Source: Clostridia bacterium
Lineage (GTDB): Bacteria > Bacillota > Clostridia > Christensenellales > Aristaeellaceae
NCBI GenBank assembly: GCA_017447185.1
Contig: JAFSOC010000014.1
Coordinates: 83,594 to 147,593, forward strand
DNA length: 64,000 nucleotides
Direction of reading: 5' to 3'
The position numbers and the translations under genes were made by a program. Shown one piece after another: positions 1 through 64,000 of this stretch (positions are counted from its first letter, which is position 1; the number at the start of each line of letters is the position of its first letter). A model generated the notes under the pieces. The model did no database searches. It saw nothing but the letters and a program-made list of their open reading frames with translations, and had not been told where the DNA came from.

Positions 1-378
1 CACCAGCGCATCGGCGGATTTGTCAAACAGGTCCAGGATATCCCCCAGCTCGTCACTGGCCCCGCTGGAAACGAAAACCTCCTCCGGATCCAGCTGCACA
101 CCCCGGCAGGCATAGTACCCGGCCACCGCCTTCCGGTATTCCGGGATGCCGCACTCCGGCACATAGCCATGGAAGGTTTCCGCCCTGGACTGGTCTTCCA
201 CCGCATCGTGCATGGCCTGGATCGCCGCGTCACACAATGGGCGGGAGACATCCCCGATACCCAGGCGGTACAGGGGAAGATCCGGATGTGCTTTCCGGTA
301 TGCCTCTACCTTCTTTGAAATCCCGAAGAACAGATAGGAATCCTTCAGATTCCGGTAATTCACATTGGGTTTCAGCAT
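1..378 (-). CDS. dapL: LL-diaminopimelate aminotransferase, N-terminal part (cut by window edge)
   Basis: The 126 visible codons start at an ATG at 378 and run off the window start. The product begins MLKPNVNYRNLKDSYLFFGI and carries LGIGDVSRPL and AETFHGYVPE, which are hallmarks of the DapL class of PLP-dependent fold-type I aminotransferases. DapL converts tetrahydrodipicolinate directly to LL-diaminopimelate with glutamate as amino donor, on the route to lysine and peptidoglycan. The PLP lysine lies outside the window. It follows glmS by 34 bp on the same strand and may be co-transcribed with it; both genes feed cell-wall synthesis. Another class I aminotransferase is possible, but the N-terminal signature favours DapL. 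Confidence 0.85.
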   Translation of the reverse strand, partial: MLKPNVNYRNLKDSYLFFGISKKVEAYRKAHPDLPLYRLGIGDVSRPLCDAAIQAMHDAVEDQSRAETFHGYVPECGIPEYRKAVAGYYACRGVQLDPEEVFVSSGASDELGDILDLFDKSADALV

Positions 379-412
379 ACGATTTCCCCTCTTTCCGATT
401 TGTTTCAGCTCA

Positions 413-2281
413 TTATTCCACAGTAACGCTCTTCGCCAGGTTCCTGGGCTTGTCCACATCCAGTCCGCGGTTCACGCTGGTGTAGTATCCCAGCAGCTGC
501 AGCGGCACCACCGCCAGGGACGCCATGAAATGCTCGTCCGTCTTGGGAATATATACCGTGAAGTTCACGGAATCCTCCACGGAGAAATTCCCGTTGGTGG
601 TGATTCCCATCAGGAATGCCCCGCGGGATTTGCACTCCATCATATTGGAAACCGTTTTCTCGTACAGCGACTGCTGCGTCAGCACGCCGATCACCAGCGT
701 ATTGTTCTCGATCAGGCTGATGGTGCCGTGCTTCAGTTCGCCCGCGGCATACGCTTCCGAATGGATGTAGCTGATTTCCTTCATCTTCAGGCTGCCTTCC
801 AGGCTGATGGCATAATCCAGCCCGCGGCCGATAAAGAAGATATCGTGGGTATTTGCCATCTTGGAAGAGAACCACTGCAGCCGTTCCTTCTCATCCAAAA
901 TTCGTGTGATTTTGTCCGGAATCAGAGCCAGCTCCTCCAGCAGGCTGCCCGCTTCCTCCTCCGTCATCTTTTCCCTCACGCAGGCCAGGTGGATCGCCAG
1001 CACATCCGCCGCGATCAGCTGGGCACTGTAGGCCTTGGTGGTGGCGACGGCAATTTCCGGCCCGGCCAGCGTATACAGCACATGGTCCGCTTCCCGGGCA
1101 ATGGTGGAACCGATCACGTTCACAATCGCCAGCGTGATCGCGCCGCGTTCCTTCGCCACCCGCAGCGCCGCCAGGCTGTCCGCCGTTTCACCGGACTGGG
1201 AGATGATAATCACCAGCGTATTCTCGTTGGTGGGAATGTTCCGGTAGCGGAATTCGGAGGCCAGCTCCACCCGCACGGGAATGCCGGCCAGGTCCTCGAT
1301 CACATACTGGGCAGCCATGCCCACATGCCATGCGGATCCGCAGGCCACGATGTCGATCTGCTCAATGGAACGGATGGTTTCCTCCGTCAGCCCAGTTTCC
1401 GACAGGTTGATCTTCCCGTCCTTCACCATGCTGTTCAGCGTATCCCGCACCGCGCCGGGCTGCTCATGGATTTCCTTGAGCATGAAATGCTCAAATCCGC
1501 CCTTTTCCGCCGCCGCCGCATCCCAGGTGATCTCCGTCAGGGGCATGGTGACTTCGTCGCCGTTCAGGTCGTAGAATGCAACCTTCCCCGGGGATACCCG
1601 GGCAACCTGCAGGTTGTCGATGTAATACACCTGGCGCGTATACTTCAGGATCGCCGGCACATCCGACGCCAAATAGGATTCGCCGTCCTCCACGCCGATG
1701 ATCAGCGGGGAATCCTTCCGGGCGGCAAAGATTTCATCCGGGAAATCCTTGAACATCAGGGCCAGGGCATAGCTGCCGCGGATACGCACCATCGTGCGCG
1801 TAATGGCGTCCACCGGCCCGATCTTGTACTTCTTGTAATAATAATCCACCAGCTTCACAGCCACTTCCGTGTCCGTATCGCTGTAGAAGGCATAGCCGTG
1901 CCGCAGCAGTTTTTCCTTCAGCTCCGTATAGTTTTCAATGATGCCGTTATGCACGCCCACCACGTCCGACTCCACGGCGCCGCTGCCCGATCCGGAACAG
2001 TTGCCGCTGACATGCGGATGCGCGTTGACGATGCTGGGATCCCCGTGGGTGGCCCACCGGGTATGCCCGATACCGCAGCAGCCGGCCAGCGCCCGACCCT
2101 GGTCCGTCTTGTCCGCCAGATGGTGCAGCTTTCCGGTGGCCTTGACCACCTCCGCCAGCGCCGTTCCGTTGCGCACCGCCAGTCCGGCAGAGTCATAGCC
2201 CCTGTATTCCAGCCGGGAAAGGCTGTCCAGCAGAATGGGAGCCGCCTGCCGGCGCCCGGTAAATCCAACAATTCCGCACAT
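413..2281 (-). CDS. glmS: Glutamine--fructose-6-phosphate aminotransferase (isomerizing)
   Basis: This enzyme makes glucosamine-6-phosphate from fructose-6-phosphate and glutamine, the first step of UDP-GlcNAc and cell-wall synthesis. The ATG at 2281 is chosen because it gives MCGIVGFTGR, with the N-terminal nucleophile cysteine of class II glutamine amidotransferases exposed after Met removal, and because GGAGG lies 8 bp upstream. Longer in-frame starts would bury that cysteine. The amidotransferase domain (about 1-230) is followed by two SIS sugar-isomerase domains, with SGETADSLAALRVAKE near 365-380, and the usual KSVTVE terminus. The length of 622 residues is slightly above the usual 605-610; the extra is a Ser/Gly-rich insert (SGNCSGSGSGAVESD) in the amidotransferase domain. 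The leader is too short for a glmS ribozyme. Confidence 0.97.
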   Translation of the reverse strand: MCGIVGFTGRRQAAPILLDSLSRLEYRGYDSAGLAVRNGTALAEVVKATGKLHHLADKTDQGRALAGCCGIGHTRWATHGDPSIVNAHPHVSGNCSGSGSGAVESDVVGVHNGIIENYTELKEKLLRHGYAFYSDTDTEVAVKLVDYYYKKYKIGPVDAITRTMVRIRGSYALALMFKDFPDEIFAARKDSPLIIGVEDGESYLASDVPAILKYTRQVYYIDNLQVARVSPGKVAFYDLNGDEVTMPLTEITWDAAAAEKGGFEHFMLKEIHEQPGAVRDTLNSMVKDGKINLSETGLTEETIRSIEQIDIVACGSAWHVGMAAQYVIEDLAGIPVRVELASEFRYRNIPTNENTLVIIISQSGETADSLAALRVAKERGAITLAIVNVIGSTIAREADHVLYTLAGPEIAVATTKAYSAQLIAADVLAIHLACVREKMTEEEAGSLLEELALIPDKITRILDEKERLQWFSSKMANTHDIFFIGRGLDYAISLEGSLKMKEISYIHSEAYAAGELKHGTISLIENNTLVIGVLTQQSLYEKTVSNMMECKSRGAFLMGITTNGNFSVEDSVNFTVYIPKTDEHFMASLAVVPLQLLGYYTSVNRGLDVDKPRNLAKSVTVE

Positions 2282-2363
2282 ATTGCAAATCCTCCGATAG
2301 TTGACCAAATTAAAAACAGGTGAATGAACCGCAAAACGCGGCCCCATTGCCCGTTCCTCGGGG

Positions 2364-2393
2364 ATTTTATCATTTCAGGCTTATCAATGTCAA
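2364..2393 (-). promoter_or_regulatory. Sigma-A type promoter for glmS
   Basis: Reading the minus strand, TTGACA (2393-2388) and TAAAAT (2369-2364) are separated by 18 bp. The expected transcript has a leader of about 75 nt before the glmS ATG, containing only a small hairpin of the type GCCGC-GTTTT-GCGGT. Confidence 0.7.
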
Positions 2394-2430
2394 TACATTA
2401 TAATACATTAATACAATTCGAGGACATACG

Positions 2431-2455
2431 AAACCGGGCGCTGTGAAGCGCCCGG
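2431..2455 (-). terminator. Intrinsic terminator after amtB
   Basis: A perfect 8-bp stem CCGGGCGC/GCGCCCGG with a 6-nt loop is followed on the minus strand by TTTCGT. It lies 19 bp past the amtB stop and separates amtB from the glmS promoter. Confidence 0.75.
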
Positions 2456-2473
2456 TTCCGGGAGTCATATCAA

Positions 2474-4189
2474 TCAGTCGGACTGGAGTGCGTCGTAACC
2501 TTCCTCGCCCGTCCGGACGCGGATCACGTTCTCCACATCCGTCACGAAGATCTTGCCGTCGCCAATGTGGCCGGTATGCAGCACGCTCCGTGCCGTATCG
2601 ATCACCTCGCGCACCGGCACCTTGCTTACCACGATATCCACCTGCACCTTCGGCAGCAGCGTTACCTCCACAGGGGTGCCGCGGTAATACTCCGGCTTGC
2701 CCTTCTGTGCGCCGTAACCCATGACGTTCGTAACCGTCATGCCTGTGATGCCGATCCGGTTCATCGCCGTCTTCAGGCTTTCCAGGCTGGCCGGGCGGCA
2801 GATGATCTGCACCCTGGTGTAAACCGGTTCGTCCGGAGCCTTCTCCTTCGCCTTCCGCGGCGCAGCAGGTTCCGCGGTATCCGCTGCCACAGCTGTTGCC
2901 GCGGCCGCCGGTGCTTCCCCGTCTTCGGGCATTTCTTCCGGCAGCATCGCAATGCCGGCATAAGCGGTGGGCAGGCCATGTTCAGAGCGGTCCAGACCCA
3001 TGATCTCGTCCGCTTTGTCCGCCCGCAGGCCAATGGTCTTCTTGATCAGGAAGAACACGATCGTGATCACCACAGCCGTCCAGCCGATGGTGGCCAGCAC
3101 ACCCAGGCTCTGCACGCCCAGGAATTTGAATCCGCCGCCGTAGAACACGCCCTTCATGGTGGAACGTCCGGTAGCGAAGAAGCCGGTCAGGATGGTTCCC
3201 AGCGCGCCGCACACGCCGTGTACGGAGATCGCGCCGACCGGGTCGTCAATCTTCACAACCTTGTCAAAGAAGCTGACCGACACCACAACCGCGAGGCCGC
3301 AGACGATACCAATGATTGCTGCGCCAAAGGGGTTCACGGCGTCGCACCCGGCGGTGATGCCCACCAGGCCGGCCAGCGCCGCGTTGAAGGTCATGGACAC
3401 ATCCGGCTTGCCGTACCGCATCCAGGTGAAGCCCATGCAGACCAGTGTGGCCAGTGCCGCGGCCAGGTTCGTGTTAAAGAACACCAGGCTGGCGGAATCG
3501 ATCAGTTCGTCGCTGTCCATGCCCACGGTGGAGGCGCCATTGAATCCGAACCAGCAGAACCAGAGGATGAACACGCCCAGGGCGGCGATGCTCAGGTTGT
3601 GGCCCAGGATCGCCCGGGGTTTTCCGTCCTTGCCGTACTTGCCGACGCGCGGTCCGAGCATCTTTGCGCCGACCAGTGCGCACACACCGCCGACCATGTG
3701 GACCGCCGTGGATCCGGCAAAATCATGGAATCCCATTTCCGCCAGGAAGCCGCCGCCCCAGATCCAGTGGCCGCTCACCGGGTAGATAAACAGGGAGATC
3801 GCAGCCGAGTAGATGCAGTAGGCGGAGAATTTCGTCCGCTCGGCCATGGCGCCGGAAACGATGGTCGCCGAAGTCGCGCAGAAGACTGTCTGGAAAACCG
3901 CGAAAGCCCACAGCGGAACACCCGCCGGCAGCACCGCATCATATTCCTTCATGATGAAGGGATCAATCCATCCGAAAACCGCTGTGCCCGTTCCGAACAT
4001 CAGGCCGAAACCGATCAGCCAGTACAGCGGAGTTCCGATGCAGAAGTCCATCAGGTTCTTCATCAGGATGTTGCCCGTATTCTTGGCCCGGGTAAATCCG
4101 GCTTCACACATTGCGAAGCCCGCCTGCATAAAGAAGACCAGCGCTGCGCCCAGCAGCACCCAGATTGTGTTTGCGGGAGAGTACGTCAT
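2474..4189 (-). CDS. amt: Ammonium transporter AmtB fused to a C-terminal PII (GlnK-like) domain
   Basis: Residues 1 to about 405 form an Amt/Rh ammonium channel with about 11 membrane spans. The conserved pore-histidine contexts FAGSTAVHMVGG and SVHGVCGALG are present. An Ala/Pro/Glu-rich linker (about 415-455) leads into a complete PII domain (about 458-571) with GYGAQKGKPEYYRG and GDGKIFVTDVENVIRVRTGE. PII proteins sense ATP/ADP and 2-oxoglutarate and plug the Amt pore; here sensor and channel share one chain. The T-loop position equivalent to Tyr51, the uridylylation site of E. coli GlnB/GlnK, is Val507, while Tyr46 and the QKG glutamine are kept. Control by UTase modification therefore looks impossible. 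The ATG at 4189 has GGAAG 8 bp upstream; a GTG three codons earlier is the alternative. It has its own promoter and attenuator-like leader. Confidence 0.95.
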   Translation of the reverse strand: MTYSPANTIWVLLGAALVFFMQAGFAMCEAGFTRAKNTGNILMKNLMDFCIGTPLYWLIGFGLMFGTGTAVFGWIDPFIMKEYDAVLPAGVPLWAFAVFQTVFCATSATIVSGAMAERTKFSAYCIYSAAISLFIYPVSGHWIWGGGFLAEMGFHDFAGSTAVHMVGGVCALVGAKMLGPRVGKYGKDGKPRAILGHNLSIAALGVFILWFCWFGFNGASTVGMDSDELIDSASLVFFNTNLAAALATLVCMGFTWMRYGKPDVSMTFNAALAGLVGITAGCDAVNPFGAAIIGIVCGLAVVVSVSFFDKVVKIDDPVGAISVHGVCGALGTILTGFFATGRSTMKGVFYGGGFKFLGVQSLGVLATIGWTAVVITIVFFLIKKTIGLRADKADEIMGLDRSEHGLPTAYAGIAMLPEEMPEDGEAPAAAATAVAADTAEPAAPRKAKEKAPDEPVYTRVQIICRPASLESLKTAMNRIGITGMTVTNVMGYGAQKGKPEYYRGTPVEVTLLPKVQVDIVVSKVPVREVIDTARSVLHTGHIGDGKIFVTDVENVIRVRTGEEGYDALQSD

Positions 4190-4222
4190 GTTTCTCACTT
4201 CCGTTTCCGCGTATTATCCAAC

Positions 4223-4261
4223 AAAAAAAGGCGCCGGGTGCATCTCGCACACCCTTGCGCC
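4223..4261 (-). promoter_or_regulatory. Leader attenuator hairpin of amtB
   Basis: In the amtB leader, AAGGCGC pairs with GCGCCTT around an inner GGGTG/CACCC stem, followed by seven T residues on the minus strand. This is an intrinsic terminator inside a 5' leader, about 25 nt before the amtB ribosome binding site. The transcript 5' end carries CAAGGCGCAAGGG, a box also found in the glnA and asnB leaders. Read-through must be regulated or partial for amtB to be expressed. Confidence 0.65.
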
Positions 4262-4277
4262 TTGCTGGATTGATGGG

Positions 4278-4306
4278 ATTGTATACTGTATTCAATCCCC
4301 TGTCAA
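4278..4306 (-). promoter_or_regulatory. Sigma-A type promoter for amtB
   Basis: On the minus strand TTGACA (4306-4301) and TACAAT (4283-4278) are exactly 17 bp apart. An inverted repeat GGGATTG...CAATCCC straddles the spacer and -10 element, similar in its GGGAT/ATCCC arms to the palindrome at the glnA promoter. Confidence 0.8.
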
Positions 4307-4311
4307 GGGGG

Positions 4312-4335
4312 AAAACATCCGAAAAACAATCGGAT
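4312..4335 (-). terminator. Intrinsic terminator after purC
   Basis: ATCCGA/TCGGAT stem with a T-rich loop, followed on the minus strand by GTTTTC. It lies a few bases after the purC stop and immediately before the amtB promoter, so it should end the glnA-to-purC transcript. A T-run on the plus side could also make it bidirectional. Confidence 0.6.
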
Positions 4336-4338
4336 TTT

Positions 4339-5064
4339 TTACGCCTTATCACCCATCTGTTTTTCCAGGCGTCCCATGATTTCCTGGTAAGCGTCTTCCA
4401 CGCCGCCCAGATCCCGGCGGAAGCGGTCCTTGTCCAGCTTCTCCCCAGTCTTGCTGTCCCACAGGCGGCAGGTATCCGGGCTGATTTCGTCCGCCAGGAC
4501 GATCTTCCCGTCGGAAAGGCGGCCGAATTCCAGCTTGAAGTCCACCAGTGTGACGCCGCAGGACTTCCAGAATTCCTTCAGCGCTTCATTGACCTTGAAG
4601 GAGTATTCCTTGATGGTGTCAATTTCCCCGCGGGTCGCCAGTTTCAGCGCCAGCGCGTGGTATTCATTGATCAGCGGATCGCCCAGTTCATCGTTCTTAT
4701 ACGAGAACTCGATGGTCGGCGCGTCGAAAACGATGCCTTCCTCGACCCCGTAATGCTTCGCGAAGGATCCGGCCGAAATATTGCGGATAATCACTTCCAG
4801 CGGTACAATCTGCACTTTCCGCACCAGGGTATCCCGTTCGCTGAGCTCTTCCACAAAGTGCGTGGGAACGCCCTTTGTCTCCAGCATCCGCATCAGGGCA
4901 TTGCTCATCCGGTTATTGATGACGCCCTTTCCCTGGATGGTTCCCTTTTTGAGGCCGTTGAATGCCGTCGCGTCGTCCTTGTAGGAAACGATCAGCAGTT
5001 CCGGATCCTCTGTTGCGAAGACTTTCTTGGCTTTGCCTTCGTAAAGCTGTTCACCCTTGTTCAT
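4339..5064 (-). CDS. purC: Phosphoribosylaminoimidazole-succinocarboxamide (SAICAR) synthase
   Basis: The product ligates aspartate to CAIR with ATP in de novo purine synthesis. It is 241 residues, the usual bacterial length, beginning MNKGEQLYEGKAKKVFAT (the YEGKAK nucleotide-binding strand). VPLEVIIRNISAGSFAKHYG and LVDFKLEFGRL, the family signatures, are present, as is DEISPDTCRLWD. It starts 20 bp after gltD ends and is probably the last gene of the glnA operon. Finding one purine gene at the end of a glutamine/glutamate operon is unusual but fits the glutamine demand of purine synthesis; guaA, another purine gene, lies on the other side of glnA. Confidence 0.96.
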   Translation of the reverse strand: MNKGEQLYEGKAKKVFATEDPELLIVSYKDDATAFNGLKKGTIQGKGVINNRMSNALMRMLETKGVPTHFVEELSERDTLVRKVQIVPLEVIIRNISAGSFAKHYGVEEGIVFDAPTIEFSYKNDELGDPLINEYHALALKLATRGEIDTIKEYSFKVNEALKEFWKSCGVTLVDFKLEFGRLSDGKIVLADEISPDTCRLWDSKTGEKLDKDRFRRDLGGVEDAYQEIMGRLEKQMGDKA

Positions 5065-5084
5065 GGTAAATCATCCCCTTCCGG

Positions 5085-6491
5085 TTAATGATGATTCGAC
5101 ACGAAAAGGTGAATCTCCTGCGCGGCAGCCCGGCCATCCGCCAAAGCCCGTACCACAAGGCTCTGGCCCGTGCGCATGTCGCCGGCGCTGAAAAATTTTC
5201 CGCTCAGGTGATGGGAAAGGTTTTCCGGCAGCAGCCTTCCCCGGCCGTCCGCGGACAGGCCGAAGAGCTGCAGCGTCTTTTCCTCGCAGCCGACAAAGCC
5301 GGCGGCGATCAGCATCAGCTCACACTTCAGTGTCTGCTCCGAACCCGGCACCGGCTCCATCTTTCCTTCCGGCGTCCTGTGCAGCCGGACAGTTTCCACC
5401 GCCGTAATCCGGTTCTTCTCATCCGTAAGGATCGACTTGACCGTTGTCTCATAGATCCGTGGGTCGCTTCCCTGCACCGCCTGTGCTTCCTGCTGGCCGT
5501 AATCAGTCCGCAGCGTCCGGGGCCATTCCGGCCAGGGATTCCCGGCGGTCCGGCTTTCCGGCGGCGCCGGCATCATTTCCAGCTGGGCGACAGAAGCGCA
5601 GCCCTGTCGCAGCACGGTGCCCACGCAGTCATTGCCGGTATCCCCGCCGCCGACCACCAGCACATGCTTCCCTTTCGCCAGGCAGGAATCTTCCCCGTTC
5701 AGCAGTTTTTTTGTTGTTTCCGTCAGGAAATCCACCGCGAAGCGGACGCCTTCCGCGTCCATATGCTCCACATTCAGGGACCGGGGCTTCCGGGATCCGC
5801 CGCACAGCACGACAGCGTCAAATTCCTTCAGTTCCTCCGGGTCCGCTTCCCGGTTCAAAAGAAAGGTCACGCCTTCCGCTTCCATCAGCCGGATCCGCCG
5901 CTCCACGATTTCCTTGGGCAGTTTCATATTCGGAATGCCGTACATCAGCAGTCCGCCGGGTTTTTCCGCCCGCTCAATCACGGTTACCCGGTGTCCCATC
6001 CGGTTCAGCAGGTCTGCTGCCGCCAGGCCCGAAGGGCCGCTGCCGACCACAGCAATATGCTTTCCGGTCCGCTCCGCGGGCAGCCGCGGGCGCATCCAGC
6101 CCTGTTCAAATCCTTTTTCAATCAGATACAGCTCGTTGTCCCGGTTCGTGACCCCGTCATCCGCCAGGTTGCAGGCTTTTTCGCACAGCGCAGGGCAGAT
6201 CCTTCCCGTGAATTCCGGGAAAGGCGCTGTTTCCAGCAGGCGTTCCAGCGCTTCCTTTTCCAGTCCGTTGCACAACAGGTCGTTCCATTCCGGAATCAGG
6301 TTGTGCAGCGGGCATCCGAAGGAGGACTGACAGAAGGGCACGCCGCAGTTCATGCAGCGGGAGGCCTGGCAGGTCCGCTCCTCCGCCGGCTGCTGGATAT
6401 GCAGGTCCTCATAGTCCGTAAGGCGTTCCTTCACGTCCCGGAACGGATTTTCTTTCCGGGCGTATTCCAGGAAACCGGTTGCTTTTCCCAT
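5085..6491 (-). CDS. gltD: Glutamate synthase (NADPH) small subunit
   Basis: This subunit passes electrons from NAD(P)H through FAD and two [4Fe-4S] clusters to GltB. The N-terminal domain has the cysteine groups CQASRCMNCGVPFC and CPLHNLIPEWN, then CPALCEKAC. Two dinucleotide-binding folds follow, VVGSGPSGLAAADLL (about 150) and VVGGGDTGNDCVG (about 280). Length is 468 residues, normal for the family. The ATG at 6491 has AAGGGGG 7 bp upstream and sits 2 bp past the gltB stop, so translation is probably coupled. A GTG two codons earlier would overlap the gltB stop. Confidence 0.95.
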   Translation of the reverse strand: MGKATGFLEYARKENPFRDVKERLTDYEDLHIQQPAEERTCQASRCMNCGVPFCQSSFGCPLHNLIPEWNDLLCNGLEKEALERLLETAPFPEFTGRICPALCEKACNLADDGVTNRDNELYLIEKGFEQGWMRPRLPAERTGKHIAVVGSGPSGLAAADLLNRMGHRVTVIERAEKPGGLLMYGIPNMKLPKEIVERRIRLMEAEGVTFLLNREADPEELKEFDAVVLCGGSRKPRSLNVEHMDAEGVRFAVDFLTETTKKLLNGEDSCLAKGKHVLVVGGGDTGNDCVGTVLRQGCASVAQLEMMPAPPESRTAGNPWPEWPRTLRTDYGQQEAQAVQGSDPRIYETTVKSILTDEKNRITAVETVRLHRTPEGKMEPVPGSEQTLKCELMLIAAGFVGCEEKTLQLFGLSADGRGRLLPENLSHHLSGKFFSAGDMRTGQSLVVRALADGRAAAQEIHLFVSNHH

Positions 6492-6493
6492 AT

Positions 6494-9400
6494 TCACGCC
6501 CCCTTATTCTGCAGGTACGCCAGGTATTCGTCGGAAATGACGGCCCTGAATTTCGGCAGGTACTGCGCAAAGGCAGCCAGGATTTCCCCGGCCTTTTTCG
6601 AGCCGGTTGCCTTTGCGTGCATGGTCAGCAGCCTCTCCAGGTCCGCCGCCTCTTCCGGCCGGACCGGATACATGCGCACATGACCCGTGTTCAGGTGATC
6701 CTTCAGCGTATCGTTTTCATCCAGTACCCATGCGATGCCGCCGCTCATACCGGCGGCGAAGTTGTCGCCCACCGGACCCAGCACGGCCACCCGTCCGCCT
6801 GTCATGTATTCGCAGCCGTGGTCACCCACGCCCTCTGCCACAGCCCACGCGCCGGAGTTCCGCACCGCGAAGCGTTCGCCCGCCATGCCGGCCACAAAGG
6901 CGTATCCGCCGGTGGCGCCATACAGGGCTACGTTTCCAATCAGGGTATCCTCCTGCCGCCAGATGCTGTCCGCCGGCGGGCAGACCGCCAGCGTTCCGCC
7001 GGATAGTCCCTTGCCCAGGTAGTCATTGGCCACGCCGTAGAGGGTGATCGCCTGTCCCGCGGGCAGGAACGCACCGAAGGACTGGCCGCCGCATCCCAGG
7101 GCCTGGATATTCTTTTCTCCACGGAGCATTGTGCCAAAGGCACGGTCCGTGGTCATCAGATGCACATGGTTCTGGAACAGGCGCGCGTCCGTCCGTTCCG
7201 CCAGGCGGAAGTCATGCTTCGCTTCCGGCCGGAAATGCGTGTTCCGGGCAAAGCCGGTCAGGTCGCTCAGGTCCAAGGCGGCGTCCGGTTTCACCTTCAG
7301 CAGGTCGCTGCGGCCCACCAGTTCGCCCACCGTGCGGGCACCCAGCTTCGCCATGATCTCCCGCAGCTGCTGCGCGATAAAGATCATGAAGCGTTCCACA
7401 TATTCCGGTTTCCCGGCAAACTTTTTCCGCAGTTCAGGATTCTGTGTGGCAATGCCAAAGGGGCAGGTGCCCAGGTGGCATACCCGCATCATCCGGCAGC
7501 CCATGGTGACCAGCGGCGCCGTGGCAAAGCCGAACTCTTCCGCGCCCAGCAGCAGGGCCACCGCCACATCGTGTCCCGTCATCAGTTTTCCGTCTGTTTC
7601 CAGCGTCACTGTCTGGCGCAGCCGGTTACGGCACAGCACCTGGTGAGCCTCCGCCAGGCCGATTTCCCAGGGTAGTCCCGCATGATGCACGCTGCTCAGC
7701 GGTACCGCGCCGGTTCCGCCTTCCCCGCCGGAGATCAGGATGCCGCCGGCGCCGGCTTTCGCCACGCCGCTGGCAATCGTTCCCACGCCGCTGGAAGAAA
7801 CCAGCTTGACCGTAATCTTCGCCTGTTCATTGGCGCACTGCAGGTCATAGATCAGTTCCGCCAGATCCTCGATGGAATAGATATCGTGATGCGGCGGCGG
7901 TGAAATCAGGGAAATTCCGGGGGTCGAGCAGCGCGTTTTCGCGACGCTTTCCGTCACCTTCGCACCTGGCAGGTGTCCGCCTTCACCGGGCTTGGCGCCC
8001 TGCGCCATCTTGATCTGGATTTCCTTCGCGGACAGCAGGTATTCCCGGGTCACTCCGAAGCGGCCGGAAGCCACTTGCTTGATGGCCGAGTTCAGGTCCG
8101 TGCCGAAGCGCTCCGGCAGTTCCCCGCCCTCGCCGCTGTTCGATCTTCCGCCCAGGTGGTTCATAGCCCGTGCCATGCATTCATGCGCTTCCTGGGAGAT
8201 GGAGCCGTAGCTCATCGCGCCTGTACGGAAACGCTTCACAATCGCTTCCACCGGTTCCACTTCGGAAAGCGGTATCTCCCGGCAGGCTTCATACCGGAAA
8301 TCCAGCATGGAGCGGATAGTCCGGGGACCTTCCTTCTCGATGCCGGCAGCATATTTGTCAAACAGTTCCCGGCTGTCCGTCCATACAGCCTCCTGCAGCA
8401 GGTGGATAGTCTCCGGGGAGTACAGGTGTTCCTCCGCCTGCGGACCTGTCCGCAGCCGATGTACACCCACGGCCGGCAGTCCCCTGCCTTCCGTCCTGCA
8501 GAAAGCTTCCCCGTGATGGAAACGGATGTCCGCTTCCACCCGGTTCAGGTCGGTTCCTCCCAGGGCACAGGGGGTATTGGTGAAATACTTTTCCACGAAA
8601 GGCCGATCCAGGCCTACCGCTTCAAACAGCTGCGCACTCTGGTATGCCTGCAGGGTGGAGACACCCATCTTGGAGGCAATCTTCAGCACACCGGCGGTCA
8701 GCGCCCTGTCATAACGGGCCAGAGCCTCTTCGGGTTTCAGGCTCACGGCGCCTTCCCGGCACAATTCGCGCACCCAGGCATGGGCCAGGTACGGATTGAC
8801 GGCCCGCGCGCCGAAAGCCACCAGCAATGCAAGCTGGTGCACGTCCCGGGGTTCCCCGCTTTCCAGCACCACGGAAACCGCCGTCCGCTTCTTGATCCGG
8901 ATCAGATGCTGCTCCAGCGCGGAAACCGCCAGCAGCGACGGAATGGCCAGATGATCCGCGTCCACGCCCCGGTCGGACAGGATCAGCACATTGACCCGAT
9001 CCCGGCAGGCCCGGTCGCAGGCTGCGAACAGGTCCGCCAGCGCGTCCCGCAGGGTTCCGTCCTTCGGGTACAGCAGGGATACCGTCCGGACCTTGAAGGA
9101 GGGATGATCCAGGTTCCGGATCCGCCGGAATTCCTCTTCCGCCAGCACCGGCGTGGGCAGTTCCAGCACCGTGCAGTTTTCGGGATCGTGGGAAAGCAGG
9201 TTCCCGTCATCTCCGATATACACGGAGCAGTCCGTCTTGATTTCTTCCCGCAGCGCGTCAATCGGCGGGTTGGTCACCTGGGCAAAGCGCTGCTTGAAGT
9301 AGTCAAACAGGGAGGGATGCGTTTTGGACAGGGCCGCCAACGGCTCGTCCGCGCCCATGGACACGATCGGTTCTGTTCCGTTCTCCGCCATCGGCCGCAG

Positions 9401-10822
9401 GATATCCTGCACATCTTCCCATGTATAATGAAAGGCTTTGGCCAGCTGTTTCAGCCGGTCTTCATCCACGGTCTCCGTTTCTTCCGGAGCACCCGGCAGG
9501 TCCCCTAGCCGGATCAGGTTCTGCATCCATTCCGTATAGGGGAACGCATGGGCATAGCGGGTTTTCACCTCGCTGCTTTCGGACAGCCGTCCGGTCTCCA
9601 GGTCCGCCTCCAGCACATCGCCGGATTTCAGCTTCCACCGGCGGATAATATGCGCGTTTTCCTCGAACAGGACGCCGGCTTCCGACGAAAGAATCAGCCG
9701 GTGATCGTCCGTCAGCGCGCAGCGCAGCGGCCGCAATCCGTTCCGGTCCAGGGAAGCGCAGATCTTCTCCCCATCCGTATAGAGCACCGCCGCCGGCCCG
9801 TCCCAAGGTTCCATCATCGTAGCATAATAACGGTACAGATCCCGCCAGGGCGTCTCCCGCTCCCGGATCCCCTGCCAGGGTTCCGGCATCAGGATCATGC
9901 CGGCCAGGGACAGCGGAATGCCGTTCATCGTCAGGAACTCCAGCGTGTTGTCCAGCATCTGGCTGTCGCTGCCACCTTCCGCCACCACCGGAAGCACCCG
10001 CTGCATCTCCTCGCCCATCACGGCAGAGCGCATGGTTTCCTCCCGGGCCTTCATCCGGTCGTGGTTGCCGCGGATCGTATTGATTTCCCCGTTGTGAAGC
10101 AGCATCCGCTGGGGATGTGCCTTGCTCCAGGAGGGGAAAGTATTGGTGGAGAAACGGGAATGGACCATGGCCATCCGGCTCACATACCGCGCGTCCTGCA
10201 GGTCGTCATAGAAGGACCGCAGCTGGTTTACCAGCATCATGCCCTTATAAACAATCGTACGGCAGGAAAGCGAACAGATATAGGTATCCGTATCCTGCTT
10301 TTCAAAAACGCGGCGCAGCACATACAGCCGCCGGTCAAAATCCTGGCCGGCGCTGACATTCCCGGGACGGCGCAGGAAACACTGGCGGATCCGCGGCATC
10401 GTGCTGCGGGCGCCGGCGCCCAGCTGCGCCGGATGGCAGGGAACATTCCGCCATCCCAGGATTTCGATCCGCTCGGAGGCAGCCAGCTGTTCGAAAATCC
10501 GGCAGGTGTTTTCGGCGCTGACTTCATCTTCCGGCAAAAAAAACATCCCCACGCCGTAGTCTCCCGGCCGGCCAAGCTGGATTCCTTCCTCCAGGGCCCA
10601 GGCGGAAAAAAGGCTGTGGGGCAGTTCTGTCAGTATTCCGACCCCGTCGCCGGTCGTGCCAAGCGCGTCGCTCCCGGCCCGGTGGGCCAGGCGCTCCACA
10701 ATGGAAAGCGCCTGGTCGACCGTCCGGTGTGTGGCGCGGCCGTTCAGGTCCGCAACCGCACCGACGCCGCAGTTTTCATGTTCCAGTTCCTCATGATAAA
10801 GGGGATATCTGCGGTCCTGCAT
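6494..10822 (-). CDS. gltB: Glutamate synthase large subunit
   Basis: GltB hydrolyses glutamine, channels ammonia and reductively aminates 2-oxoglutarate to give two glutamates. Residues 1-17 form a short propeptide before Cys18 (ENCGVGAV), the class II amidotransferase nucleophile. The domains that follow are the amidotransferase (18 to about 400), a central domain, the FMN-binding synthase domain (about 770-1150) and the C-terminal glutamine-rich beta-helix (GXGXG, about 1200-1400). The [3Fe-4S] ligands Cys1109, Cys1115 and Cys1120 lie in RVCHLGTCPFG. The length of 1,442 residues is slightly shorter than the usual 1,480-1,520. It follows the ANTAR gene by 3 bp and precedes gltD by 2 bp, so the three are tightly coupled. 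Confidence 0.97.
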   Translation of the reverse strand: MQDRRYPLYHEELEHENCGVGAVADLNGRATHRTVDQALSIVERLAHRAGSDALGTTGDGVGILTELPHSLFSAWALEEGIQLGRPGDYGVGMFFLPEDEVSAENTCRIFEQLAASERIEILGWRNVPCHPAQLGAGARSTMPRIRQCFLRRPGNVSAGQDFDRRLYVLRRVFEKQDTDTYICSLSCRTIVYKGMMLVNQLRSFYDDLQDARYVSRMAMVHSRFSTNTFPSWSKAHPQRMLLHNGEINTIRGNHDRMKAREETMRSAVMGEEMQRVLPVVAEGGSDSQMLDNTLEFLTMNGIPLSLAGMILMPEPWQGIRERETPWRDLYRYYATMMEPWDGPAAVLYTDGEKICASLDRNGLRPLRCALTDDHRLILSSEAGVLFEENAHIIRRWKLKSGDVLEADLETGRLSESSEVKTRYAHAFPYTEWMQNLIRLGDLPGAPEETETVDEDRLKQLAKAFHYTWEDVQDILRPMAENGTEPIVSMGADEPLAALSKTHPSLFDYFKQRFAQVTNPPIDALREEIKTDCSVYIGDDGNLLSHDPENCTVLELPTPVLAEEEFRRIRNLDHPSFKVRTVSLLYPKDGTLRDALADLFAACDRACRDRVNVLILSDRGVDADHLAIPSLLAVSALEQHLIRIKKRTAVSVVLESGEPRDVHQLALLVAFGARAVNPYLAHAWVRELCREGAVSLKPEEALARYDRALTAGVLKIASKMGVSTLQAYQSAQLFEAVGLDRPFVEKYFTNTPCALGGTDLNRVEADIRFHHGEAFCRTEGRGLPAVGVHRLRTGPQAEEHLYSPETIHLLQEAVWTDSRELFDKYAAGIEKEGPRTIRSMLDFRYEACREIPLSEVEPVEAIVKRFRTGAMSYGSISQEAHECMARAMNHLGGRSNSGEGGELPERFGTDLNSAIKQVASGRFGVTREYLLSAKEIQIKMAQGAKPGEGGHLPGAKVTESVAKTRCSTPGISLISPPPHHDIYSIEDLAELIYDLQCANEQAKITVKLVSSSGVGTIASGVAKAGAGGILISGGEGGTGAVPLSSVHHAGLPWEIGLAEAHQVLCRNRLRQTVTLETDGKLMTGHDVAVALLLGAEEFGFATAPLVTMGCRMMRVCHLGTCPFGIATQNPELRKKFAGKPEYVERFMIFIAQQLREIMAKLGARTVGELVGRSDLLKVKPDAALDLSDLTGFARNTHFRPEAKHDFRLAERTDARLFQNHVHLMTTDRAFGTMLRGEKNIQALGCGGQSFGAFLPAGQAITLYGVANDYLGKGLSGGTLAVCPPADSIWRQEDTLIGNVALYGATGGYAFVAGMAGERFAVRNSGAWAVAEGVGDHGCEYMTGGRVAVLGPVGDNFAAGMSGGIAWVLDENDTLKDHLNTGHVRMYPVRPEEAADLERLLTMHAKATGSKKAGEILAAFAQYLPKFRAVISDEYLAYLQNKGA

Positions 10823-10825
10823 TTT

Positions 10826-11362
10826 TCATCCCTGCTTTTTACTGTTTTGTTGCACAATCCTGGCAGCATAATCCGCCATCTTCGTACTGTGATCCATGGC
10901 CTGCTTCTGCAGCAGGTGATGCGCCTCCGGTTCTGTAATATGCAGCTGTTTCATCAGGATTTCCTTTGCCTGCTCCACAATCTGCCTTTCCGCTCCCATC
11001 CGTTTCGGCATTTTCATCCGGTGCAGCTGGTTCAGCATTTCCAGCGCGCCGAGAATCGCCTGTCCGCTCGTAGGCAGCGCCAGCCGGAAAATCTCGGAGG
11101 ATTCGCAGCTCTCGAGAACTGCCGGCCTGGCAATCAGCAGGATCTGCACCCTGTCTCCGTAATCCCATACCAGATCATCCGGACTGCAGTCCGGCAGCTG
11201 GCCCAGGAAAATGACAATACTGTCTTCACTTTCCGTGAGGGCACGCCGCAGGCTGCTTCCGGAGGAACAGCACCGGTACACGGAAGAACCGGAGGAGGCC
11301 AGCAGCCTGGTCATCTGATCCCGGTTCGTTTCCGAAGCGCCGGCAATGATCATTCGAGCCAC
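10826..11362 (-). CDS. ANTAR-domain RNA-binding regulator
   Basis: A 178-residue protein whose C-terminus (about 115-172, from ERQIVEQAKEILMKQLHITE to the final helix) matches the ANTAR three-helix fold that binds nascent RNA and prevents transcription termination. The N-terminal 105 residues look like a degenerate receiver domain (MIIAGASETNRDQMTRLL, VQILLIARPA), but no clear phosphoacceptor aspartate stands out, so it may be a pseudo-receiver. The GTG at 11362 is chosen because GGAGG lies 7-8 bp upstream; the ATG three codons in is too far from it. The gene sits 42 bp after glnA and 3 bp before gltB. ANTAR proteins in this setting are known to control nitrogen genes. Candidate targets are the glnA, asnB and amtB leaders described here. 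Confidence 0.85.
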   Translation of the reverse strand: MARMIIAGASETNRDQMTRLLASSGSSVYRCCSSGSSLRRALTESEDSIVIFLGQLPDCSPDDLVWDYGDRVQILLIARPAVLESCESSEIFRLALPTSGQAILGALEMLNQLHRMKMPKRMGAERQIVEQAKEILMKQLHITEPEAHHLLQKQAMDHSTKMADYAARIVQQNSKKQG

Positions 11363-11404
11363 TCGTCTTCCTCCTCTCCGTTACAGATTTGGACGCAATC
11401 CGGA

Positions 11405-12736
11405 TTAATACATCACAATGTAGCGATCAATCTCCCAGCTGCTCACATGGGTGCGGTACGCATCCCATTCCTTTTCCTTGCCTTCCACATACTGGCCCAT
11501 GACATGCTCACCCAGCGCGGCGCAGATCACGTCGTCCGCCTTCAGGCAGTCCACAGCTTCCTTCAGTGTGCCGGGCAGGGAACGGATGCCCTTGGCTTCG
11601 CGGGTCACCGCGTCCATCGCGAAGATGTTCTCGGTGATTTCTTCCGGAGGCGTGAGGCCCTTCTTAATGCCATCCAGACCGGCAGCCAGGCAGACCGCCA
11701 TGTTCAGGTACGGGTTGCAGCTGGGATCCGGGCAGCGCAGTTCAACGCGCGTTCCCATACCGCGGGATGCGGGAATACGGATGAGCGCAGAACGGTTGCT
11801 GGCACTCCAGGCCAGGTAGCAGGGCGCTTCATAGCCGGGAACCAGGCGCTTGTAGCTGTTTACCAGCGGGTTGGTTATCGCCGCCATGCCGCGAATGTGC
11901 TCCAGGATGCCGGCGATGAAGGAATAGGCTTCCTTGCTCAGTCCGCGCTTGTCGGAAGGATCGGCAAACACATTCTTGCCGTCCTTGAACAGGCTCATAT
12001 TGGTATGCATGCCGCTGCCGTTGATTCCGAAAACGGGCTTGGGCATGAAGGTCGCATGCAGGCCGTTCTTCTGGGCCAGCGTTTTCACTGCCAGTTTGAA
12101 GGTCATGATGTTGTCCGCTGCCTTCAGCGCATCGGCATACTTGAAGTCGATCTCGTGCTGGCCGGCTGCCACTTCATGATGGCTGGCTTCAATTTCAAAG
12201 CCCATCTGCTCCAGTGCCAGGCAGATCTCACGCCGGGTGCTTTCGCCGTGATCCAGCGGTCCAAGGTCGAAGTATCCGGCTTCGTCCGAGGTCGCGGTGG
12301 TGGGCTTGCCCTCTTCATCCGTCTGGAAGAGGAAGAATTCCATTTCCGGACCGACGTTGAAGGAATATCCCATCTCCGCCGCTTCCGCCAGCACCTTCTT
12401 CAGCACGCCGCGGGGATCGCCGGCAAAGGGCGTTCCGTCCGGATTGTATACGTCGCAGATCAGCCGGGCGACTTTCCCGTGCTGCGGACGCCAGGGCAGA
12501 ATCGTGAAGGTGTCCAGGTCGGGCCGCAGGTACTGGTCGCTCTCATTGATGCGGACGAAGCCCTCGATGGAACTGCCGTCGATCATGATCTCATTGTTGA
12601 CCGCCTTTTCAATCTGGCTGGCAGTGATGGCCACATTCTTCAGCTGACCGAAAATATCGGTGAACTGCATGCGGATAAATTCCACATCACCTTCCCGGAC
12701 CATGCGGATGATATCTTCCTTCGTGAATCTGCTCAT
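11405..12736 (-). CDS. glnA: Glutamine synthetase, type I
   Basis: Glutamine synthetase joins ammonia and glutamate with ATP. The 443-residue length and the absence of the adenylylation loop of GSI-beta enzymes place it with the GSI-alpha type of Firmicutes. Beta-grasp region ([15 protein letters not shown]), DGSSIEGF near 53, the metal-ligand stretch [31 protein letters not shown] and NRSALIRIP are all present. Start ATG at 12736 has GAGGAGG 9 bp upstream. It is the first gene of the nitrogen operon and is preceded by a consensus promoter with a 20-bp palindrome and a leader terminator hairpin. Confidence 0.97.
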
Positions 12737-12756
12737 AACAACAACCTCCTCAAATC

Positions 12757-12798
12757 AAAAACAGGCAAGTTCAGCCATCGGATCATGGCTCCCTTGCC
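12757..12798 (-). promoter_or_regulatory. Leader attenuator hairpin of glnA
   Basis: On the minus strand GGCAAG pairs with CTTGCC and an inner AGCCAT pairs with ATGGCT (loop GATCCG), followed by TGTTTTTG. The hairpin starts close to the predicted transcript 5' end and finishes just before the GAGGAGG ribosome binding site, so it can only act as a leader terminator or a translation-linked structure. The 5' arm lies in the box CAAGGCAAGGGAG shared with amtB and asnB leaders. Confidence 0.65.
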
Positions 12799-12805
12799 TT
12801 GTATG

Positions 12806-12825
12806 CCGGGATCATACCATCCCGG
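12806..12825. promoter_or_regulatory. Palindromic operator candidate over the glnA -10 element
   Basis: A perfect 7-6-7 inverted repeat, CCGGGAT-N6-ATCCCGG, spans the -10 hexamer of the glnA promoter. A related half, CCGGGATGATACCAT, covers the -10 element of the divergent asnB promoter about 100 bp away. A repressor binding here would block RNA polymerase; the protein is not identified in this window. Confidence 0.55.
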
Positions 12826-12839
12826 TTTTCGCCTGTCAA
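12811..12839 (-). promoter_or_regulatory. Sigma-A type promoter for glnA
   Basis: TTGACA (12839-12834) and TATGAT (12816-12811) are 17 bp apart on the minus strand. The expected start site is about 7 nt after the -10 element, giving a leader of roughly 65-70 nt. Confidence 0.85.
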
Positions 12840-12903
12840 GCGTTTTGGACCGGCTGAAATTGTTTTCCCTTTGTTTTCCCCTTCCCGCTTTTCCGTGATC
12901 TCC

Positions 12904-12932
12904 TTGACAAGCCTTTCCCGGGATGATACCAT
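12904..12932 (+). promoter_or_regulatory. Sigma-A type promoter for asnB
   Basis: TTGACA (12904-12909) and TACCAT (12927-12932) with 17 bp between them. The spacer and -10 contain CCGGGATGATACCAT, which resembles one arm of the glnA palindrome plus its -10 element. It is divergent from the glnA promoter, with the two -35 elements about 65 bp apart. Confidence 0.75.
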
Positions 12933-12940
12933 ACCTGCCA

Positions 12941-12999
12941 TCAAGACAAGGGAGTCCTGAAATGGGGCTTCCTGTTTTTTTGTTCCTTCCCCATTTCAG
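12941..12999 (+). promoter_or_regulatory. asnB leader with mutually exclusive terminator and antiterminator
   Basis: The terminator is GGGAGTCC (12950-12957) paired with GGGCTTCC (12965-12972), followed by seven T residues (12975-12981). The antiterminator is CTGAAATGGGG (12957-12967), which is perfectly complementary over 11 bp to CCCCATTTCAG (12989-12999); it uses up the 3' arm of the terminator and loops out the T-run. The ribosome binding site follows at about 13002. The leader begins with CAAGACAAGGGAG, the box shared with glnA and amtB. This is the layout of an RNA switch; what selects between the folds is unknown, the ANTAR protein being the nearest candidate. Confidence 0.7.
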
Positions 13000-13016
13000 T
13001 TCAGGAGGCGATCCGT

Positions 13017-14597
13017 ATGTGTTCCATCTTCGGTCTGACCAGTTCCAGAGTTCCCCGGGATCTGATTGAAACCTGCTTCAACCGCACGATCTCGCGGGGA
13101 CCGGACATGAGCCGGCTGGAAGAGATCCCCGACGGGATTCTCGGTTTCCATCGCCTGGCCATCATGGGCCTGAATGAAAAGGGCATGCAGCCCTTCCATC
13201 TCGGGAAGGACGCGGTCGTCTGCAATGGTGAACTGTACGGTTTCCGTCCCCTGCGGGAGCGGCTCATGGAGACCTATGAGCTGCAGGGGGAATCCGACTG
13301 TGAAATTCTTCTTCCCCTGTATCATGAATACGGAGTGGAAATGTTCAAAACCCTGGACGCCGAGTTTGCCCTGATCCTCTATGACGGTGAGCAGAACAAA
13401 GTCATCGCCGCCCGGGATCCCATCGGTATCCGGCCTCTGTATTACGGCCGCCTGGAAGACGGAGAATGGGCCTTCGCCAGCGAACCGAAGAACCTGATGG
13501 GCCTGTGCGAAACCATCCTGCCCTTCCCGCCCGGCCATTACTGGGTCGACGGGAAATTCATCCCCTATGCCGATCCCTCCCATGTGGACCGGTTTATTAT
13601 GGAAAACGAGGACGTGGTCTGCAGGGAACTGAACCGCCTGCTGACCGAGGGCGTGAAAAAGCGGCTGGACGCGGATGCCCCCATCGGCTTCCTGCTCTCC
13701 GGCGGCCTGGATTCCTCCCTCGTGTGCGCCATCGCCCAGAAACTGCTCCCCCATCCGATCCGAACCTTCGCCATCGGCATGGATATTGACGCCATCGACC
13801 TGAAATACGCCCGCATCGTCGCGGATTATATCGGTTCGGAGCATACTGAGGTCATCATCTCCGAAAAGGACGTGCTGGAGGCCCTGCCCACCGTCGTGGA
13901 GCTGCTGGGCACCTGGGATATCACAACCATCCGCGCCTCCATCGGCATGTATCTCGTCTGCAAATGGATCCATGAAAACACCGACGTACGCGTTCTGCTC
14001 ACCGGCGAAATTTCCGACGAACTCTTCGGATATAAATACACGGACTTTGCCCCCTCTGCCGCCGCCTTCCAGGAAGAAGCGGAAAAGCGGATCCGGGAGC
14101 TGCATGTTTACGACGTGCTGCGGGCGGACCGCTGCATTTCCGTCAACTCCCTGGAAGCACGCGTGCCCTTCGGTGACCTGGCCTTCGTGCACCATGCCAT
14201 GAAGATTGACCCGGAGCTGAAGATGAACAACCACAACATGGGCAAATACCTGATCCGCAAAGCCTTCGCGGAGGACAAAATCCTGCCGGATGAAATTCTC
14301 TGGCGGCAGAAGGCTGCTTTCTCCGACGCCGTGGGTCACTCCATGGTCAACGACCTGAAGGCCCTGGCGGAGAGAACCTATACCGACAAGGAATTTGAGG
14401 AAAAAGCAGCGAAATATGATTACTGCCCTCCCTTCACCAAGGAGAGCCTGCTGTACCGTGAACTGTTCGAACAGTATTATCCCGGCCAGGCCCGCATGAT
14501 TCCGGACTACTGGATGCCCAACAGAACCTGGCCCGGCTGCAATGTGGACGATCCTTCCGCCCGGGTGCTTTCGAACTACGGGGACAGCGGAAAATAA
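13017..14597 (+). CDS. asnB: Asparagine synthase (glutamine-hydrolysing)
   Basis: The protein makes asparagine from aspartate, glutamine and ATP. MCSIFGL places the amidotransferase nucleophile at Cys2, and VVCNGELYG and [13 protein letters not shown] are class II amidotransferase motifs. The synthetase domain carries the PP-loop SGGLDSS near residue 230, then [13 protein letters not shown] and LEARVPF, the AsnB signatures. At 526 residues it is close to E. coli AsnB (554). GGAGG lies 8 bp before the ATG. Its regulated leader and its place opposite glnA suggest control by nitrogen or glutamine supply. guaA follows after 19 bp, so both are probably on one transcript. Confidence 0.95.
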
Positions 14598-14616
14598 TCA
14601 TTTTCAGGAGGCTCCA

Positions 14617-16161
14617 ATGGCGGACCATCAGAAAATACTGATCCTGGATTTCGGCGGCCAGTACACCCAGCTCATCGCCCGCCGGGTTCGTGAATGCCAT
14701 GTCTATTCAGAAGTCGTTCCCTGGAACATTCCGCTCGGGGAGATCCTTTCCCGCGCGCCCCAGGGAATCATTCTTTCCGGCGGTCCTTCCACGGTCCGCG
14801 ATCCGAACGCGCCGATGATCGATCCTGCGCTGTATGACGCGGGAATTCCCATCCTCGGCATCTGCTACGGCATGCAGCTGACCGCGCACCTGCTGGGCGG
14901 CAGGGTGGAAAAAGCGAAGGAGCGGGAATACGGCCGGGTCACCGTCCGCATGAAGGAACAAGCCGGCCTGTTCGGCGGCATGAAGCCTGCGTCCAGCTGC
15001 TGGATGAGCCACACCTGGCAGGTCTGTGACTGTCCGGAAGGCTTTCGCGTTATCGCGGAAACGGACAACTGCGCCGTAGCCGCCATGGTGAATGACGCGA
15101 AAAAGATCTGCTGCGTGCAGTTCCATCCGGAGGTCACCCATACCGAAGAAGGCACCATGCTGATCCGGAATTTCCTGTTCCGCTTCTGCGGCTGCACCGG
15201 CGACTGGACCATGAACGCCTTCGCCGAAACCGCCATCCGCCAGATCAGGGAAACCGTCGGTGAAAACGGCACCGTTCTGCTGGCCCTCTCCGGCGGCGTG
15301 GATTCTTCCGTCGTCGCCGCCCTGATCTATAAAGCCATCGGCAGCCGGCTGACCTGCGTCTTCGTGGATCACGGCCTCCTGCGCAAAGGGGAAAGCGACC
15401 AGGTCTGCCACGTCTTCAGCCATCTCTTCCCGGTGCGCTTCATCCGTTCAGACGCTGCTGCCCGCTTCTTCGCGGATCTGCAGGGCGTAACCGATCCGGA
15501 GGAAAAGCGCCATATCATCGGCCGGGACTTCATTGAAGTCTTCCGGGACGAAGCAAAGTCCCTGGGGAAGATGGATTATTTCGCCCAGGGAACCATCTAT
15601 CCGGACGTGATCGAGAGCGGCCAGGGCACCAATGCCGCGGTCATCAAGAGCCACCACAATGTGGGCGGCCTGCCGAAAGAGTTGGGCTTTACCGAGCTGA
15701 TCGAACCCCTGCGCATGCTCTTTAAGGATGAAGTCCGCGCCCTGGGCGAAACCCTGGGCCTTCCCAGGGAACTGGTCTGGCGCCAGCCCTTCCCCGGCCC
15801 CGGCCTGGCCATCCGCATCATCGGCGAAGTCACGCCGGAAAAGGCGGAGATCGTCCGGGACAGCGATGCCATCTTTCGTGAGGAAATTGCCATCGCCGGC
15901 CTGGACCGCCATGTGAACCAGTATTTCACCGTCCTGACCGGCATCCAGAGCGTCGGCGTCATGGGCGACGAACGCACCTATGACTATACTGTCGCCCTCC
16001 GCGCCGTGACCACCGACGACTTTATGACTGCTGACTGGGCCCGGCTTCCATACGACCTGATTGCCCGCGTCTCCGCTCGCATCGTCAACGAAGTCGCCCA
16101 CGTCAGCCGCGTCGTTTTCGATGTAACGAGTAAGCCTCCGGCGAGTATTGAATGGGAATGA
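14617..16161 (+). CDS. guaA: GMP synthase (glutamine-hydrolysing)
   Basis: GuaA aminates XMP to GMP. The ATG at 14617 follows AGGAGG at a good distance and gives [20 protein letters not shown]; upstream in-frame codons overlap asnB. Class I amidotransferase motifs GICYGMQL (Cys near 87) and QFHPEVTHT are present, then the PP-loop SGGVDSS near 228 and the C-terminal dimerisation domain ending [10 protein letters not shown]. The 514-residue length is normal. The final 19 bp of coding and stop sequence are exactly repeated at 21119-21137, marking the gene end as the integration point of the islet downstream; the reading frame is intact. Confidence 0.97.
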
Positions 16162-16163
16162 TA
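16145..16163 (+). repeat. Left direct repeat (att-like) at the guaA 3' end
   Basis: GTATTGAATGGGAATGATA covers the last codons and stop of guaA and is repeated without a mismatch at 21119-21137. Duplication of a gene 3' end at both borders of an insert is the mark left by site-specific recombinases that use such ends as attB. The guaA 3' end is a known integration hot spot in several phyla. Confidence 0.85.
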
Positions 16164-16499
16164 GCTTTTTGGTTTTACTTATCCCATATGTGCAGTGGCT
16201 TTCTTATTTGTCTCATTTCCCGGATACTCTTCAGAGTATCATCAATAATGTTGCCACCAAGCCAATAAAAACGATGCCAAGCGGCGAAATGGAATGGGAC
16301 TGATTACAAAGAAACGTGAGGATACATCGCTGACAACAATCGCGTTTTCAGTCCTGGTGACTAACATTTTCGGTTCCTTCAAACTTGCAGTTGAGGAGTC
16401 GGAAACAGAATCTTCATGTATAAATCCATTGTACGAAACTACAATAAATGGTATAGTTTGCTTGATTCATGCTGAAAAACCATTCCGGGAGTGAGTGCG
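16164..16499. other. Non-coding left end of the guaA islet
   Basis: This 336-bp stretch is AT-rich compared with its neighbours and shows no convincing gene. It contains a perfect 7-4-7 hairpin (GATACTC/GAGTATC, 16223-16240), one GTTGCCAC element, a degenerate copy of the guaA terminus (ATGGAATGGGACTGAT, 16289-16304) and the promoter of the surface-protein gene. A 66-codon open frame at 16294-16494 has no ribosome binding site and is not called. Confidence 0.6.
16429..16457 (+). promoter_or_regulatory. Promoter for the surface-protein gene
   Basis: TTGTAC (16429-16434) and TATAGT (16452-16457) with a 17-bp spacer, about 40 bp ahead of the start codon. It lies inside the islet, so the gene brings its own promoter. 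Confidence 0.6.
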
Positions 16500-19400
16500 A
16501 TGAAGAAACGTTTCATCCTTTCTACAGGCCTGATCATCCTCATTGCCCTGCTGCTTTGTACGGTGGCAGCCGCGCAGGCGGAAACGCCTCAGCCGACCAA
16601 AACGGCGGCCCATTGGAAAAGCGAGGGCTACGTGGTGCTGTCGGACAGAGAGCTTCCTGAAAATTTTATTGTCCTGAGCAAGGACCTTACCTACCTGAAG
16701 GAAAAGACGGCCGGGGGAGGGACGGTCGTCAACGGGAACAAGTTCGCCCTTTCCAACTACAATGTGGTACAGCCGCAAAACAGCACGGAAGGGCAGGATG
16801 CGTACTGCATCGAGGCCGGGGGGAAGCTCTATTTTGGCATGAGGGACGCTGATGCTTCCGACGAAAACACCCTGGTTCTGAAGCAGGATGAGATGGCCGC
16901 CGCGGACGGCATCACCCCGCAGATCGCGATAGCCGCGGCCCCTTATACTTTGGGCGCGTGGATCGACTGGGATCCTCATTTTGATCTCGATGATGTGAAA
17001 ATTAAGGACATCCCGTTCGACTTCCATGGAGATGTCCATTTTTTCCTGGATCACTGGTCAGACTCCGCGGAAAATACCACACATCATACCATTCAGTGTT
17101 ACTTTGAGCTGAATATGGACGATATGGGCTTCGCGACGGACACGGAAACAACCACCGATGATGCGCATGTCCCTATTTTCAGTTACCGCGGTATTAAAAT
17201 CATTTACATCAGCATGAAGCTGGATCATTTCGAGGGCGACCTTGGCGTTGGCTTCAGCATCCATGACGGACTGAAAATCTATTTTGATACATGGGGCGTC
17301 GTTCCGATCTCTGAGATCACTGCGGAAAGAGACGGCCCCCGCTATGACTCCCAGGTCAGCAACGCGGCATGCCACGGAGATGTCGAAATCGGCTTTGAGG
17401 CCGGGATTGGGAGCAGTGTTGAACCGCTTGTCCAGAATCAATCCCTTACCATTGGTTTCGGCTATACAATTGAAGGCACTGATAATAAGGACCGTTTCGT
17501 TCCTGCGGACACAAAGGTGAAGTGGCATGCCTGTGATGAATGCTGGAATGAAGATGTTCGTGACAGGATTGGGCCGGTGAATGTGGTCTACGATCTGGTG
17601 GGCTTTGATCCATGGACGTGGAGCTCAGATGATTATGAAACCGATCCGTGGTATTCCTGGTATTATTCCAAAACCTTTGACGATTACGGCAGCGGTGAGT
17701 GCCCGCATTACAGTTACCGGCTGGACGCTACGGTTGTGAATCAGCACGACAACCCCATCCCCAACGTCAATGTATCCTGGAACGCCGGTTCTCATTATCA
17801 ACCGCAGGCCAGCGGAACGACAGACAACATGGGGCATACGGTGATATACGTCCAGGCAGGAGAGGGCCGGGACATTACAGCAGAGGCAGTCAGCACCCTT
17901 GATCCTTCCCAGGTCATATCACAGAAGCTGACAATTACGAAAAAAAGTGATCGGGATGGAATACGCTTTGTGTTGGATATACCGGAGAAGCATGTATATT
18001 TCAAGAACTCCCAAACCGGTGAGGCAACGACCTGGCCGGAGGATATTTCCTTCATGCCTTTCTTCTCGGAGAAAGTGCAGATTCCGGATACGGTTCCGGG
18101 ACTTTCGGGCCGGGTGTTTACAGGGTGGAATACCAAAGAGGACGGCAGCGGGACTTCCTATGCCCCGGGCACGGGGCTTATCCTGTCGGATGACCTGACG
18201 CTCTGGGCCCAGTGGGAAATACCGGAAAACGAATGGTATGTGATCTACAACGCCAACGGCGGCACGAAGGCGCCCGGTCCCCAGATCGTTCCGAAAGGCC
18301 GGGATGCCGTACTGACCACGGAACTGCCCGAAGGCGGAAAGCTGATCTTCAAGGGCTGGACGCCGGATCCGCAAACACAGGATCCTGTATATCAGCCCGG
18401 GGATACGCTGAAATATGACAGCGGGAAGAATTACGTGGTACTTTACGCCCTGTGGAATCTGTCTCCCGTTCCCGAGCCGATCCATATCTCTTTCAACGCC
18501 AACGGCGTGCAGGACGCGGTCGTGCCCGCGGACATCTGGACTGAAATGGGCACTTGGCTGCAGCTTGAACCTGCTTACGCTCCCCTGGGCAGCCCTTTGG
18601 CTTTCCTCGGATGGAGCGAGGACCCGGGTGTGAAAGATCCGGAATATCAGGCAGGCCGGTCGTACTACTTCTACCGGGATACGCAGCTCTTTGCCATCTG
18701 GGATAAACAGGACAGCGTGACGCTGACTTTCCTGGACTCGCTTCCGGACGCTTCCTCGGATATACCGAACCCGATCACGATCTATCCTTCCATATCCCCG
18801 TACGTTCATATTCCGGACCAGATCCCGCAGAAATCCGGCAGGGTCTTCACCGGTTGGAACACAAAGAAGGATGGCAGCGGAACAGCCTATGCCCCCGGCT
18901 CTGTCATGACCCTGCGGAAGAGCGCCGTACTCTGGGCCCAGTGGGAGATACCGGTCAACAGCTGGTATGTAATCTATGATGCCAACGGCGGAACGAAAGC
19001 GCCGGTCGGGCAGATCATCCCGCTTGGGAAAGACGCCGTGCTGACCACAGAACTGCCGGAAGCAGGGAAAATGATCTTTAAGGGCTGGACCCCGGACCCG
19101 CAGACCATGAATCCTGTTTATCAGCCCGGGGATACGCTGAAGTATGACAGCGGGAAGAATTACGTGGTGCTTTACGCCCTGTGGAATCTGTCTCCTGTTC
19201 CCGAACCGATCCATATCTCTTTCGATGCCAACGGCCTGAAGGACGCGGCCGTGCCCGCGGATGTATGGTTTGAACAGGGCACCTGGCTGCTGCTTGAACC
19301 TGCTTTTGCGCCAGCGGGCAGCCCCATGGCTTTCCTCGGATGGAGCGAAGACTCTGGTGCGGTAGAACCGGAATTCCAGGCAGGCCAATCGTATTACTTC

Positions 19401-20549
19401 TATCGGGATACGCAGCTCTTTGCTGTCTGGGGTAAGCTGGACAGTGTGACACTAACTTTCCTGGATTCGCTTCCGGACGCTGCTGCGGGCATACCGGACC
19501 CGATCACAATCTATCCTTCCATATCCCCGTACGTTTGTATTCCGGACCGGATCCCGGAAAAAGACGGCCGAGTCTTCACAGGCTGGAATACAAAGCAGGA
19601 TGGCAGCGGAACAGCCTATGCCCCCGGCTCTGTCATGACTCTGCGGAAAAACGCTGAGCTCTGGGCCCAGTGGAATGTATCGGGCAACAGCTGGTATGTT
19701 GTGTACAACGCCAACGGTGGCACAAAAGCGCCTGGCACACAGATCATCCAGCAGGGTAAAGACGCTGTGCTGACCACGGAACTGCCTGAGAACGGCACCC
19801 TGGTCTTCAAAGGCTGGACGCCGAATCCACAAACGCAGGATCCTCTTTACCAGCCCGGAGATACGCTGAAGTATGACAGTGAAAAGAACGTGGTGGTGCT
19901 TTACGCCCTGTGGGATCTGTCACCGGCGGAGCGGTCGGTGCTCATCACCTTCAAGGCAAACGGAGGCCTGTCGGACACCGTACCGGGTCCGCTCTCAAGG
20001 CCGAAGTCGGTATGGTTCCTGCTGCCTGCAAGTGAGCCTGTCTGGGATGCGCAGCATCTTTTCCTGGGCTGGTCTGATGATCCTGAAGCCGCTGAGGCAA
20101 AATGGAAAGCCGGAGCTGCCGTGGTCTTTGATCAGGATACAACCCTGTACGCGGTCTGGAATGCCCAGTATAAGGTGATCAGCGGATCCGGTTCCGTCTG
20201 GGTCAAAAAGAGCACCGTAACGCAGCGGTTCATCGCCGACGGGGATATCCGGTATTTTGTTGAACTCCGGATTGACGGAAAGCGTTTCACGAAGGGCGTG
20301 GAAATCTCCTCCGGCAGTACGGTGGCGGATATCAAGCCCTGGGCGATGGAAACGCTGTCCGCAGGAATGCATAAGGTTACCTTTGTTTATGAGGACGGGG
20401 AAGCCTCCGCACCCTTTACCGTCAAAAAGGCGCTTCCGCCGACCGGTGATCGGTCCGCCCCTGCGCTGTGGCTGTTCTTGATTCTGTTTGGTCTTGCCGG
20501 TATAACCCTGGTGGGTGTTCTTGCACACTCAGCGAAAAAGAAACGGTAA
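16500..20549 (+). CDS. Sortase-anchored surface protein with InlB-type super-repeats
   Basis: A 1,349-residue exported protein. The ATG at 16500 (GGGAG 8 bp upstream) gives a typical signal peptide ending AAAQA; a GTG three codons earlier is the alternative. Residues about 30-410 are a unique, Asp-rich beta domain of unknown function. Residues about 425-495 resemble a bacterial Ig-like (Big-1) domain. Residues 499-1225 are three tandem copies of a 241-243-residue super-repeat, each with three InlB B-type units (motifs FTGWNTK, FKGWTP, FLGWSE). The C-terminus has LPPTG (1312-1316), a hydrophobic span and a KKKR tail: a class A-type sortase signal. It is probably an adhesin or carbohydrate-binding surface protein. 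It is the main cargo of the islet at guaA. Confidence 0.93.
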   Translation: MKKRFILSTGLIILIALLLCTVAAAQAETPQPTKTAAHWKSEGYVVLSDRELPENFIVLSKDLTYLKEKTAGGGTVVNGNKFALSNYNVVQPQNSTEGQDAYCIEAGGKLYFGMRDADASDENTLVLKQDEMAAADGITPQIAIAAAPYTLGAWIDWDPHFDLDDVKIKDIPFDFHGDVHFFLDHWSDSAENTTHHTIQCYFELNMDDMGFATDTETTTDDAHVPIFSYRGIKIIYISMKLDHFEGDLGVGFSIHDGLKIYFDTWGVVPISEITAERDGPRYDSQVSNAACHGDVEIGFEAGIGSSVEPLVQNQSLTIGFGYTIEGTDNKDRFVPADTKVKWHACDECWNEDVRDRIGPVNVVYDLVGFDPWTWSSDDYETDPWYSWYYSKTFDDYGSGECPHYSYRLDATVVNQHDNPIPNVNVSWNAGSHYQPQASGTTDNMGHTVIYVQAGEGRDITAEAVSTLDPSQVISQKLTITKKSDRDGIRFVLDIPEKHVYFKNSQTGEATTWPEDISFMPFFSEKVQIPDTVPGLSGRVFTGWNTKEDGSGTSYAPGTGLILSDDLTLWAQWEIPENEWYVIYNANGGTKAPGPQIVPKGRDAVLTTELPEGGKLIFKGWTPDPQTQDPVYQPGDTLKYDSGKNYVVLYALWNLSPVPEPIHISFNANGVQDAVVPADIWTEMGTWLQLEPAYAPLGSPLAFLGWSEDPGVKDPEYQAGRSYYFYRDTQLFAIWDKQDSVTLTFLDSLPDASSDIPNPITIYPSISPYVHIPDQIPQKSGRVFTGWNTKKDGSGTAYAPGSVMTLRKSAVLWAQWEIPVNSWYVIYDANGGTKAPVGQIIPLGKDAVLTTELPEAGKMIFKGWTPDPQTMNPVYQPGDTLKYDSGKNYVVLYALWNLSPVPEPIHISFDANGLKDAAVPADVWFEQGTWLLLEPAFAPAGSPMAFLGWSEDSGAVEPEFQAGQSYYFYRDTQLFAVWGKLDSVTLTFLDSLPDAAAGIPDPITIYPSISPYVCIPDRIPEKDGRVFTGWNTKQDGSGTAYAPGSVMTLRKNAELWAQWNVSGNSWYVVYNANGGTKAPGTQIIQQGKDAVLTTELPENGTLVFKGWTPNPQTQDPLYQPGDTLKYDSEKNVVVLYALWDLSPAERSVLITFKANGGLSDTVPGPLSRPKSVWFLLPASEPVWDAQHLFLGWSDDPEAAEAKWKAGAAVVFDQDTTLYAVWNAQYKVISGSGSVWVKKSTVTQRFIADGDIRYFVELRIDGKRFTKGVEISSGSTVADIKPWAMETLSAGMHKVTFVYEDGEASAPFTVKKALPPTGDRSAPALWLFLILFGLAGITLVGVLAHSAKKKR
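17994..20174 (+). repeat. Three tandem coding super-repeats of about 0.73 kb
   Basis: Copies span 17994-18716 (723 bp), 18717-19445 (729 bp) and 19446-20174 (729 bp). The first two share long near-identical blocks, for example around TACGTGGT and GATACGCTGAA, which shows recent duplication. The third is more diverged in its last unit. Such repeats can expand or contract by recombination. Confidence 0.9.
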
Positions 20550-20671
20550 CCACGGAGAGAAAGAGAGACCGGAAGGAACAATACAGCATTCGGATCAATG
20601 ATCAGTACCGGATTTGCTTTCAGGTCGAAGACAACAACTTCTTTGATGTGGAGATTGTCGATTATCACTGA
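20550..20671 (+). pseudogene. Truncated HigB/RelE-family toxin (C-terminal remnant)
   Basis: Directly after the stop of the surface-protein gene, an open frame without any start encodes the last 38 or so residues of a HigB-type mRNA interferase: DRKEQYSIRINDQYRICF followed by VEIVDYH. Intact HigB proteins are about 90-100 residues, so at least half is missing. The 5' part has been replaced by the 3' end of the surface-protein gene, which points to a deletion or recombination junction near 20550. It should not give an active toxin. Confidence 0.8.
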
Positions 20672-20698
20672 CAGAATTGTTTGGAAGGAGGAAACGTC

Positions 20699-21001
20699 AT
20701 AAGCAATCGCATTCCAACCCCTACGATGGGCGAAATCCTCACGGAAGAATTCATGATTCCGATGAATCTCACTGCCTATAAGCTTGCGCACAGTATTCAT
20801 GTGCCGACTTCCAGAATTCAGGATATTCTCCATAACAGGAGAAAGATCACTGCTGATACTTCCATCCGGTTGGGACGCTTTTTCGGTGTGTCTGACCGTT
20901 ACTTCCTGGATATGCAGAATGATATCGAGATCCGGGAACTGATCGAAAAGCTGGATGGAGATATCACTACGATCAAACCTTACAGAGCTGCTGCCATGTA
21001 A
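20699..21001 (+). pseudogene. higA: HigA-family antitoxin with ATA in place of the start codon
   Basis: The frame encodes SNRIPTPTMGEILTEEFM and an XRE-type helix-turn-helix (TAYKLAHSIHVPTSRIQDIL), typical of HigA antitoxins of about 100 residues. A strong AAGGAGG (20685-20691) is followed after 7 bp by ATA, exactly where family members have ATG-AGC-AAT. The only other in-frame initiator is a TTG at 20681 that overlaps the ribosome binding site itself. Expression is probably poor or lost, unless AUA is used inefficiently. With the truncated toxin upstream, the module looks decayed. Confidence 0.75.
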
Positions 21002-21118
21002 GTGTGGCAACAATTTGGCAACAGAAAATCTGATAACCCATGCTTCATGGACAATCAGTGAAATCAGAATACCAGGAGATACAGAACATAATCAAAAATG
21101 TTTAAGAAGCAAGTGCCT

Positions 21119-21137
21119 GTATTGAATGGGAATGATA
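21119..21137 (+). repeat. Right direct repeat (att-like) of the guaA islet
   Basis: GTATTGAATGGGAATGATA, identical to the guaA terminus at 16145-16163. Here it lies in non-coding DNA, 118 bp after the higA frame and 3 bp before the A-tract of a strong terminator, as expected if the original guaA 3' flank begins here. Confidence 0.85.
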
Positions 21138-21140
21138 TAC

Positions 21141-21184
21141 AAAAACCCGGAACCGCTTTTCCAGCAACGTGTTCCGGGTTTTCA
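21141..21184 (+). terminator. Bidirectional intrinsic terminator, probably the ancestral guaA terminator
   Basis: Stem CCCGGAAC/GTTCCGGG with a 17-nt loop, flanked by A5 upstream and T4 downstream, so it can act in both directions. It begins 3 bp after the right islet repeat, which suggests that it followed guaA before the insertion. Confidence 0.8.
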
Positions 21185-21232
21185 TTTTGCCTCGTGACTA
21201 CTGCACATATATTTTCCCGCGGCCGTGTTTAT

Positions 21233-21261
21233 TTGACCGTTGGCGATGATTGGGGTAAGAT
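21233..21261 (+). promoter_or_regulatory. Promoter for the SGNH lipoprotein gene
   Basis: TTGACC (21233-21238) and TAAGAT (21256-21261) separated by 17 bp, about 54 bp before the start codon. Confidence 0.65.
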
Positions 21262-21314
21262 AGAACCGGAGTGAAAAAGAGAATTCTTATCAGGAAAGGC
21301 GGAGCGTTCTGGAT

Positions 21315-22391
21315 ATGAAGAAGATTTTTTTGTTGATTGCCTGTCTTTTTGTCCTTGTGTCCTGCTGCGGCGCCGCCGCGGAGGAAGCAGGAAAAGCCGG
21401 GGTGCTGGTTGCTTTAGGAGATTCCTATACTTCAGGAGAGGGACTCGAACCTTATTTCGGACAGGATGCCCCGATGGGAGAGAAGTGCAAAAACCCGGAC
21501 TGGCTGGCGCACCGTTCTGAAGTATGCTGGCCCGGTATGTTGAAGCTTCCGGGAGTCGAGGGAACCCTGGCGGAGCACCGCGGAGAAAATTTCTTCTTTG
21601 CGGCGGCATCCGGCGCTATGACTGTACACCTGTTTCAGCTGTCGGAAGAGGAAAAGGCTAACGGGCAGTCAGCGGAGTTTGAGAAGGTATACAACCGGGA
21701 CGGCGTTTCCGGCGCTGAGATGCTTGCTCCGCAGCTGAGCATCTTTGACGAACTGGACGCCAAAGGCTTGAAAGCAGATTATGTAGTAATGACGATCGGC
21801 GGGAATGATGTTGATTTCCAGGGAATTATCATGATGTCCCTCATGGGGCAGACCCGGCTGCTGGAAGGGGAGACAAACGTGGATAAAGGCATAACCCTGC
21901 TTGAACAGCAGTACGAAGCCAAACAGGTCCGGGAAAAAATCAAGCGTGTGTTTTATGATACAGCATCCCGCGCCGGAGAACAGGCTGTCCTCCTGGTTGT
22001 CGGATATCCGTGTCCGCTGGTGGATGAAAATGCTTTGAGCTTCTTTTCAAAGGAAAGCGCAGCCATTATGAATGAGGCAAACCAATTCTTCTGTATGAAC
22101 CTGATCCGTATTGTGGATGAATGCAGGACGGAAGGGATGAACATCTGCTATGTGGGTGTCAGCCATGTGTTTGACGGCCACGGTGCTTATTCGGAGGATC
22201 CGTATATCAATCCGATTGTTCTGCTGGCTCAGAAACAGGATCTGGATTCCACAGCCCTGGCGGGGTCTGCGTCCCTGCATCCGAATCAAAAAGGAGCGGA
22301 AGCGTATGCCCAGTGCGTACAGTATGCGATTGACCGGCTTGAAGCCGGCACCGAAAGATATATTTTCGATTACTTCACAAATGATGATTAA
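21315..22391 (+). CDS. Secreted SGNH/GDSL-family hydrolase
   Basis: A 358-residue exported esterase-type protein. The N-terminus (MKKIFLLIACLFVLVSC) is a signal peptide with a possible lipobox LVSC, so it may be a lipoprotein. Block I GDSYTSGEG (Ser nucleophile near 37), block III GGNDVDF (near 165) and the C-terminal HPNQKG histidine block (near 323) mark the SGNH fold. The spacing and the cysteine pairs resemble the SEST/phospholipase branch of secreted lipases rather than the acetylxylan esterases. The substrate cannot be told from sequence. It sits alone between the guaA islet and a non-coding stretch, with its own promoter. Confidence 0.85.
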   Translation: MKKIFLLIACLFVLVSCCGAAAEEAGKAGVLVALGDSYTSGEGLEPYFGQDAPMGEKCKNPDWLAHRSEVCWPGMLKLPGVEGTLAEHRGENFFFAAASGAMTVHLFQLSEEEKANGQSAEFEKVYNRDGVSGAEMLAPQLSIFDELDAKGLKADYVVMTIGGNDVDFQGIIMMSLMGQTRLLEGETNVDKGITLLEQQYEAKQVREKIKRVFYDTASRAGEQAVLLVVGYPCPLVDENALSFFSKESAAIMNEANQFFCMNLIRIVDECRTEGMNICYVGVSHVFDGHGAYSEDPYINPIVLLAQKQDLDSTALAGSASLHPNQKGAEAYAQCVQYAIDRLEAGTERYIFDYFTNDD

Positions 22392-22602
22392 AATATGACG
22401 GGTGAATCCTCAATTCCATGGCCAAACAAATACCCCCACACAAGGTCAATGTCATTAAGATAATGGTATTGATCAGAGGGCAAAGAGAACTGACTGCCAA
22501 GAAAAGGTGGTCAGTTTTCTTTATACTGAAAGCCATCAGCAAAAAAAGCATACGAAACAAGCAGATGCTTTCATCCGCGATGAAAATGTGTATAATACAG
22601 TT

Positions 22603-22730
22603 GTTAGGCTACTCTGTAGAGGAAGCTTACTGCTGACTGGAATTTGACTTTGCGAGGGTCTGATCTTCCAGGTCTGACAGGAAGGAGTTCACGACTGATG
22701 AGGAATTCCACATCAGGAGGGACTCCTTTT
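22603..22730 (+). ncRNA. Candidate structured small RNA
   Basis: TATAAT (22591-22596; weak -35 CTTTCA at 17 bp) is followed by about 130 nt without coding potential. A first hairpin pairs GACTGGAA with TTCCAGGTC around an inner GACT/GGTC helix (22635-22674). A second pairs AAGGAGT with ACTCCTT and, inside, CTGATG with CATCAG, ending in TTTT (22682-22730) as an intrinsic terminator. It does not match the cores of 6S RNA, SRP RNA, tmRNA, T-box or hammerhead RNA that I can recall. Confidence 0.4.
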
Positions 22731-22813
22731 CGTATGGAAAGGAAGAAACGGCATATATGAATAGCACGAGTATAATTCATCTGATATGAATGTAGGCGGA
22801 CCAAATGGCGATC

Positions 22814-22838
22814 AAAAAAAGCCACACATTTTGCGGCT
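22814..22838 (-). terminator. Minus-strand intrinsic terminator
   Basis: AGCCGC/GTGGCT stem followed on the minus strand by seven T residues. It lies between the candidate small RNA and the next minus-strand terminator. Confidence 0.55.
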
Positions 22839-22876
22839 TGTGTCAATACCTAATTTGTTACGTTTTTCTAAACATT

Positions 22877-22914
22877 AGAAAAGCCGGAAACGTTGATTTT
22901 CCTTCGTTTCCGGC
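22877..22914 (-). terminator. Minus-strand intrinsic terminator
   Basis: A perfect 10-bp stem GCCGGAAACG/CGTTTCCGGC with a 12-nt loop, followed on the minus strand by TTTTCT. It would stop transcription coming from the region of 22.9-23.0 kb. Confidence 0.65.
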
Positions 22915-23041
22915 TACCCCGCTAAGTTAATTGTCTAAATGCCATTGGGGACGGTCCGTCCGCATAAATCCGGCAGAAGGTTCGCCGCGCGGCCATCGCG
23001 AACCGGATCCCCGCCGGTAAGATTTTTTATTATTCTACAGG

Positions 23042-23077
23042 AAAAAATAAAAACGGGCTACCCTTTATCGGGCAGCC
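23042..23077 (-). terminator. Terminator after the tocopherol-cyclase-like gene
   Basis: GGCTGCCC/GGGTAGCC stem (one mismatch) followed on the minus strand by CGTTTTTATTTTTTC. It lies about 125 bp after the stop at 23202. Confidence 0.7.
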
Positions 23078-23201
23078 GGTCAGCAGCGTTCCGCCGATGA
23101 CGGAGGAAGCAATGGCGTTCATTCTCAAACTTTAGGGAGCGTTTTCCGCAGAGCGGAGTCGCGACTATAAAGCTTGTGGATAGTAAAGAATAACTTTGGG
23201 A

Positions 23202-24056
23202 TTACTCCGGATATTCGTACTCGAAGGAGGCTCTGTCGCTCGTCATGTCCAGCTGCACTTCTCCGTTTTTCTCCAGCTTATAGCCGGCAGTGCAGGATGC
23301 GCTTTCATAAATGGTCCGCTTCATGGCTCCGGACACAGGCGCCCTGAGCGGATGCGCTTTTTTCCGGATCAGGGAAGCGGTCAGCGTAAGGCCGCCCTGG
23401 CGGACGGTGACGGTGCCGCCGCGGATGCTGACAGGCTTCGCGCCGAGATATGTAGCGATCCGGTACTGTTTCTCCCCGATCAGGACGATGCCGATGATCC
23501 CGGTGAAATGAATCTTCCCGAGGGGAATGTCCGCAACGCTCAGGAACAGGGAGCCGTTTTCGAAGCAGCACTGGGTCCACGCGTACACGGAGGGGAAAGA
23601 GGATCCCCGGTCTCCCTCAATGTAGCCCAGCGCGTTCTCAAAGCACAGCGTTTCGCCGTTGATTTCCAGTTCTCCGTCCACGCGGTGGCGCATGCTGATG
23701 ATCGTATGCCTGCACTCCATGAACGGAACGAGCGCGAAGGGCCCCATGATGTCGTAAGGGATCGGCGTAAGGCCGGTGAAGCGCAGCGAGCCCCGGATCC
23801 GTGTGCCGCCGCTGTCAATATCGATCGTGATACCGTCCATCGTGAAAACGCTGCCGCCGATTTCCAGGTGCCTTCCGTTTTCGCGCGAACAGTATTCGCT
23901 GATCGGGTAAACGGCTTCCCAGGTGCTGTCGTCGGTGATCAGCTGCACGGAGCAGGTTTCCGACTCGCCGGAAATATGGCTTGCGGCAATCACCGCAAGC
24001 GTTTTTCGGTCTGTCTGTACTTTATAATACCAGCCATGAAAATATTCTTTTTTCAT
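23202..24056 (-). CDS. Tocopherol-cyclase-like family protein
   Basis: A 284-residue soluble protein starting MKKEYFHGWYYKVQTDRKTL. FHGWYYK and the later GPFALVPFMECRHTIISM and EGDRGSSFPSVYAWTQC patterns match the tocopherol cyclase-like family, a lipocalin-like beta-barrel that occurs widely in Firmicutes that make no tocopherol. The bacterial role is unknown; binding or modifying a hydrophobic ligand is plausible from the fold only. It has its own terminator downstream and is divergent from the methyltransferase at 24318. Confidence 0.8.
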   Translation of the reverse strand: MKKEYFHGWYYKVQTDRKTLAVIAASHISGESETCSVQLITDDSTWEAVYPISEYCSRENGRHLEIGGSVFTMDGITIDIDSGGTRIRGSLRFTGLTPIPYDIMGPFALVPFMECRHTIISMRHRVDGELEINGETLCFENALGYIEGDRGSSFPSVYAWTQCCFENGSLFLSVADIPLGKIHFTGIIGIVLIGEKQYRIATYLGAKPVSIRGGTVTVRQGGLTLTASLIRKKAHPLRAPVSGAMKRTIYESASCTAGYKLEKNGEVQLDMTSDRASFEYEYPE

Positions 24057-24226
24057 GTTGCACTCCCGATACCGTGAAGATATCCCATGTATTTGTCTTC
24101 CTGTTTTTTCTTCAATTCCTTACCTTAGCAGTGTAAATCATACCCTATTTTGTTCATACACAAATCATTATACCTTATTTCTTCACCGGAGGAAATGCCG
24201 GGTTCAATCAGCAGGCAACCATCCAT

Positions 24227-24255
24227 TTGATCGTTTTCCGTCCTTATGATAAGAT
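24227..24255 (+). promoter_or_regulatory. Promoter for the Tam-like methyltransferase
   Basis: TTGATC (24227-24232) and TAAGAT (24250-24255) separated by 17 bp, 62 bp ahead of the start codon. Confidence 0.65.
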
Positions 24256-24317
24256 TTGAAAAACTCCCCGCATCTGCAGGAACCCGTGAATGGAATTGGA
24301 GTGAAGAGGTGATCCTT

Positions 24318-25088
24318 ATGCCGGACTGGAATCCTGTACAATACGAAAAATTCCTGAAAGACCGGACGCGGCCTGCCATCGACCTGGCAAACCGGCTGGA
24401 CGTATCGTCCCCCGGGAGCATCCTTGATCTGGGCTGCGGTCCCGGCAACAGCACAAAGGTGCTGAAAGACAGATTCCCGGCCGCCAGGATCGTCGGTGCG
24501 GACAATTCCGCCGATATGCTGGCAAAAGCAAGGGAATTATATCCCGATATTGCGTTTATCAGCCTTGACGCCAACGGAGATCTGCACGAAGCCGGCGAAA
24601 AGTTTGATATTGTATTCTCGAACGCCTGCATTCAATGGCTGCCGAATCACAGAGAGCTGCTGTCGAAATTAATGACCCTGCTGAACCCGGGCGGCATCCT
24701 TGCGGTTCAGATCCCCATGCAGCGTGAGCATCCTGTCCATCGCATCATTCACGAGCTTGCCGGAACAGCAAAGTGGAGCGACAAACTCAATCCGAGACAG
24801 TATAACAATCTCACAGCAGAAGAATACTTTGACGTGCTGTCAGATCTTTCCGGTGATTTTGACATCTGGGAAACGACCTATTGCCACCGTATGCCGGGTT
24901 ACGAAAGCATCATCGAATGGTATAAGGGCACAGGGTTGAGGCCGTATCTGGAGCAGCTTTCTGAAAGCGACGCTGACGGATTTATCAGTGACATTTACGC
25001 TGAATTAAAACACCGTTACCGGATTCAGAAAAACGGCGAAATCCTTTTCCGCTTTCCGAGACTGTTTTTTACGGTCCGGAAGAACTGA
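24318..25088 (+). CDS. tam: Trans-aconitate 2-methyltransferase-like SAM methyltransferase
   Basis: A 256-residue class I SAM-dependent methyltransferase. The ATG at 24318 gives MPDWNPVQYEKFLKDRTRPA, the conserved N-terminus of Tam proteins; the longer frame has no such similarity. Motif I LDLGCGPGNST is at residues 37-47, the acidic loop at GADNSADML, and NACIQWLPNH near 100 is a Tam signature. The C-terminal half (YLEQLSESD) fits the same family. Tam methylates trans-aconitate, a by-product of the citric acid cycle. The exact substrate here is inferred from the family only. A terminator follows 24 bp after the stop. Confidence 0.85.
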   Translation: MPDWNPVQYEKFLKDRTRPAIDLANRLDVSSPGSILDLGCGPGNSTKVLKDRFPAARIVGADNSADMLAKARELYPDIAFISLDANGDLHEAGEKFDIVFSNACIQWLPNHRELLSKLMTLLNPGGILAVQIPMQREHPVHRIIHELAGTAKWSDKLNPRQYNNLTAEEYFDVLSDLSGDFDIWETTYCHRMPGYESIIEWYKGTGLRPYLEQLSESDADGFISDIYAELKHRYRIQKNGEILFRFPRLFFTVRKN

Positions 25089-25112
25089 CAGGGTTTTTCA
25101 TCATTCCGTCAA

Positions 25113-25153
25113 CCCCTGAAATGCTTTGTTCTCAGAAAGCTTTCGGGGGTTTT
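25113..25153 (+). terminator. Terminator after the Tam-like gene
   Basis: CCCCTGAAA pairs with TTTCGGGG around a 19-nt loop, followed by GTTTTCC. Confidence 0.6.
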
Positions 25154-25304
25154 CCTTGTGATCTGCTTTTTTACCCGACGGATAACTTAATGAAAACTCT
25201 TACTGTAAGTATAGAATAAACAATCTTATTGATACGAATAGTCTGTTCCCTTTCCGTCTTTGAACCGTTATAATCATTTACAGAAACGCAAAGGAGGCGG
25301 GCAG

Positions 25305-26387
25305 ATGAAGATGATGCTGGCAGAAAATATCCGCGCTTTCCGCAGGGAGCGGTCGCTGACCCAGGAGCAGCTTGCTGAAGCGCTGGGGGTGACCGCCGGC
25401 GCGGTGTACAAATGGGAGGCGAAGCTGTCGGTTCCGGAGCTGGAACTGATTATCCAGATGGCCGACTTTTTCGACACCTCCGTGGACGTACTGCTCGGCT
25501 ATGAAATAAAGGACAACCGCCTGGAAGCAACCGTGAAGCGTTTGCAGGAATACCGCCGCAGCAAGGATTGGGACGGGCTTGCGGAAGCGGAAAAGGCACT
25601 CAAAAAATATCCTCACTCCTTTCAGATCGTCTCTGAGAGCGCCGCGCTGTACCGCGCGTTTGGGTTCGACAGCGGGGACAAGGCCCTGTTTCACCGCGCG
25701 CTGGAGCTGCTGGAGCAGTCCCGCCTGCTGCTGGCGCAAAATGATGACCCGCAGATCAGTGAACAGACGATCTACGGAAGAATCGCACAAACGTATCTGG
25801 GGCTGGGCGAAGCAGACAAAGCGATAGAGCTCTGGAAAGCCCATAACGCAGATGGGGTGCACAGCCATGAGATCGGGAATACGCTGGCCCAGAACGATCG
25901 CATTGAGGAAGCGGTGCCGTTTCTGTCGGAAGCCCTTACGAAGCTCCTCTCCGATCTGGTCAGCATCGTTGTCGGCTATATGAACGTATACATAAAACGC
26001 GGTGACCACGCTTCCGCCCAGGCAATCCTGAGCTGGGGAATCGGGATTCTGCAGGGGCTGCGGGAAGCAGACAAGCCGAACTACTTTGACAGAATCAACG
26101 CTGTTTTACTCACTGCTCTTTCCGGATCGCAGTTTCTGTCGGGGAAAGGTGACGAGGCGCGCGATACCCTGACCAAAGCCAAAGCGCTCGCTGCATTTTT
26201 TGACGCCTCCCCCAGCTATGATGAAAGCGACATCCGGTTTATCACCCGCATCGAAGGCGCCAGCGCCCATGATACCATGGGAGCAACGGCAACAGATGCT
26301 GTCTGTAAAACGGTAAACCAATTTGACAATGCAGCGTTTTCCGCTCTATGGAAATCCCTTGCTGAACAGGAGGATCACCATGGGTAA
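25305..26387 (+). CDS. XRE-family regulator with a TPR-like C-terminal domain
   Basis: A 360-residue cytoplasmic regulator. The N-terminal 70 residues form an XRE helix-turn-helix (RSLTQEQLAEALGVTAGAVY, then WEAKLSVPELELIIQMADFF). The rest is alpha-helical with TPR-like repeats (HSFQIVSESAALYRAFG, GRIAQTYLGLGEADKAIELW, GDEARDTLTKAKALAAFF), as in peptide-responsive or stress regulators of Firmicutes. AAGGAGG lies before the ATG at 25305. The stop overlaps the start of the ABC exporter by 8 bp, so it most likely controls that exporter and its own operon. Confidence 0.85.
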   Translation: MKMMLAENIRAFRRERSLTQEQLAEALGVTAGAVYKWEAKLSVPELELIIQMADFFDTSVDVLLGYEIKDNRLEATVKRLQEYRRSKDWDGLAEAEKALKKYPHSFQIVSESAALYRAFGFDSGDKALFHRALELLEQSRLLLAQNDDPQISEQTIYGRIAQTYLGLGEADKAIELWKAHNADGVHSHEIGNTLAQNDRIEEAVPFLSEALTKLLSDLVSIVVGYMNVYIKRGDHASAQAILSWGIGILQGLREADKPNYFDRINAVLLTALSGSQFLSGKGDEARDTLTKAKALAAFFDASPSYDESDIRFITRIEGASAHDTMGATATDAVCKTVNQFDNAAFSALWKSLAEQEDHHG

Positions 26388-28107
26388 AAAAGAACTCAAG
26401 GCCCTGCGGCAGCCTTTTCTCAAAGAACTGTTCCGAAACAACAAATTCAACCTGGCGATGACCGTCCTCGCAGCCCTGCTGGGCGCCGCGGCGGAACTGG
26501 TGATCTCGTGGCTTCTCAAGGAGGTCGCAGACCTGATCTCCGGCGAATGCCCCTATTCGTTCAGCACGCTTCTGATCATTTCGGCCGGCGCGTTCGTGCT
26601 GTTTGGACTGGCCTGGCTCCTGGACCGGGTTTTCCTCTCTGAATTCCAGGCGAAGGCCATGAAGCAGTACCGGGAATACGTCTTTGGCAGGCTGATGGAA
26701 AAAGGAATTCAGGCCTTCTCCGGCGAGAACAGCTCACTCTACATCTCCGCCCTGTCCAATGACGTGAATACGGTCGAAACGGAATTTATCGGGAAGCTGA
26801 AGAACACAATCCAGGTCGGAATTGCCTTCGTCGGCGCGCTGGGCATGATGCTCTGGTGCAGCCCGCTGCTGACGCTGATCGCTATCGGTTTTTCCCTGCT
26901 GCCCATCATCGTCTCTGTGGTGCTGGGGAACAAGGCGGCAAAGGCGGAAAAGAACGTTTCCGATCAGAAAGAGCACTATACCGGCATGCTGAAGGATGCG
27001 CTGACGGGCTTTTCTGTGATCAAAAGCTTTAAAGCGGAGAAAAGCATTGCCGCTCTGCACGATCAGAGCAACGGGAATGTGGCGGAGGCTACAAAGAAGC
27101 GGACAAAGGTCAACGTGCTGGTTGGCTACTCCTCCGGTATGTCGGGAGCCATCCTGCAGTTCGGCGTGTTCTTCGTAGCCGCCGCGCTGGCACTCTCCGG
27201 CAGGGGAATCACGGCAGGTACCGCCATTGTATTTGTTCAGCTGCTGAACTACGTGCTGGGGCCCATCCAGGCCTTCCCGGCGTTCTATGCCGGCATGATG
27301 TCCGCTTACAGCCTGATCGACAAGCTGGCCCTGGCCCTGAGCAAAAATATTCCCGAAGAGGGTGAAACCATCGCACCGCGTCTCACCGACGGGATCTCCG
27401 TCAGGGATCTTGCATTCGCCTATGAGGAAGGAAAGCCTGTGCTGAGCGACGTGGATATGGAGCTCACCGCCGGCGGCTGCTATGCGCTGGTGGGCGGTTC
27501 CGGCAGCGGCAAGTCCACGATCCTGAACCTGCTGATGGCCTCCTCAAAAAACTATCAGGGAGAAATCCTTTACGACGGCCGGGAGCTCAAAGGCATCTCC
27601 TCCGGCTCGCTCTATGACCTTGTTTCCATTATCCAGCAGAGCGTTTTCGTCTTTAACAGCACAATCCGTAACAACATCACCATGTTTTCCGAATTTCCGG
27701 AGGAGGAAATCGATCGCGCTGTACGGCTGTCCGGGCTGAAAAAGCTCATCGACGAAAAAGGCGCGGACTATCTTTGCGGGGAAAACGGATCCGGCCTCTC
27801 CGGCGGCGAACGGCAGCGGATCTCCATCGCCCGGGCGCTGCTCCGCAAGACCCCGGTGCTCTTTGTGGATGAGGCGACCGCTTCCCTGGATGCCGAAACC
27901 TCCTTTGAAGTGCTGGACGCGATCCTGAAGCTGGACGGCTACACCCGCGTCATCGTCACCCACGACCTGGATGAGAACATCCTTCGCCGCTGCACCGGCC
28001 TGTTTGCGCTGAAAAACGGCGCGGTCGCGGAGCAGGGTACCTTCAGCGAGCTCATGGAGCAAAAAGGCTACTTCTACTCCCTCTACACCGTCTCCCAGGG
28101 AGAATAA
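26380..28107 (+). CDS. ABC exporter, fused permease and ATPase
   Basis: A 575-residue half-transporter of the MsbA/LmrA type. Six membrane spans lie in residues about 25-310, and the ATPase domain follows: Walker A GGSGSGKST near 370, signature LSGGERQR near 475, Walker B VLFVDEATA near 495, then the switch histidine in IVTHDLDE. Start ATG at 26380 has AGGAGG upstream; it overlaps the regulator gene by 8 bp. It probably works as a homodimer exporting a drug, peptide or lipid; no bacteriocin or peptidase domain is present. The regulator/exporter pairing suggests an inducible efflux system. Confidence 0.9.
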   Translation: MGKKELKALRQPFLKELFRNNKFNLAMTVLAALLGAAAELVISWLLKEVADLISGECPYSFSTLLIISAGAFVLFGLAWLLDRVFLSEFQAKAMKQYREYVFGRLMEKGIQAFSGENSSLYISALSNDVNTVETEFIGKLKNTIQVGIAFVGALGMMLWCSPLLTLIAIGFSLLPIIVSVVLGNKAAKAEKNVSDQKEHYTGMLKDALTGFSVIKSFKAEKSIAALHDQSNGNVAEATKKRTKVNVLVGYSSGMSGAILQFGVFFVAAALALSGRGITAGTAIVFVQLLNYVLGPIQAFPAFYAGMMSAYSLIDKLALALSKNIPEEGETIAPRLTDGISVRDLAFAYEEGKPVLSDVDMELTAGGCYALVGGSGSGKSTILNLLMASSKNYQGEILYDGRELKGISSGSLYDLVSIIQQSVFVFNSTIRNNITMFSEFPEEEIDRAVRLSGLKKLIDEKGADYLCGENGSGLSGGERQRISIARALLRKTPVLFVDEATASLDAETSFEVLDAILKLDGYTRVIVTHDLDENILRRCTGLFALKNGAVAEQGTFSELMEQKGYFYSLYTVSQGE

Positions 28108-28150
28108 TCCATTTCTGTCCATGCGGAAACACCGGTTCCTTTGATACGGG

Positions 28151-28179
28151 TTGTATCGTCCTGCATTCCTGTATATAAT
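28151..28179 (+). promoter_or_regulatory. Promoter for the SGNH/GH51 operon
   Basis: TTGTAT (28151-28156) and TATAAT (28174-28179) separated by 17 bp, 44 bp before the first start codon. Confidence 0.7.
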
Positions 28180-28223
28180 CAGGGCGAAAGAGCAGAAACC
28201 GGTCTTCCAAAGGAGAAAAAAGC

Positions 28224-28775
28224 ATGAAACAGATTATTTTGCTGGGAGATTCCATCCGGATGCAGTATCAGCCGGTTGTCGGGGAAAAACTGGCTGATAT
28301 CGCGGAGGTCTCCGGTCCGGATGAGAACTGCCGCTGGAGCGGCTATACCCTGAATTCCCTCCGGTTCTGGCTGCCCCAGCTGCCGTCCCCGGACCTGGTG
28401 CAGTGGAACTGCGGCCTTTGGGATATGGGGGATGATTACCAGGAAGGGCGGCACTTCTATCCGCCGGACCTGTATGAGGAAACCTGCAGCCGGATCTGCC
28501 GGATCCTTCGCAAGGTTACGGGAAAGCCGGATCTTCCGATCGTCATCGCCACGACCACGCCGACGCTGCACGAAGATCATGAGGACATCCGGCAGTACAA
28601 TGATATCCTGCGGAAAGTGGCCGCGGCGGAAAACGCGGCGGTCAACGACCTGTATTCAGTTGTTTCACCGAACAGGGCGGAGATGATCGGCGAGGATCAT
28701 ATCCACCTGACACCCTTTGGGATTGAAGCCGTGGCGGAGCAGACCGCCACGGTACTCCGTGCAGCACTCGGATAA
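28224..28775 (+). CDS. SGNH/GDSL hydrolase, probable carbohydrate esterase
   Basis: A 183-residue cytoplasmic SGNH hydrolase without signal peptide. MKQIILLGDSIRMQYQ holds the nucleophile serine at position 10 (GDSI), a WNCGLWDMGDD stretch replaces the common GGND block, and DHIHLTPFG near 155-163 supplies the Asp/His pair. AAAGGAGA precedes the ATG. The downstream arabinofuranosidase begins 43 bp later on the same transcript, so removal of acetyl groups from imported arabinoxylan fragments is a reasonable guess. Confidence 0.82.
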   Translation: MKQIILLGDSIRMQYQPVVGEKLADIAEVSGPDENCRWSGYTLNSLRFWLPQLPSPDLVQWNCGLWDMGDDYQEGRHFYPPDLYEETCSRICRILRKVTGKPDLPIVIATTTPTLHEDHEDIRQYNDILRKVAAAENAAVNDLYSVVSPNRAEMIGEDHIHLTPFGIEAVAEQTATVLRAALG

Positions 28776-28818
28776 ATATTCAAATCTGAATCGATAAAAT
28801 TATACGGAGGATTGTATT

Positions 28819-31272
28819 GTGAGCAGACTCAGTATCCGCACCCATGAAAAGCGTTTCCCGGTGGCGCCTGATCTCTACGGCCTTTTCTTTGAGGATATCA
28901 GCCATGCCGGGGACGGCGGTCTCTATCCGGAAATGCTCCGCAACCGTTCCTTTGAGGATTCCCTGATGCCGGAAGGCTGTGTCTCCCATGACGGCGGAAA
29001 AACCTTTGTCTCGCCCACCGGATGGATTGATGAGTTCAACAACGGTGAGGGCATGAACCAGTGGGTAGCCGATAACCGTGTGCAGCCTACGCCGGTGCCC
29101 GCCTGGTACTGCGAAGGAGCGGAGATGACGCTGGATTCCGGATGTGTCCTGAACGCGGCCCGAAAGGTATCCCTGCGGGTGGATTTCCGTGCCGGCGGAT
29201 GCCTCCGCAACGTCGGATACTGCGGAATTGCGCAGGAGAAAGGAAAAGAATACCGTTTCTATACGTTTGCACGGACAGAGGAAGAGGTTCCCCTGTCCAT
29301 CAGCATCCGGGAAAAGGAACGCATTCTTTCCGCCGCGGAAATAACCCTCCGCCCGGGAGACTGGACCCGGTATGACGCTGTACTCACGGCTGTAGCTTCC
29401 ACGCGGAACGCGGAGCTGTGCATCACCTGCCCGGTCAGCGCTTCCGTCCGCTTCGGCTTTACTTCCCTGATGCCGGCGGACACCTTTATGGGCCACGGAC
29501 TCCGGAAGGATCTGATGGAAAAGCTTCGGAACATGAACCCCTCCTTCCTTCGATTCCCCGGAGGCTGCATCGTGGAAGGCTTTTCCATGGAAACTGTATG
29601 GTACTTCCGCAACACCGTGGGACCTGTATGGGAACGCCCGACCCATTGGCTGCTCTGGCATTACCGCACCACCAACGGACTGGGTTTCCATGAATACCTC
29701 CAGCTCTGTGAGGACCTCCACCTTGCGCCGCTGTATGTCTGCAACTGCGGCATGACTTGCCAGGGCCGGAATCCCCGGTTCTTCAATGACCGGGAGCAGG
29801 CAGAAATGCTGGAGGATATCCTGGGCGCCCTGGAATATGCCCTCGGTCCCGCGGATTCCCGCTGGGGTGCTGTCCGGGCGGCCATGGGCCATGAAGCGCC
29901 TTTCCGCCTGGATTACCTGGAGATCGGAAACGAGAATTTCGGGCCGGAATATGAACGGCGCTTCGATCTCGTCCGGCAGGCCGTCCTGGCACGTTACCCG
30001 CACCTGAAGATCGTGGCCAACGACCGGGGGCGCACCCGGAAACTGGAAGCGGATATCGCGGACGATCACTTTTATAACATGCCGGAATTCTTTGCCGAGG
30101 AGATCACGCGTTACGACAGCTACAGCCGGCAGGACACAGATGTGTTCGTCGGCGAATTCGCCGTAAACCAGACCTACGAAGGCCAGCTCCGGGCTGCCAT
30201 TGCGGAGGCCATGTTCATGGTAGGCTTTGAAAGGAACCAGGACAAGGTCCGGCTTTCATCCTTTGCGCCGCTTTTCCAGCATATCCGCTACGGTTCCTGG
30301 TTCCCCAACCTGATCATTTATGACAATGCCCGCAGTTTTGCCATTCCCTCCTACTACACCTGGCGTCTCTTCGGCGGAAACCGCGGTAAAAACGTGGTCG
30401 CTTCCGATGAGGAAGTGCAGAAGGTTTTCTATGACCTGCACGGCCTGCCGGCGCTGTCCGGCGATGACGGCACCCGGTTCCGGAATCCTGTCTGGAACGG
30501 TACTTCCGTAACCCCATCCAGGGACATCCTTGCCAGAACGGAATCCGCTGATGACGGATCGATTGTCGTCCGCCGGAAGCCGGATAAGGATATGCCGGAC
30601 TTTCCCTTCAAGGTCTATCCCCTGGTCACCCTGGGAGAAGACCTGGAATGCCGTCAGGGCACCTTTGAGGTGGATGCATTCTGCGAGGACGGAAAGGATA
30701 TTGCCCTGGGCATCCTGGTCTCCCCGAAGCCCCTGTCCTATTATGACCGCACCAACCCCAACCCCGTCGATCCCTGGAGCATGCGCTTCCTGGAGGTTTC
30801 CCGCTGGATCCTTTCCGATGGCAGCTCCTGGGTCGCCCGTGGCAGTTTCCCGACGGATCCGCTCTCGGAGCCCGTGAAGGTCTGTCTGGAGAAGAATGCC
30901 TGGAACCACCTGAAATATACCGTATCCGGACATACTGTCACCCTGGAGGTCAACGGCAGTACAGTGGATACGGTCGAGCTTGCTTCCTATCCGGCCATGG
31001 GCACTATCGTCACTGACAGCGAAGATACGGTTACGGTCAAGATCGTGAATTTCAGCGACCGCCCCGAACCGGTGGAACTGACACTGGACTGCGATGTGCA
31101 GCCCGATTATTCAGTTGGTCTCCTGACAGGCAATGCTACGGATGAGAACAGCCTGGATGCGCCGGAAAACGTCCATGATGTGCTTCTGCAGGCCCATGGA
31201 GCTTCCCGTTCCTTTGTCTATGGCGCGCCTGCGCTGTCCGTCAGCATCCTTACGCTTAATAAAGTCATTTAA
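28819..31272 (+). CDS. GH51 alpha-L-arabinofuranosidase
   Basis: An 817-residue glycosidase starting at a GTG with GGAGG 8 bp upstream. It opens with LYGLFFEDISHAGDGGLYPE, then a carbohydrate-binding-like insert (about 80-215), the (beta/alpha)8 barrel and a C-terminal beta domain. The predicted acid/base is Glu372 in LEIGNENFG and the nucleophile Glu446 in FVGEFAVNQ. No signal peptide is seen, so it should act on imported arabino-oligosaccharides in the cytoplasm. Between the barrel and the C-terminal part lies a laminin-G-like beta domain (about 590-720). It shares an operon with the SGNH hydrolase and overlaps the convergent hydrolase gene by 8 bp. Confidence 0.93.
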   Translation: MSRLSIRTHEKRFPVAPDLYGLFFEDISHAGDGGLYPEMLRNRSFEDSLMPEGCVSHDGGKTFVSPTGWIDEFNNGEGMNQWVADNRVQPTPVPAWYCEGAEMTLDSGCVLNAARKVSLRVDFRAGGCLRNVGYCGIAQEKGKEYRFYTFARTEEEVPLSISIREKERILSAAEITLRPGDWTRYDAVLTAVASTRNAELCITCPVSASVRFGFTSLMPADTFMGHGLRKDLMEKLRNMNPSFLRFPGGCIVEGFSMETVWYFRNTVGPVWERPTHWLLWHYRTTNGLGFHEYLQLCEDLHLAPLYVCNCGMTCQGRNPRFFNDREQAEMLEDILGALEYALGPADSRWGAVRAAMGHEAPFRLDYLEIGNENFGPEYERRFDLVRQAVLARYPHLKIVANDRGRTRKLEADIADDHFYNMPEFFAEEITRYDSYSRQDTDVFVGEFAVNQTYEGQLRAAIAEAMFMVGFERNQDKVRLSSFAPLFQHIRYGSWFPNLIIYDNARSFAIPSYYTWRLFGGNRGKNVVASDEEVQKVFYDLHGLPALSGDDGTRFRNPVWNGTSVTPSRDILARTESADDGSIVVRRKPDKDMPDFPFKVYPLVTLGEDLECRQGTFEVDAFCEDGKDIALGILVSPKPLSYYDRTNPNPVDPWSMRFLEVSRWILSDGSSWVARGSFPTDPLSEPVKVCLEKNAWNHLKYTVSGHTVTLEVNGSTVDTVELASYPAMGTIVTDSEDTVTVKIVNFSDRPEPVELTLDCDVQPDYSVGLLTGNATDENSLDAPENVHDVLLQAHGASRSFVYGAPALSVSILTLNKVI

Positions 31273-32167
31273 GGAAGAAGTCCCGCAGATCCCGGTAAAC
31301 CTTTTCTTTGTCCGTCTCATTCAGGATCTCATGGCGCATATGTTCGTATGTAATGACAGAGATATTCCGGAAGCCGGATTTTTCCAGGAGCGCGCGACTG
31401 TTTGCCCTGCCCTTTTCACCGCCGGTGCAGGGATCGTCCTTCCCGGCGATCAGCAGAACAGGCAGATCCGCGTTCACACTCCGGCAGGCATCGGGTTTGC
31501 CCATGCGATTCAGCAGGCTGAACAGCGCGCAGTAGCTCCCGATCGTGAACCTGGCTCCGCAGAGGGGATCCTCGCTGTATTTCTGCACATTTTCTTCGTT
31601 ATAGGACAGCCAGTCCAGATCGGTTTTCCGGTCAGGGATGCTCTTTCCATAAGGCCCCAGGGCCAGTCCGTCCAGCAGCTTTGAATATGCCCGGCTTCCT
31701 TTGGAAAGGCGGGCCGCGTCTCCGAGCGCGACAGCGACGGGAGCGGCGGGATTCGGATTGACATAACCGCTGAGGGCAGCTTTGGCATAACGGAAGGAAT
31801 CGGTCTGCAGAAGAACACGGGAGATAATGCTTCCCATGGAATGGCCGAAAAGGATGACAGGAAGGCCGGGATACCGTTCTGCAATCCAGTCAGCAATGAC
31901 CTGCTGGTCCCGGATCAGCAGTTCGTCACCTTTCCTGTCTGCAATATGGGAAAGCACCGGCGCATCCTCCCCGTGGCCGCGCAGGTCGGCAACCGCCACG
32001 TGCAGTCCGCCGGCCGCCAGATACCTGGCAAAATCATAGTAGCGTTCCTTATGTTCCTCCATGCCGTGGACGATCTGGACAACGCCCGCGGCCTGTTCGC
32101 TTTCGCTTTCGAAAACGGACAGGGAAAGGGAATAGTTCTCCTCAGAGGAAAGCATGATTTTTTCCAT
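31265..32167 (-). CDS. Alpha/beta hydrolase, lysophospholipase/monoacylglycerol-lipase type
   Basis: A 300-residue serine hydrolase. HGMEEHKERY near 34 supplies the oxyanion region, GHSMGS near 108 the nucleophile serine, GKDDPCTGG near 245 the acid and MRHEILNE near 280 the histidine. This pattern matches the Hydrolase_4 lysophospholipase family. Start ATG at 32167 with AGGAGG upstream. The gene is convergent with the GH51 gene and has its own promoter at 32216-32244. Confidence 0.88.
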   Translation of the reverse strand: MEKIMLSSEENYSLSLSVFESESEQAAGVVQIVHGMEEHKERYYDFARYLAAGGLHVAVADLRGHGEDAPVLSHIADRKGDELLIRDQQVIADWIAERYPGLPVILFGHSMGSIISRVLLQTDSFRYAKAALSGYVNPNPAAPVAVALGDAARLSKGSRAYSKLLDGLALGPYGKSIPDRKTDLDWLSYNEENVQKYSEDPLCGARFTIGSYCALFSLLNRMGKPDACRSVNADLPVLLIAGKDDPCTGGEKGRANSRALLEKSGFRNISVITYEHMRHEILNETDKEKVYRDLRDFFLK

Positions 32168-32215
32168 GGAATCCGCCTCCTGTTTTTATCTGTTCGGTTG
32201 ATGTTTCTTTTAAAA

Positions 32216-32244
32216 ATTATAGAAGATGAAAAACTGGAAGTCAA
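32216..32244 (-). promoter_or_regulatory. Promoter for the alpha/beta hydrolase
   Basis: On the minus strand TTGACT (32244-32239) and TATAAT (32221-32216) are 17 bp apart, about 50 bp before the start codon. Confidence 0.75.
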
Positions 32245-32377
32245 GGAACCGGGGACTGTGAAGCATAATGAAAAAAAACGGTTTGTTCGCTTTCATTCCT
32301 CCATTGTGCATGTTAGAATAACAGCAGAACACACCCGACGATAAATCCATCAGAGGCAGAAAGCGAAGGGATTCCAT

Positions 32378-33016
32378 ATGAAATACCCCTGGATTGATGA
32401 ATATCTCCTGTCCAAGCGCGGCGTCACGAAAGATCTGCAGGCGGAATGGAACTGGATCCGGTACCATATCGGCGGAAAAATGTTCGCAGCCATCCTGCTG
32501 GACAATGACGACCGGCCCTGCTATATCAACCTGAAGCTGGAGCCGATGGAAGGCGAACTGATGCGGAAACAGTATCCCGACATCATTCCCGGATATTACA
32601 GCAACAAGCAGCACTGGAATTCCGTCATGCCGGACGGGGATATTCCTGATGACCTGCTGAGGCATTGGCTGGACCGCTCCTACTGTCTGGTGCTGAAGGA
32701 TTTCAGCAAGGCAAAGCAGCGTGAAATCCTGGGGCTGTCCGTCTGCGGAACGGATTGTTCCGCCTGCCCCCTTCTCGGCAATCCCTGTACCGGCTGCAAT
32801 GAAGCCTGCGGCAAAGTGTTTCATGCGCCGGAGGGAAAGCCCTGCCCCATTTATGCCTGCTGTGCCAACAGGCACCGTTTTGCCACCTGCGCTTCCTGCG
32901 GGGAGCTTCCCTGCGCTGTCTGGCAGGCGACCCGGGACCCGTCCATGACAGACGAACAGTTTGAGAAGAGTATCCGGGACCGCGCAAACCAGCTGAAGCA
33001 TTCCGGACTGACCTGA
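32378..33016 (+). CDS. MmcQ/YjbR domain fused to a Cys-rich DUF3795-type domain
   Basis: A 212-residue protein in two parts. Residues 1-115 resemble the MmcQ/YjbR family, a small DNA-binding-like double-wing fold (MKYPWIDEYLLSKRGVTKDL, then YKNK-like YYSNKQHWNSV). Residues about 120-205 resemble DUF3795, with the cysteine series CGTDCSACPLLGNPCTGC, CPIYACC and CASCGELPC, likely a zinc or Fe-S site. The two families are usually separate or only loosely linked. The function is unknown. The nitroreductase follows after 30 bp on the same strand and is probably co-transcribed. Confidence 0.8.
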   Translation: MKYPWIDEYLLSKRGVTKDLQAEWNWIRYHIGGKMFAAILLDNDDRPCYINLKLEPMEGELMRKQYPDIIPGYYSNKQHWNSVMPDGDIPDDLLRHWLDRSYCLVLKDFSKAKQREILGLSVCGTDCSACPLLGNPCTGCNEACGKVFHAPEGKPCPIYACCANRHRFATCASCGELPCAVWQATRDPSMTDEQFEKSIRDRANQLKHSGLT

Positions 33017-33046
33017 ACATCACCCATCCTGAAGGAGGAATACACC

Positions 33047-33664
33047 ATGGAGTTTTATGATGCCGTCAACGGGAGGCGGAGTGTCCGGGATTTTACGGAT
33101 GAAGCCATACCGGAAGCAAAAATGAAAAGGATCATTGAGGCCGCATACAAAGCGCCCGCCAATGATCACTTCAGGGACTGGCATTTCATTGTCGTTACGG
33201 ATCCGGACATCAAACGGGACCTGCTGGGTGGCGTCCCGAAAAACCTGACCGAAAAGGATGTCGACCAAATGACATTTATTTCGGATCCGGTTCAGAAAGA
33301 GAGCTACCGCGTCGCCGTTCCGAAGCAGTACAGGATGCTCTGTGATACGGCAGCCGTTATTGTTCCGCTGATGAAAAAGAAGGCGGACATTCTTCATCCC
33401 GCCAATCTTTCAGATCTGAACTGTTATGCTTCCGTCTGGTGCAGCATTGAAAACCTCTGGCTGGCAGCCGTTGCGGAAGGCTATGGCTGCAATCTGCGTA
33501 TCCCGTGGGGTGAGGAAGAAGCTGTCGCGCAGAAAGTCCTTGGATTCCCGGACGGATATCTGATCCCCTGCTTTATCGGGATCGGCCGGCCGGCGCCGGA
33601 TGCGGTCCTCACAAAGCAGATTGATCTCCATCTGGATGAACTGATCCACTGGGAAAAATTCTGA
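33047..33664 (+). CDS. Nitroreductase-family flavoprotein
   Basis: A 205-residue FMN-dependent oxidoreductase. MEFYDAVNGRRSVRDFTDEA is the classic N-terminal FMN-phosphate motif (RRSVRDF), with APANDHFRDWHFIVV after it and WLAAVAEGYGCNLRIPWGEE as the second flavin-contact region. GGAGG precedes the ATG. Family members reduce nitro groups, quinones or other electron acceptors with NAD(P)H; the natural substrate is not evident. Confidence 0.9.
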   Translation: MEFYDAVNGRRSVRDFTDEAIPEAKMKRIIEAAYKAPANDHFRDWHFIVVTDPDIKRDLLGGVPKNLTEKDVDQMTFISDPVQKESYRVAVPKQYRMLCDTAAVIVPLMKKKADILHPANLSDLNCYASVWCSIENLWLAAVAEGYGCNLRIPWGEEEAVAQKVLGFPDGYLIPCFIGIGRPAPDAVLTKQIDLHLDELIHWEKF

Positions 33665-33669
33665 GCCGG

Positions 33670-34191
33670 TTATCCCCTGTTTTCCCATTCTTCCCGGGTA
33701 ATGGCAAAAGCGTAGGAAACGGTGTTCTTCGGATCGGGATATTCCTTCACTTTTTTCATCCCGTTGGCCATTGCGGTGCGCCAGGAGCCCTCGTTTGAAT
33801 ATTTCATGTAGGAATATAGCACATCATACTTTGTATTGCGAAACGCCCAGTCCCGTACGGCCTGGGCCGCTTCTTTTGCATAGCCCCTCCGCCAGTACTT
33901 TTTATGGATATGATAGCCGATCTCCGGAAGCATTTCCCCGTCGATATTCTGGATCGTGATGCCACAGTCGCCGATGAATTCGCCGGTTTCCTTCAGCACC
34001 ACTGCCCAGAGGCCGAAACCGTATTTTTCATAATTCTCCAGGTTCCAGTCAATCCATCTTTTTGTCCGTTCCGCATCAAACGGTGCCGGATAATGCCGCA
34101 TCGTCTCCGGATCGGACAGGATTTCGTACAGCGTGTCAAAGTCCTCCGGGGTATACTCCCTGAGCAGGAGCCTTTCTGTTTCCATCACCAT
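33670..34191 (-). CDS. GNAT-family N-acetyltransferase
   Basis: A 173-residue acetyltransferase of the RimJ/RimL-like Acetyltransf_3 group. METERLLLREYTPEDFDTLY is the typical N-terminus, GYHIHKKYWRRGYAKEAAQA the acetyl-CoA pyrophosphate loop (motif A). The ATG at 34191 is preceded by AGGAG 7 bp upstream; a start eight codons earlier would have no ribosome binding site. It is convergent with the nitroreductase gene and lies 29 bp after the phosphatase gene, on the same strand. Confidence 0.88.
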   Translation of the reverse strand: MVMETERLLLREYTPEDFDTLYEILSDPETMRHYPAPFDAERTKRWIDWNLENYEKYGFGLWAVVLKETGEFIGDCGITIQNIDGEMLPEIGYHIHKKYWRRGYAKEAAQAVRDWAFRNTKYDVLYSYMKYSNEGSWRTAMANGMKKVKEYPDPKNTVSYAFAITREEWENRG

Positions 34192-34220
34192 ATGTTTTCT
34201 CCTGTCTGCCTGCACTCTCT

Positions 34221-35528
34221 TTAAGCCGCATCAGGCAGTGCGGAAAGGTCTTTCAGCGCGTCGAAATCATTGAGGGTACGTTCAAACAGGGCAAAGAAAT
34301 CCGTTTCGGAAATCAGTCCATCCCCGTTCGTTTCGACGCCCTCAAAACTCAGCACATACTTCTGGGGCGGGTTTTCAAGGGTCAGCAGTTCGCTGCTGCG
34401 GATCTGTTCCGTGGTCGGATAAACCAGGCTCGCGCAGTACCACACCTTGCCTTCCTGATCCCGCAGGCGTTCGAACATCAGTTTTACACTGATCGGTGTC
34501 TTTGTTTCAATGCTGCCCGGCAGCTCACCCATGTTTACCCCCAGGGCGTTCAGCGTGCCGAGGACCGTGCAGTCGTGCGCGCAGAAAAAGGTAAACTTCC
34601 GCTGTTCATTTTTCAGCTCTTTTTCCAGCTCCTGAATCAGCGGATGGGTTGTGCTCAGCGCCACCAGCCGGGCTCCGTGCTTCATCTCCAGGCAATAGGT
34701 CATAAACCTGCCGATCGTAGCCCAGTCCTCCTGGGTCAGTTCGTGGCCGAAAGCGGCTTTTACCGCATCCGGCTCTTCATAGTACTGCAGGAGCAGCGCG
34801 TCCGCCACCTGATAGGCTGCCTTAATCGCTCCGGTGATGTCAGGCTCTTTGCCTTCCTCCATCTTGTACCCGGATCCGTCTGTAAGCAGGTCTCCGTATT
34901 TACCGCTCTTATAAATCTCGCTGTCCTGCATATCGACCGTATCCATGATCAGCCGGATTACATCCCGGGTCTGTTCGGCAATACCCTCGAATCCCGCGTC
35001 TCCTCCGATTGAAGCAACCTGCTCCGTCGCTTTCGCGATAAATTCATCGCTGCAGAAATGCAGAACCGGCTGCATGAAATCTACCGTTCCCTTATCGTCT
35101 CCGGGATACTCCACCTCGATGTTGGCCAGGGGGAACAGGCCGGCAGCAAAGTATCTGGCCGTCGCCCGGCAGCGCTGTTTGTTGCGGGCGTTGAAGCGTA
35201 CTTCGCCTTCCGCCGGAACCGTGTTTTCCTCAAACAGTCCTTCCTGGGCCAGCCATTTCCTGAAGAACTGTCCAAAGCTGGCTTCCGCAACCCCGCCTTT
35301 CATGGTCAGCTCACTGGATATCGCTGACCAGTTGATCCAGGAATGGGGCGTCAGGTCGCTGGGAACAGAACCGTTGCTGGACAGCGGTGCGCGCAGGTTA
35401 TGCCGGCTGAGGATCACCACCTGCTCCAGCGTATATTGTTTCGTTTCGGAGAGCTCACCCTCTGCAAAGCAGGCAGCGCTGCCCAGAATCATTACCAGTG
35501 CCAGGATAATTGCCATGATCTTTTTCAT
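34221..35528 (-). CDS. Secreted histidine acid phosphatase (glucose-1-phosphatase/phytase type)
   Basis: A 435-residue exported enzyme of the histidine-phosphatase superfamily, branch 2. A signal peptide (MKKIMAIILALVMILGSAAC, then FAEGE) precedes SRHNLRAPL, which holds the phospho-accepting His43; the RHN variant of RHG is typical for glucose-1-phosphatase-like enzymes. The proton-donor motif HD is in CAHDCTVLG. The C-terminal tail contains an EF-hand-like loop TNGDGLISETDF, which is unusual for this family and hints at calcium binding. Likely substrates are phytate or sugar phosphates outside the cell. Confidence 0.88.
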   Translation of the reverse strand: MKKIMAIILALVMILGSAACFAEGELSETKQYTLEQVVILSRHNLRAPLSSNGSVPSDLTPHSWINWSAISSELTMKGGVAEASFGQFFRKWLAQEGLFEENTVPAEGEVRFNARNKQRCRATARYFAAGLFPLANIEVEYPGDDKGTVDFMQPVLHFCSDEFIAKATEQVASIGGDAGFEGIAEQTRDVIRLIMDTVDMQDSEIYKSGKYGDLLTDGSGYKMEEGKEPDITGAIKAAYQVADALLLQYYEEPDAVKAAFGHELTQEDWATIGRFMTYCLEMKHGARLVALSTTHPLIQELEKELKNEQRKFTFFCAHDCTVLGTLNALGVNMGELPGSIETKTPISVKLMFERLRDQEGKVWYCASLVYPTTEQIRSSELLTLENPPQKYVLSFEGVETNGDGLISETDFFALFERTLNDFDALKDLSALPDAA

Positions 35529-35629
35529 GCTGTTTTCCTTCTTTCCGAATTTACTGTTTTTCCCATTTTACCATATTTTTCCGGAATGTCCGGCTGAAAT
35601 CTGTCTTCCCGCAGTCCGGACAGCCGGAC

Positions 35630-37231
35630 TTATCCGAACACCGGGATGGCACGCCCGGTTTTCTTCAATGCTTCCTCATCCAGCCGGTCGTCGCTGTAAA
35701 TCAGTTTTCCGTTGATGAACACCTTTTCGATACCGAAGGATTTCTCCTGGTCCGGCACACCGTTTTTCAGCGCTTCCTCATCAAACACAGTCAGGTCGGC
35801 ATAATAACCTTCCTTCAGGTAACCCCTCTCCGGCAGCATATACCGGTCCGCAATCGCGCCTGTCATCCGGCGGATGGTGTTGGGCATCGTGTCTCCCGTC
35901 CCCCGCAGGGAATCCCGCAGGAACTTGGGATAGCAGTCATAGATGGCGGGATTCTGGACCCCGTGCTCCTCCACCCAGGCGTCCGTCATGTACAGGCAGT
36001 GCTCATTGTGTTCAAAGTCGGAAATAATCTCCGGTGTGGAATAGGGACCCATGTTAACCCGTCCGACAAAGTTGCTCTTTTCGCACAGCATCAGATAAGC
36101 GTTCATGTCGGAAAGCCCTTCTTCCTGCGCGATCTGATGCACCGTTTTGCCTTCGTATTTTTCCTCCCCCGGCCCGATATATGCGATCTGGATATCATTG
36201 AACCCGAATCCCAGCAGTTTGCTCGTGGCTTTCACCAGTGCCGTCAGTTTCACCCTGGTAGCCGGGCTCCTCTTCTGCTGCAGCGTCATCCCTTGGTACC
36301 AGGCCGGCAGGATGACCGTGATAACCGATACACCCAGGCATTCGTTGTAAATGTCAAACATCACATCCACGCCTTCCGCCCGGAGCCGGTCAAAGATCCG
36401 CATCAGCTCATCCTTGTCCTTCAGGGTGGTCCTTCCCACAAAGATCGCGTGGGAATACTGCAACTTCAGGTTCGTACCCTTCGCAATTTCGACCAGTTCA
36501 TCCACCGCCCGCAGCAGGTGGGAGCGGCCGAACAGCTGCGGATAAGCCATGGATACCTTCGATTCCGCACGCGGATGCACCGTCAGGGGTTTGTTGTATT
36601 TCACGCACAGCGCCGCAACCTTCTTCAGTTCCTCCACTTCCGCGTACAGCCCGGGCTGGTACATCATGCCCAGCGAAAGTCCCGCCGCGCCCTGCTGAAG
36701 CGCCGTCTCCAGGATCTCCAGCATCCGTTTCTCCTCTTCCGGGGTCAGCGGCCTGTTCTCAACCCCTCCGGCAGCCGCCCGGGCGGAGCAGTGACCCGCC
36801 AGCATTGCCATATTGCAGGGCATGTTCCCGTCCACCGCGCGGAAGTATTCCTCCGCGGTGCCGTACTGTCCGGTTGTATCCCTGAAACTGAAGATTCCGC
36901 CACCCAGCCTGTCCGTATACGGATTGCCTTTTTCACAGCCGATCTCGGAAATTCCGCAGTTGCCGGTCACGAAGGTCGTAATCCCCTGCAGGATGAAAGG
37001 CCGGAAGTAAGGCAACGGCTCCTTCTTGATGGCAAACCAGTCATTGTGGGAATGACCGTCGATAAATCCGGATGAAACCGATTTCCCTTTCAGGTCGATG
37101 ACCTGATCCGCCGCCTCATCCATTCCTTCGGCGATCCGGACGATCCGGTCCTCCTCCGTCAGTATATCCGCCACATAAGGCTTCGCGCCTGTCCCATCAT
37201 AGATCTTCGCGTTTTTCAGCAGTGTCTTCAT
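35630..37231 (-). CDS. N-acyl-D-amino-acid deacylase family amidohydrolase
   Basis: A 533-residue metal-dependent hydrolase of the D-aminoacylase group. NAKIYDGTGAKPYVADILTE is the usual start of the composite beta-sandwich, GFIDGHSHND carries the metal-binding HxH, and TGNCGISEIG holds the conserved cysteine region. The C-terminal LKEGYYADLTVFD completes the beta-sandwich. Such enzymes deacylate N-acyl-D-amino acids or dihydro-orotate-like compounds; the precise substrate is open. It begins 42 bp after the HAD phosphatase gene and is probably in one operon with it. Confidence 0.88.
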   Translation of the reverse strand: MKTLLKNAKIYDGTGAKPYVADILTEEDRIVRIAEGMDEAADQVIDLKGKSVSSGFIDGHSHNDWFAIKKEPLPYFRPFILQGITTFVTGNCGISEIGCEKGNPYTDRLGGGIFSFRDTTGQYGTAEEYFRAVDGNMPCNMAMLAGHCSARAAAGGVENRPLTPEEEKRMLEILETALQQGAAGLSLGMMYQPGLYAEVEELKKVAALCVKYNKPLTVHPRAESKVSMAYPQLFGRSHLLRAVDELVEIAKGTNLKLQYSHAIFVGRTTLKDKDELMRIFDRLRAEGVDVMFDIYNECLGVSVITVILPAWYQGMTLQQKRSPATRVKLTALVKATSKLLGFGFNDIQIAYIGPGEEKYEGKTVHQIAQEEGLSDMNAYLMLCEKSNFVGRVNMGPYSTPEIISDFEHNEHCLYMTDAWVEEHGVQNPAIYDCYPKFLRDSLRGTGDTMPNTIRRMTGAIADRYMLPERGYLKEGYYADLTVFDEEALKNGVPDQEKSFGIEKVFINGKLIYSDDRLDEEALKKTGRAIPVFG

Positions 37232-37273
37232 TTGGATCGCGCTCCTCCCGTTTATTTCATCATGCCGTATGGA

Positions 37274-37906
37274 TTATTCTCCGGCCTGTTTCGCTGCGAT
37301 TTCCCGGAGGTCATGTACAATCCGGTCTTCCCGGCCCGTTGCCGAAACGCAGGTATCCGGCTCAAGATAAAGCAGGGCCCGAACCCCGGCATCCTTCGCG
37401 CACAGCACATCCAGCGTGCGGTCACCTACATACCAGGTTTTCTCCGGATCCAGGTTATATTTTCCAAGCAGATATCGGACCCCTTCCCCGGAAGGCTTTT
37501 TCGCCAATCCGTATTCAGAGGTGACCACTTCCCGGAAGCAGTCCAGGATCTCCAGCCGTTTCAGGATCGGCACGGACGAGCTGCCCCTGTGGGTGTAGAC
37601 AAAATGCTCCGCCCCGAGAACCTGCAATTCCTCCAGTGTTTCCTTCGCCCCGCTGATCAGCCGGATCCGGTCATCCAGCCGGTGTGTATACTGCCGGTAC
37701 TGTTCAAACAGTTCCCCGACCGGTTTCCCGCAGCGGCTGCTGATTTCCTGCATATAGGCTGTCACAGACCCCTGCTTCACCGCCTTCAGGACATGTCCGG
37801 ACGGATCGTGGATGCCCTCATCCGCGGCCGTCAGGGCCGCGGCCTCCGTGATCACTTCATAGGAATCCAGCAGCGTTCCGTCCAGATCCCAGATATAGGC
37901 TGTCAT
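37274..37906 (-). CDS. HAD-superfamily hydrolase, phosphoglycolate-phosphatase-like
   Basis: A 210-residue HAD phosphatase. The ATG at 37906 gives MTAYIWDLDGTLLDSYEV with motif I DLDGT at the N-terminus, YTHRGSSSVPIL as motif II, KKPSGEGVRYLL with the motif III lysine, and WYVGDRTLDVLCAKDAG as motif IV. An alpha-helical cap lies between motifs I and II. The substrate is unknown. It probably leads a two-gene operon with the deacylase. Confidence 0.88.
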   Translation of the reverse strand: MTAYIWDLDGTLLDSYEVITEAAALTAADEGIHDPSGHVLKAVKQGSVTAYMQEISSRCGKPVGELFEQYRQYTHRLDDRIRLISGAKETLEELQVLGAEHFVYTHRGSSSVPILKRLEILDCFREVVTSEYGLAKKPSGEGVRYLLGKYNLDPEKTWYVGDRTLDVLCAKDAGVRALLYLEPDTCVSATGREDRIVHDLREIAAKQAGE

Positions 37907-38022
37907 TTCCTGCCTGTCTCCCTGTGTCGTTTCTTCCTCTGCGCGTTTTCCGCTTTCAGGGATCATTATTCTTCCCTGTCTGTTCTCTTCCCTTTTCTTC
38001 CTGCGGGAAAATCTTCCGGTCC

Positions 38023-38051
38023 ATTATATGAAAAATCAGCTGCGTTGAAAA
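38023..38051 (-). promoter_or_regulatory. Promoter for the HAD/deacylase operon
   Basis: On the minus strand TTTTCA (38051-38046) and TATAAT (38028-38023) are 17 bp apart. Confidence 0.55.
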
Positions 38052-38149
38052 GATTCTGCCTGCTGTTCTGTTCGCCTTTTCTTCTTTGGGAATGAATGAT
38101 AAAATCTTTTCAGAATCATTGCGGCCGGCTGCCGCTGAAGGAGGTTCCC

Positions 38150-39364
38150 ATGCTGACCATCACACCGGAACAGGCGCGGCAGTTTATCTTGCTGAAACAG
38201 GGGCTGCTGGGGGAACACCGTTTTGTCGGAAAAGGCGGCGCGTATCAGTATGTCCGCCAGGCCGGCTGCATCCAGTATGATCCGGTGGATGTCTGCGGCC
38301 GGAATGCCGAGCTGACACTGCAGTCCCGGGTGAAAGGCTTTACAAAGCAGATGCTGAACAATCTGCTCTACAGCGACCGTCTCCTGGTGGATTATTCGGA
38401 CAAGGAACTGTCCATCTGGCCCAGCGAGGACTGGCCGTATTTCGCTTCCTACCGGCAGCGGAGCCTGGAACAGGGCAGAACCTTTGCCGGCATTCCGGAA
38501 CTGGAGGAGGAAGCCCTGCGCTATATCCGGGAAAACGGCCCTGTCAGCAGCGACACCCTTCCGATCGAAGGAACTGTCTTCTGGCATTCCTCCATGCACT
38601 GGAGTGGAAACTGGCACCGGGAATCCCCTGCTGCCCGTTCCGTGCTGGAGCAGCTCTATACGGACGGGACCCTCCTGATTCATCACAAATCCGGCACCCG
38701 CAAATTCTATGACCTGGCGGAGAAATACCTGCCTGCGGATCTGCTGGCCGCGCCGGATCCCAATCCGGACGCATCCGCGTTCCTTGCCTGGCGTGTTTGC
38801 CGCCGGATCGGCGCTGTCGGCCTGCTCTGGAACCGCCCCTCCGACGCATGGCTCGGAATCCGGATGAATTCGGAGCAGCGGAATGAGGCTTTCCGCCGCC
38901 TGGAAAAGGAAGGCAGTATCCTCCCGGTACAGGCCGGCAGCCTGTCCTTCCCCCTGTATCTGCAAAGCGGGGATCTCCCGCTTCTGGAATCCGTTCTTTC
39001 CGGGCAGGTCCGGCTCAAACCCCGGCTGGAATTCCTTGCCCCGCTGGATCCCATGCTGTGGGACCGGAAGCTGATCGAAGCCATTTTCGGCTATCAGTAT
39101 TCGTGGGAAATCTACACGCCGGTTTCCAAACGGAAATACGGGTATTATGTGCTCCCCATGCTGTATGGCGACCGCCTGATCGGGCGGATCGAGCCGAAGG
39201 CAGACCGGAAAACAAAAACGCTGACAGTTCAGAACATCTGGCTCGAACCAGGTGTCCGCCGGACAAAAAAGCTCTCCGCACAGATTGAAAAAGCGGTGCA
39301 GCGCCTTGCAAAATTCAACGGATGCACCGTTACGAATTCCGGATCAGTTCCCGCAGATCCCTGA
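38150..39364 (+). CDS. YcaQ/AlkX-family winged-helix DNA glycosylase
   Basis: A 404-residue protein of the HTH_42 family (YcaQ, AlkX, AlkZ). Three tandem winged-helix domains and a C-terminal beta-barrel are expected. MLTITPEQARQFILLKQGL is the family start, and the QxD catalytic motif is seen as Gln42-Tyr-Asp44 in CIQYDPVDV. LDPMLWDRKLIEAIFGYQY and WEIYTPVSKRKYGYY near 310-340 are strongly conserved in the family. These enzymes unhook interstrand crosslinks or remove bulky alkylated bases. AAGGAGG precedes the ATG. The 3' end overlaps the convergent HAD gene by 35 bp. Confidence 0.9.
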   Translation: MLTITPEQARQFILLKQGLLGEHRFVGKGGAYQYVRQAGCIQYDPVDVCGRNAELTLQSRVKGFTKQMLNNLLYSDRLLVDYSDKELSIWPSEDWPYFASYRQRSLEQGRTFAGIPELEEEALRYIRENGPVSSDTLPIEGTVFWHSSMHWSGNWHRESPAARSVLEQLYTDGTLLIHHKSGTRKFYDLAEKYLPADLLAAPDPNPDASAFLAWRVCRRIGAVGLLWNRPSDAWLGIRMNSEQRNEAFRRLEKEGSILPVQAGSLSFPLYLQSGDLPLLESVLSGQVRLKPRLEFLAPLDPMLWDRKLIEAIFGYQYSWEIYTPVSKRKYGYYVLPMLYGDRLIGRIEPKADRKTKTLTVQNIWLEPGVRRTKKLSAQIEKAVQRLAKFNGCTVTNSGSVPADP

Positions 39365-40031
39365 TTTTCAGGTAAGATGTCTCCACATCTGCCGGCGGAT
39401 TGGCGGCAATCAGGATCGGGAAAATACCCAGGGCTGCCGCGCCGTCCAGGTTCGCCACACTGTCATCAATGAAAACCGTTTCCTCCGCGGAAACGCCGCT
39501 TTTTGCCAGCGCGTCAAGATACATCCGCGGATCCGGCTTGAACACGCCCACATAACAACTGAAGGTTGCAAAGGAGAAATACTTCGAAACACCGATATAC
39601 TCCAGCTGGTGTTCAATACTGGGCCAGGTGTCGGAGATAATTCCGAGCCGGTGCGTCCTGCCCAGCGTTTCCAGCACTTCCTGAACACCCGGATACGGGA
39701 TATAGTTTTCCATATTGCAGGCACGGTCGCAGGCAATCCGCCTGCACTGCTCTTTGGACAGTCCCAGATCCAGTTCGTCGGAGATCATGGAATAATACCG
39801 GTAAAACTGTTCGATCTCCGCGTCTACGGTCGTCACCAGATGATTTCCTGACAGAAAGCTGAGCGCAGCGTTCCTGGCCCGGCTGATTTCTTCATTCCCG
39901 CGTTTCTTAAGCGTTTCCCCTGCTTCCGCCAGGAAACGGCTGGTGAACATCCAGTCCCCGGAAGCAGGCATATCCAGCGTATATCCCACATCGAAGAAAA
40001 TGACTTTTTTATCCTGCAGCTGATGAATCAT
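39330..40031 (-). CDS. HAD-superfamily hydrolase
   Basis: A 233-residue HAD protein with motif I FFDVGYTLD, motif II LGIISDTWPS, the motif III lysine in FKPDPRMYL and motif IV VFIDDSVANLDGA. The second Asp of DxDGT is Gly, a variation seen in some HAD hydrolases that may change the reaction. Its last 35 bp overlap the end of the YcaQ-type gene on the other strand. The substrate is unknown. Confidence 0.86.
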   Translation of the reverse strand: MIHQLQDKKVIFFDVGYTLDMPASGDWMFTSRFLAEAGETLKKRGNEEISRARNAALSFLSGNHLVTTVDAEIEQFYRYYSMISDELDLGLSKEQCRRIACDRACNMENYIPYPGVQEVLETLGRTHRLGIISDTWPSIEHQLEYIGVSKYFSFATFSCYVGVFKPDPRMYLDALAKSGVSAEETVFIDDSVANLDGAAALGIFPILIAANPPADVETSYLKIRDLRELIRNS

Positions 40032-40283
40032 CTTAAAATATCCTCCGCTGTTTCTGCATCACTCTCATTTTCCGTGTCCTGCCGGCACGCACCTGCCGGA
40101 ACAGTCTGATTGTCTGCTGCCATTCTACATCGGATCACCCCGCGGTACAATCATTTCATGCAGAAACGGGTTTTCTCTTCCCATAATCCGGTTTTTGCGG
40201 TATGATAGAAAGACAGATAATAAAACACAAACGAACTGGCATATCCTTCAGCAGATTTATTGATAAAGGGGAATTATTCTGAT

Positions 40284-42176
40284 ATGAACAATAGCTATGA
40301 TGGCCGGAAAGTCATAGCCGTTTGCGCATCATGGGAAGATGTGGAAAACCTGAATCTCATGCTGAACCGGCTGATCGAGGCAACGGAAGTACACGGGTTC
40401 CTCCCGATGTTCGTGGCCTTTGACCGCAACGGAGTTGAAGCGCGGGGGGAAGAAAGCATCCGTGAATTCATGTGTGCTTTTGATATTCCGCATCTCGCCG
40501 GCTTCCTGCTGTTCGGGGAGATGATCCGGTCCGACACCATCAACCAGCATATCATTCAGCTTGCACAGGAAAAGAAACTGCCCGTCTTCATGCTGGAACG
40601 CGAGTATGAAGGCTGCATCAACCTGGCTTTCTCCTATCTGGAAGGTTTTGAAAAGGTCGTCCGGCACCTGGTGAAAGAGCACAGCTGCTCGGATATCGTC
40701 ATGGTTGCCGGAATCAAGGGCAATTCCTTCTCTGATGAACGGATCGACCTGTGTCGCCGGATCCTGGAGGAGCATGGCCATACCCTCCCCCAGGAAAAAG
40801 TCATCTACGGTGAATACTGGGACGAACCGACTTACAAGGCACTGAACCAGTATTTCTCTTCCGGCGGCAACCTGCCGCAGGCCTTCCTTTGCGCCAACGA
40901 CGCCATGGCCATCGCCGTGTGCATTTATCTGTCCGAGAGAAACATCCGTGTTCCGGAACAGGTCCGGGTCGCCGGATTTGACGGCATCCTGCCGGGAGAA
41001 AGCCATGTGCCCGCCATCACCACCGCGCGGCCGGACTTTGCCTATATGTTCGGCAAGATGCTGGAGAGGATCAAAGTCTGGTCCCCGGAGGACACGGGAA
41101 AAACGGAAAAATGGCCGATCCCCTTTGAGTTTATCCGCCGGGAATCCTGCGGATGCGAGCAGAGCAATGCCTTCCTCACCACGAAAAAAAGCGGAGAACT
41201 GAAGATCGACAATCTGCTGTATACACGCCACATCCGTGCGATGGGCAATTTCATCCGCAAAACCCTGAGCATGAATTCCCAGGCCAGGCTGTCTGAACAG
41301 CTGAATGCCCTTTTCTCCGGCTGGCCGAACCCGTTCTACTTTGCCGCCGTGCTCGATGAAAAAGACCGGGGCATCGCCAGGAGTGTGCTCCACAGCCGCC
41401 ACGGCCTGTTCCTTCCAGGTTCCACCTTCCGCTGGAAGGAAACGCCCATCACCGACGAGGCATCTGTCCGGAATGACCCGAAGATCCGGATCCTGATGGT
41501 GCAGCTGCTGCAGAATGAGGAGGAAACCATGGGATATCTGGTTTCCGGCCTGCAGGCCTGGACACTGCGGGAACAGGACCGTTTCGAGGAGGAGGCCCTG
41601 TTCCTTTCCGCGGCTTTCAATGCCGTCCTCAGTAACCGGCGTCTGGCGGAAGCAAACAGGGCCATTCTCCGGATGGCGGAACACGATTACCTGACCGGGC
41701 TGTACAACCGCCGGGGATTCCTGGGAGAGCTGGAGCGCAGGCTGCAGCAGCCGGAAGCCCAGGGCCAGACGCTGACACTCTTCTCCCTGGACATGGACGG
41801 GCTGAAATCCGTCAACGATATCTACGGGCACTCCGAAGGAGACTATGCCATCCAGTGCCTGGCCAAAGCGCTGGAGCAGCTGTTCGGGGACAACGGCATC
41901 TGCGCCCGGTACGGCGGCGATGAATTCGCTTTCGCGATTCTGGGCGAAGCACTTTCGCCTTCCGACGTGGATGAAATCCGGACAAAGCTGGAAACAGCAG
42001 CCCGGAAAATCTGCGGCCCGAAGGAGTACCTGATTTCCGCCAGCCTCGGTTCGTCTTCCTGCCTGATCGACGGCCCTGTATCCCTGGACCAGATCCTGGC
42101 TGAATCGGACCGCGCGCTTTATTCGGACAAGCGTATCCGCAAAGCGAGGAAAGAAAACCATGAGAATAGCAAATAA
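40284..42176 (+). CDS. LacI-type ligand-binding sensor fused to a GGDEF diguanylate cyclase
   Basis: A 630-residue soluble protein. Residues about 10-300 resemble the periplasmic-binding/LacI sugar-sensing domain but lack the helix-turn-helix (KVIAVCASWEDVENLNLML, then VRVAGFDGILPGESHVPAIT). A middle helical/GAF-like part (about 310-460) links to a GGDEF domain with DYLTGLYNRRGF and the intact active site RYGGDEF at 542-548. There is no RxxD inhibitory site five residues upstream. It should make cyclic di-GMP in response to a cytoplasmic ligand, perhaps a sugar. ATG at 40284 is chosen over a TTG at 40260 that overlaps the AAAGGGG signal. Its end overlaps the next gene by 17 bp. Confidence 0.88.
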   Translation: MNNSYDGRKVIAVCASWEDVENLNLMLNRLIEATEVHGFLPMFVAFDRNGVEARGEESIREFMCAFDIPHLAGFLLFGEMIRSDTINQHIIQLAQEKKLPVFMLEREYEGCINLAFSYLEGFEKVVRHLVKEHSCSDIVMVAGIKGNSFSDERIDLCRRILEEHGHTLPQEKVIYGEYWDEPTYKALNQYFSSGGNLPQAFLCANDAMAIAVCIYLSERNIRVPEQVRVAGFDGILPGESHVPAITTARPDFAYMFGKMLERIKVWSPEDTGKTEKWPIPFEFIRRESCGCEQSNAFLTTKKSGELKIDNLLYTRHIRAMGNFIRKTLSMNSQARLSEQLNALFSGWPNPFYFAAVLDEKDRGIARSVLHSRHGLFLPGSTFRWKETPITDEASVRNDPKIRILMVQLLQNEEETMGYLVSGLQAWTLREQDRFEEEALFLSAAFNAVLSNRRLAEANRAILRMAEHDYLTGLYNRRGFLGELERRLQQPEAQGQTLTLFSLDMDGLKSVNDIYGHSEGDYAIQCLAKALEQLFGDNGICARYGGDEFAFAILGEALSPSDVDEIRTKLETAARKICGPKEYLISASLGSSSCLIDGPVSLDQILAESDRALYSDKRIRKARKENHENSK

Positions 42177-44211
42177 ACGGCTTGCCGTATTATTCCTCTG
42201 CCTGCTGTTTCTCCTGCAGGGAACTGTATCATCAGCGGAAGGCGCGGATCATCCGCCTTCTGCTTTCTTTCATCTTCCGGTCATTGAAGATGATTCCCGG
42301 AGTTCTTCCGGGCTGAAAGCAACCTGGAGCTGTGTATATTTCGGCAGTTATCCCTCCGCGGAAGTTGTAAACAGCGCGTGGGATTCTGTAGATGATTACG
42401 CCCTGCAGGAAGGCGATCTGATCCGGGATGACGCTTTGTACGCCCGGCTGGAAGCGGCAGACTGGCAGACGGACATCCTGGAGCTGGACGGAATATCCTA
42501 CCTCCGGATCGGGCTTGACCGCGCGCCCGCCTCCGGCGGTACACGGGAGCAGCATTACCGCTGGGACTACAGCCTTCCCTGGCATTATTTCCGGATTCAG
42601 CCTGTCCGCTGGCGGATTCTGGATCTGCAGGACCACAAGGCACTGCTGCTTGCAGACCGCATGCCGGATTGCGTTCCGTTCCACGGGGCGGATGCGGACA
42701 CGGCCTGGGACAGGAGCACCCTGCGCAGTTGGCTGAACGGTTACGGTGCCGAAGCCAATGACCTGAAAGCCGACTATACCGGAAACGGCTTTATTGACCG
42801 CGCCTTTACGCCCCGCGAACGGGAAGCCATCCTCCCCTCACCATGCCGCAATCCGGCCAACCGGGATTACGGAACGGGCAGCGGCACAGACACGGAGGAC
42901 TGCCTCTTTATTCTTTCCAACGAAGAAGTTTTTGAAGGGGAAAATGCCGGGCGTTACGGCTTTTCCCCCGGCCGGGATTATGACGACCCGGCCAAGCGCT
43001 TCACTTCCACCCTGTATGCGAAATGCCGGGGAGCCTGGTGGTCCCCGGTGGATGCGTATGCCGGAAATTCCTTCTGGTTCATGCGCACCAGCGGCTACAC
43101 TCCCCGCAGCGTCACATACATCTGCGACTTCGGATATATCTACAGCAAGGGAACACTGGTGACCTGCGACGATGCGGGCGTACTTCCTGCCATGTGGATT
43201 GACCTGGACAAAGCGGAACTGACAGACGCGGGCGAAACCGTATCCACCGATATCATCCGCACTTCAGATTCCCTCGCGGCATCCTTTCCTGTGCCGGATA
43301 TCGGAAACCCGGTCATTACAGCAGACGACACCGTGCCCGGCGGCTGCTTCACCCGGTGGAACGCGGTTGCCTTCGGCCATTATCCACAAACGGAAATCCT
43401 CAGGAAACCGTCGACAGATGGAAACTCCGGAACTTTCGGAAATACGGAAGCCAATCCGGAACTGTTCGCGAAACTCGAAGCTGCCGCCGGGGATTCCGGC
43501 AGTGAGGTCACCATCGGTTCCCGGAAATACATCCGGCTGGAAAGCCGCTGGTTCCGCTGCGATCCGATTATCTGGCGGGTACTGGAGGTGGCCGACGGAA
43601 CAGCGCTGCTGCTGGCGGACCAGTGCCTCGACTGTGCTCCCTATCATACCGAGTACAGGGATGTGGCATGGGAACAGTCTGACCTGCGTTCCTGGCTGAA
43701 CGGGACGCTGAAGGGCCATACCGATGTCTATGGTGCACGGTCCTTCACGGAAACAGCCTTCACCGGGGAGGAACTCCGTTCCCTGATGGTTTCCGCCATA
43801 TCCAATGAGTCCAACTACTATTATGGCACAGGCTGTGGTTCCGGAACCCGTGACAGGGTCTTCCTTCTTTCTGAAGAGGACGTGTTCCATTCTGAAAAAG
43901 CGAAGAAATACGGTTTCAGGCTCAGCGATTCCGATGCGGACCCCGGACGGAAGATGCGGCCCACCGCCTACGCCGCTGCCCGCGGTGCATGGCAGTCCGT
44001 AAACAGTGCAACCGCCGGGATCGGCTTCTGGTTCCTCCGTACAAACGGATATACCCGGGACAATGTCGTCTATGCCGGTGAAAAAGGATACCTGTATAAC
44101 CGCGGAATCCCGGTTACCTGTCCGGATGCAGGAATTGTTCCGGCCATCCGGATCCGGCTTGGTCTCTCCCCGGTAATCCGGGTGGAAGACATTTCGACCC
44201 GTCCGGACTGA
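42160..44211 (+). CDS. Secreted protein with two DUF6273-like domains
   Basis: A 683-residue exported protein. A signal peptide (MRIANKRLAVLFLCLLFLLQ, cleavage after VSSAEG) is followed by two halves of about 300 residues with the same order of motifs: VYFGSYP or VAFGHYPQTEI, then RIQPVRWRIL or DPIIWRVLE, then LRSWLNG, then the YGTG(S/C)G patch and FWF(M/L)RT.GYT near the end of each half. This is the DUF6273 pattern, seen in many secreted proteins of gut Firmicutes and of unknown function. It starts within the 3' end of the GGDEF gene, which suggests translational coupling and a shared role. Confidence 0.85.
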   Translation: MRIANKRLAVLFLCLLFLLQGTVSSAEGADHPPSAFFHLPVIEDDSRSSSGLKATWSCVYFGSYPSAEVVNSAWDSVDDYALQEGDLIRDDALYARLEAADWQTDILELDGISYLRIGLDRAPASGGTREQHYRWDYSLPWHYFRIQPVRWRILDLQDHKALLLADRMPDCVPFHGADADTAWDRSTLRSWLNGYGAEANDLKADYTGNGFIDRAFTPREREAILPSPCRNPANRDYGTGSGTDTEDCLFILSNEEVFEGENAGRYGFSPGRDYDDPAKRFTSTLYAKCRGAWWSPVDAYAGNSFWFMRTSGYTPRSVTYICDFGYIYSKGTLVTCDDAGVLPAMWIDLDKAELTDAGETVSTDIIRTSDSLAASFPVPDIGNPVITADDTVPGGCFTRWNAVAFGHYPQTEILRKPSTDGNSGTFGNTEANPELFAKLEAAAGDSGSEVTIGSRKYIRLESRWFRCDPIIWRVLEVADGTALLLADQCLDCAPYHTEYRDVAWEQSDLRSWLNGTLKGHTDVYGARSFTETAFTGEELRSLMVSAISNESNYYYGTGCGSGTRDRVFLLSEEDVFHSEKAKKYGFRLSDSDADPGRKMRPTAYAAARGAWQSVNSATAGIGFWFLRTNGYTRDNVVYAGEKGYLYNRGIPVTCPDAGIVPAIRIRLGLSPVIRVEDISTRPD

Positions 44212-44246
44212 TACCGTACAGGCTGCCGGTCAGTTTTGCGTTGCCC

Positions 44247-44275
44247 TTGACTTTAGCGTAATAAAGTGCTATTGT
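44247..44275 (+). promoter_or_regulatory. Promoter for the amino-acid ABC importer
   Basis: TTGACT (44247-44252) and TATTGT (44270-44275) separated by 17 bp. The leader contains a short GGGGACAG/CTGTTCCC hairpin without a T-run. Confidence 0.65.
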
Positions 44276-44338
44276 ACTGAACATGACGGGGACAGACTGT
44301 TCCCGCGAATATGATGTGAAAACGGGAGGTTTTTACGT

Positions 44339-45118
44339 ATGAAAAAGATCATTGCCCTGCTGCTGTGCCTGATGCTGGTCGCTGTTGCAGCGTTCGCGGT
44401 TGCCGAAGGAGAAAGCGATAAGGCTTATGTCCTTGAAAAAGGCACACTGATTGTCGGTATTACCGATTTCGAGCCCATGGATTACAAAAATGAAGCCGGC
44501 GAATGGATCGGCTTTGATGCTGACCTGGCCGTCGCTTTTGCCAATTATCTCGGTGTGAAAGTGGAATTTCAGGAAATCGACTGGGACAACAAGATTTTCG
44601 AACTGAACGGAAAGAACATCGACTGCGTCTGGAACGGCATGACCCTTACGGACGAAGTGCTCTCCGCTATGACCTGCTCCAAGCCCTATATGAACAACGC
44701 ACAGATCGTTGTCATGCGCGCGGACAAGATCGCAGACTACGCCACCGTTGAAAGCCTGTCCTCCCTGATCTTTGCTGTGGAAGCCGGAAGCGCCGGTGAA
44801 GCCGAAGTGAACGCCCTGGGTTATCAGGTGAACGCCGTGCAGAACCAGGCTGCCGCCCTCATGGAAGTGAAGGCCGGCACCTCTGATGCCGCTGTGATCG
44901 ACGCGCTGATGGCTGCCGCCATGGTCGGCGAAGGCACCAGCTATGCGGATCTCGCCTATTCCCTGCCGCTGAATGAGGAACAGTACGGTGTCGGCTTCCG
45001 GACCGGTTCCGACCTGGCTGCCGAACTGGATGCTTTCCTGGCTGCTTCCGCTGCCGACGGTACGCTGCAGAAGGTTGCGGAAACCTATAAAGTGCAGGCT
45101 GCCATCGTTACGGAATAA
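44339..45118 (+). CDS. Amino-acid ABC transporter, substrate-binding protein
   Basis: A 259-residue exported solute-binding protein of family 3 (SBP_bac_3). The signal peptide is MKKIIALLLCLMLVAVAAFA with cleavage near AVAEG. GTLIVGITDFEPMDYKNEAG and WIGFDADLAVAFANYLGVKV are the classic lobe-1 motifs of polar amino-acid binding proteins, and DCVWNGMTLTDE the hinge region. It delivers a polar amino acid such as glutamine, cystine or arginine to the permease downstream; the ligand cannot be fixed from sequence. First gene of a three-gene importer operon. Confidence 0.93.
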   Translation: MKKIIALLLCLMLVAVAAFAVAEGESDKAYVLEKGTLIVGITDFEPMDYKNEAGEWIGFDADLAVAFANYLGVKVEFQEIDWDNKIFELNGKNIDCVWNGMTLTDEVLSAMTCSKPYMNNAQIVVMRADKIADYATVESLSSLIFAVEAGSAGEAEVNALGYQVNAVQNQAAALMEVKAGTSDAAVIDALMAAAMVGEGTSYADLAYSLPLNEEQYGVGFRTGSDLAAELDAFLAASAADGTLQKVAETYKVQAAIVTE

Positions 45119-45135
45119 TTCCTGAAAGTTTTTCC

Positions 45136-45159
45136 GGCAGGCGGAAGCTTCCGCCTGCC
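45136..45159 (+). promoter_or_regulatory. Intercistronic hairpin between binding protein and permease genes
   Basis: Perfect 9-bp stem GGCAGGCGG/CCGCCTGCC with loop AAGCTT and no strong T-run. Such hairpins after binding-protein genes usually protect the upstream mRNA or reduce read-through, giving more binding protein than permease. Confidence 0.6.
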
Positions 45160-45191
45160 GACTATTTGTTTTATTCTACCGGAGGTTTTCC

Positions 45192-45875
45192 ATGAGCTTT
45201 GGTGAACAGTTGCCGATTGTTTTTTCTGCCCTGAACACCGGTTTCCTGCAGACGATGCGCCTGTTCCTGATTACGCTGGTGGGCGCGCTCCCGCTGGGAA
45301 TGCTGCTGGCCATCGGGGAGATGTCCCGTTTCCGTCTCCTGCGCACAATCATTAAGACGGTCGTCTGGATTATCCGCGGATCCCCGCTGATGATCCAGCT
45401 GCTGATCATCTTCTACTTCCCCGGACTGGTTTTCAACACGCCCCTGTGGGGCAGCGGAGAAAGCGGCCGCCTGGCTGCCGCTTCGGTGGCCTTCATCATC
45501 AATTACGCCTGCTATTTCTGCGAAATTTTCCGCGGCGGTATCCAGTCGATCCCTGTGGGGCAGGAAGAAGCCGGCCTGGTCCTGGGCATGAAACCGACCC
45601 AGATCTTTTTCCGGGTCAAGCTCCTTCAGGTCATCAAAGCCATCCTTCCGCCGATATCCAATGAAATTATTACCCTTGTCAAGGATACCTCCCTAGCCCG
45701 TATCATCGCCCTGCAGGAAATCATCTGGGCCGGCCAGGCCTTTATGAAGGGCAGCCGGGGGATCTCCGGCGTGATCTGGCCCCTGTTCTTTACCGGCGTT
45801 TATTACCTGGCTTTTACCGGCATCCTGACGCTGCTATTCGGGCGTCTGGAGAAAAAGCTCAGCTTTTTCCGCTGA
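45192..45875 (+). CDS. Amino-acid ABC transporter, permease
   Basis: A 227-residue membrane protein of the HisMQ/GlnP family with about five spans. GFLQTMRLFLITLVGALPLG is the typical N-terminal segment, and the EAA loop, which contacts the ATPase, is EEAGLVLGMKPTQIFFRVKL. FVFNTPLWG-like and YYLAFTGILTLLFGRLEKKL segments close the protein. It probably forms a homodimer with two copies of the ATPase. It starts 73 bp after the binding-protein gene and ends 20 bp before the ATPase gene. Confidence 0.93.
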   Translation: MSFGEQLPIVFSALNTGFLQTMRLFLITLVGALPLGMLLAIGEMSRFRLLRTIIKTVVWIIRGSPLMIQLLIIFYFPGLVFNTPLWGSGESGRLAAASVAFIINYACYFCEIFRGGIQSIPVGQEEAGLVLGMKPTQIFFRVKLLQVIKAILPPISNEIITLVKDTSLARIIALQEIIWAGQAFMKGSRGISGVIWPLFFTGVYYLAFTGILTLLFGRLEKKLSFFR

Positions 45876-45895
45876 GGGAAAGGAGGATTTGATCA

Positions 45896-46684
45896 ATGGC
45901 GATTCTTGAAGTACAGAACCTCCGGAAATCTTTCGGTTCCACACTGGTCCTGGATGATATTTCCTTTACCATGGAAAAAGGAGCCGTCCTTTCCCTGATC
46001 GGCTCCTCCGGCAGCGGAAAAACAACGCTGCTGCGTTGCCTGAATTTCCTGGAGCAGCCGGACTCCGGAATCATCCGGGTCAACGGCGAAACGCTCCTGG
46101 ACGCTGCCGCTGCCACCGCTTCAGACTTCCATCGCAATCTCCGCCTGAAGCGTCTCCATTTCGGCCTGGTGTTCCAGTCCTTCAATCTCTTTCCCCAGTA
46201 TACTGCCCTTGAAAACGTGATGCTGGCCGAAAAACTGCTGGCCAGGGAGCAGCCGGACTGGAAAGAGCGGAAAGCCGCCCGGCTGCAGGAAATCCAGGCG
46301 CATGCGGAAAGCCTGCTGGCGGATATGGGGCTGAAGGACCGGATGAACAATTACCCCCATCAGCTTTCCGGCGGCCAGTGCCAGCGCGTGGCGATTGCCC
46401 GTGCCCTGGCTCTGAATCCGGATATCCTCTGCTTTGACGAACCCACTTCCGCGCTGGATCCGGAACTGACCGGTGAAGTTCTCCGGGTGATCCGGAGTCT
46501 CGCCTCCCTGCATACCACTATGATCATTGTCACCCATGAAATGAGTTTCGCCCGGGATGTGGCGGATCATATCATTTTCCTCGACAGCGGGAAAATCTGC
46601 GAGGAGGGAACGCCGGAAGAGGTGTTCGGAAATCCACAGCAGGAGCGGACACGCCAGTTCCTTTCCAATTACGCGCAGCAGTAA
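45896..46684 (+). CDS. Amino-acid ABC transporter, ATP-binding protein
   Basis: A 262-residue ABC ATPase of the GlnQ/HisP class. Walker A GSSGSGKTTLLR near 36, Q-loop FGLVFQSFNLFPQY, signature LSGGQCQRVAIARA near 157, Walker B ILCFDEPTSALDPE and the switch histidine in IIVTHEMSFARDVADHIIFL are all intact. The tail GTPEEVFGNPQQERTRQFL is characteristic of polar amino-acid importers. Completes the importer with the two preceding genes. Confidence 0.95.
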   Translation: MAILEVQNLRKSFGSTLVLDDISFTMEKGAVLSLIGSSGSGKTTLLRCLNFLEQPDSGIIRVNGETLLDAAAATASDFHRNLRLKRLHFGLVFQSFNLFPQYTALENVMLAEKLLAREQPDWKERKAARLQEIQAHAESLLADMGLKDRMNNYPHQLSGGQCQRVAIARALALNPDILCFDEPTSALDPELTGEVLRVIRSLASLHTTMIIVTHEMSFARDVADHIIFLDSGKICEEGTPEEVFGNPQQERTRQFLSNYAQQ

Positions 46685-46830
46685 TCCCTGACTCCGCGCT
46701 TTTTCATCGGGCGGGTGAGCTTTCGCCGTTCCATGGCGATCTGCATCATCCGCTCGTTTTTTCGTCTTTTGCTCACAGGTAACGGTCCCTGTGGACCAGT
46801 ACAACACGGTATATATCCTGATTGGTCAAT

Positions 46831-47739
46831 TCATATCAGTCCCCCTTCTTTCCGGATCTGTTTACGGTAACGGTACACCTTTTTCCCAAAGGTGCCCATA
46901 TAAGCCATTTCTTCCCAGCCATCCGCCAGGAGCTGGTCGTTGGGGCCGGGCTCCGAGTGCTGGTCGCCGGGCACATCCAGCAGCCACCCGCCGGATTTTG
47001 TGACCCGGGTCAGCTCATCCACTTCCTCCCGGAAGCGGTCCCCGACCACGTGTCCGCTCATCACCACATCAAAACTGTTGTCCGGGAAGGGCAGGCTGTC
47101 GCAGAGGCCGTCACATACCCGCATGTTGCAGATCCCCTTCCGGGCGATTTCATCCCGCATATACTCCCGCAGGGAATCCACCGGTTCACTGGCCACAACA
47201 AACGCGGCCTTTTCCGCGGCGGCAAACGCCAGCCGTCCTGTTCCGCTGCCGACATCCAGCACGGTTTTTCCGTCCAGTTCGCAAAGCTCCTGCAGGCGTT
47301 CCCTGTGCCACCCGTAGATGAAATCACACTTCTCCGTCATCACCTCCGGCGTCGTATAAATCACAAAATCCTCATACGCGCCGAGCACGGCCACCTCCGC
47401 AGCCCGGAATGCTTCCGGCGAAAGGCCTTCCGGTGTCTTTGCCATCAGGGCCCGGATTTTTTCCTTCATTTCCGGGCATTTGTGTTCAAACAGCCACGCC
47501 GCCTTCGGGTTTGCCTTCAGGGCGGCAGCCATGGCCGTTTCGGTTTCTCCTTCCAGGTATTCCAGCATGAGCCGGATCTGGAAGCGTTCCATCCGCAGCA
47601 TACAGTCAAATGTATAATCTTCCGGATTGATCCATCCAAGAATTCCCATCATTTCCTCCTGTCCCGGCTTTTCGCCGGATTCTTTACTGTGATCATCGTC
47701 AATGGTTTCCTGAATCATTTCAAAATCATTTTTACGCAT
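46831..47739 (-). CDS. SAM-dependent methyltransferase behind a leader-peptide attenuator
   Basis: A 302-residue class I methyltransferase. Residues 1-150 are mostly helical and unrecognised; motif I LDVGSGTGRLA lies at 161-171, the acidic loop at VASEPVDSLREYM, and LPFPDNSFDVVMSGHVVGDR is motif IV. The start is taken as the ATG at 47739, 11 bp after AAGGAGG; a GTG 13 codons upstream lies within the terminator-to-RBS stretch. The substrate is unknown. Upstream lie a 30-codon leader ORF and two terminator-like hairpins, an arrangement often used by ribosome-stress or antibiotic-induced genes such as rRNA methyltransferases; this is inference from layout only. Confidence 0.8.
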   Translation of the reverse strand: MRKNDFEMIQETIDDDHSKESGEKPGQEEMMGILGWINPEDYTFDCMLRMERFQIRLMLEYLEGETETAMAAALKANPKAAWLFEHKCPEMKEKIRALMAKTPEGLSPEAFRAAEVAVLGAYEDFVIYTTPEVMTEKCDFIYGWHRERLQELCELDGKTVLDVGSGTGRLAFAAAEKAAFVVASEPVDSLREYMRDEIARKGICNMRVCDGLCDSLPFPDNSFDVVMSGHVVGDRFREEVDELTRVTKSGGWLLDVPGDQHSEPGPNDQLLADGWEEMAYMGTFGKKVYRYRKQIRKEGGLI

Positions 47740-47780
47740 ATCATCATCTGCCTCCTTTTTGCGCCCGGTTTTGGACACGT

Positions 47781-47810
47781 AAAAACCGCTTATCCGTCAT
47801 GGATAAGCGG
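47781..47810 (-). promoter_or_regulatory. Leader terminator 2 ahead of the methyltransferase
   Basis: A perfect 10-bp hairpin CCGCTTATCC/GGATAAGCGG with a 5-nt loop, followed on the minus strand by TTTTTACG. It lies between the leader ORF stop and the methyltransferase ribosome binding site, so full-length mRNA requires read-through. Confidence 0.75.
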
Positions 47811-47820
47811 CCGGTCAAAC

Positions 47821-47852
47821 AAAAGAGCGGAATTATTCCGGTCTGCTCTTCG
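47821..47852 (-). promoter_or_regulatory. Leader terminator 1 overlapping the leader ORF stop
   Basis: On the minus strand AAGAG pairs with CTCTT and CGGA with TCCG, followed by TTTTG. The 5' arm, CGAAGAGC (47852-47845), is also perfectly complementary to GCTCTTCG (47934-47927) next to the leader start codon. The two pairings exclude each other. Confidence 0.6.
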
Positions 47853-47925
47853 GATGATCGGACACAAAACCAGTGCGGATATTCTTCTGATTGTTTTCCA
47901 TTGCTGCATTCTTCACTGTCCGCAT
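47833..47925 (-). CDS. Putative 30-residue leader peptide
   Basis: A small ORF with a good ribosome binding site (GGGAGG 8-9 bp before ATG) encodes a 30-residue peptide starting MRTVKNAAMENNQK and ending SRPE. It sits between the promoter at 47959-47988 and two terminator-like hairpins ahead of the methyltransferase gene. The sequence just before its start codon can pair with the end of the ORF, so ribosome movement or stalling on it would change the leader fold. I do not recognise the peptide as a member of a known leader family. Confidence 0.6.
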   Translation of the reverse strand: MRTVKNAAMENNQKNIRTGFVSDHPKSRPE

Positions 47926-47958
47926 ACGAAGAGCCTCCCTTCTTCCAGATTCAGTGTG

Positions 47959-47988
47959 AGTATACTATGAATCCCCACGCAGCGTCAA
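47959..47988 (-). promoter_or_regulatory. Promoter for the leader peptide/methyltransferase transcript
   Basis: On the minus strand TTGACG (47988-47983) and TATACT (47964-47959) are 18 bp apart. It is divergent from, and nearly abuts, the promoter of the first aldo/keto reductase. Confidence 0.65.
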
Positions 47989-48003
47989 GAATCCGCTGCT
48001 TTC

Positions 48004-48031
48004 TTGACAAACTGTTTCCAGGCAGTACAAT
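48004..48031 (+). promoter_or_regulatory. Promoter for aldo/keto reductase 1
   Basis: TTGACA (48004-48009) and TACAAT (48026-48031) separated by 16 bp, 60 bp before the start codon. Confidence 0.65.
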
Positions 48032-48091
48032 GATCCTGGAACGAAAACCGTATCTTTTTACCGCAGAGAATACCAAACGGAGGAAACCGAT

Positions 48092-49294
48092 ATGCAGTAC
48101 CGCATAGATAAATACGGCCGGGAACTTTCTGTCCTGGGCTTCGGCTGCATGCGCTTTACAAAAAACGGAAACACCATCGACCTGGACAAGGCGGAAACGG
48201 AAATCATGGCCGCCTTTCATGCCGGGGTGAATTATTATGACACCGCCTATATCTACCCCGGCAGCGAGGTCCTCCTGGGCACCGTGCTGGAACGCAACGG
48301 GATCCGGGATCAGGTGAATATCGCCACGAAGCTTCCCCAGTACATGATCCGCAGCATCGCCCACGCGGAAAAAATCTTCCAGGAAGAGCTTTCCCGCCTC
48401 CGGACGGATTATGTCGACTACTACCTGATGCATATGCTGACGGATCTCGCGCAGTGGGAACGCCTGAAGCAGCTCGGCATCCTGGACTGGATCCGGGAAA
48501 AAAAGGCTTCCGGCGCCATCCGGAACATCGGCTTTTCCTATCACGGAAACACGGAAAACTTCCTGAAGATCCTGCAGGACTATGACTGGGAATTCTGCCA
48601 GATACAGTACAATTACCTGGATGAAACGACGCAGGCCGGCGCGGCAGGGCTGAAGGCTGCCGCGGCGAAAGGCATCCCCGTCATCATCATGGAGCCGCTC
48701 CGGGGCGGAAAACTGGTGAACCTGCTCCCTCCGGATGCAAAGAAGGCGATTGCGGAAAATGAACGTTCCTGGTCTCCTGCCGCCTGGTCTTTCCGCTGGC
48801 TGTATAACCAGCCGGAGGTCACGGTGGTCCTTTCCGGCATGAATTCGCTGGAGATGGTCGCTGAAAATGTGGAAACAGCAAACACTGCCCGCGCCGGCGA
48901 CTTAACAGAAGCGGATTTCGACCTCCTGGAAAGAGTGAAGAAAGCCATCCGCGCCGGGGAAAAAGTCGGCTGCACCGCCTGCCGTTACTGCATGCCCTGC
49001 CCGAAAGGCGTCGACATCCCGGGCATCTTCCGCTGCTATAACGCCATGTATTCCGAAGGGAAAACCGACGCGCGCTTCCAGTTTGCCCAGACCGTCGGCC
49101 TGACCCGGGAACCGGCCTTCGCCACCCAGTGCGTCGGATGCGGCAAATGCGAACAGCACTGTCCCCAGGGCATCCCGATCCGGGAAAAACTGAAGGAAGC
49201 GGACAGGGCACTTCGTCCCCTGCCGTACAAAATCGGGATCAATGTGGCACGGGCTTTCATGGTACGGAAAGGCAGAAAACGCAAAGATTCTTGA
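48092..49294 (+). CDS. Aldo/keto reductase with C-terminal ferredoxin domain (copy 1)
   Basis: A 400-residue oxidoreductase. The barrel (1 to about 280) has the tetrad DTAYIYPG, IATKLPQ and DYYLMHML. The tail holds CTACRYCMPCPKGVDIPGIF and CVGCGKCEQHCPQG, which suggests iron-sulfur clusters, so electrons may come from ferredoxin-like partners as well as NAD(P)H. GGAGG precedes the ATG. The gene is followed by a paralogue of similar layout after 87 bp. The substrates of this Clostridia-rich family are mostly unknown. Confidence 0.9.
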   Translation: MQYRIDKYGRELSVLGFGCMRFTKNGNTIDLDKAETEIMAAFHAGVNYYDTAYIYPGSEVLLGTVLERNGIRDQVNIATKLPQYMIRSIAHAEKIFQEELSRLRTDYVDYYLMHMLTDLAQWERLKQLGILDWIREKKASGAIRNIGFSYHGNTENFLKILQDYDWEFCQIQYNYLDETTQAGAAGLKAAAAKGIPVIIMEPLRGGKLVNLLPPDAKKAIAENERSWSPAAWSFRWLYNQPEVTVVLSGMNSLEMVAENVETANTARAGDLTEADFDLLERVKKAIRAGEKVGCTACRYCMPCPKGVDIPGIFRCYNAMYSEGKTDARFQFAQTVGLTREPAFATQCVGCGKCEQHCPQGIPIREKLKEADRALRPLPYKIGINVARAFMVRKGRKRKDS

Positions 49295-49321
49295 CTTAGA
49301 GTATACTCCATGGATTATTGT
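49291..49321 (+). promoter_or_regulatory. MerR-type promoter for aldo/keto reductase 2
   Basis: TTGACT (49291-49296) and TATTGT (49316-49321) are separated by an over-long 19-bp spacer that contains the dyad CTTAGAGTATACTCCATGG. A 19-20-bp spacer holding an operator is the hallmark of promoters activated by MerR-family proteins, which twist the DNA to realign the two elements. The -35 element overlaps the stop codon of reductase 1. Confidence 0.65.
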
Positions 49322-49381
49322 TATCCCACAGCATCAGAAACGGAAAAACAGACGGCCCTGCAACAAAGGAGGATCTGCATT

Positions 49382-50527
49382 ATGAAATACCGCACCATGG
49401 GAAAACTCGGCATCCAGGCTTCCGCTTTCGGCCTGGGCTGCATGCGCTTCAACGGGCCCGCTTCCGGCGACAGCACCATTGACGAGCAGAAAGCCATCTC
49501 CCTGATCCGCAAAGCCATTGACGGCGGCGTGACATACCTGGACACCGCGTATGTCTACCTGGGCAAAACCTCGGAAATCGTGCTGGGCAAAGCGCTGCTG
49601 GACGGATACAGTGACAGGGTCACCATCGCCACCAAGATGCCCGCGGAAGCCGTGAAAGACCGGGCCAGCATGGAAGCGCTCCTGGCCGAAGAGCTTGGGA
49701 AGCTGCAGACCGATCATATCGATTTTTACCTGATGCACGGCATCAATAAGGAAAAATGGGAATACTTCAAGTCCATCGGTGCACCGGAGTTCTTCAATGA
49801 CATGAAGAAGGAAGGAAAGATCCGCTACAAGTGCTTCTCCTTCCACGGGCCCTACGAGGAGTTTGAGTATATCCTCAACGACTGGGACTGGGATATGGTC
49901 CAGATCCAGTACAATTTCATGGATATCAACAACCAGGCCGGGACCAAAGGTCTGGAGCTGGCCGGAAGCAAGGGCATTCCGGTAGTGATCATGGAAGGCC
50001 TGTTCGGCGGCCGCCTGGCCAACGCTCCGGACAATGTGCAGGCGCTGTATGACAACTTCCCGGTGAAACGTTCCGCGGTGGAATGGGCTTTCCGGTGGCT
50101 GTGCAACCATCCGGAGGTCTCCGTGGTGCTTTCCGGCTGCAACGAAGCGGAGCAGATTGAGGAAAACCTGCGGATCTTCGACACCGTCGATTCCGGCATC
50201 ATGAGCGCCGACGAGCTGAAGCTGATTGACGACGTGCGCGCCGCCTACATCAGCCGCACCAAGATCGGCTGCACCGGCTGCCGCTATTGCATGCCCTGCC
50301 CGAACGGTGTGAATATCCCTGGCATTTTCTCCGTCTGGAACAATGTCTCGCTCTACAACGTTGATCCGAAATCCGACTGGCAGTACGGCATGATTAAAAA
50401 CCAGGACAGCGGTGCGGACAAGTGCATCGGCTGCGGCGCCTGCGAAGCCGCCTGCCCGCAGCACCTGAACATCATCGAAAGCCTGCAGGCAGCCTGGAGT
50501 GACCTGAACGCTGCCGAGGGAAAATAA
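49382..50527 (+). CDS. Aldo/keto reductase with C-terminal ferredoxin domain (copy 2)
   Basis: A 381-residue paralogue of the preceding gene. The ATG at 49382 follows AAAGGAGG and gives MKYRTMGKLGIQASAFGLGC, the normal start; the longer frame would begin inside the promoter. Tetrad residues are in DTAYVYLGKT, IATKMPA and DFYLMHGI; the cluster motifs are CTGCRYCMPCPNGVNIPGIF and CIGCGACEAACPQH. It has its own MerR-type promoter, so it can be induced independently of copy 1. A strong terminator follows. Confidence 0.92.
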   Translation: MKYRTMGKLGIQASAFGLGCMRFNGPASGDSTIDEQKAISLIRKAIDGGVTYLDTAYVYLGKTSEIVLGKALLDGYSDRVTIATKMPAEAVKDRASMEALLAEELGKLQTDHIDFYLMHGINKEKWEYFKSIGAPEFFNDMKKEGKIRYKCFSFHGPYEEFEYILNDWDWDMVQIQYNFMDINNQAGTKGLELAGSKGIPVVIMEGLFGGRLANAPDNVQALYDNFPVKRSAVEWAFRWLCNHPEVSVVLSGCNEAEQIEENLRIFDTVDSGIMSADELKLIDDVRAAYISRTKIGCTGCRYCMPCPNGVNIPGIFSVWNNVSLYNVDPKSDWQYGMIKNQDSGADKCIGCGACEAACPQHLNIIESLQAAWSDLNAAEGK

Positions 50528-50543
50528 TCTTTCCGTCACAGCA

Positions 50544-50576
50544 CGAAAAGCGGCCCGTTGCATGGGCCGCTTTTCG
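50544..50576 (+). terminator. Bidirectional terminator between reductase 2 and the GH120-like gene
   Basis: Stem CGAAAAGCGGCCC/GGGCCGCTTTTCG with a 7-nt loop, perfect over 13 bp and ending in T-runs on both strands. It serves the two convergent genes. Confidence 0.85.
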
Positions 50577-50615
50577 TTTGGTTACCGTATTGAAACGGAT
50601 TGTAAAAAGCTTGTA

Positions 50616-52538
50616 TTATTTCACAGAAGACAGGGACAGGAAAGGTCCGGGCAGCGCGGTCTCCCCGGTCCGGGGCGTGCCGGTGATGTCGCAGGGAACG
50701 CCTTCCGCCGCTGCCACCGGTTTCACCTGTTCCGGATCGAAGATCATGTGCAGCCGTTCCAGCTGCCGCCCCATGGCAAAGGGGCCTTCCTTCGCCATCC
50801 GGAATTCCACGGTCCGCTTTTCCGTGTCCACGTCAATATCGAACCAGGCATTCTGCCCTTCCCGGTCAAACCCGCAGAACTCCTGCCAGGCCGGCAGGTT
50901 CAGGCAGACTTCCGGTTCCGGATACATAACCCGCAGGTAGCCTCCCTGCATCCGGACATAGAGGTTGCCTTCCGCCTGGTTATCCCGCGTCGGGAAATCG
51001 ATCGCCGCTTCTCCGCAGTCATAGAAGATATTGTTGAAAATCTTCGCGTCCCGGGACGTACCGCCCCGTTCCATTCCGTGCATACGGAAGCCAACCGGCT
51101 TCAGGTAATATCCGCTGTGGCGGCATTTCCCGATCAGGTTATGGGCAACATACAGCCGGTCCGTTCCCTCGCCGTAAACGCCGTAGCCGTTCACCGCATC
51201 CGTCTCCCGCAGCTTGTACCAGCCGGAGGATCCGGGTTCCTGCGGAACCTTCGCAAGGTCAAACCTCCCGGGCACATTCCAGATGATGTTGTTGTCGATC
51301 AGGTTGATCCCGTCCCGGGTGCATTCGATAAAGATGGCTTCCCGCTGCTCGATTCCGTCCAGGAACCAGTTGCAGGTAATCCGGTTGTTCTCATTGCCGC
51401 AGTCCAGCCACAGGTGGTCCGCCCGTAAGGTGTTCCGGAATACGTTCCGACGGATCAGGCCGTTCACGCTGTTGTGCAGCTTGATGGCCCCGGCCTCCCA
51501 GGACAGTTCCATCTTCTGCCAGCCGGTTCCCTCGATGATGTTATCCTCGATCAGCATCTCCACGGCAAACAGGCCGGCAATTCCGCATACGCCGGCATCC
51601 AGGATCCGACATCCGCGGATTACGCTGTAGCCGATCATTTCGTCCGGCCGGTGGGTATGGTGCCAGCATTCGTTGCCCACGTCAATGGCCAGCGTATTGG
51701 ACCAGTAGAAAGTGCAGTCTTCGATGATCCAGTGATGGCCCCGGTATGCCGACAGCATACCGCGCTGCGGTACCGGCGCGCCGGTTGCCGCATGTGCAAA
51801 GGTCAGGCCTTTCACCCGGATATAGTTCAGGAACGGCTTGTCCGGTGCGAAGCACTGTTCCCGTACAGTCACCTCAATCTTATGGTCATGGGGATCCTCA
51901 TCTCCCGCCAGGCGGAAATGCACCTTCATGCCGTTCGCTTCCACCCAGTAGGTATTGTCCCGCTGCCCCATCAGGTAGTACAGCGGCACCTGTTCCAGCG
52001 GTTTCCCGTCGCAGAACACGCATCCCCGCCGGTTCAGGTAGGTTGTCATGTCTGTTTTGTCATATTCAATAAACAGCCGGTCGTGGATAATATTGACCGC
52101 GCAGAAGGGATTGTATCCCCGGAACAGGTCCGGATCCAGGTCATATTCCCAGATGCGGACATCCTCCTTGTCCTTCATGCGCAGCATCCAGCCCTCGCTG
52201 GGGATAAACTCCGTCACCTCTTCCGAAGCGCTGACCACCACTTCCCCGTCCCCGTAGGCTTCATAGGCAATCATATGGTCCGGATCTTCCCCGCCGCGGG
52301 CCGGGCGGACACATTCCCGGTAGGTCCCCGCATGAATCCGGACCCGGGTGCCCGGTTCAGCCACAGCCGCGGCGCGGCCGATCGTCCGGAAGGGGGCGTC
52401 TTTGCTGCCGTCATTTTCGTCCGACGCTGCAGGATTGTCTGCGCTTACGAACAGTTCCCGTGCATAAACGGGATCCTTTTCCCAGAAATGAAAACTGCTG
52501 CCATCCGGCAGGATCGCCGAGTAATCTTTCTTTTCCAT
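50616..52538 (-). CDS. Right-handed beta-helix glycosidase related to GH120 beta-xylosidases
   Basis: A 640-residue protein without signal peptide. Residues about 25-90 have the DUF1565-like start (ELFVSADNPAASDENDGSKD, then PFRTIGRAAAVAEPGTRVRI), and a parallel beta-helix follows. The order VKGLTFAHAATGAPVPQ, IIEDCTFYWSNTLAID, AGAIKLHNS, HLWLDCGNENN and AIFIECTRDG follows that of the GH120 xylosidase XylC from Thermoanaerobacterium as I recall it. The predicted nucleophile is Asp379 (LWLD) and the acid/base Glu405 (FIEC), near the reported Asp382 and Glu405. It starts 35 bp after ylmH, so the two may share a transcript. The assignment to GH120 is from memory of motifs. Confidence 0.75.
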   Translation of the reverse strand: MEKKDYSAILPDGSSFHFWEKDPVYARELFVSADNPAASDENDGSKDAPFRTIGRAAAVAEPGTRVRIHAGTYRECVRPARGGEDPDHMIAYEAYGDGEVVVSASEEVTEFIPSEGWMLRMKDKEDVRIWEYDLDPDLFRGYNPFCAVNIIHDRLFIEYDKTDMTTYLNRRGCVFCDGKPLEQVPLYYLMGQRDNTYWVEANGMKVHFRLAGDEDPHDHKIEVTVREQCFAPDKPFLNYIRVKGLTFAHAATGAPVPQRGMLSAYRGHHWIIEDCTFYWSNTLAIDVGNECWHHTHRPDEMIGYSVIRGCRILDAGVCGIAGLFAVEMLIEDNIIEGTGWQKMELSWEAGAIKLHNSVNGLIRRNVFRNTLRADHLWLDCGNENNRITCNWFLDGIEQREAIFIECTRDGINLIDNNIIWNVPGRFDLAKVPQEPGSSGWYKLRETDAVNGYGVYGEGTDRLYVAHNLIGKCRHSGYYLKPVGFRMHGMERGGTSRDAKIFNNIFYDCGEAAIDFPTRDNQAEGNLYVRMQGGYLRVMYPEPEVCLNLPAWQEFCGFDREGQNAWFDIDVDTEKRTVEFRMAKEGPFAMGRQLERLHMIFDPEQVKPVAAAEGVPCDITGTPRTGETALPGPFLSLSSVK

Positions 52539-52573
52539 GCGCTCGCCCTCTCTCTGTTTATATTTTTATCTTT

Positions 52574-53323
52574 TTATATCAGTTTCCGGAGCTGAACCAG
52601 AAACCGTTTTTTCCGGGTCTCATACTCAATTCCGTCATACACCGCCTTGCCGAAGCCGCGCACTGACAGCATGTCCCCTTCCTTCAGCCGGGTGCTCCGG
52701 TCTGTCACCGTCCGCCCGTTCACAAACACCTTCTCCGCCGCGAACAGCCTGTCCGCCTGCCCGCGGGAAAGATTCGCAAAGGCGGCGACCACCGCGTCCA
52801 GCCGTTCCGACGCCACGTTGACCCGCAGGGCTGCGTACCGCGGTTCCAGTTCCGGAACATCTGCCCCGGCGACTGTTGCCGTGACCGTGGTCCTCCGCAC
52901 CTGGTCCAGGGAGGATGTCAGCATCTCCGCCACGGAGGACAGGCAGATAAACCAGGCGCTTTTCCCGCGCACCAGGATATCGCCGATCACACTGCGTTCA
53001 ATGCCCAGGCCGAGAATGGCCCCCAGGTAATCCCGGTGCGTCAGTTCCTCCGCGTATTTATATGATTTCGGACGCACTTCAATCACCGTGAGCGGCGGCT
53101 CCGCCTTTCCGAGATCCTCCTCGTTTCCGGCGGCCAGGATCTTCCGCTCCGCGTTTTCATATCCGCCGGTAAGGAAGAAGGAAAAGCCCGCTGCTTCCCG
53201 GCTGCGGAGCAGGTCGTCCTGTTCCGCGGGAGACAGGAATCCGGAATACTGCCAGCTTCCGGTCTTCTCGCTTTTCCGGCAAAGGTCCAGCAAATGCCGG
53301 AGCATTACGTCGTTTGTTTCCAT
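52574..53323 (-). CDS. ylmH: YlmH-family S4-domain RNA-binding protein
   Basis: A 249-residue protein with the YlmH layout: an N-terminal helical part (AFSFFLTGGYENAERKI-like FFLTGGYENAERKILAAG), a central domain with HRDYLGAILGLGIERSVIGD, and a C-terminal S4 domain (about 172-240; SERLDAVVAAFANLSRGQAD, then KVFVNGRTV). YlmH family members bind ribosomal RNA and act in rescue or quality control on the large subunit in Firmicutes, and the gene is often near division genes. Here the neighbour is a glycosidase, which is not the usual context. Confidence 0.9.
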   Translation of the reverse strand: METNDVMLRHLLDLCRKSEKTGSWQYSGFLSPAEQDDLLRSREAAGFSFFLTGGYENAERKILAAGNEEDLGKAEPPLTVIEVRPKSYKYAEELTHRDYLGAILGLGIERSVIGDILVRGKSAWFICLSSVAEMLTSSLDQVRRTTVTATVAGADVPELEPRYAALRVNVASERLDAVVAAFANLSRGQADRLFAAEKVFVNGRTVTDRSTRLKEGDMLSVRGFGKAVYDGIEYETRKKRFLVQLRKLI

Positions 53324-53392
53324 GTGTTTTTCGCTGTTGTCCTCTTCTGAAAATGCTGCGCCTCATCATACCATAAAAACAGCGGAACCGGA

Positions 53393-53426
53393 AGCAAAAA
53401 AAAGACACACCTGCGTGTGCCTTTTT
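53393..53426 (-). terminator. Terminator after the glycerate kinase gene
   Basis: GGCACACGCAGGTGTGTC forms a GTGTG/CACAC-type stem followed by eight T residues on the minus strand; T5 on the plus side makes it partly bidirectional. Confidence 0.7.
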
Positions 53427-53439
53427 CCGTCCGGCCTGT

Positions 53440-54675
53440 TTATCCGCGAAGCAGCGCCACCGCCACATCGTTCACGTTCGTTCCCGTGGGGCCGGTCATG
53501 ATCAGTCCGCCGGTTTTTTCCAGTGCATGATAGGCGTCATTGTTCTTCAGCACATCGTCGATCAGGATGCCGGCTTCCTTCAGGGTACCTTTTGTATCCC
53601 CGTCCGCGTATCCGCCGGCAGCATCCGTCGGCCCGTCCGTTCCGTCGCTGCCGAAGGAGAATACGGCCGCGCTTGACATGCCTCCGATCTCGTTTCCGGC
53701 GGCCAGCGCCAGTTCCTGGTTCCGTCCGCCCTTTCCCTTTCCGGTCAGGACCACCACGGTTTCCCCGCCGGCGATGAATGCCATGGATTTTCCGCACCCC
53801 TGATGCGTCTGCAGCACGCTGGCCAGGAAGCTTCCCGCTTCCTTTGCCTGGCAGCGGAGCTGATCCGTCAGCAGCACCGGTTCATATCCCAGTTCCCGGC
53901 AGGTCTTTGCCGCTGCCGCACACAGTTCGCGCACGCTTCCGTTGATCTGTGTTTCCACATTGTCCAGTACCTTCGGCGTTTCCACCTCCAGCAACCGTTT
54001 TGCTTCTTCCGACAGGCGCAGGCTGTACTTTTCCGCGATCCGCAGCGCGTCCTTTGCCGTAGCGCTGTCCGGGCAGGCCGGGCCGGAGGCGATCATGTCC
54101 AGCGGATCTCCAAGGATATCGCTCAGCACCACGGCCACCACTTTCGCTGGCGCGCAGATTTTGGCGAACCGTCCGCCCTTGACCTGGCTCAGGCGTTTCC
54201 GGATCGTGTTGATCTCCACAATATCTGCCCCACAGGCCAGCAGCTGCTGGGTCACGTCCTGCAGTTCCTTTCCCGGCACCAGCGGTTTTTCAAACAGCGC
54301 ACTGCCTCCGCCGCTGAGCAGGAACAGTACCGTGTCCTCCGCGTTCAGGTGCTCCACCAGGTCCAGCGCCGCCTGGGTTCCCCGGAAGGAATTCTCATCC
54401 GGAACCGGGTGCCCCGCTTCAAAGCATTCGCAGCGGGGAATCGGGCCCATTACATGGTCGTATTTCGTAACGACCACGCCCTGGTCAATCCGGTCACCGA
54501 GGCAGTCCGAGGCGGCTTTTGCCATCTGCCAGGCTGCCTTTCCGGCCGCGACCAGCAGCACCCTCCCCGGAAATGCCCGTCCGGCCAGTGCCCTGCTGAC
54601 CGCCGCGTCCGGCTGCACCGCCGCAATCGCGTCCCGGATAATCCGGTCCGCGTCATTCCGTAAAGCACGATTCAT
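53440..54675 (-). CDS. Glycerate 2-kinase, type II (DUF4147/MOFRL)
   Basis: A 411-residue kinase of the GckA/TtuD family. RVLLVAAGKAAWQMAKAA and the nucleotide/metal motif LFLLSGGGSALFEKP near 120 lie in the N-terminal domain. The C-terminal MOFRL domain has GGETVVVLTGKGKGGRNQE, FSFGSDGTDGPTDAAGGYAD and TGPTGTNVND. The enzyme phosphorylates D-glycerate to 2-phosphoglycerate, which enters lower glycolysis. It lies 72 bp after the GntP transporter on the same strand, a transport-and-kinase pair for glycerate or a related acid. It ends at a terminator. Confidence 0.93.
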   Translation of the reverse strand: MNRALRNDADRIIRDAIAAVQPDAAVSRALAGRAFPGRVLLVAAGKAAWQMAKAASDCLGDRIDQGVVVTKYDHVMGPIPRCECFEAGHPVPDENSFRGTQAALDLVEHLNAEDTVLFLLSGGGSALFEKPLVPGKELQDVTQQLLACGADIVEINTIRKRLSQVKGGRFAKICAPAKVVAVVLSDILGDPLDMIASGPACPDSATAKDALRIAEKYSLRLSEEAKRLLEVETPKVLDNVETQINGSVRELCAAAAKTCRELGYEPVLLTDQLRCQAKEAGSFLASVLQTHQGCGKSMAFIAGGETVVVLTGKGKGGRNQELALAAGNEIGGMSSAAVFSFGSDGTDGPTDAAGGYADGDTKGTLKEAGILIDDVLKNNDAYHALEKTGGLIMTGPTGTNVNDVAVALLRG

Positions 54676-54699
54676 GGGTTGTCCTCCTTGTTGATGAAA

Positions 54700-54737
54700 G
54701 AAAGGGCGTGCCGCGCTTTTCCCGGCACAGCACGCCC
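54700..54737 (-). promoter_or_regulatory. Intercistronic hairpin between gntP-type permease and kinase genes
   Basis: Stem GGGCGTGC/GCACGCCC followed on the minus strand by TTTCTTTC. It is a weak terminator or processing site that could lower kinase expression relative to the permease. Confidence 0.5.
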
Positions 54738-54747
54738 GGATGGCTTA

Positions 54748-56139
54748 TCAGAAGATCAGGCTCAGGATGAAGATTTCGATCATCGCCGCGATACCGATCA
54801 CCAGCGTCATCAGCGTCTGCGTTTTGTAGCCCTCCTCCGGCTGCATCTCCCCGAAGTTGGTCACCACCCAGAAGTAGGAATCGTTCGCGTGGGAAACCGT
54901 CATGGCGCCGGCGCCGATGGCCATCACCACCAGTGCAATCTCCACCGGCGAGGTAAATCCAAGCACAGGCAGCAGCGGAGCCACGATACCCGCCGTGGTC
55001 GTAATTGCCACTGTGGAGGATCCCTGCGCGCTCTTGAGGATGGCTGCCAGCAGGAACGGGAAGAAGATTCCCATGGCTTCCAGCACACCCGCGTTCGCCT
55101 TGATGAAGTTCACCATGTCGGAAGAGGAAATGACCTTACCCAGCACACCGCCGGCTGCCGTCACAAACAGGATCGGGCCTACGGTTTTGAGCGTCTCATT
55201 GGCCATATTGTAGAATTCCTTCATCTTTCCGGAGGTGCCCAGCTGGACGATTGCCAGGATTGTACCAACGCCCAGGGCGATAATCGGCGTTCCCAGGAAG
55301 GCCAGTCCGTCCGCAATCCACCCGGTCCATTTTGCCATGGAAGAGATGGAGGAAAGCGCCATCAGCAGGATCGGAACCACCAGCGGCGCCAGCGCGTTGC
55401 ATCCGCCGGGCAGCTTACCGTATTCCGCCTTCAGTTCTTCATAGGTCTTGACAATTTCGTTTGCTCCGCCCACCTCATCCGCGCTCTTAATCTTCTTTCC
55501 GATAAACTTCGCGTAGATCAGGCCGGCAATCAGCGGGAAGATGGAGCACAGCAGGCCGATTCCGATGACCAGCAGCAGGTTGTCTCCTGCGCCCAGGGTC
55601 TGTGCCGCGGCAATGGGGCCCGGCGTCGGCGGGATAAACACATGGGAGATATACAGGCCACAGGAAAGGCAGACCGTCATCGCCACGCTGCTCACGCCTG
55701 TGCGCTTCACCAGCGCCTTACGGATCGGGTTCAGGATGACAAATCCGCTGTCGCAGAAAACAGGAATGGAAACCACCCAACCCATCAGCTCAATCGCCAG
55801 CTGGGGATGCTTCTCGCCCACCAGCCGGATCACCATGTCCGCCAGTTTCAGGGCTGCGCCGGTCTTTTCCAGCACGGTTCCGATAAAGGCGCCGAGGATA
55901 ATCACAATACCGATGGAGGTGAATGTGCCGGAGAAACCGGCCCCGATGACAGACGGCAGCCCGCTCACCTTTGTACCGTCCTCAAGGGTTTTGTCCACCA
56001 GCGGAATCCCGGCGATAATACCGAGCACCAAAGAAATGGCCATGATCGCGAGGAACGGATGAACCTTCAGCTTGGAGATCAGAAGGATCATGATCACAAT
56101 CGCGATCACGAATGCGATGATAAGCGGTACCCCTGTCAT
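54748..56139 (-). CDS. GntP-family permease (gluconate/glycerate-type)
   Basis: A 463-residue membrane protein with about 12-13 spans, of the GntP branch of the ion transporter superfamily. HPFLAIMAISLVLGIIAGIP, SIPVFCDSGFVILNPI, HVFIPPTPGPIAAA, QGSSTVAITTTAGIVAPLLP and SHANDSYFWVVTNFGEM are the family hallmarks. Such proteins import gluconate, glycerate or related hydroxy acids with protons. The downstream glycerate kinase makes glycerate the likely substrate. The promoter is at 56191-56218. Confidence 0.93.
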   Translation of the reverse strand: MTGVPLIIAFVIAIVIMILLISKLKVHPFLAIMAISLVLGIIAGIPLVDKTLEDGTKVSGLPSVIGAGFSGTFTSIGIVIILGAFIGTVLEKTGAALKLADMVIRLVGEKHPQLAIELMGWVVSIPVFCDSGFVILNPIRKALVKRTGVSSVAMTVCLSCGLYISHVFIPPTPGPIAAAQTLGAGDNLLLVIGIGLLCSIFPLIAGLIYAKFIGKKIKSADEVGGANEIVKTYEELKAEYGKLPGGCNALAPLVVPILLMALSSISSMAKWTGWIADGLAFLGTPIIALGVGTILAIVQLGTSGKMKEFYNMANETLKTVGPILFVTAAGGVLGKVISSSDMVNFIKANAGVLEAMGIFFPFLLAAILKSAQGSSTVAITTTAGIVAPLLPVLGFTSPVEIALVVMAIGAGAMTVSHANDSYFWVVTNFGEMQPEEGYKTQTLMTLVIGIAAMIEIFILSLIF

Positions 56140-56190
56140 AAGTAACCCCTCCTATTCAATTTGTACGGCGCCCTCGCCGCTGTTACCCTT

Positions 56191-56218
56191 ATTCTACCAT
56201 ATTCTCCCAGTCCGTCAA
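56191..56218 (-). promoter_or_regulatory. Promoter for the glycerate operon
   Basis: On the minus strand TTGACG (56218-56213) and TAGAAT (56196-56191) are 16 bp apart, about 50 bp before the permease start. Confidence 0.65.
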
Positions 56219-56231
56219 CTGTTCCGTGCTA

Positions 56232-56255
56232 TAAAAAAACCGGCCCGAAGGCCGG
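56232..56255 (-). terminator. Terminator after the second GH51 gene
   Basis: CCGGCC-TTCG-GGCCGG hairpin followed by seven T residues on the minus strand, 8 bp past the stop codon. Confidence 0.9.
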
Positions 56256-56262
56256 AAGAAGA

Positions 56263-57844
<1,582 letters not shown>

Positions 57845-57847
<3 letters not shown>

Positions 57848-57858
57848 CATGCATGTTT
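57845..57858. promoter_or_regulatory. Palindromic operator candidate at the GH51 promoter
   Basis: AAACATGCATGTTT is a perfect 14-bp palindrome that overlaps the -35 element. Its size and position suit a GntR- or LacI-type repressor; the cognate regulator is not visible in this window. Confidence 0.5.
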
Positions 57859-57896
57859 TCAGAATATCATCGTCCTCCGCAGGTCCCTGCCGGACA

Positions 57897-57926
57897 TTGT
57901 CCGCTCCTGCCGGATCATGGTATAAT
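57897..57926 (+). promoter_or_regulatory. Promoter for the Suv3-like helicase
   Basis: TTGTCC (57897-57902) and TATAAT (57921-57926) separated by 18 bp, 46 bp before the start codon. Confidence 0.65.
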
Positions 57927-57971
57927 CAGAGCAGTAAATCAGCTTCAGGCTGTGCATTGGAGGAACGGATC

Positions 57972-60347
57972 ATGAACCGGGAAGACAGGAAAGTTACGGA
58001 GGCCTATATTCAGGCTGTCCTGTCTGAACGGGAGCAGTGCCTGTATCAGAACGCGCTGAACAAGGTGCGCGTCATCACCCGCAGCATGAAGCCGGCGGAA
58101 AAGGAAGAATACCTGCAGAGCGACGCCTTTCGGAACACCCTGCGCCAACTGCAGCGGCGGGACCGGATTTACCAGGGACTGCTGCATCACGAGCTGGTGC
58201 AGCCTGGCGCGCAGAGTGAACGGGACCGCCTTTCCCGGCTCATCGCCGGTGAACTGCAGGCTGGCAGGAAGGTGAATCTCTCCTTCCTGCGCACGGTGGA
58301 TAAGTGCCATGTTCCGCTGGAAAAAGCATACCGCGCCATCCAGGTGATCCGGGAAGGAACCCTGCGCCACTGGATGGATGACCATATCGGTTCCCTGACC
58401 GTCCGGGCGGAAAACAAGATCGTCCTTTGGATGCGCACCGGGGACGCGGCTTCCTGCCTGCGGGGGGAAGATACCGAAACCTCCGTCGTCCGCCGGGTGA
58501 TGCAGAAGTCTTTCCCCGGCGGCCTCACCGCAAAAAACATATCGCCGGCTTTCCGGCCCGGTACGCTGGATTCCTTTATCCGTACGGAAGCCTGCAAGGC
58601 CTTCCCGGAACTGCAGGCCTGCCGGAATGTCCGAATGCCCTCCGGGGAGTCGGTTTCCACCGGCATGAACCGGGAAACGGAGCGCGGTGAACGCCTCGTC
58701 CTGAATTCACTGAACCGCCGCTTCTCCCGGGAGCGGATCCGCCGCCTCCTGGAGCGGAATCCGGAGCTGATCCGCCTCCAGAAACAGCAGGATGCCGCCG
58801 GCCGGCGGGAAAAACGGATCCGTGCCGCCCTGCTGGACGCAATCCCGGAGCATTACAGGGACCTGTATCCCCTCGCCCGGCAGATGAAGCGCCATTTCTT
58901 CCTCCATCTGGGGCCCACCAATTCCGGCAAAACCTATGAAGGCGTCCAGCGCCTCCGCGGTGCGGAAAACGGGCTTTACCTGGGGCCCCTGCGGCTGCTG
59001 GCCGCAGAGCAGTTCGAAGCCCTGAATATGGACGACGTCCCCTGTTCCCTCGTCACCGGTGAAGAGCAGATCCGTGTTCCCTTCAGCCGGGTCCAGTCTT
59101 CCACGGTGGAGATGGCCGATCTGAAAACACACTACGACGTCGCTGTCATTGATGAATGCCAGATGATCGCCGACCGGAACCGGGGCGGCGCCTGGACCGC
59201 CGCCATCCTGGGCCTGTGCGCGGAAGAAATCCACGCCTGCGCCTCTCCCGACGCGGAAACCCTGCTGACCCGGATTATCGCGGAATGCGGCGACGAGCTG
59301 ACGGTTGTGCGTCATGAGCGCATGACACCGCTGGAGGTCGATAAGGACGGTTTCCAGTTCCCGACCTCCGTCCGTCCGGGGGATGCGCTGATCGTCTTTT
59401 CCAAGGCCCGGGTGCATGCCGTCGCAGCGGAGCTGCGCTCCCGAGGCTATAAAGTATCCCTGATCTACGGTGCGCTTCCCCCGGATGTGCGCCGGAACCA
59501 GGCGGACCGTTTCATGCGGGGTGTCACGGAAGTGGTCGTTTCCACCGACGCGATTGCCATGGGTATGAATCTTCCGATCCAGCGGGTCGTTTTCCTGGAG
59601 TCGGAGAAATACGACGGGGATGTCACCCGCCCGCTGACAGATGCGGAAATCAAACAAATCGCCGGCCGTGCCGGCCGGTTCGGAAAATATGAAATCGGTT
59701 ATGTGAACGCTTTCGGTTTTAAGAAAGAAGTGGCCCGGGCTCTGGCCCGCCCGCTGCTGCCCCTGACGGAAGGCGTCATCAGCTTCCCGGATTCCCTGCT
59801 GGGAATACCCCTGCCGCTGATGCGCATCCTGGATCAGTGGCTCCGCATGCAGGATAAAGGCTGTTTTTCCAAAGCATCCACTGTCCGCATGGCGGAACTG
59901 GCTGCCATGATGGAAACGCCGAAAACCGACCGGCACCTGCTGTACCGGTTCCTCTGCATTCCGTTTGACGAAAAGGAGCAGGACCTGCTCGCCCGCTGGA
60001 AAGCCATGTATCACGCTGAATGCCAGGGCATCCATATCAGCGTCCTGCCGGAGCTGCCGGAAATGCTGGATCCAGAATCCTGTACAATCAGTATGCTGGA
60101 TACGCTGGAAGCGGATTACCGGCGCTGCGACCTGTATTACAACTATGTACGCCTCTTCCTGGAGGATCCGGATCCCCTGCTGGCGGAAATCCAGCGCCGC
60201 AAGGACCTGATCTCCCAAGGTATTGTGCATATCCTCTCCACACAGAAGCTGCAGCAGCGCACCTGCCCTTCCTGCCGCCGCCGTCTGCCCTGGAACTGGC
60301 CCTACCGTCTCTGCGATACCTGCCACAGCATCGGCCGCAGGCGCTGA
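57972..60347 (+). CDS. Suv3-like superfamily 2 RNA helicase
   Basis: A 791-residue helicase. Residues 1 to about 310 are helical and unrecognised (DUF-like). The core carries Walker A GPTNSGKT near 317, Walker B/DEAD-box variant DECQM near 395, motif IV-V IVFSKARVHAVAAELRSRGY and VVSTDAIAMGMNLPIQRVVF, and motif VI QIAGRAGRFG. The order and the GPTNSGKT and DECQM forms match the SUV3/SUPV3L1 group, known for mitochondrial and alphaproteobacterial RNA degradation. The C-terminus has a CPSCRRRLPW...CDTC zinc-ribbon-like pair. ATG at 57972 has GGAGG upstream and fits the promoter; the longer frame would start inside the GH51 gene. Confidence 0.88.
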   Translation: MNREDRKVTEAYIQAVLSEREQCLYQNALNKVRVITRSMKPAEKEEYLQSDAFRNTLRQLQRRDRIYQGLLHHELVQPGAQSERDRLSRLIAGELQAGRKVNLSFLRTVDKCHVPLEKAYRAIQVIREGTLRHWMDDHIGSLTVRAENKIVLWMRTGDAASCLRGEDTETSVVRRVMQKSFPGGLTAKNISPAFRPGTLDSFIRTEACKAFPELQACRNVRMPSGESVSTGMNRETERGERLVLNSLNRRFSRERIRRLLERNPELIRLQKQQDAAGRREKRIRAALLDAIPEHYRDLYPLARQMKRHFFLHLGPTNSGKTYEGVQRLRGAENGLYLGPLRLLAAEQFEALNMDDVPCSLVTGEEQIRVPFSRVQSSTVEMADLKTHYDVAVIDECQMIADRNRGGAWTAAILGLCAEEIHACASPDAETLLTRIIAECGDELTVVRHERMTPLEVDKDGFQFPTSVRPGDALIVFSKARVHAVAAELRSRGYKVSLIYGALPPDVRRNQADRFMRGVTEVVVSTDAIAMGMNLPIQRVVFLESEKYDGDVTRPLTDAEIKQIAGRAGRFGKYEIGYVNAFGFKKEVARALARPLLPLTEGVISFPDSLLGIPLPLMRILDQWLRMQDKGCFSKASTVRMAELAAMMETPKTDRHLLYRFLCIPFDEKEQDLLARWKAMYHAECQGIHISVLPELPEMLDPESCTISMLDTLEADYRRCDLYYNYVRLFLEDPDPLLAEIQRRKDLISQGIVHILSTQKLQQRTCPSCRRRLPWNWPYRLCDTCHSIGRRR

Positions 60348-60351
60348 AACG

Positions 60352-60735
60352 TTATTTTCCCTGTTTTTCCTCTTCGTAGTCTTTCAGCTTTCCGCTGAAA
60401 AAGTTCAGTTTCCAGGTGACTTTATCCAGGTATTTCTGCATTTCCTCCATCCGCCGGATCACGTTTTCCCGGTGCTCCCGCAGCAGCTCCACGCGCTCCT
60501 TCAGCGTCTGGTCCCCTTCCCTGGTCAGTTCCACGAAGCGCAGGATCTCCTGCAGGGACATGCCTGTGTTTTTGAGACAGCACACCAGTCCGAGGGCTTC
60601 CAGGTCCTCGTCCGTATACTGACGGAATCCGCCGGCGCTCCGTTCCACGCCGGTAATCAGTCCTTCTTTTTCATAATAGCGCAAAGTATGGGCAGACAGG
60701 CCCGTTTTTTTGCTCACGTCCTGAATGGAATACAT
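60352..60735 (-). CDS. MerR-family transcriptional regulator
   Basis: A 127-residue regulator. MYSIQDVSKKTGLSAHTLRY and GVERSAGGFRQYTDEDLEAL are the winged helix-turn-helix of the MerR family, followed by a coiled coil (about 75-120) and no metal-binding cysteine cluster. GGAGG precedes the ATG at 60735; the longer frame has no family match. The group of short MerR proteins with this sequence type often controls aldo/keto reductases and other redox genes. A dyad TTAGAG-N4-CTCTAA lies in its own 5' region, similar to the one in the reductase 2 promoter at 49.3 kb. Confidence 0.9.
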   Translation of the reverse strand: MYSIQDVSKKTGLSAHTLRYYEKEGLITGVERSAGGFRQYTDEDLEALGLVCCLKNTGMSLQEILRFVELTREGDQTLKERVELLREHRENVIRRMEEMQKYLDKVTWKLNFFSGKLKDYEEEKQGK

Positions 60736-60755
60736 GGAATAACCCTCCGATGTTA

Positions 60756-60771
60756 TTAGAGTTTGCTCTAA
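60756..60771. promoter_or_regulatory. MerR operator-like dyad ahead of the merR gene
   Basis: TTAGAG-N4-CTCTAA, a perfect 6-4-6 dyad, placed at about +4 to +19 of the predicted transcript, a position that suits autorepression. Its extended form on the minus strand, CCTTAGAGCAAACTCTAA, shares CTTAGAG and ACTC with the spacer of the promoter at 49291-49321. Confidence 0.6.
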
Positions 60772-60781
60772 GGTTAGCGTC

Positions 60782-60810
60782 ATTATAGGGTTTCGGCGAA
60801 ATTCTGTCAA
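60782..60810 (-). promoter_or_regulatory. Promoter for the merR gene
   Basis: On the minus strand TTGACA (60810-60805) and TATAAT (60787-60782) are 17 bp apart: a full consensus promoter. Confidence 0.85.
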
Positions 60811-60893
60811 CCACCGTCCAAAGGAAACATACACAGCATTTCCATTTTGTGGTATCATCATGGCAGGAGCTTACAGGGAAAGGGGGAAGCATC

Positions 60894-62339
60894 GTGAAAA
60901 GAGCCGTAAAACAGGTGGCTGTCAGCGCGCTGCTGCTCCTGGTCCTCTGCCTGGTCTGCCGTTTTGTTTTCTACCGCACCTATTCAACATATTACCCGTA
61001 TAATGCGCAGCCTTCCGATTCCCCAGCAGATTTTCAAGTCATCTCCGAGGATCCGGAAATCGCGACCGGAGCCGTGACAGAAATCCGGGACGGCGCCCTG
61101 AAAATCGTCGTCACTCCCGGGCAGGCCGGGGAAACTTTCCTGCAGATCACGAACGCTGCCGGGGAAACCATGGGCTATGTTCCGGCCCGGGTCACCCGGT
61201 TCCGCACGGTTTATAACATTTCCATCGGCGGCTTCAGCGGCGACACGGTTGCCATGCTCGCCTCAACTGTCTTCTGGCTGCTCACCGGCGCGATCATGCT
61301 CTGGAACTTCTTCCAGTCAAAGGGCTCTTCCTTCTATCAGTATCAGACGATCTGGTTCATCGGTTTCTCCCTTTTCGCACTGACCACCGGCTTCTGCCTG
61401 CTGGAGGTATCCATCCGCCACATGATCAGCCCGGCCAACAATTCCATGCTCTATGTATATTCCTCCCTCAGCGGCGCTTCCGTCCGCTTTATGGAAACCA
61501 CTTCCATCCCGTTCATCATCTTTGCCTCGGCCATGGCTGTCAGCAATATTGTGCTTCTCCGTCATCAGCGTTTCCGGCTGCAGAATGTGCTTGGCCTCCT
61601 GGTCAGCATCCTGCTGATCGCGGGCGTTGTCCTCTTCTTCTATTTCTGTTCACAGGATTTCTCCGGATCCGAGCAGGAATACAGGATCCGTTCAACCCTG
61701 GAGAACACCGCAGCCACGCTGTTTGCCTATTTTGAGTGCATGCTGGCCGCTTCGGTCATCTGCGGTCTCAAGGCTGCCCGGCACAAGCCTGCCCAGGATA
61801 AGGATTTCATCGTCATCCTTGGCTGCTGGTTCCGGAAGGACGGCTCCCTTCCGCCCCTGCTGAAGGGCCGGGTGGATAAGGCGCTCTCCTTCTGGCACTC
61901 CCAGAAGGAAGCCACCGGCCGGGAGGCCTGCTTCGTTCCCTCCGGCGGCCAGGGGCCGGATGAATCCATGCCGGAGGCGGAAGCCATGCGGCAGTATCTC
62001 CTTTCCCAGGATGTTCCGGACCACCTGATCCGCCCGGAAACCGCCTCCAAAAATACGCTGGAAAATATGTCCTTCTCCAAAAAAATCATCCGGGAATCAT
62101 CCCCGGATGCGAAAGTTGTTTTTTCCACCACCAGCTACCACGTCTTCCGCAGCGGCATCTGGGCCAACCTGGCCGGCCTTCCGGCGGAAGGCATCGGCAG
62201 CAAAACAAAATGGTGGTACTGGCCGAATGCCTTCATGCGGGAAACCGCCGGACTGCTCCGGAAAAGATGGAAACAGGAAATTCTCCTGCTCGTTGTCCTG
62301 CTTGTCTGGTTCGGTACCCTTTCCATGATCCTGGGATAA
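60894..62339 (+). CDS. Membrane protein with C-terminal YdcF/ElyC (DUF218) domain
   Basis: A 481-residue protein. A first span (VSALLLLVLCLVCRFVF) is followed by an extracytoplasmic part of about 110 residues, then about five spans (about 125-295) and a DUF218 domain (about 305-445) with FIVILGCWFRKDGSLPPLLK, FVPSGGQGPDESMPEAEAM and NTLENMSFSKKII. DUF218 proteins such as SanA and ElyC act in envelope integrity and undecaprenyl-linked steps. A last span closes the protein. The start is the GTG at 60894, with AGGGGGAAG just upstream; earlier frames lack a ribosome binding site. Confidence 0.85.
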   Translation: MKRAVKQVAVSALLLLVLCLVCRFVFYRTYSTYYPYNAQPSDSPADFQVISEDPEIATGAVTEIRDGALKIVVTPGQAGETFLQITNAAGETMGYVPARVTRFRTVYNISIGGFSGDTVAMLASTVFWLLTGAIMLWNFFQSKGSSFYQYQTIWFIGFSLFALTTGFCLLEVSIRHMISPANNSMLYVYSSLSGASVRFMETTSIPFIIFASAMAVSNIVLLRHQRFRLQNVLGLLVSILLIAGVVLFFYFCSQDFSGSEQEYRIRSTLENTAATLFAYFECMLAASVICGLKAARHKPAQDKDFIVILGCWFRKDGSLPPLLKGRVDKALSFWHSQKEATGREACFVPSGGQGPDESMPEAEAMRQYLLSQDVPDHLIRPETASKNTLENMSFSKKIIRESSPDAKVVFSTTSYHVFRSGIWANLAGLPAEGIGSKTKWWYWPNAFMRETAGLLRKRWKQEILLLVVLLVWFGTLSMILG

Positions 62340-62371
62340 CGCTTCCGGGAATCCTGTCTTTAAACAACCTC

Positions 62372-62400
62372 TTTTCTTTTTCCGGCAGCTGATGTATGAT
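62372..62400 (+). promoter_or_regulatory. Promoter for the MATE exporter gene
   Basis: TTTTCT (62372-62377) and TATGAT (62395-62400) separated by 17 bp, 42 bp before the start codon. Confidence 0.5.
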
Positions 62401-62442
62401 CCGCTATATGCGGAAAAACGGCACGGAAAGGGGTGAGGCAGC

Positions 62443-63876
62443 ATGCAGCGGAAAGGCGGTTTTGACCGTACCATGCTGCATACTATCTTTACCCTGGCCT
62501 GGCCGACCATGCTGGAACAGCTGACCCAGACAGCCGTGCAGTACATCGATACCGCCATGGTGGGTTCCCTGGGCACGGAAGCAACAGCAGCTGTCGGTGC
62601 CACCACAACGGTAAACTGGATGTTCGGAAGCATCGTATCCGCGGTGGGCACAGGTTTCCTTGCCTTCATCGCGCGCCAGTTCGGCGCCGGTCGCCCGGAC
62701 CGCGCCCGGCAGGCCGGTGCGCAGGCATGCACTGTGGTACTGCTCCTGGGTTCCCTCCTGACCGCGATTACCATGGCCCTTGCAAGGCAGATTCCGGTAT
62801 GGATGCAGGTTGTTCCTGAAATCCAGGATCTGGCCTCCAGGTACTTCAGGATTCTCTACATGCCGATGCTGTTCCGTACCGCATCCATCCTGTTCGGTAT
62901 GGTGCTGCGATCCGCCCGGGATTCGCGTACACCCATGCGCATCGGCCTGGCAGTCAACGGTATCAATGTAGTCCTGAATTTCTTCCTGATTTATCCGGCC
63001 CGCACCGTTTCCCTGCTGGGAACGGATATCCGCCTGCCCGGTGCCGGACTTGGTGTGGAAGGTGCCGCCTGGGCCAGCGCAGCTGCTTTTGTCTTCGGCG
63101 GCATCGCGATGAGCGTTGCCCTGTGGCGCCATCCCGTGATTTCACCCCGGGGGTATTCCTTCCGTCCAAACCGGGAAATTCTCCGTCCCTGTTTCCGGGT
63201 GGCCCTGCCGAATCTGGCACAGCGGTTTGCGACCACTTTCGGGTATGTGGTTTTCGCCTCCATGATCAACCGTCTCGGGGAAGTATCCACCGCCGCCCAC
63301 ACTGTGGCGAACACAGTGGAAAGCCTGTTTTATATTCCCGGATACGGCATGCAGTCTTCCGCAGCCACGCTGAGCGGAAACGCCTACGGTGCGAGAGACC
63401 CGAAACGCCTGAAGAACCTTGGCAGTACTATCCTCCCCCTGGAGATCGGCCTGATGATCCTCTCCGGCAGCCTGTTGTTTATTTTCGCCGAACCACTGGT
63501 CCGGCTCTTCAGCAGCAATGAAGAAGTCATCCGCCTGGGTACGACAGTGCTCCGTATGGTGGCCGTCTCCGAACCTTTCTATGGGGTTCCGATTGTGGTG
63601 GAAGGCCTGATGCAAGGCGTGGGAAAAACGGTGGCGCCCTTTGTCTATAACCTGATCGGGATGTGGGCAATACGGGTTGCCGGAACCTTTGTCTGCACGC
63701 ATTTCCTGGGGCTCGGCCTTGTGGCTGCCTGGGGATGCATGATCGCCCACAATCTACTGCTGGCCGGTTTCTTTACCTGGCACTATCTCTCCGGCCGCTG
63801 GAATCCGCTTTCCCCGAAGGCAGACGGAGCTGAAGCAGAAAAAAAAGAACCTGCGAATCCGCCAGGCAAAACCTGA
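62443..63876 (+). CDS. MATE-family multidrug/cation antiporter
   Basis: A 477-residue membrane protein with twelve predicted spans in two related halves. TIFTLAWPTMLEQLTQTAVQ and YIDTAMVGSLGTEATAAVGA form the first MATE repeat; SSAATLSGNAYGARDPKRLK is the equivalent of the second. The tail after about 455 is charged. These proteins export drugs or metabolites using sodium or protons. A run of AAAGGGG lies before the ATG. It has its own promoter and no visible linked regulator, although the MerR gene lies 1.7 kb upstream. Confidence 0.92.
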   Translation: MQRKGGFDRTMLHTIFTLAWPTMLEQLTQTAVQYIDTAMVGSLGTEATAAVGATTTVNWMFGSIVSAVGTGFLAFIARQFGAGRPDRARQAGAQACTVVLLLGSLLTAITMALARQIPVWMQVVPEIQDLASRYFRILYMPMLFRTASILFGMVLRSARDSRTPMRIGLAVNGINVVLNFFLIYPARTVSLLGTDIRLPGAGLGVEGAAWASAAAFVFGGIAMSVALWRHPVISPRGYSFRPNREILRPCFRVALPNLAQRFATTFGYVVFASMINRLGEVSTAAHTVANTVESLFYIPGYGMQSSAATLSGNAYGARDPKRLKNLGSTILPLEIGLMILSGSLLFIFAEPLVRLFSSNEEVIRLGTTVLRMVAVSEPFYGVPIVVEGLMQGVGKTVAPFVYNLIGMWAIRVAGTFVCTHFLGLGLVAAWGCMIAHNLLLAGFFTWHYLSGRWNPLSPKADGAEAEKKEPANPPGKT

Positions 63877-63909
63877 AATCTGACAACCGCCAGAGCAGGA
63901 CCGGATTCA

Positions 63910-63938
63910 TTGACAAATAACGGAAAAGCAAGTAAAAT
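63910..63938 (+). promoter_or_regulatory. Promoter for tRNA-Arg
   Basis: TTGACA (63910-63915) and TAAAAT (63933-63938) separated by 17 bp. A small hairpin CCTGCAT-GAAA-ATGCAGG (63943-63960) fills the short leader up to the first base of the tRNA. Confidence 0.8.
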
Positions 63939-63959
63939 TGGCCCTGCATGAAAATGCAG

Positions 63960-64000
63960 GCACCCGTAGCTCAGTAGGATAGAGCGGCCGCCTCCTAAGA
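63960..64000 (+). tRNA. tRNA-Arg (anticodon CCT), cut by the window end
   Basis: The 5' acceptor strand GCACCCG is followed by T8-A9, the D arm GCTC...GAGC, the anticodon stem GCCGC and the loop CTCCTAA. The anticodon is CCT, reading AGG. The rest of the anticodon arm, variable loop and T arm lie beyond the window. Confidence 0.9.

Follow-up and report, generated by a model that had tools for sequence, protein, structure and literature searches.

Candidate single-hexaloop ANTAR attenuators in the leaders of nitrogen genes in a Clostridia genus

Introduction

In Clostridium saccharobutylicum, the ANTAR gene nitR adjoins glnA, and its product NitR controls glnA by antitermination. The published RNA targets of ANTAR proteins, found at eut of Enterococcus faecalis, at nasF and amiE and in predicted nitrogen regulons, are pairs of hexaloop hairpins, each with A at loop position 1 (A1), G at position 4 (G4) and a stem of at least 3 bp (PMC3369931); a second paper gives C:G as the pair closing the loop (PMC7496416). 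Induction of eut requires both hairpins, and one hairpin was bound more weakly (PMC3369931). In the 2022 EutV-RNA structure paper, EutV binding to P1 or P2 singly did not differ significantly from binding to the pair, contact with each hexaloop of the pair was required for preventing termination, single sites were suggested where polymerase timing is unimportant, and the closing question was to what extent ANTAR proteins work through single hexaloops (PMC8934654).

The leaders described here share with the dual-hexaloop targets the A1/G4 hexaloop, the short stem, the position of the hairpin in a terminator 5′ arm, an ANTAR protein, and a set of nitrogen genes that includes ammonium transporters and glutamine and glutamate synthases, but they have one hairpin instead of two, and it lies few bases from the predicted 5′ end (PMC3369931). 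With the single-hexaloop motif of the EutV-RNA structure they share one hexaloop as the unit of binding, presumed here; that motif was proposed mainly for sites without a transcription time limit, whereas the loop here overlaps a terminator (PMC8934654). The Sac/Bgl RAT antiterminators, compared here by their description in PMC3369931, likewise use one hairpin that overlaps with a terminator and prevents it from forming; they are a different RNA element read by a different protein family. A single hexaloop in place of the published pair is new, and a literature search on ANTAR leaders, covering titles and the openings of abstracts, returned no report of single-hexaloop attenuators.

Results

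Three leaders of one design

Within the window, the whole 64 kb stretch of DNA analysed, the amtB, glnA and asnB leaders have in common a near-identical box close to the predicted RNA 5′ end, which doubles as the 5′ arm of a terminator. On the minus strand, the amtB promoter (TTGACA, 17 nt, TACAAT; 4278–4306; 11/12 consensus matches) is followed by the hexaloop hairpin GCGC[AAGGGT]GTGC (4247–4260; folding and pattern match), by a terminator hairpin with a T7 run that uses the same 5′ arm (4223–4263; −22.2 kcal/mol) and by amtB, an ammonium transporter gene with a C-terminal P-II domain (2474–4198). The glnA leader, on the same strand, consists of a promoter (TTGACA, 17 nt, TATGAT; 12811–12839; 11/12), the hairpin GGC[AAGGGA]GCC (12787–12798; folding, pattern match and stem covariation) and a terminator with a T5 run (12757–12799; −21.2 kcal/mol), ahead of the glutamine synthetase gene (11405–12736). 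On the plus strand, the asnB promoter (TTGACA, 17 nt, TACCAT; 12904–12932; 10/12) precedes the hairpin GAC[AAGGGA]GTC (12945–12956; folding, pattern match and stem covariation), a terminator with a T7 run (12943–12981; −17.7 kcal/mol) and asnB, encoding an asparagine synthase with a glutamine amidotransferase domain (13017–14597). The middle stem pair is A-U in asnB and G-C in glnA.

The sequence-only reading had placed a shared box downstream of three promoters, in or next to the 5′ arm of terminators with T5–T7 tails; box and promoters were located as it said, and all three leaders fold in this way. A strict terminator scan flagged the asnB terminator alone, the glnA and amtB stems having internal loops. 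That reading also put the T-run just before the ribosome binding site in all three leaders, which holds for glnA, whereas about 20 nt intervene in amtB and asnB.

The glnA and asnB leaders are inverted relative to each other and about 150 nt apart. A direct repeat lies upstream in the DNA of 16 of 25 glnA leaders, and a palindrome overlies the amtB −10 element.

Conservation across the genus

A model built from 32 leaders (R1) was used to search the genus. It is a sequence-only model because RNAalifold yielded no pairs on the raw alignment, which we read as an effect of misaligned 3′ arms. R1 matched 41 of 45 genomes at 97 places, 87 of them upstream of genes for glutamine, ammonium, glutamate or amino-group transfer. 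At the cut-off of E ≤ 0.1 per genome, chance alone should give about four or five hits over 45 genomes, and five hits were labelled “other”; labels were set by hand for the purF, dapL, pyrG, PEP-synthase-like, other and echo cases. R1 also misses some true leaders, such as that of glnA in L021. In the source genome the four hits are amtB, glnA, asnB and purF, and relatives carry the leader at glmS, gltB/gltD, pyrG and dapL as well.

The one leader design proposed for several nitrogen transcripts is thus confirmed, and is wider than first described. The search of related genomes suggested in the sequence-only reading returned hits nearly limited to nitrogen genes, with covarying stems, and the outcome it had named as adverse, a lack of conservation in close relatives, is ruled out. 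As a stand-alone DNA motif, the 13-mer box has no genome-wide enrichment (87 places with at most 2 mismatches, against 209 for the reversed pattern); in its leader context it far exceeds chance. Ordinary terminators that resemble each other through common descent, with no regulatory role, are a hardly credible explanation: the close, inverted glnA and asnB leaders could be copies one of the other, but at several genes scattered over the genome the box is retained in terminators that otherwise diverge.

A conserved hexaloop hairpin that excludes the terminator

Hexaloops had been reported as not seen in these leaders. The box is itself one, folding as stem-C[AARGGN]G-stem with a six-base loop, A1, G4 and a C:G closing pair; judged by sequence, loop and closing pair agree with the published ANTAR targets. 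Over 90 leader hits, dropped rows included, G4 is present in 90 and A1 in 89, the search pattern itself having fixed both letters in 81 rows. These 81 pattern rows remained after four duplicates and 12 of the 97 hits that fell outside the hairpin pattern were set apart; the 12 were judged by eye and nine are leaders. Rows 71, 89 and 95 were excluded from set A3, and the relatives L043 and L046 from set A2.

The 3-bp stem is paired in all 44 distinct sequences (132 of 132 cells) and shows compensatory changes; its covariation score was matched by none of 500 shuffles, and slid versions of the stem were paired at 31.8–51.5%. The one exception to a stem of this length is the glnA leader of L015, among nine extra leaders. 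The amtB class has a GC insertion in the hairpin that retains pairing. The hairpin overlaps the 5′ arm of the intrinsic terminator, as in ANTAR targets, and through this shared arm the two structures are computed to be mutually exclusive. Left free, the three leaders of the window fold into the terminator (−17.7 to −22.2 kcal/mol), against −7.8 to −8.9 kcal/mol with the hexaloop enforced.

One hairpin or two

The two hairpins with a short linker of the published description were not found above chance in the genus leaders. A canonical dual-hexaloop target whose second hairpin was missed, through a start site further upstream, a non-canonical loop or a position near the ribosome binding site, is unlikely. 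Upstream, a second hexaloop with a stem of at least 3 bp was found in 8 of 81 genus leaders, below the 11.8 of shuffles, and in 62 of 81 the stem starts 11–13 nt past the −10 element, so that few transcribed bases lie ahead of it. Downstream the count is 21/81 against 17.8 in shuffles, and at stems of at least 4 bp it is 16/81 against 8.2, an excess in favour of a second hairpin that is not fully explained; one example, CATC[AAAGGA]GATG, occurs at ribosome sites. In the set from the order, 8 of 44 units have a second hexaloop at most 45 nt upstream (3.94 in shuffles), for which tandem units are partly responsible. Elsewhere in the phylum, the same kind of scan does detect dual motifs at ANTAR loci, in a control of 46 units, several of them by chance, whose single and dual labels consider the upstream side only; at two loci labelled single (L311, L312), inspection by eye shows a second loop downstream. 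With no second hairpin above chance, the genus leaders take the form of a single-hexaloop variant of an ANTAR-like attenuator.

The ANTAR protein as candidate reader

As the sequence-only reading had stated, an ANTAR gene sits between glnA and gltB (10826–11362, minus strand), and it is the single one detected in the source genome. It encodes a protein of 178 aa with an ANTAR domain at residues 124–170 (PF03861; 64.9 bits against a cut-off of 27.3); a Pfam search at E up to 1 gave no receiver family in it, whereas a EutV-type response regulator has a receiver domain. The domain occurs in 35 of 45 genomes of the genus and in 13 of 13 high-quality ones, as one copy in 33 of the 35. In EutV, G4 is contacted by R142, K149, E160 and Y164, with Tyr164 stacking on it. 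Among ten sequences, the counterparts of K149 and E160 are invariant (K133 and E144; 10/10), that of R142 is R126, with R or K in relatives, and that of Tyr164 is His148 in 10/10. The place of the gene beside glnA is like that of nitR, and the proposed antitermination of glnA like that by NitR.

This protein is the likely reader of the leaders. Another RNA-binding protein, or a metabolite such as glutamine, is distinctly improbable in that role: the gene set does centre on glutamine, and four ANTAR-negative genomes of the genus have leaders at nitrogen or PEP-synthase-like genes, but the loop obeys the ANTAR rule in every letter, the ANTAR gene lies within the regulon, the conserved part would be short for a metabolite pocket, and Rfam, which includes glutamine riboswitch families, gave 0 matches at gathering score in the window. 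Six leader-positive genomes have no detected ANTAR gene, most of them of low completeness, and the four leader-negative genomes, all incomplete, are also without one. The earlier interpretation keeps its shared, conserved nitrogen leaders, its covarying stems and ANTAR as the likely reader, and loses the step from missing hexaloops to an unrelated target or metabolite.

Beyond the genus

In other families of the order, upstream regions of amtB contain the hairpin-terminator unit in 27 of 56 cases (shuffle mean 1.03, maximum 4; opposite strand 2/56), with different stem letters and with the loop and terminator overlap retained. That the box serves as a DNA operator where transcription starts, beside an incidental terminator, is on this evidence very improbable. 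The nearly fixed distance from box to −10 element and the further conserved promoter motifs, the glnA direct repeat and the amtB −10 palindrome, would suit an operator, but the compensatory changes in the hairpin and the pairing-preserving insertion in the amtB class fit an RNA.

Over 248 genomes of the order, R1 matched four members of the genus and four others. Of the five non-genus loci viewed (L148–L151 and L155), L148 shows a clear single-hexaloop leader, whose stem letters differ. The hairpins at L150 and L155 are short and not of the leader design, and at L149 and L151 the pattern used detected no hairpin. R1 gave no match in the 14 genomes of this family that fall outside the genus. 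Three of them have ANTAR, so the absence of R1 there is no test of co-occurrence. An ANTAR gene is present in 65 of the 69 genomes with this amtB type and in 112 of 248 overall, a strong association uncorrected for descent; where none was detected, 2 of 4 amtB regions have the unit.

The regions upstream of glnA in the order are noisy. Of 40 that adjoin an ANTAR gene, 11 have a hairpin with a T-run when stems of 3 bp or more are counted, and 4 when the minimum is 4 bp; none of 20 other regions has one. With terminator pairing required, the counts are 8/40 (opposite strand 5/40, shuffles 1.17) and 0/20; here L194, L210 and L223, at the least, resemble chance matches in coding sequence, and L207 and L216 are leaders that belong to the opposite strand.

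Discussion

We consider it probable that these leaders are transcription attenuators of a single-hexaloop form, read by the resident ANTAR protein. RNA polymerase would start few bases ahead of the box, at the predicted start site, and the small stem-C[AARGGN]G-stem hairpin would be the earliest structure that the RNA can form. Unheld, the box would pair with its distal complement and the terminator would stop transcription before the gene. In the presumed direction of control, an ANTAR protein made active by a putative signal would bind the hexaloop and hold the 5′ arm, blocking the terminator so that the gene is transcribed. One protein could in this way control glnA, amtB, asnB and purF here, and glmS, gltB/gltD, pyrG and dapL in relatives.

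Whether ANTAR control in Firmicutes has a second and widespread class, made up of single-hexaloop attenuators that dual-hairpin searches pass over, seems to us an evenly balanced question. In such a class, a hexaloop a few bases from the 5′ end would give the protein time to load ahead of terminator formation, and a second loop would be unneeded; in this genus it would set the makers of glutamine (glnA, gltB/gltD, amtB) and its users (asnB, purF, glmS, pyrG) together. Because these are short, promoter-proximal natural leaders over terminators, in one regulon and with one candidate protein, the question of single-hexaloop function becomes directly testable. If the proposal is true, the search model for ANTAR regulons would change, and an anaerobic gut lineage would tune both the supply and the use of glutamine through one RNA-binding protein.

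Leaders and their hairpin

From the translations, glmS, amtB, purC, gltD, gltB, an ANTAR gene and glnA lie on the minus strand of the window, whose plus strand then encodes asnB and guaA; the ANTAR protein and the amtB, glnA and asnB products were compared with Pfam. Folding placed the leaders of amtB (4223-4274, minus strand), glnA (12753-12804, minus strand) and asnB (12940-12985, plus strand), each with a strong sigma-70-type promoter match ahead of it. The sequence-only reading had seen no hexaloops here, an observation that we correct: the box itself is a hexaloop hairpin, folding to stem-C[AARGGN]G-stem in every leader class (glnA, GGC[AAGGGA]GCC; asnB, GAC[AAGGGA]GTC; amtB, GCGC[AAGGGT]GTGC; purF, GGAC[AAGGGA]GTCC). 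The same reading had placed the box in, or next to, the 5′ arm of a terminator, and in the folds the hexaloop hairpin occupies that arm and comes out of transcription first. Folded without constraint, all four leaders of this genome adopt the terminator (-17.7 to -22.2 kcal/mol), compared with -7.8 to -8.9 kcal/mol for the best fold with the hexaloop enforced. The hexaloop is thus weak alone and would require a partner to win. These modelled, mutually exclusive folds have the logic of an antiterminator. An ANTAR protein bound to the hexaloop would bar the terminator and permit read-through, a direction of control suggested because the folds exclude one another.

Several further elements were observed near these leaders. 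The direct repeat AAACAAAGGGAAAACAAT (12859-12876, minus strand), 5′ of the glnA -35 element and present as a strict pattern in 16 of 25 genus glnA promoters, is possibly a DNA operator distinct from the leader. A near-perfect palindrome, GGGATTGAATACAGTATACAATCCC, spans the amtB -10 element (4275-4299, minus strand), with ATACWGTATACAAT kept in relatives; this is another possible operator. Within the asnB terminator, CTGAAATGGGG recurs as CCCCATTTCAG right before the ribosome site (12958-13002, plus strand) and could form a long second hairpin in read-through RNA; the full arrangement was not found in relative L010. Ahead of asnB in genome G066 (L047, minus strand), the box is present with no T-run behind the hairpin, and the ribosome site is overlaid by a long-stemmed AAAGGG hexaloop, which suggests translational control.

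Conservation within the genus

The glnA/asnB intergenic DNA matched 31 of 61 genomes, our own included, all of one genus. The ANTAR protein as query returned 18 loci, 11 of them from close relatives (assemblies labelled Clostridia, some of which derive from the gut of sheep or goats). The leaders found there have CAAGGCAAGGG in common, replaced by CAAGGCGCAAGGG in those of amtB, and its position behind the promoter is fixed; the terminator inner stem, loop and 3′ arm vary while the box is constant. The sequence-only reading had proposed a model search of relatives, and this bore out the association with nitrogen genes: R1, a sequence-only model built from 32 leaders, matched 97 places in 41 of 45 genus genomes (E up to 0.1), 87 of them upstream of genes concerned with glutamine, ammonium, glutamate or the transfer of amino groups. 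Four matches fall in our own genome, at amtB, glnA, asnB and, weakly (E 0.016), ahead of a gene whose protein is PurF by NCBIfam. Nine further glnA leaders overlooked by R1 were examined; eight have the same hairpin, the exception being L015, where the third pair is broken.

Counted over 81 distinct R1 matches, the inner three positions of the stem are paired in 80, 81 and 81, the lone failure being a reverse-strand echo. Across 44 distinct 18-mers all 132 cells of the 3-bp stem are paired (outer pair GC 34, CG 7, GU 3; middle pair GU 24, GC 17, AU 3; closing pair CG in all 44). Its paired fraction and covariation score were reached by none of 500 shuffles, and slid versions of the stem were 31.8 to 51.5% paired. 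The counts of pairs changed on both sides (one) and of pair types (four) are unremarkable (358 and 344 of 500 shuffles as high, respectively); independent covariation events are few because the leader sequences are related. A 6-bp version is 77.3% paired, its fourth pair usually mismatched. Most loop letters in the 81 rows were preset by the search pattern. The 12 R1 matches outside it were inspected by eye; nine are leaders, all retaining the stem, with an AATGGG loop in two glmS leaders and GAGGGA in one dapL leader. G4 and A1, loop positions of published ANTAR targets, occur in 90 and 89 of 90 leader matches, with that presetting applying to the 81.

One hexaloop or two

An ANTAR target, as defined in PMC3369931, has a pair of hexaloop hairpins of which the second overlaps the terminator; eut required both, and a single hairpin was bound more weakly. 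PMC8934654 reports EutV binding to single and paired hairpins without significant difference, and that preventing termination demands contact with both. Both papers weigh against one loop being enough in eut. In our 81 leaders, second hexaloops with stems of at least 3 bp did not exceed chance on either side (upstream 8, shuffles 11.8; downstream 21, shuffles 17.8). With at least 4 bp the count was 2 upstream (shuffles 4.3) but 16 downstream (shuffles 8.2), and several of the downstream ones sit at ribosome sites, for example CATC[AAAGGA]GATG. In 62 of 81 leaders the distance from the best -10 match to the start of the stem is 11-13 nt; in all 10 amtB rows it is 18-19 nt. Few bases can therefore be transcribed before the stem if the promoters are right. 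As a control, a similar scan of 30 ANTAR loci across the phylum gave 46 units (hexaloop hairpins overlapping a terminator), a list that includes chance matches; 15 had an upstream hexaloop partner. Dual motifs are clear at L335, L334, L324, L313, L314 and L319, and candidate single-hexaloop units occur at L318, L326, L328, L331, L333 and L338.

In their workings the leaders resemble ANTAR attenuators, and they share the tested features of the dual-hexaloop targets of PMC3369931, the second hairpin excepted. Since that hairpin belongs to the published definition, we place them outside the family as a single-hexaloop variant. They are probably attenuators of this form, read by the resident ANTAR protein. 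This leader type was absent from the titles and abstract openings of the literature searched.

The candidate reader

An ANTAR domain is encoded in 35 of 45 genus genomes, including all 13 of high quality, and in single copy in 33 of the 35. Our own assembly (88.7% complete) has one ANTAR gene, flanked by glnA and gltB as the sequence-only reading had stated, and ANTAR is the sole Pfam match of its product; no receiver family was found by Pfam at E up to 1. In the PDB the protein matches EutV in its ANTAR part, and likewise the ANTAR parts of chains that we take to be Rv1626 and NasR. The EutV residues R142, K149, E160 and Y164 contact loop base G4, according to PMC8934654. Their equivalents are placed at R126, K133, E144 and H148, assuming a two-residue offset in the PDB chain numbering. 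All 10 genus proteins compared keep K133, E144 and H148, and R126 is R or K in relatives; His in place of the EutV Tyr is a real difference.

A second, ANTAR-only stretch at L101 (G017:C27:14999-15106; 36 model positions, 44-aa open frame) adjoins a leader ahead of gltB. AmtB (gene at 2474-4198, minus strand) carries a C-terminal P-II domain (PF00543, residues 461-565), a fusion that puts nitrogen sensor and ammonium channel in one protein. That domain offers only a hint of the signal to the ANTAR protein.

Beyond the genus

Of the 248 genomes of the order, 112 have ANTAR; R1 barely matches beyond the genus. The 69 amtB-bearing order genomes yielded 60 amtB regions, some supplying two or three. 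Among the 56 regions whose genomes carry ANTAR, 27 have a unit with other stem letters 5′ of amtB (shuffle mean 1.03, maximum 4; opposite strand 2 of 56), as do two of the four whose genomes had no detected ANTAR. In front of glnA, a unit was seen in 8 of 40 regions with an adjoining ANTAR gene, three or more of these probably by chance in coding sequence, and in none of 20 regions without such a neighbour. A second hexaloop within 45 nt upstream was seen in 8 of the 44 units of the amtB and glnA sets (3.94 in shuffles), an excess due in part to regions with tandem single-loop attenuators; complete tandems precede amtB at L253, L254, L272, L275 and L290, in other families of the order. Judged by sequence, leaders with changed stem letters appear to keep the hexaloop-terminator build.

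Genes behind the leaders

The 97 R1 matches precede dapL (22; by itself or followed by asnB or guaA), glnA (16), asnB (15), amtB (13), glmS (11), purF (4), gltB or gltD (4), a PEP-synthase-like gene (3) and pyrG (2), with five at other places and two reverse-strand echoes. PEP-synthase similarity is weak in the three genomes concerned (L126, L097 and L129; 43.7 bits against a cut-off of 883). Joint control of glutamine users and makers would accord with a response to scarce glutamine.
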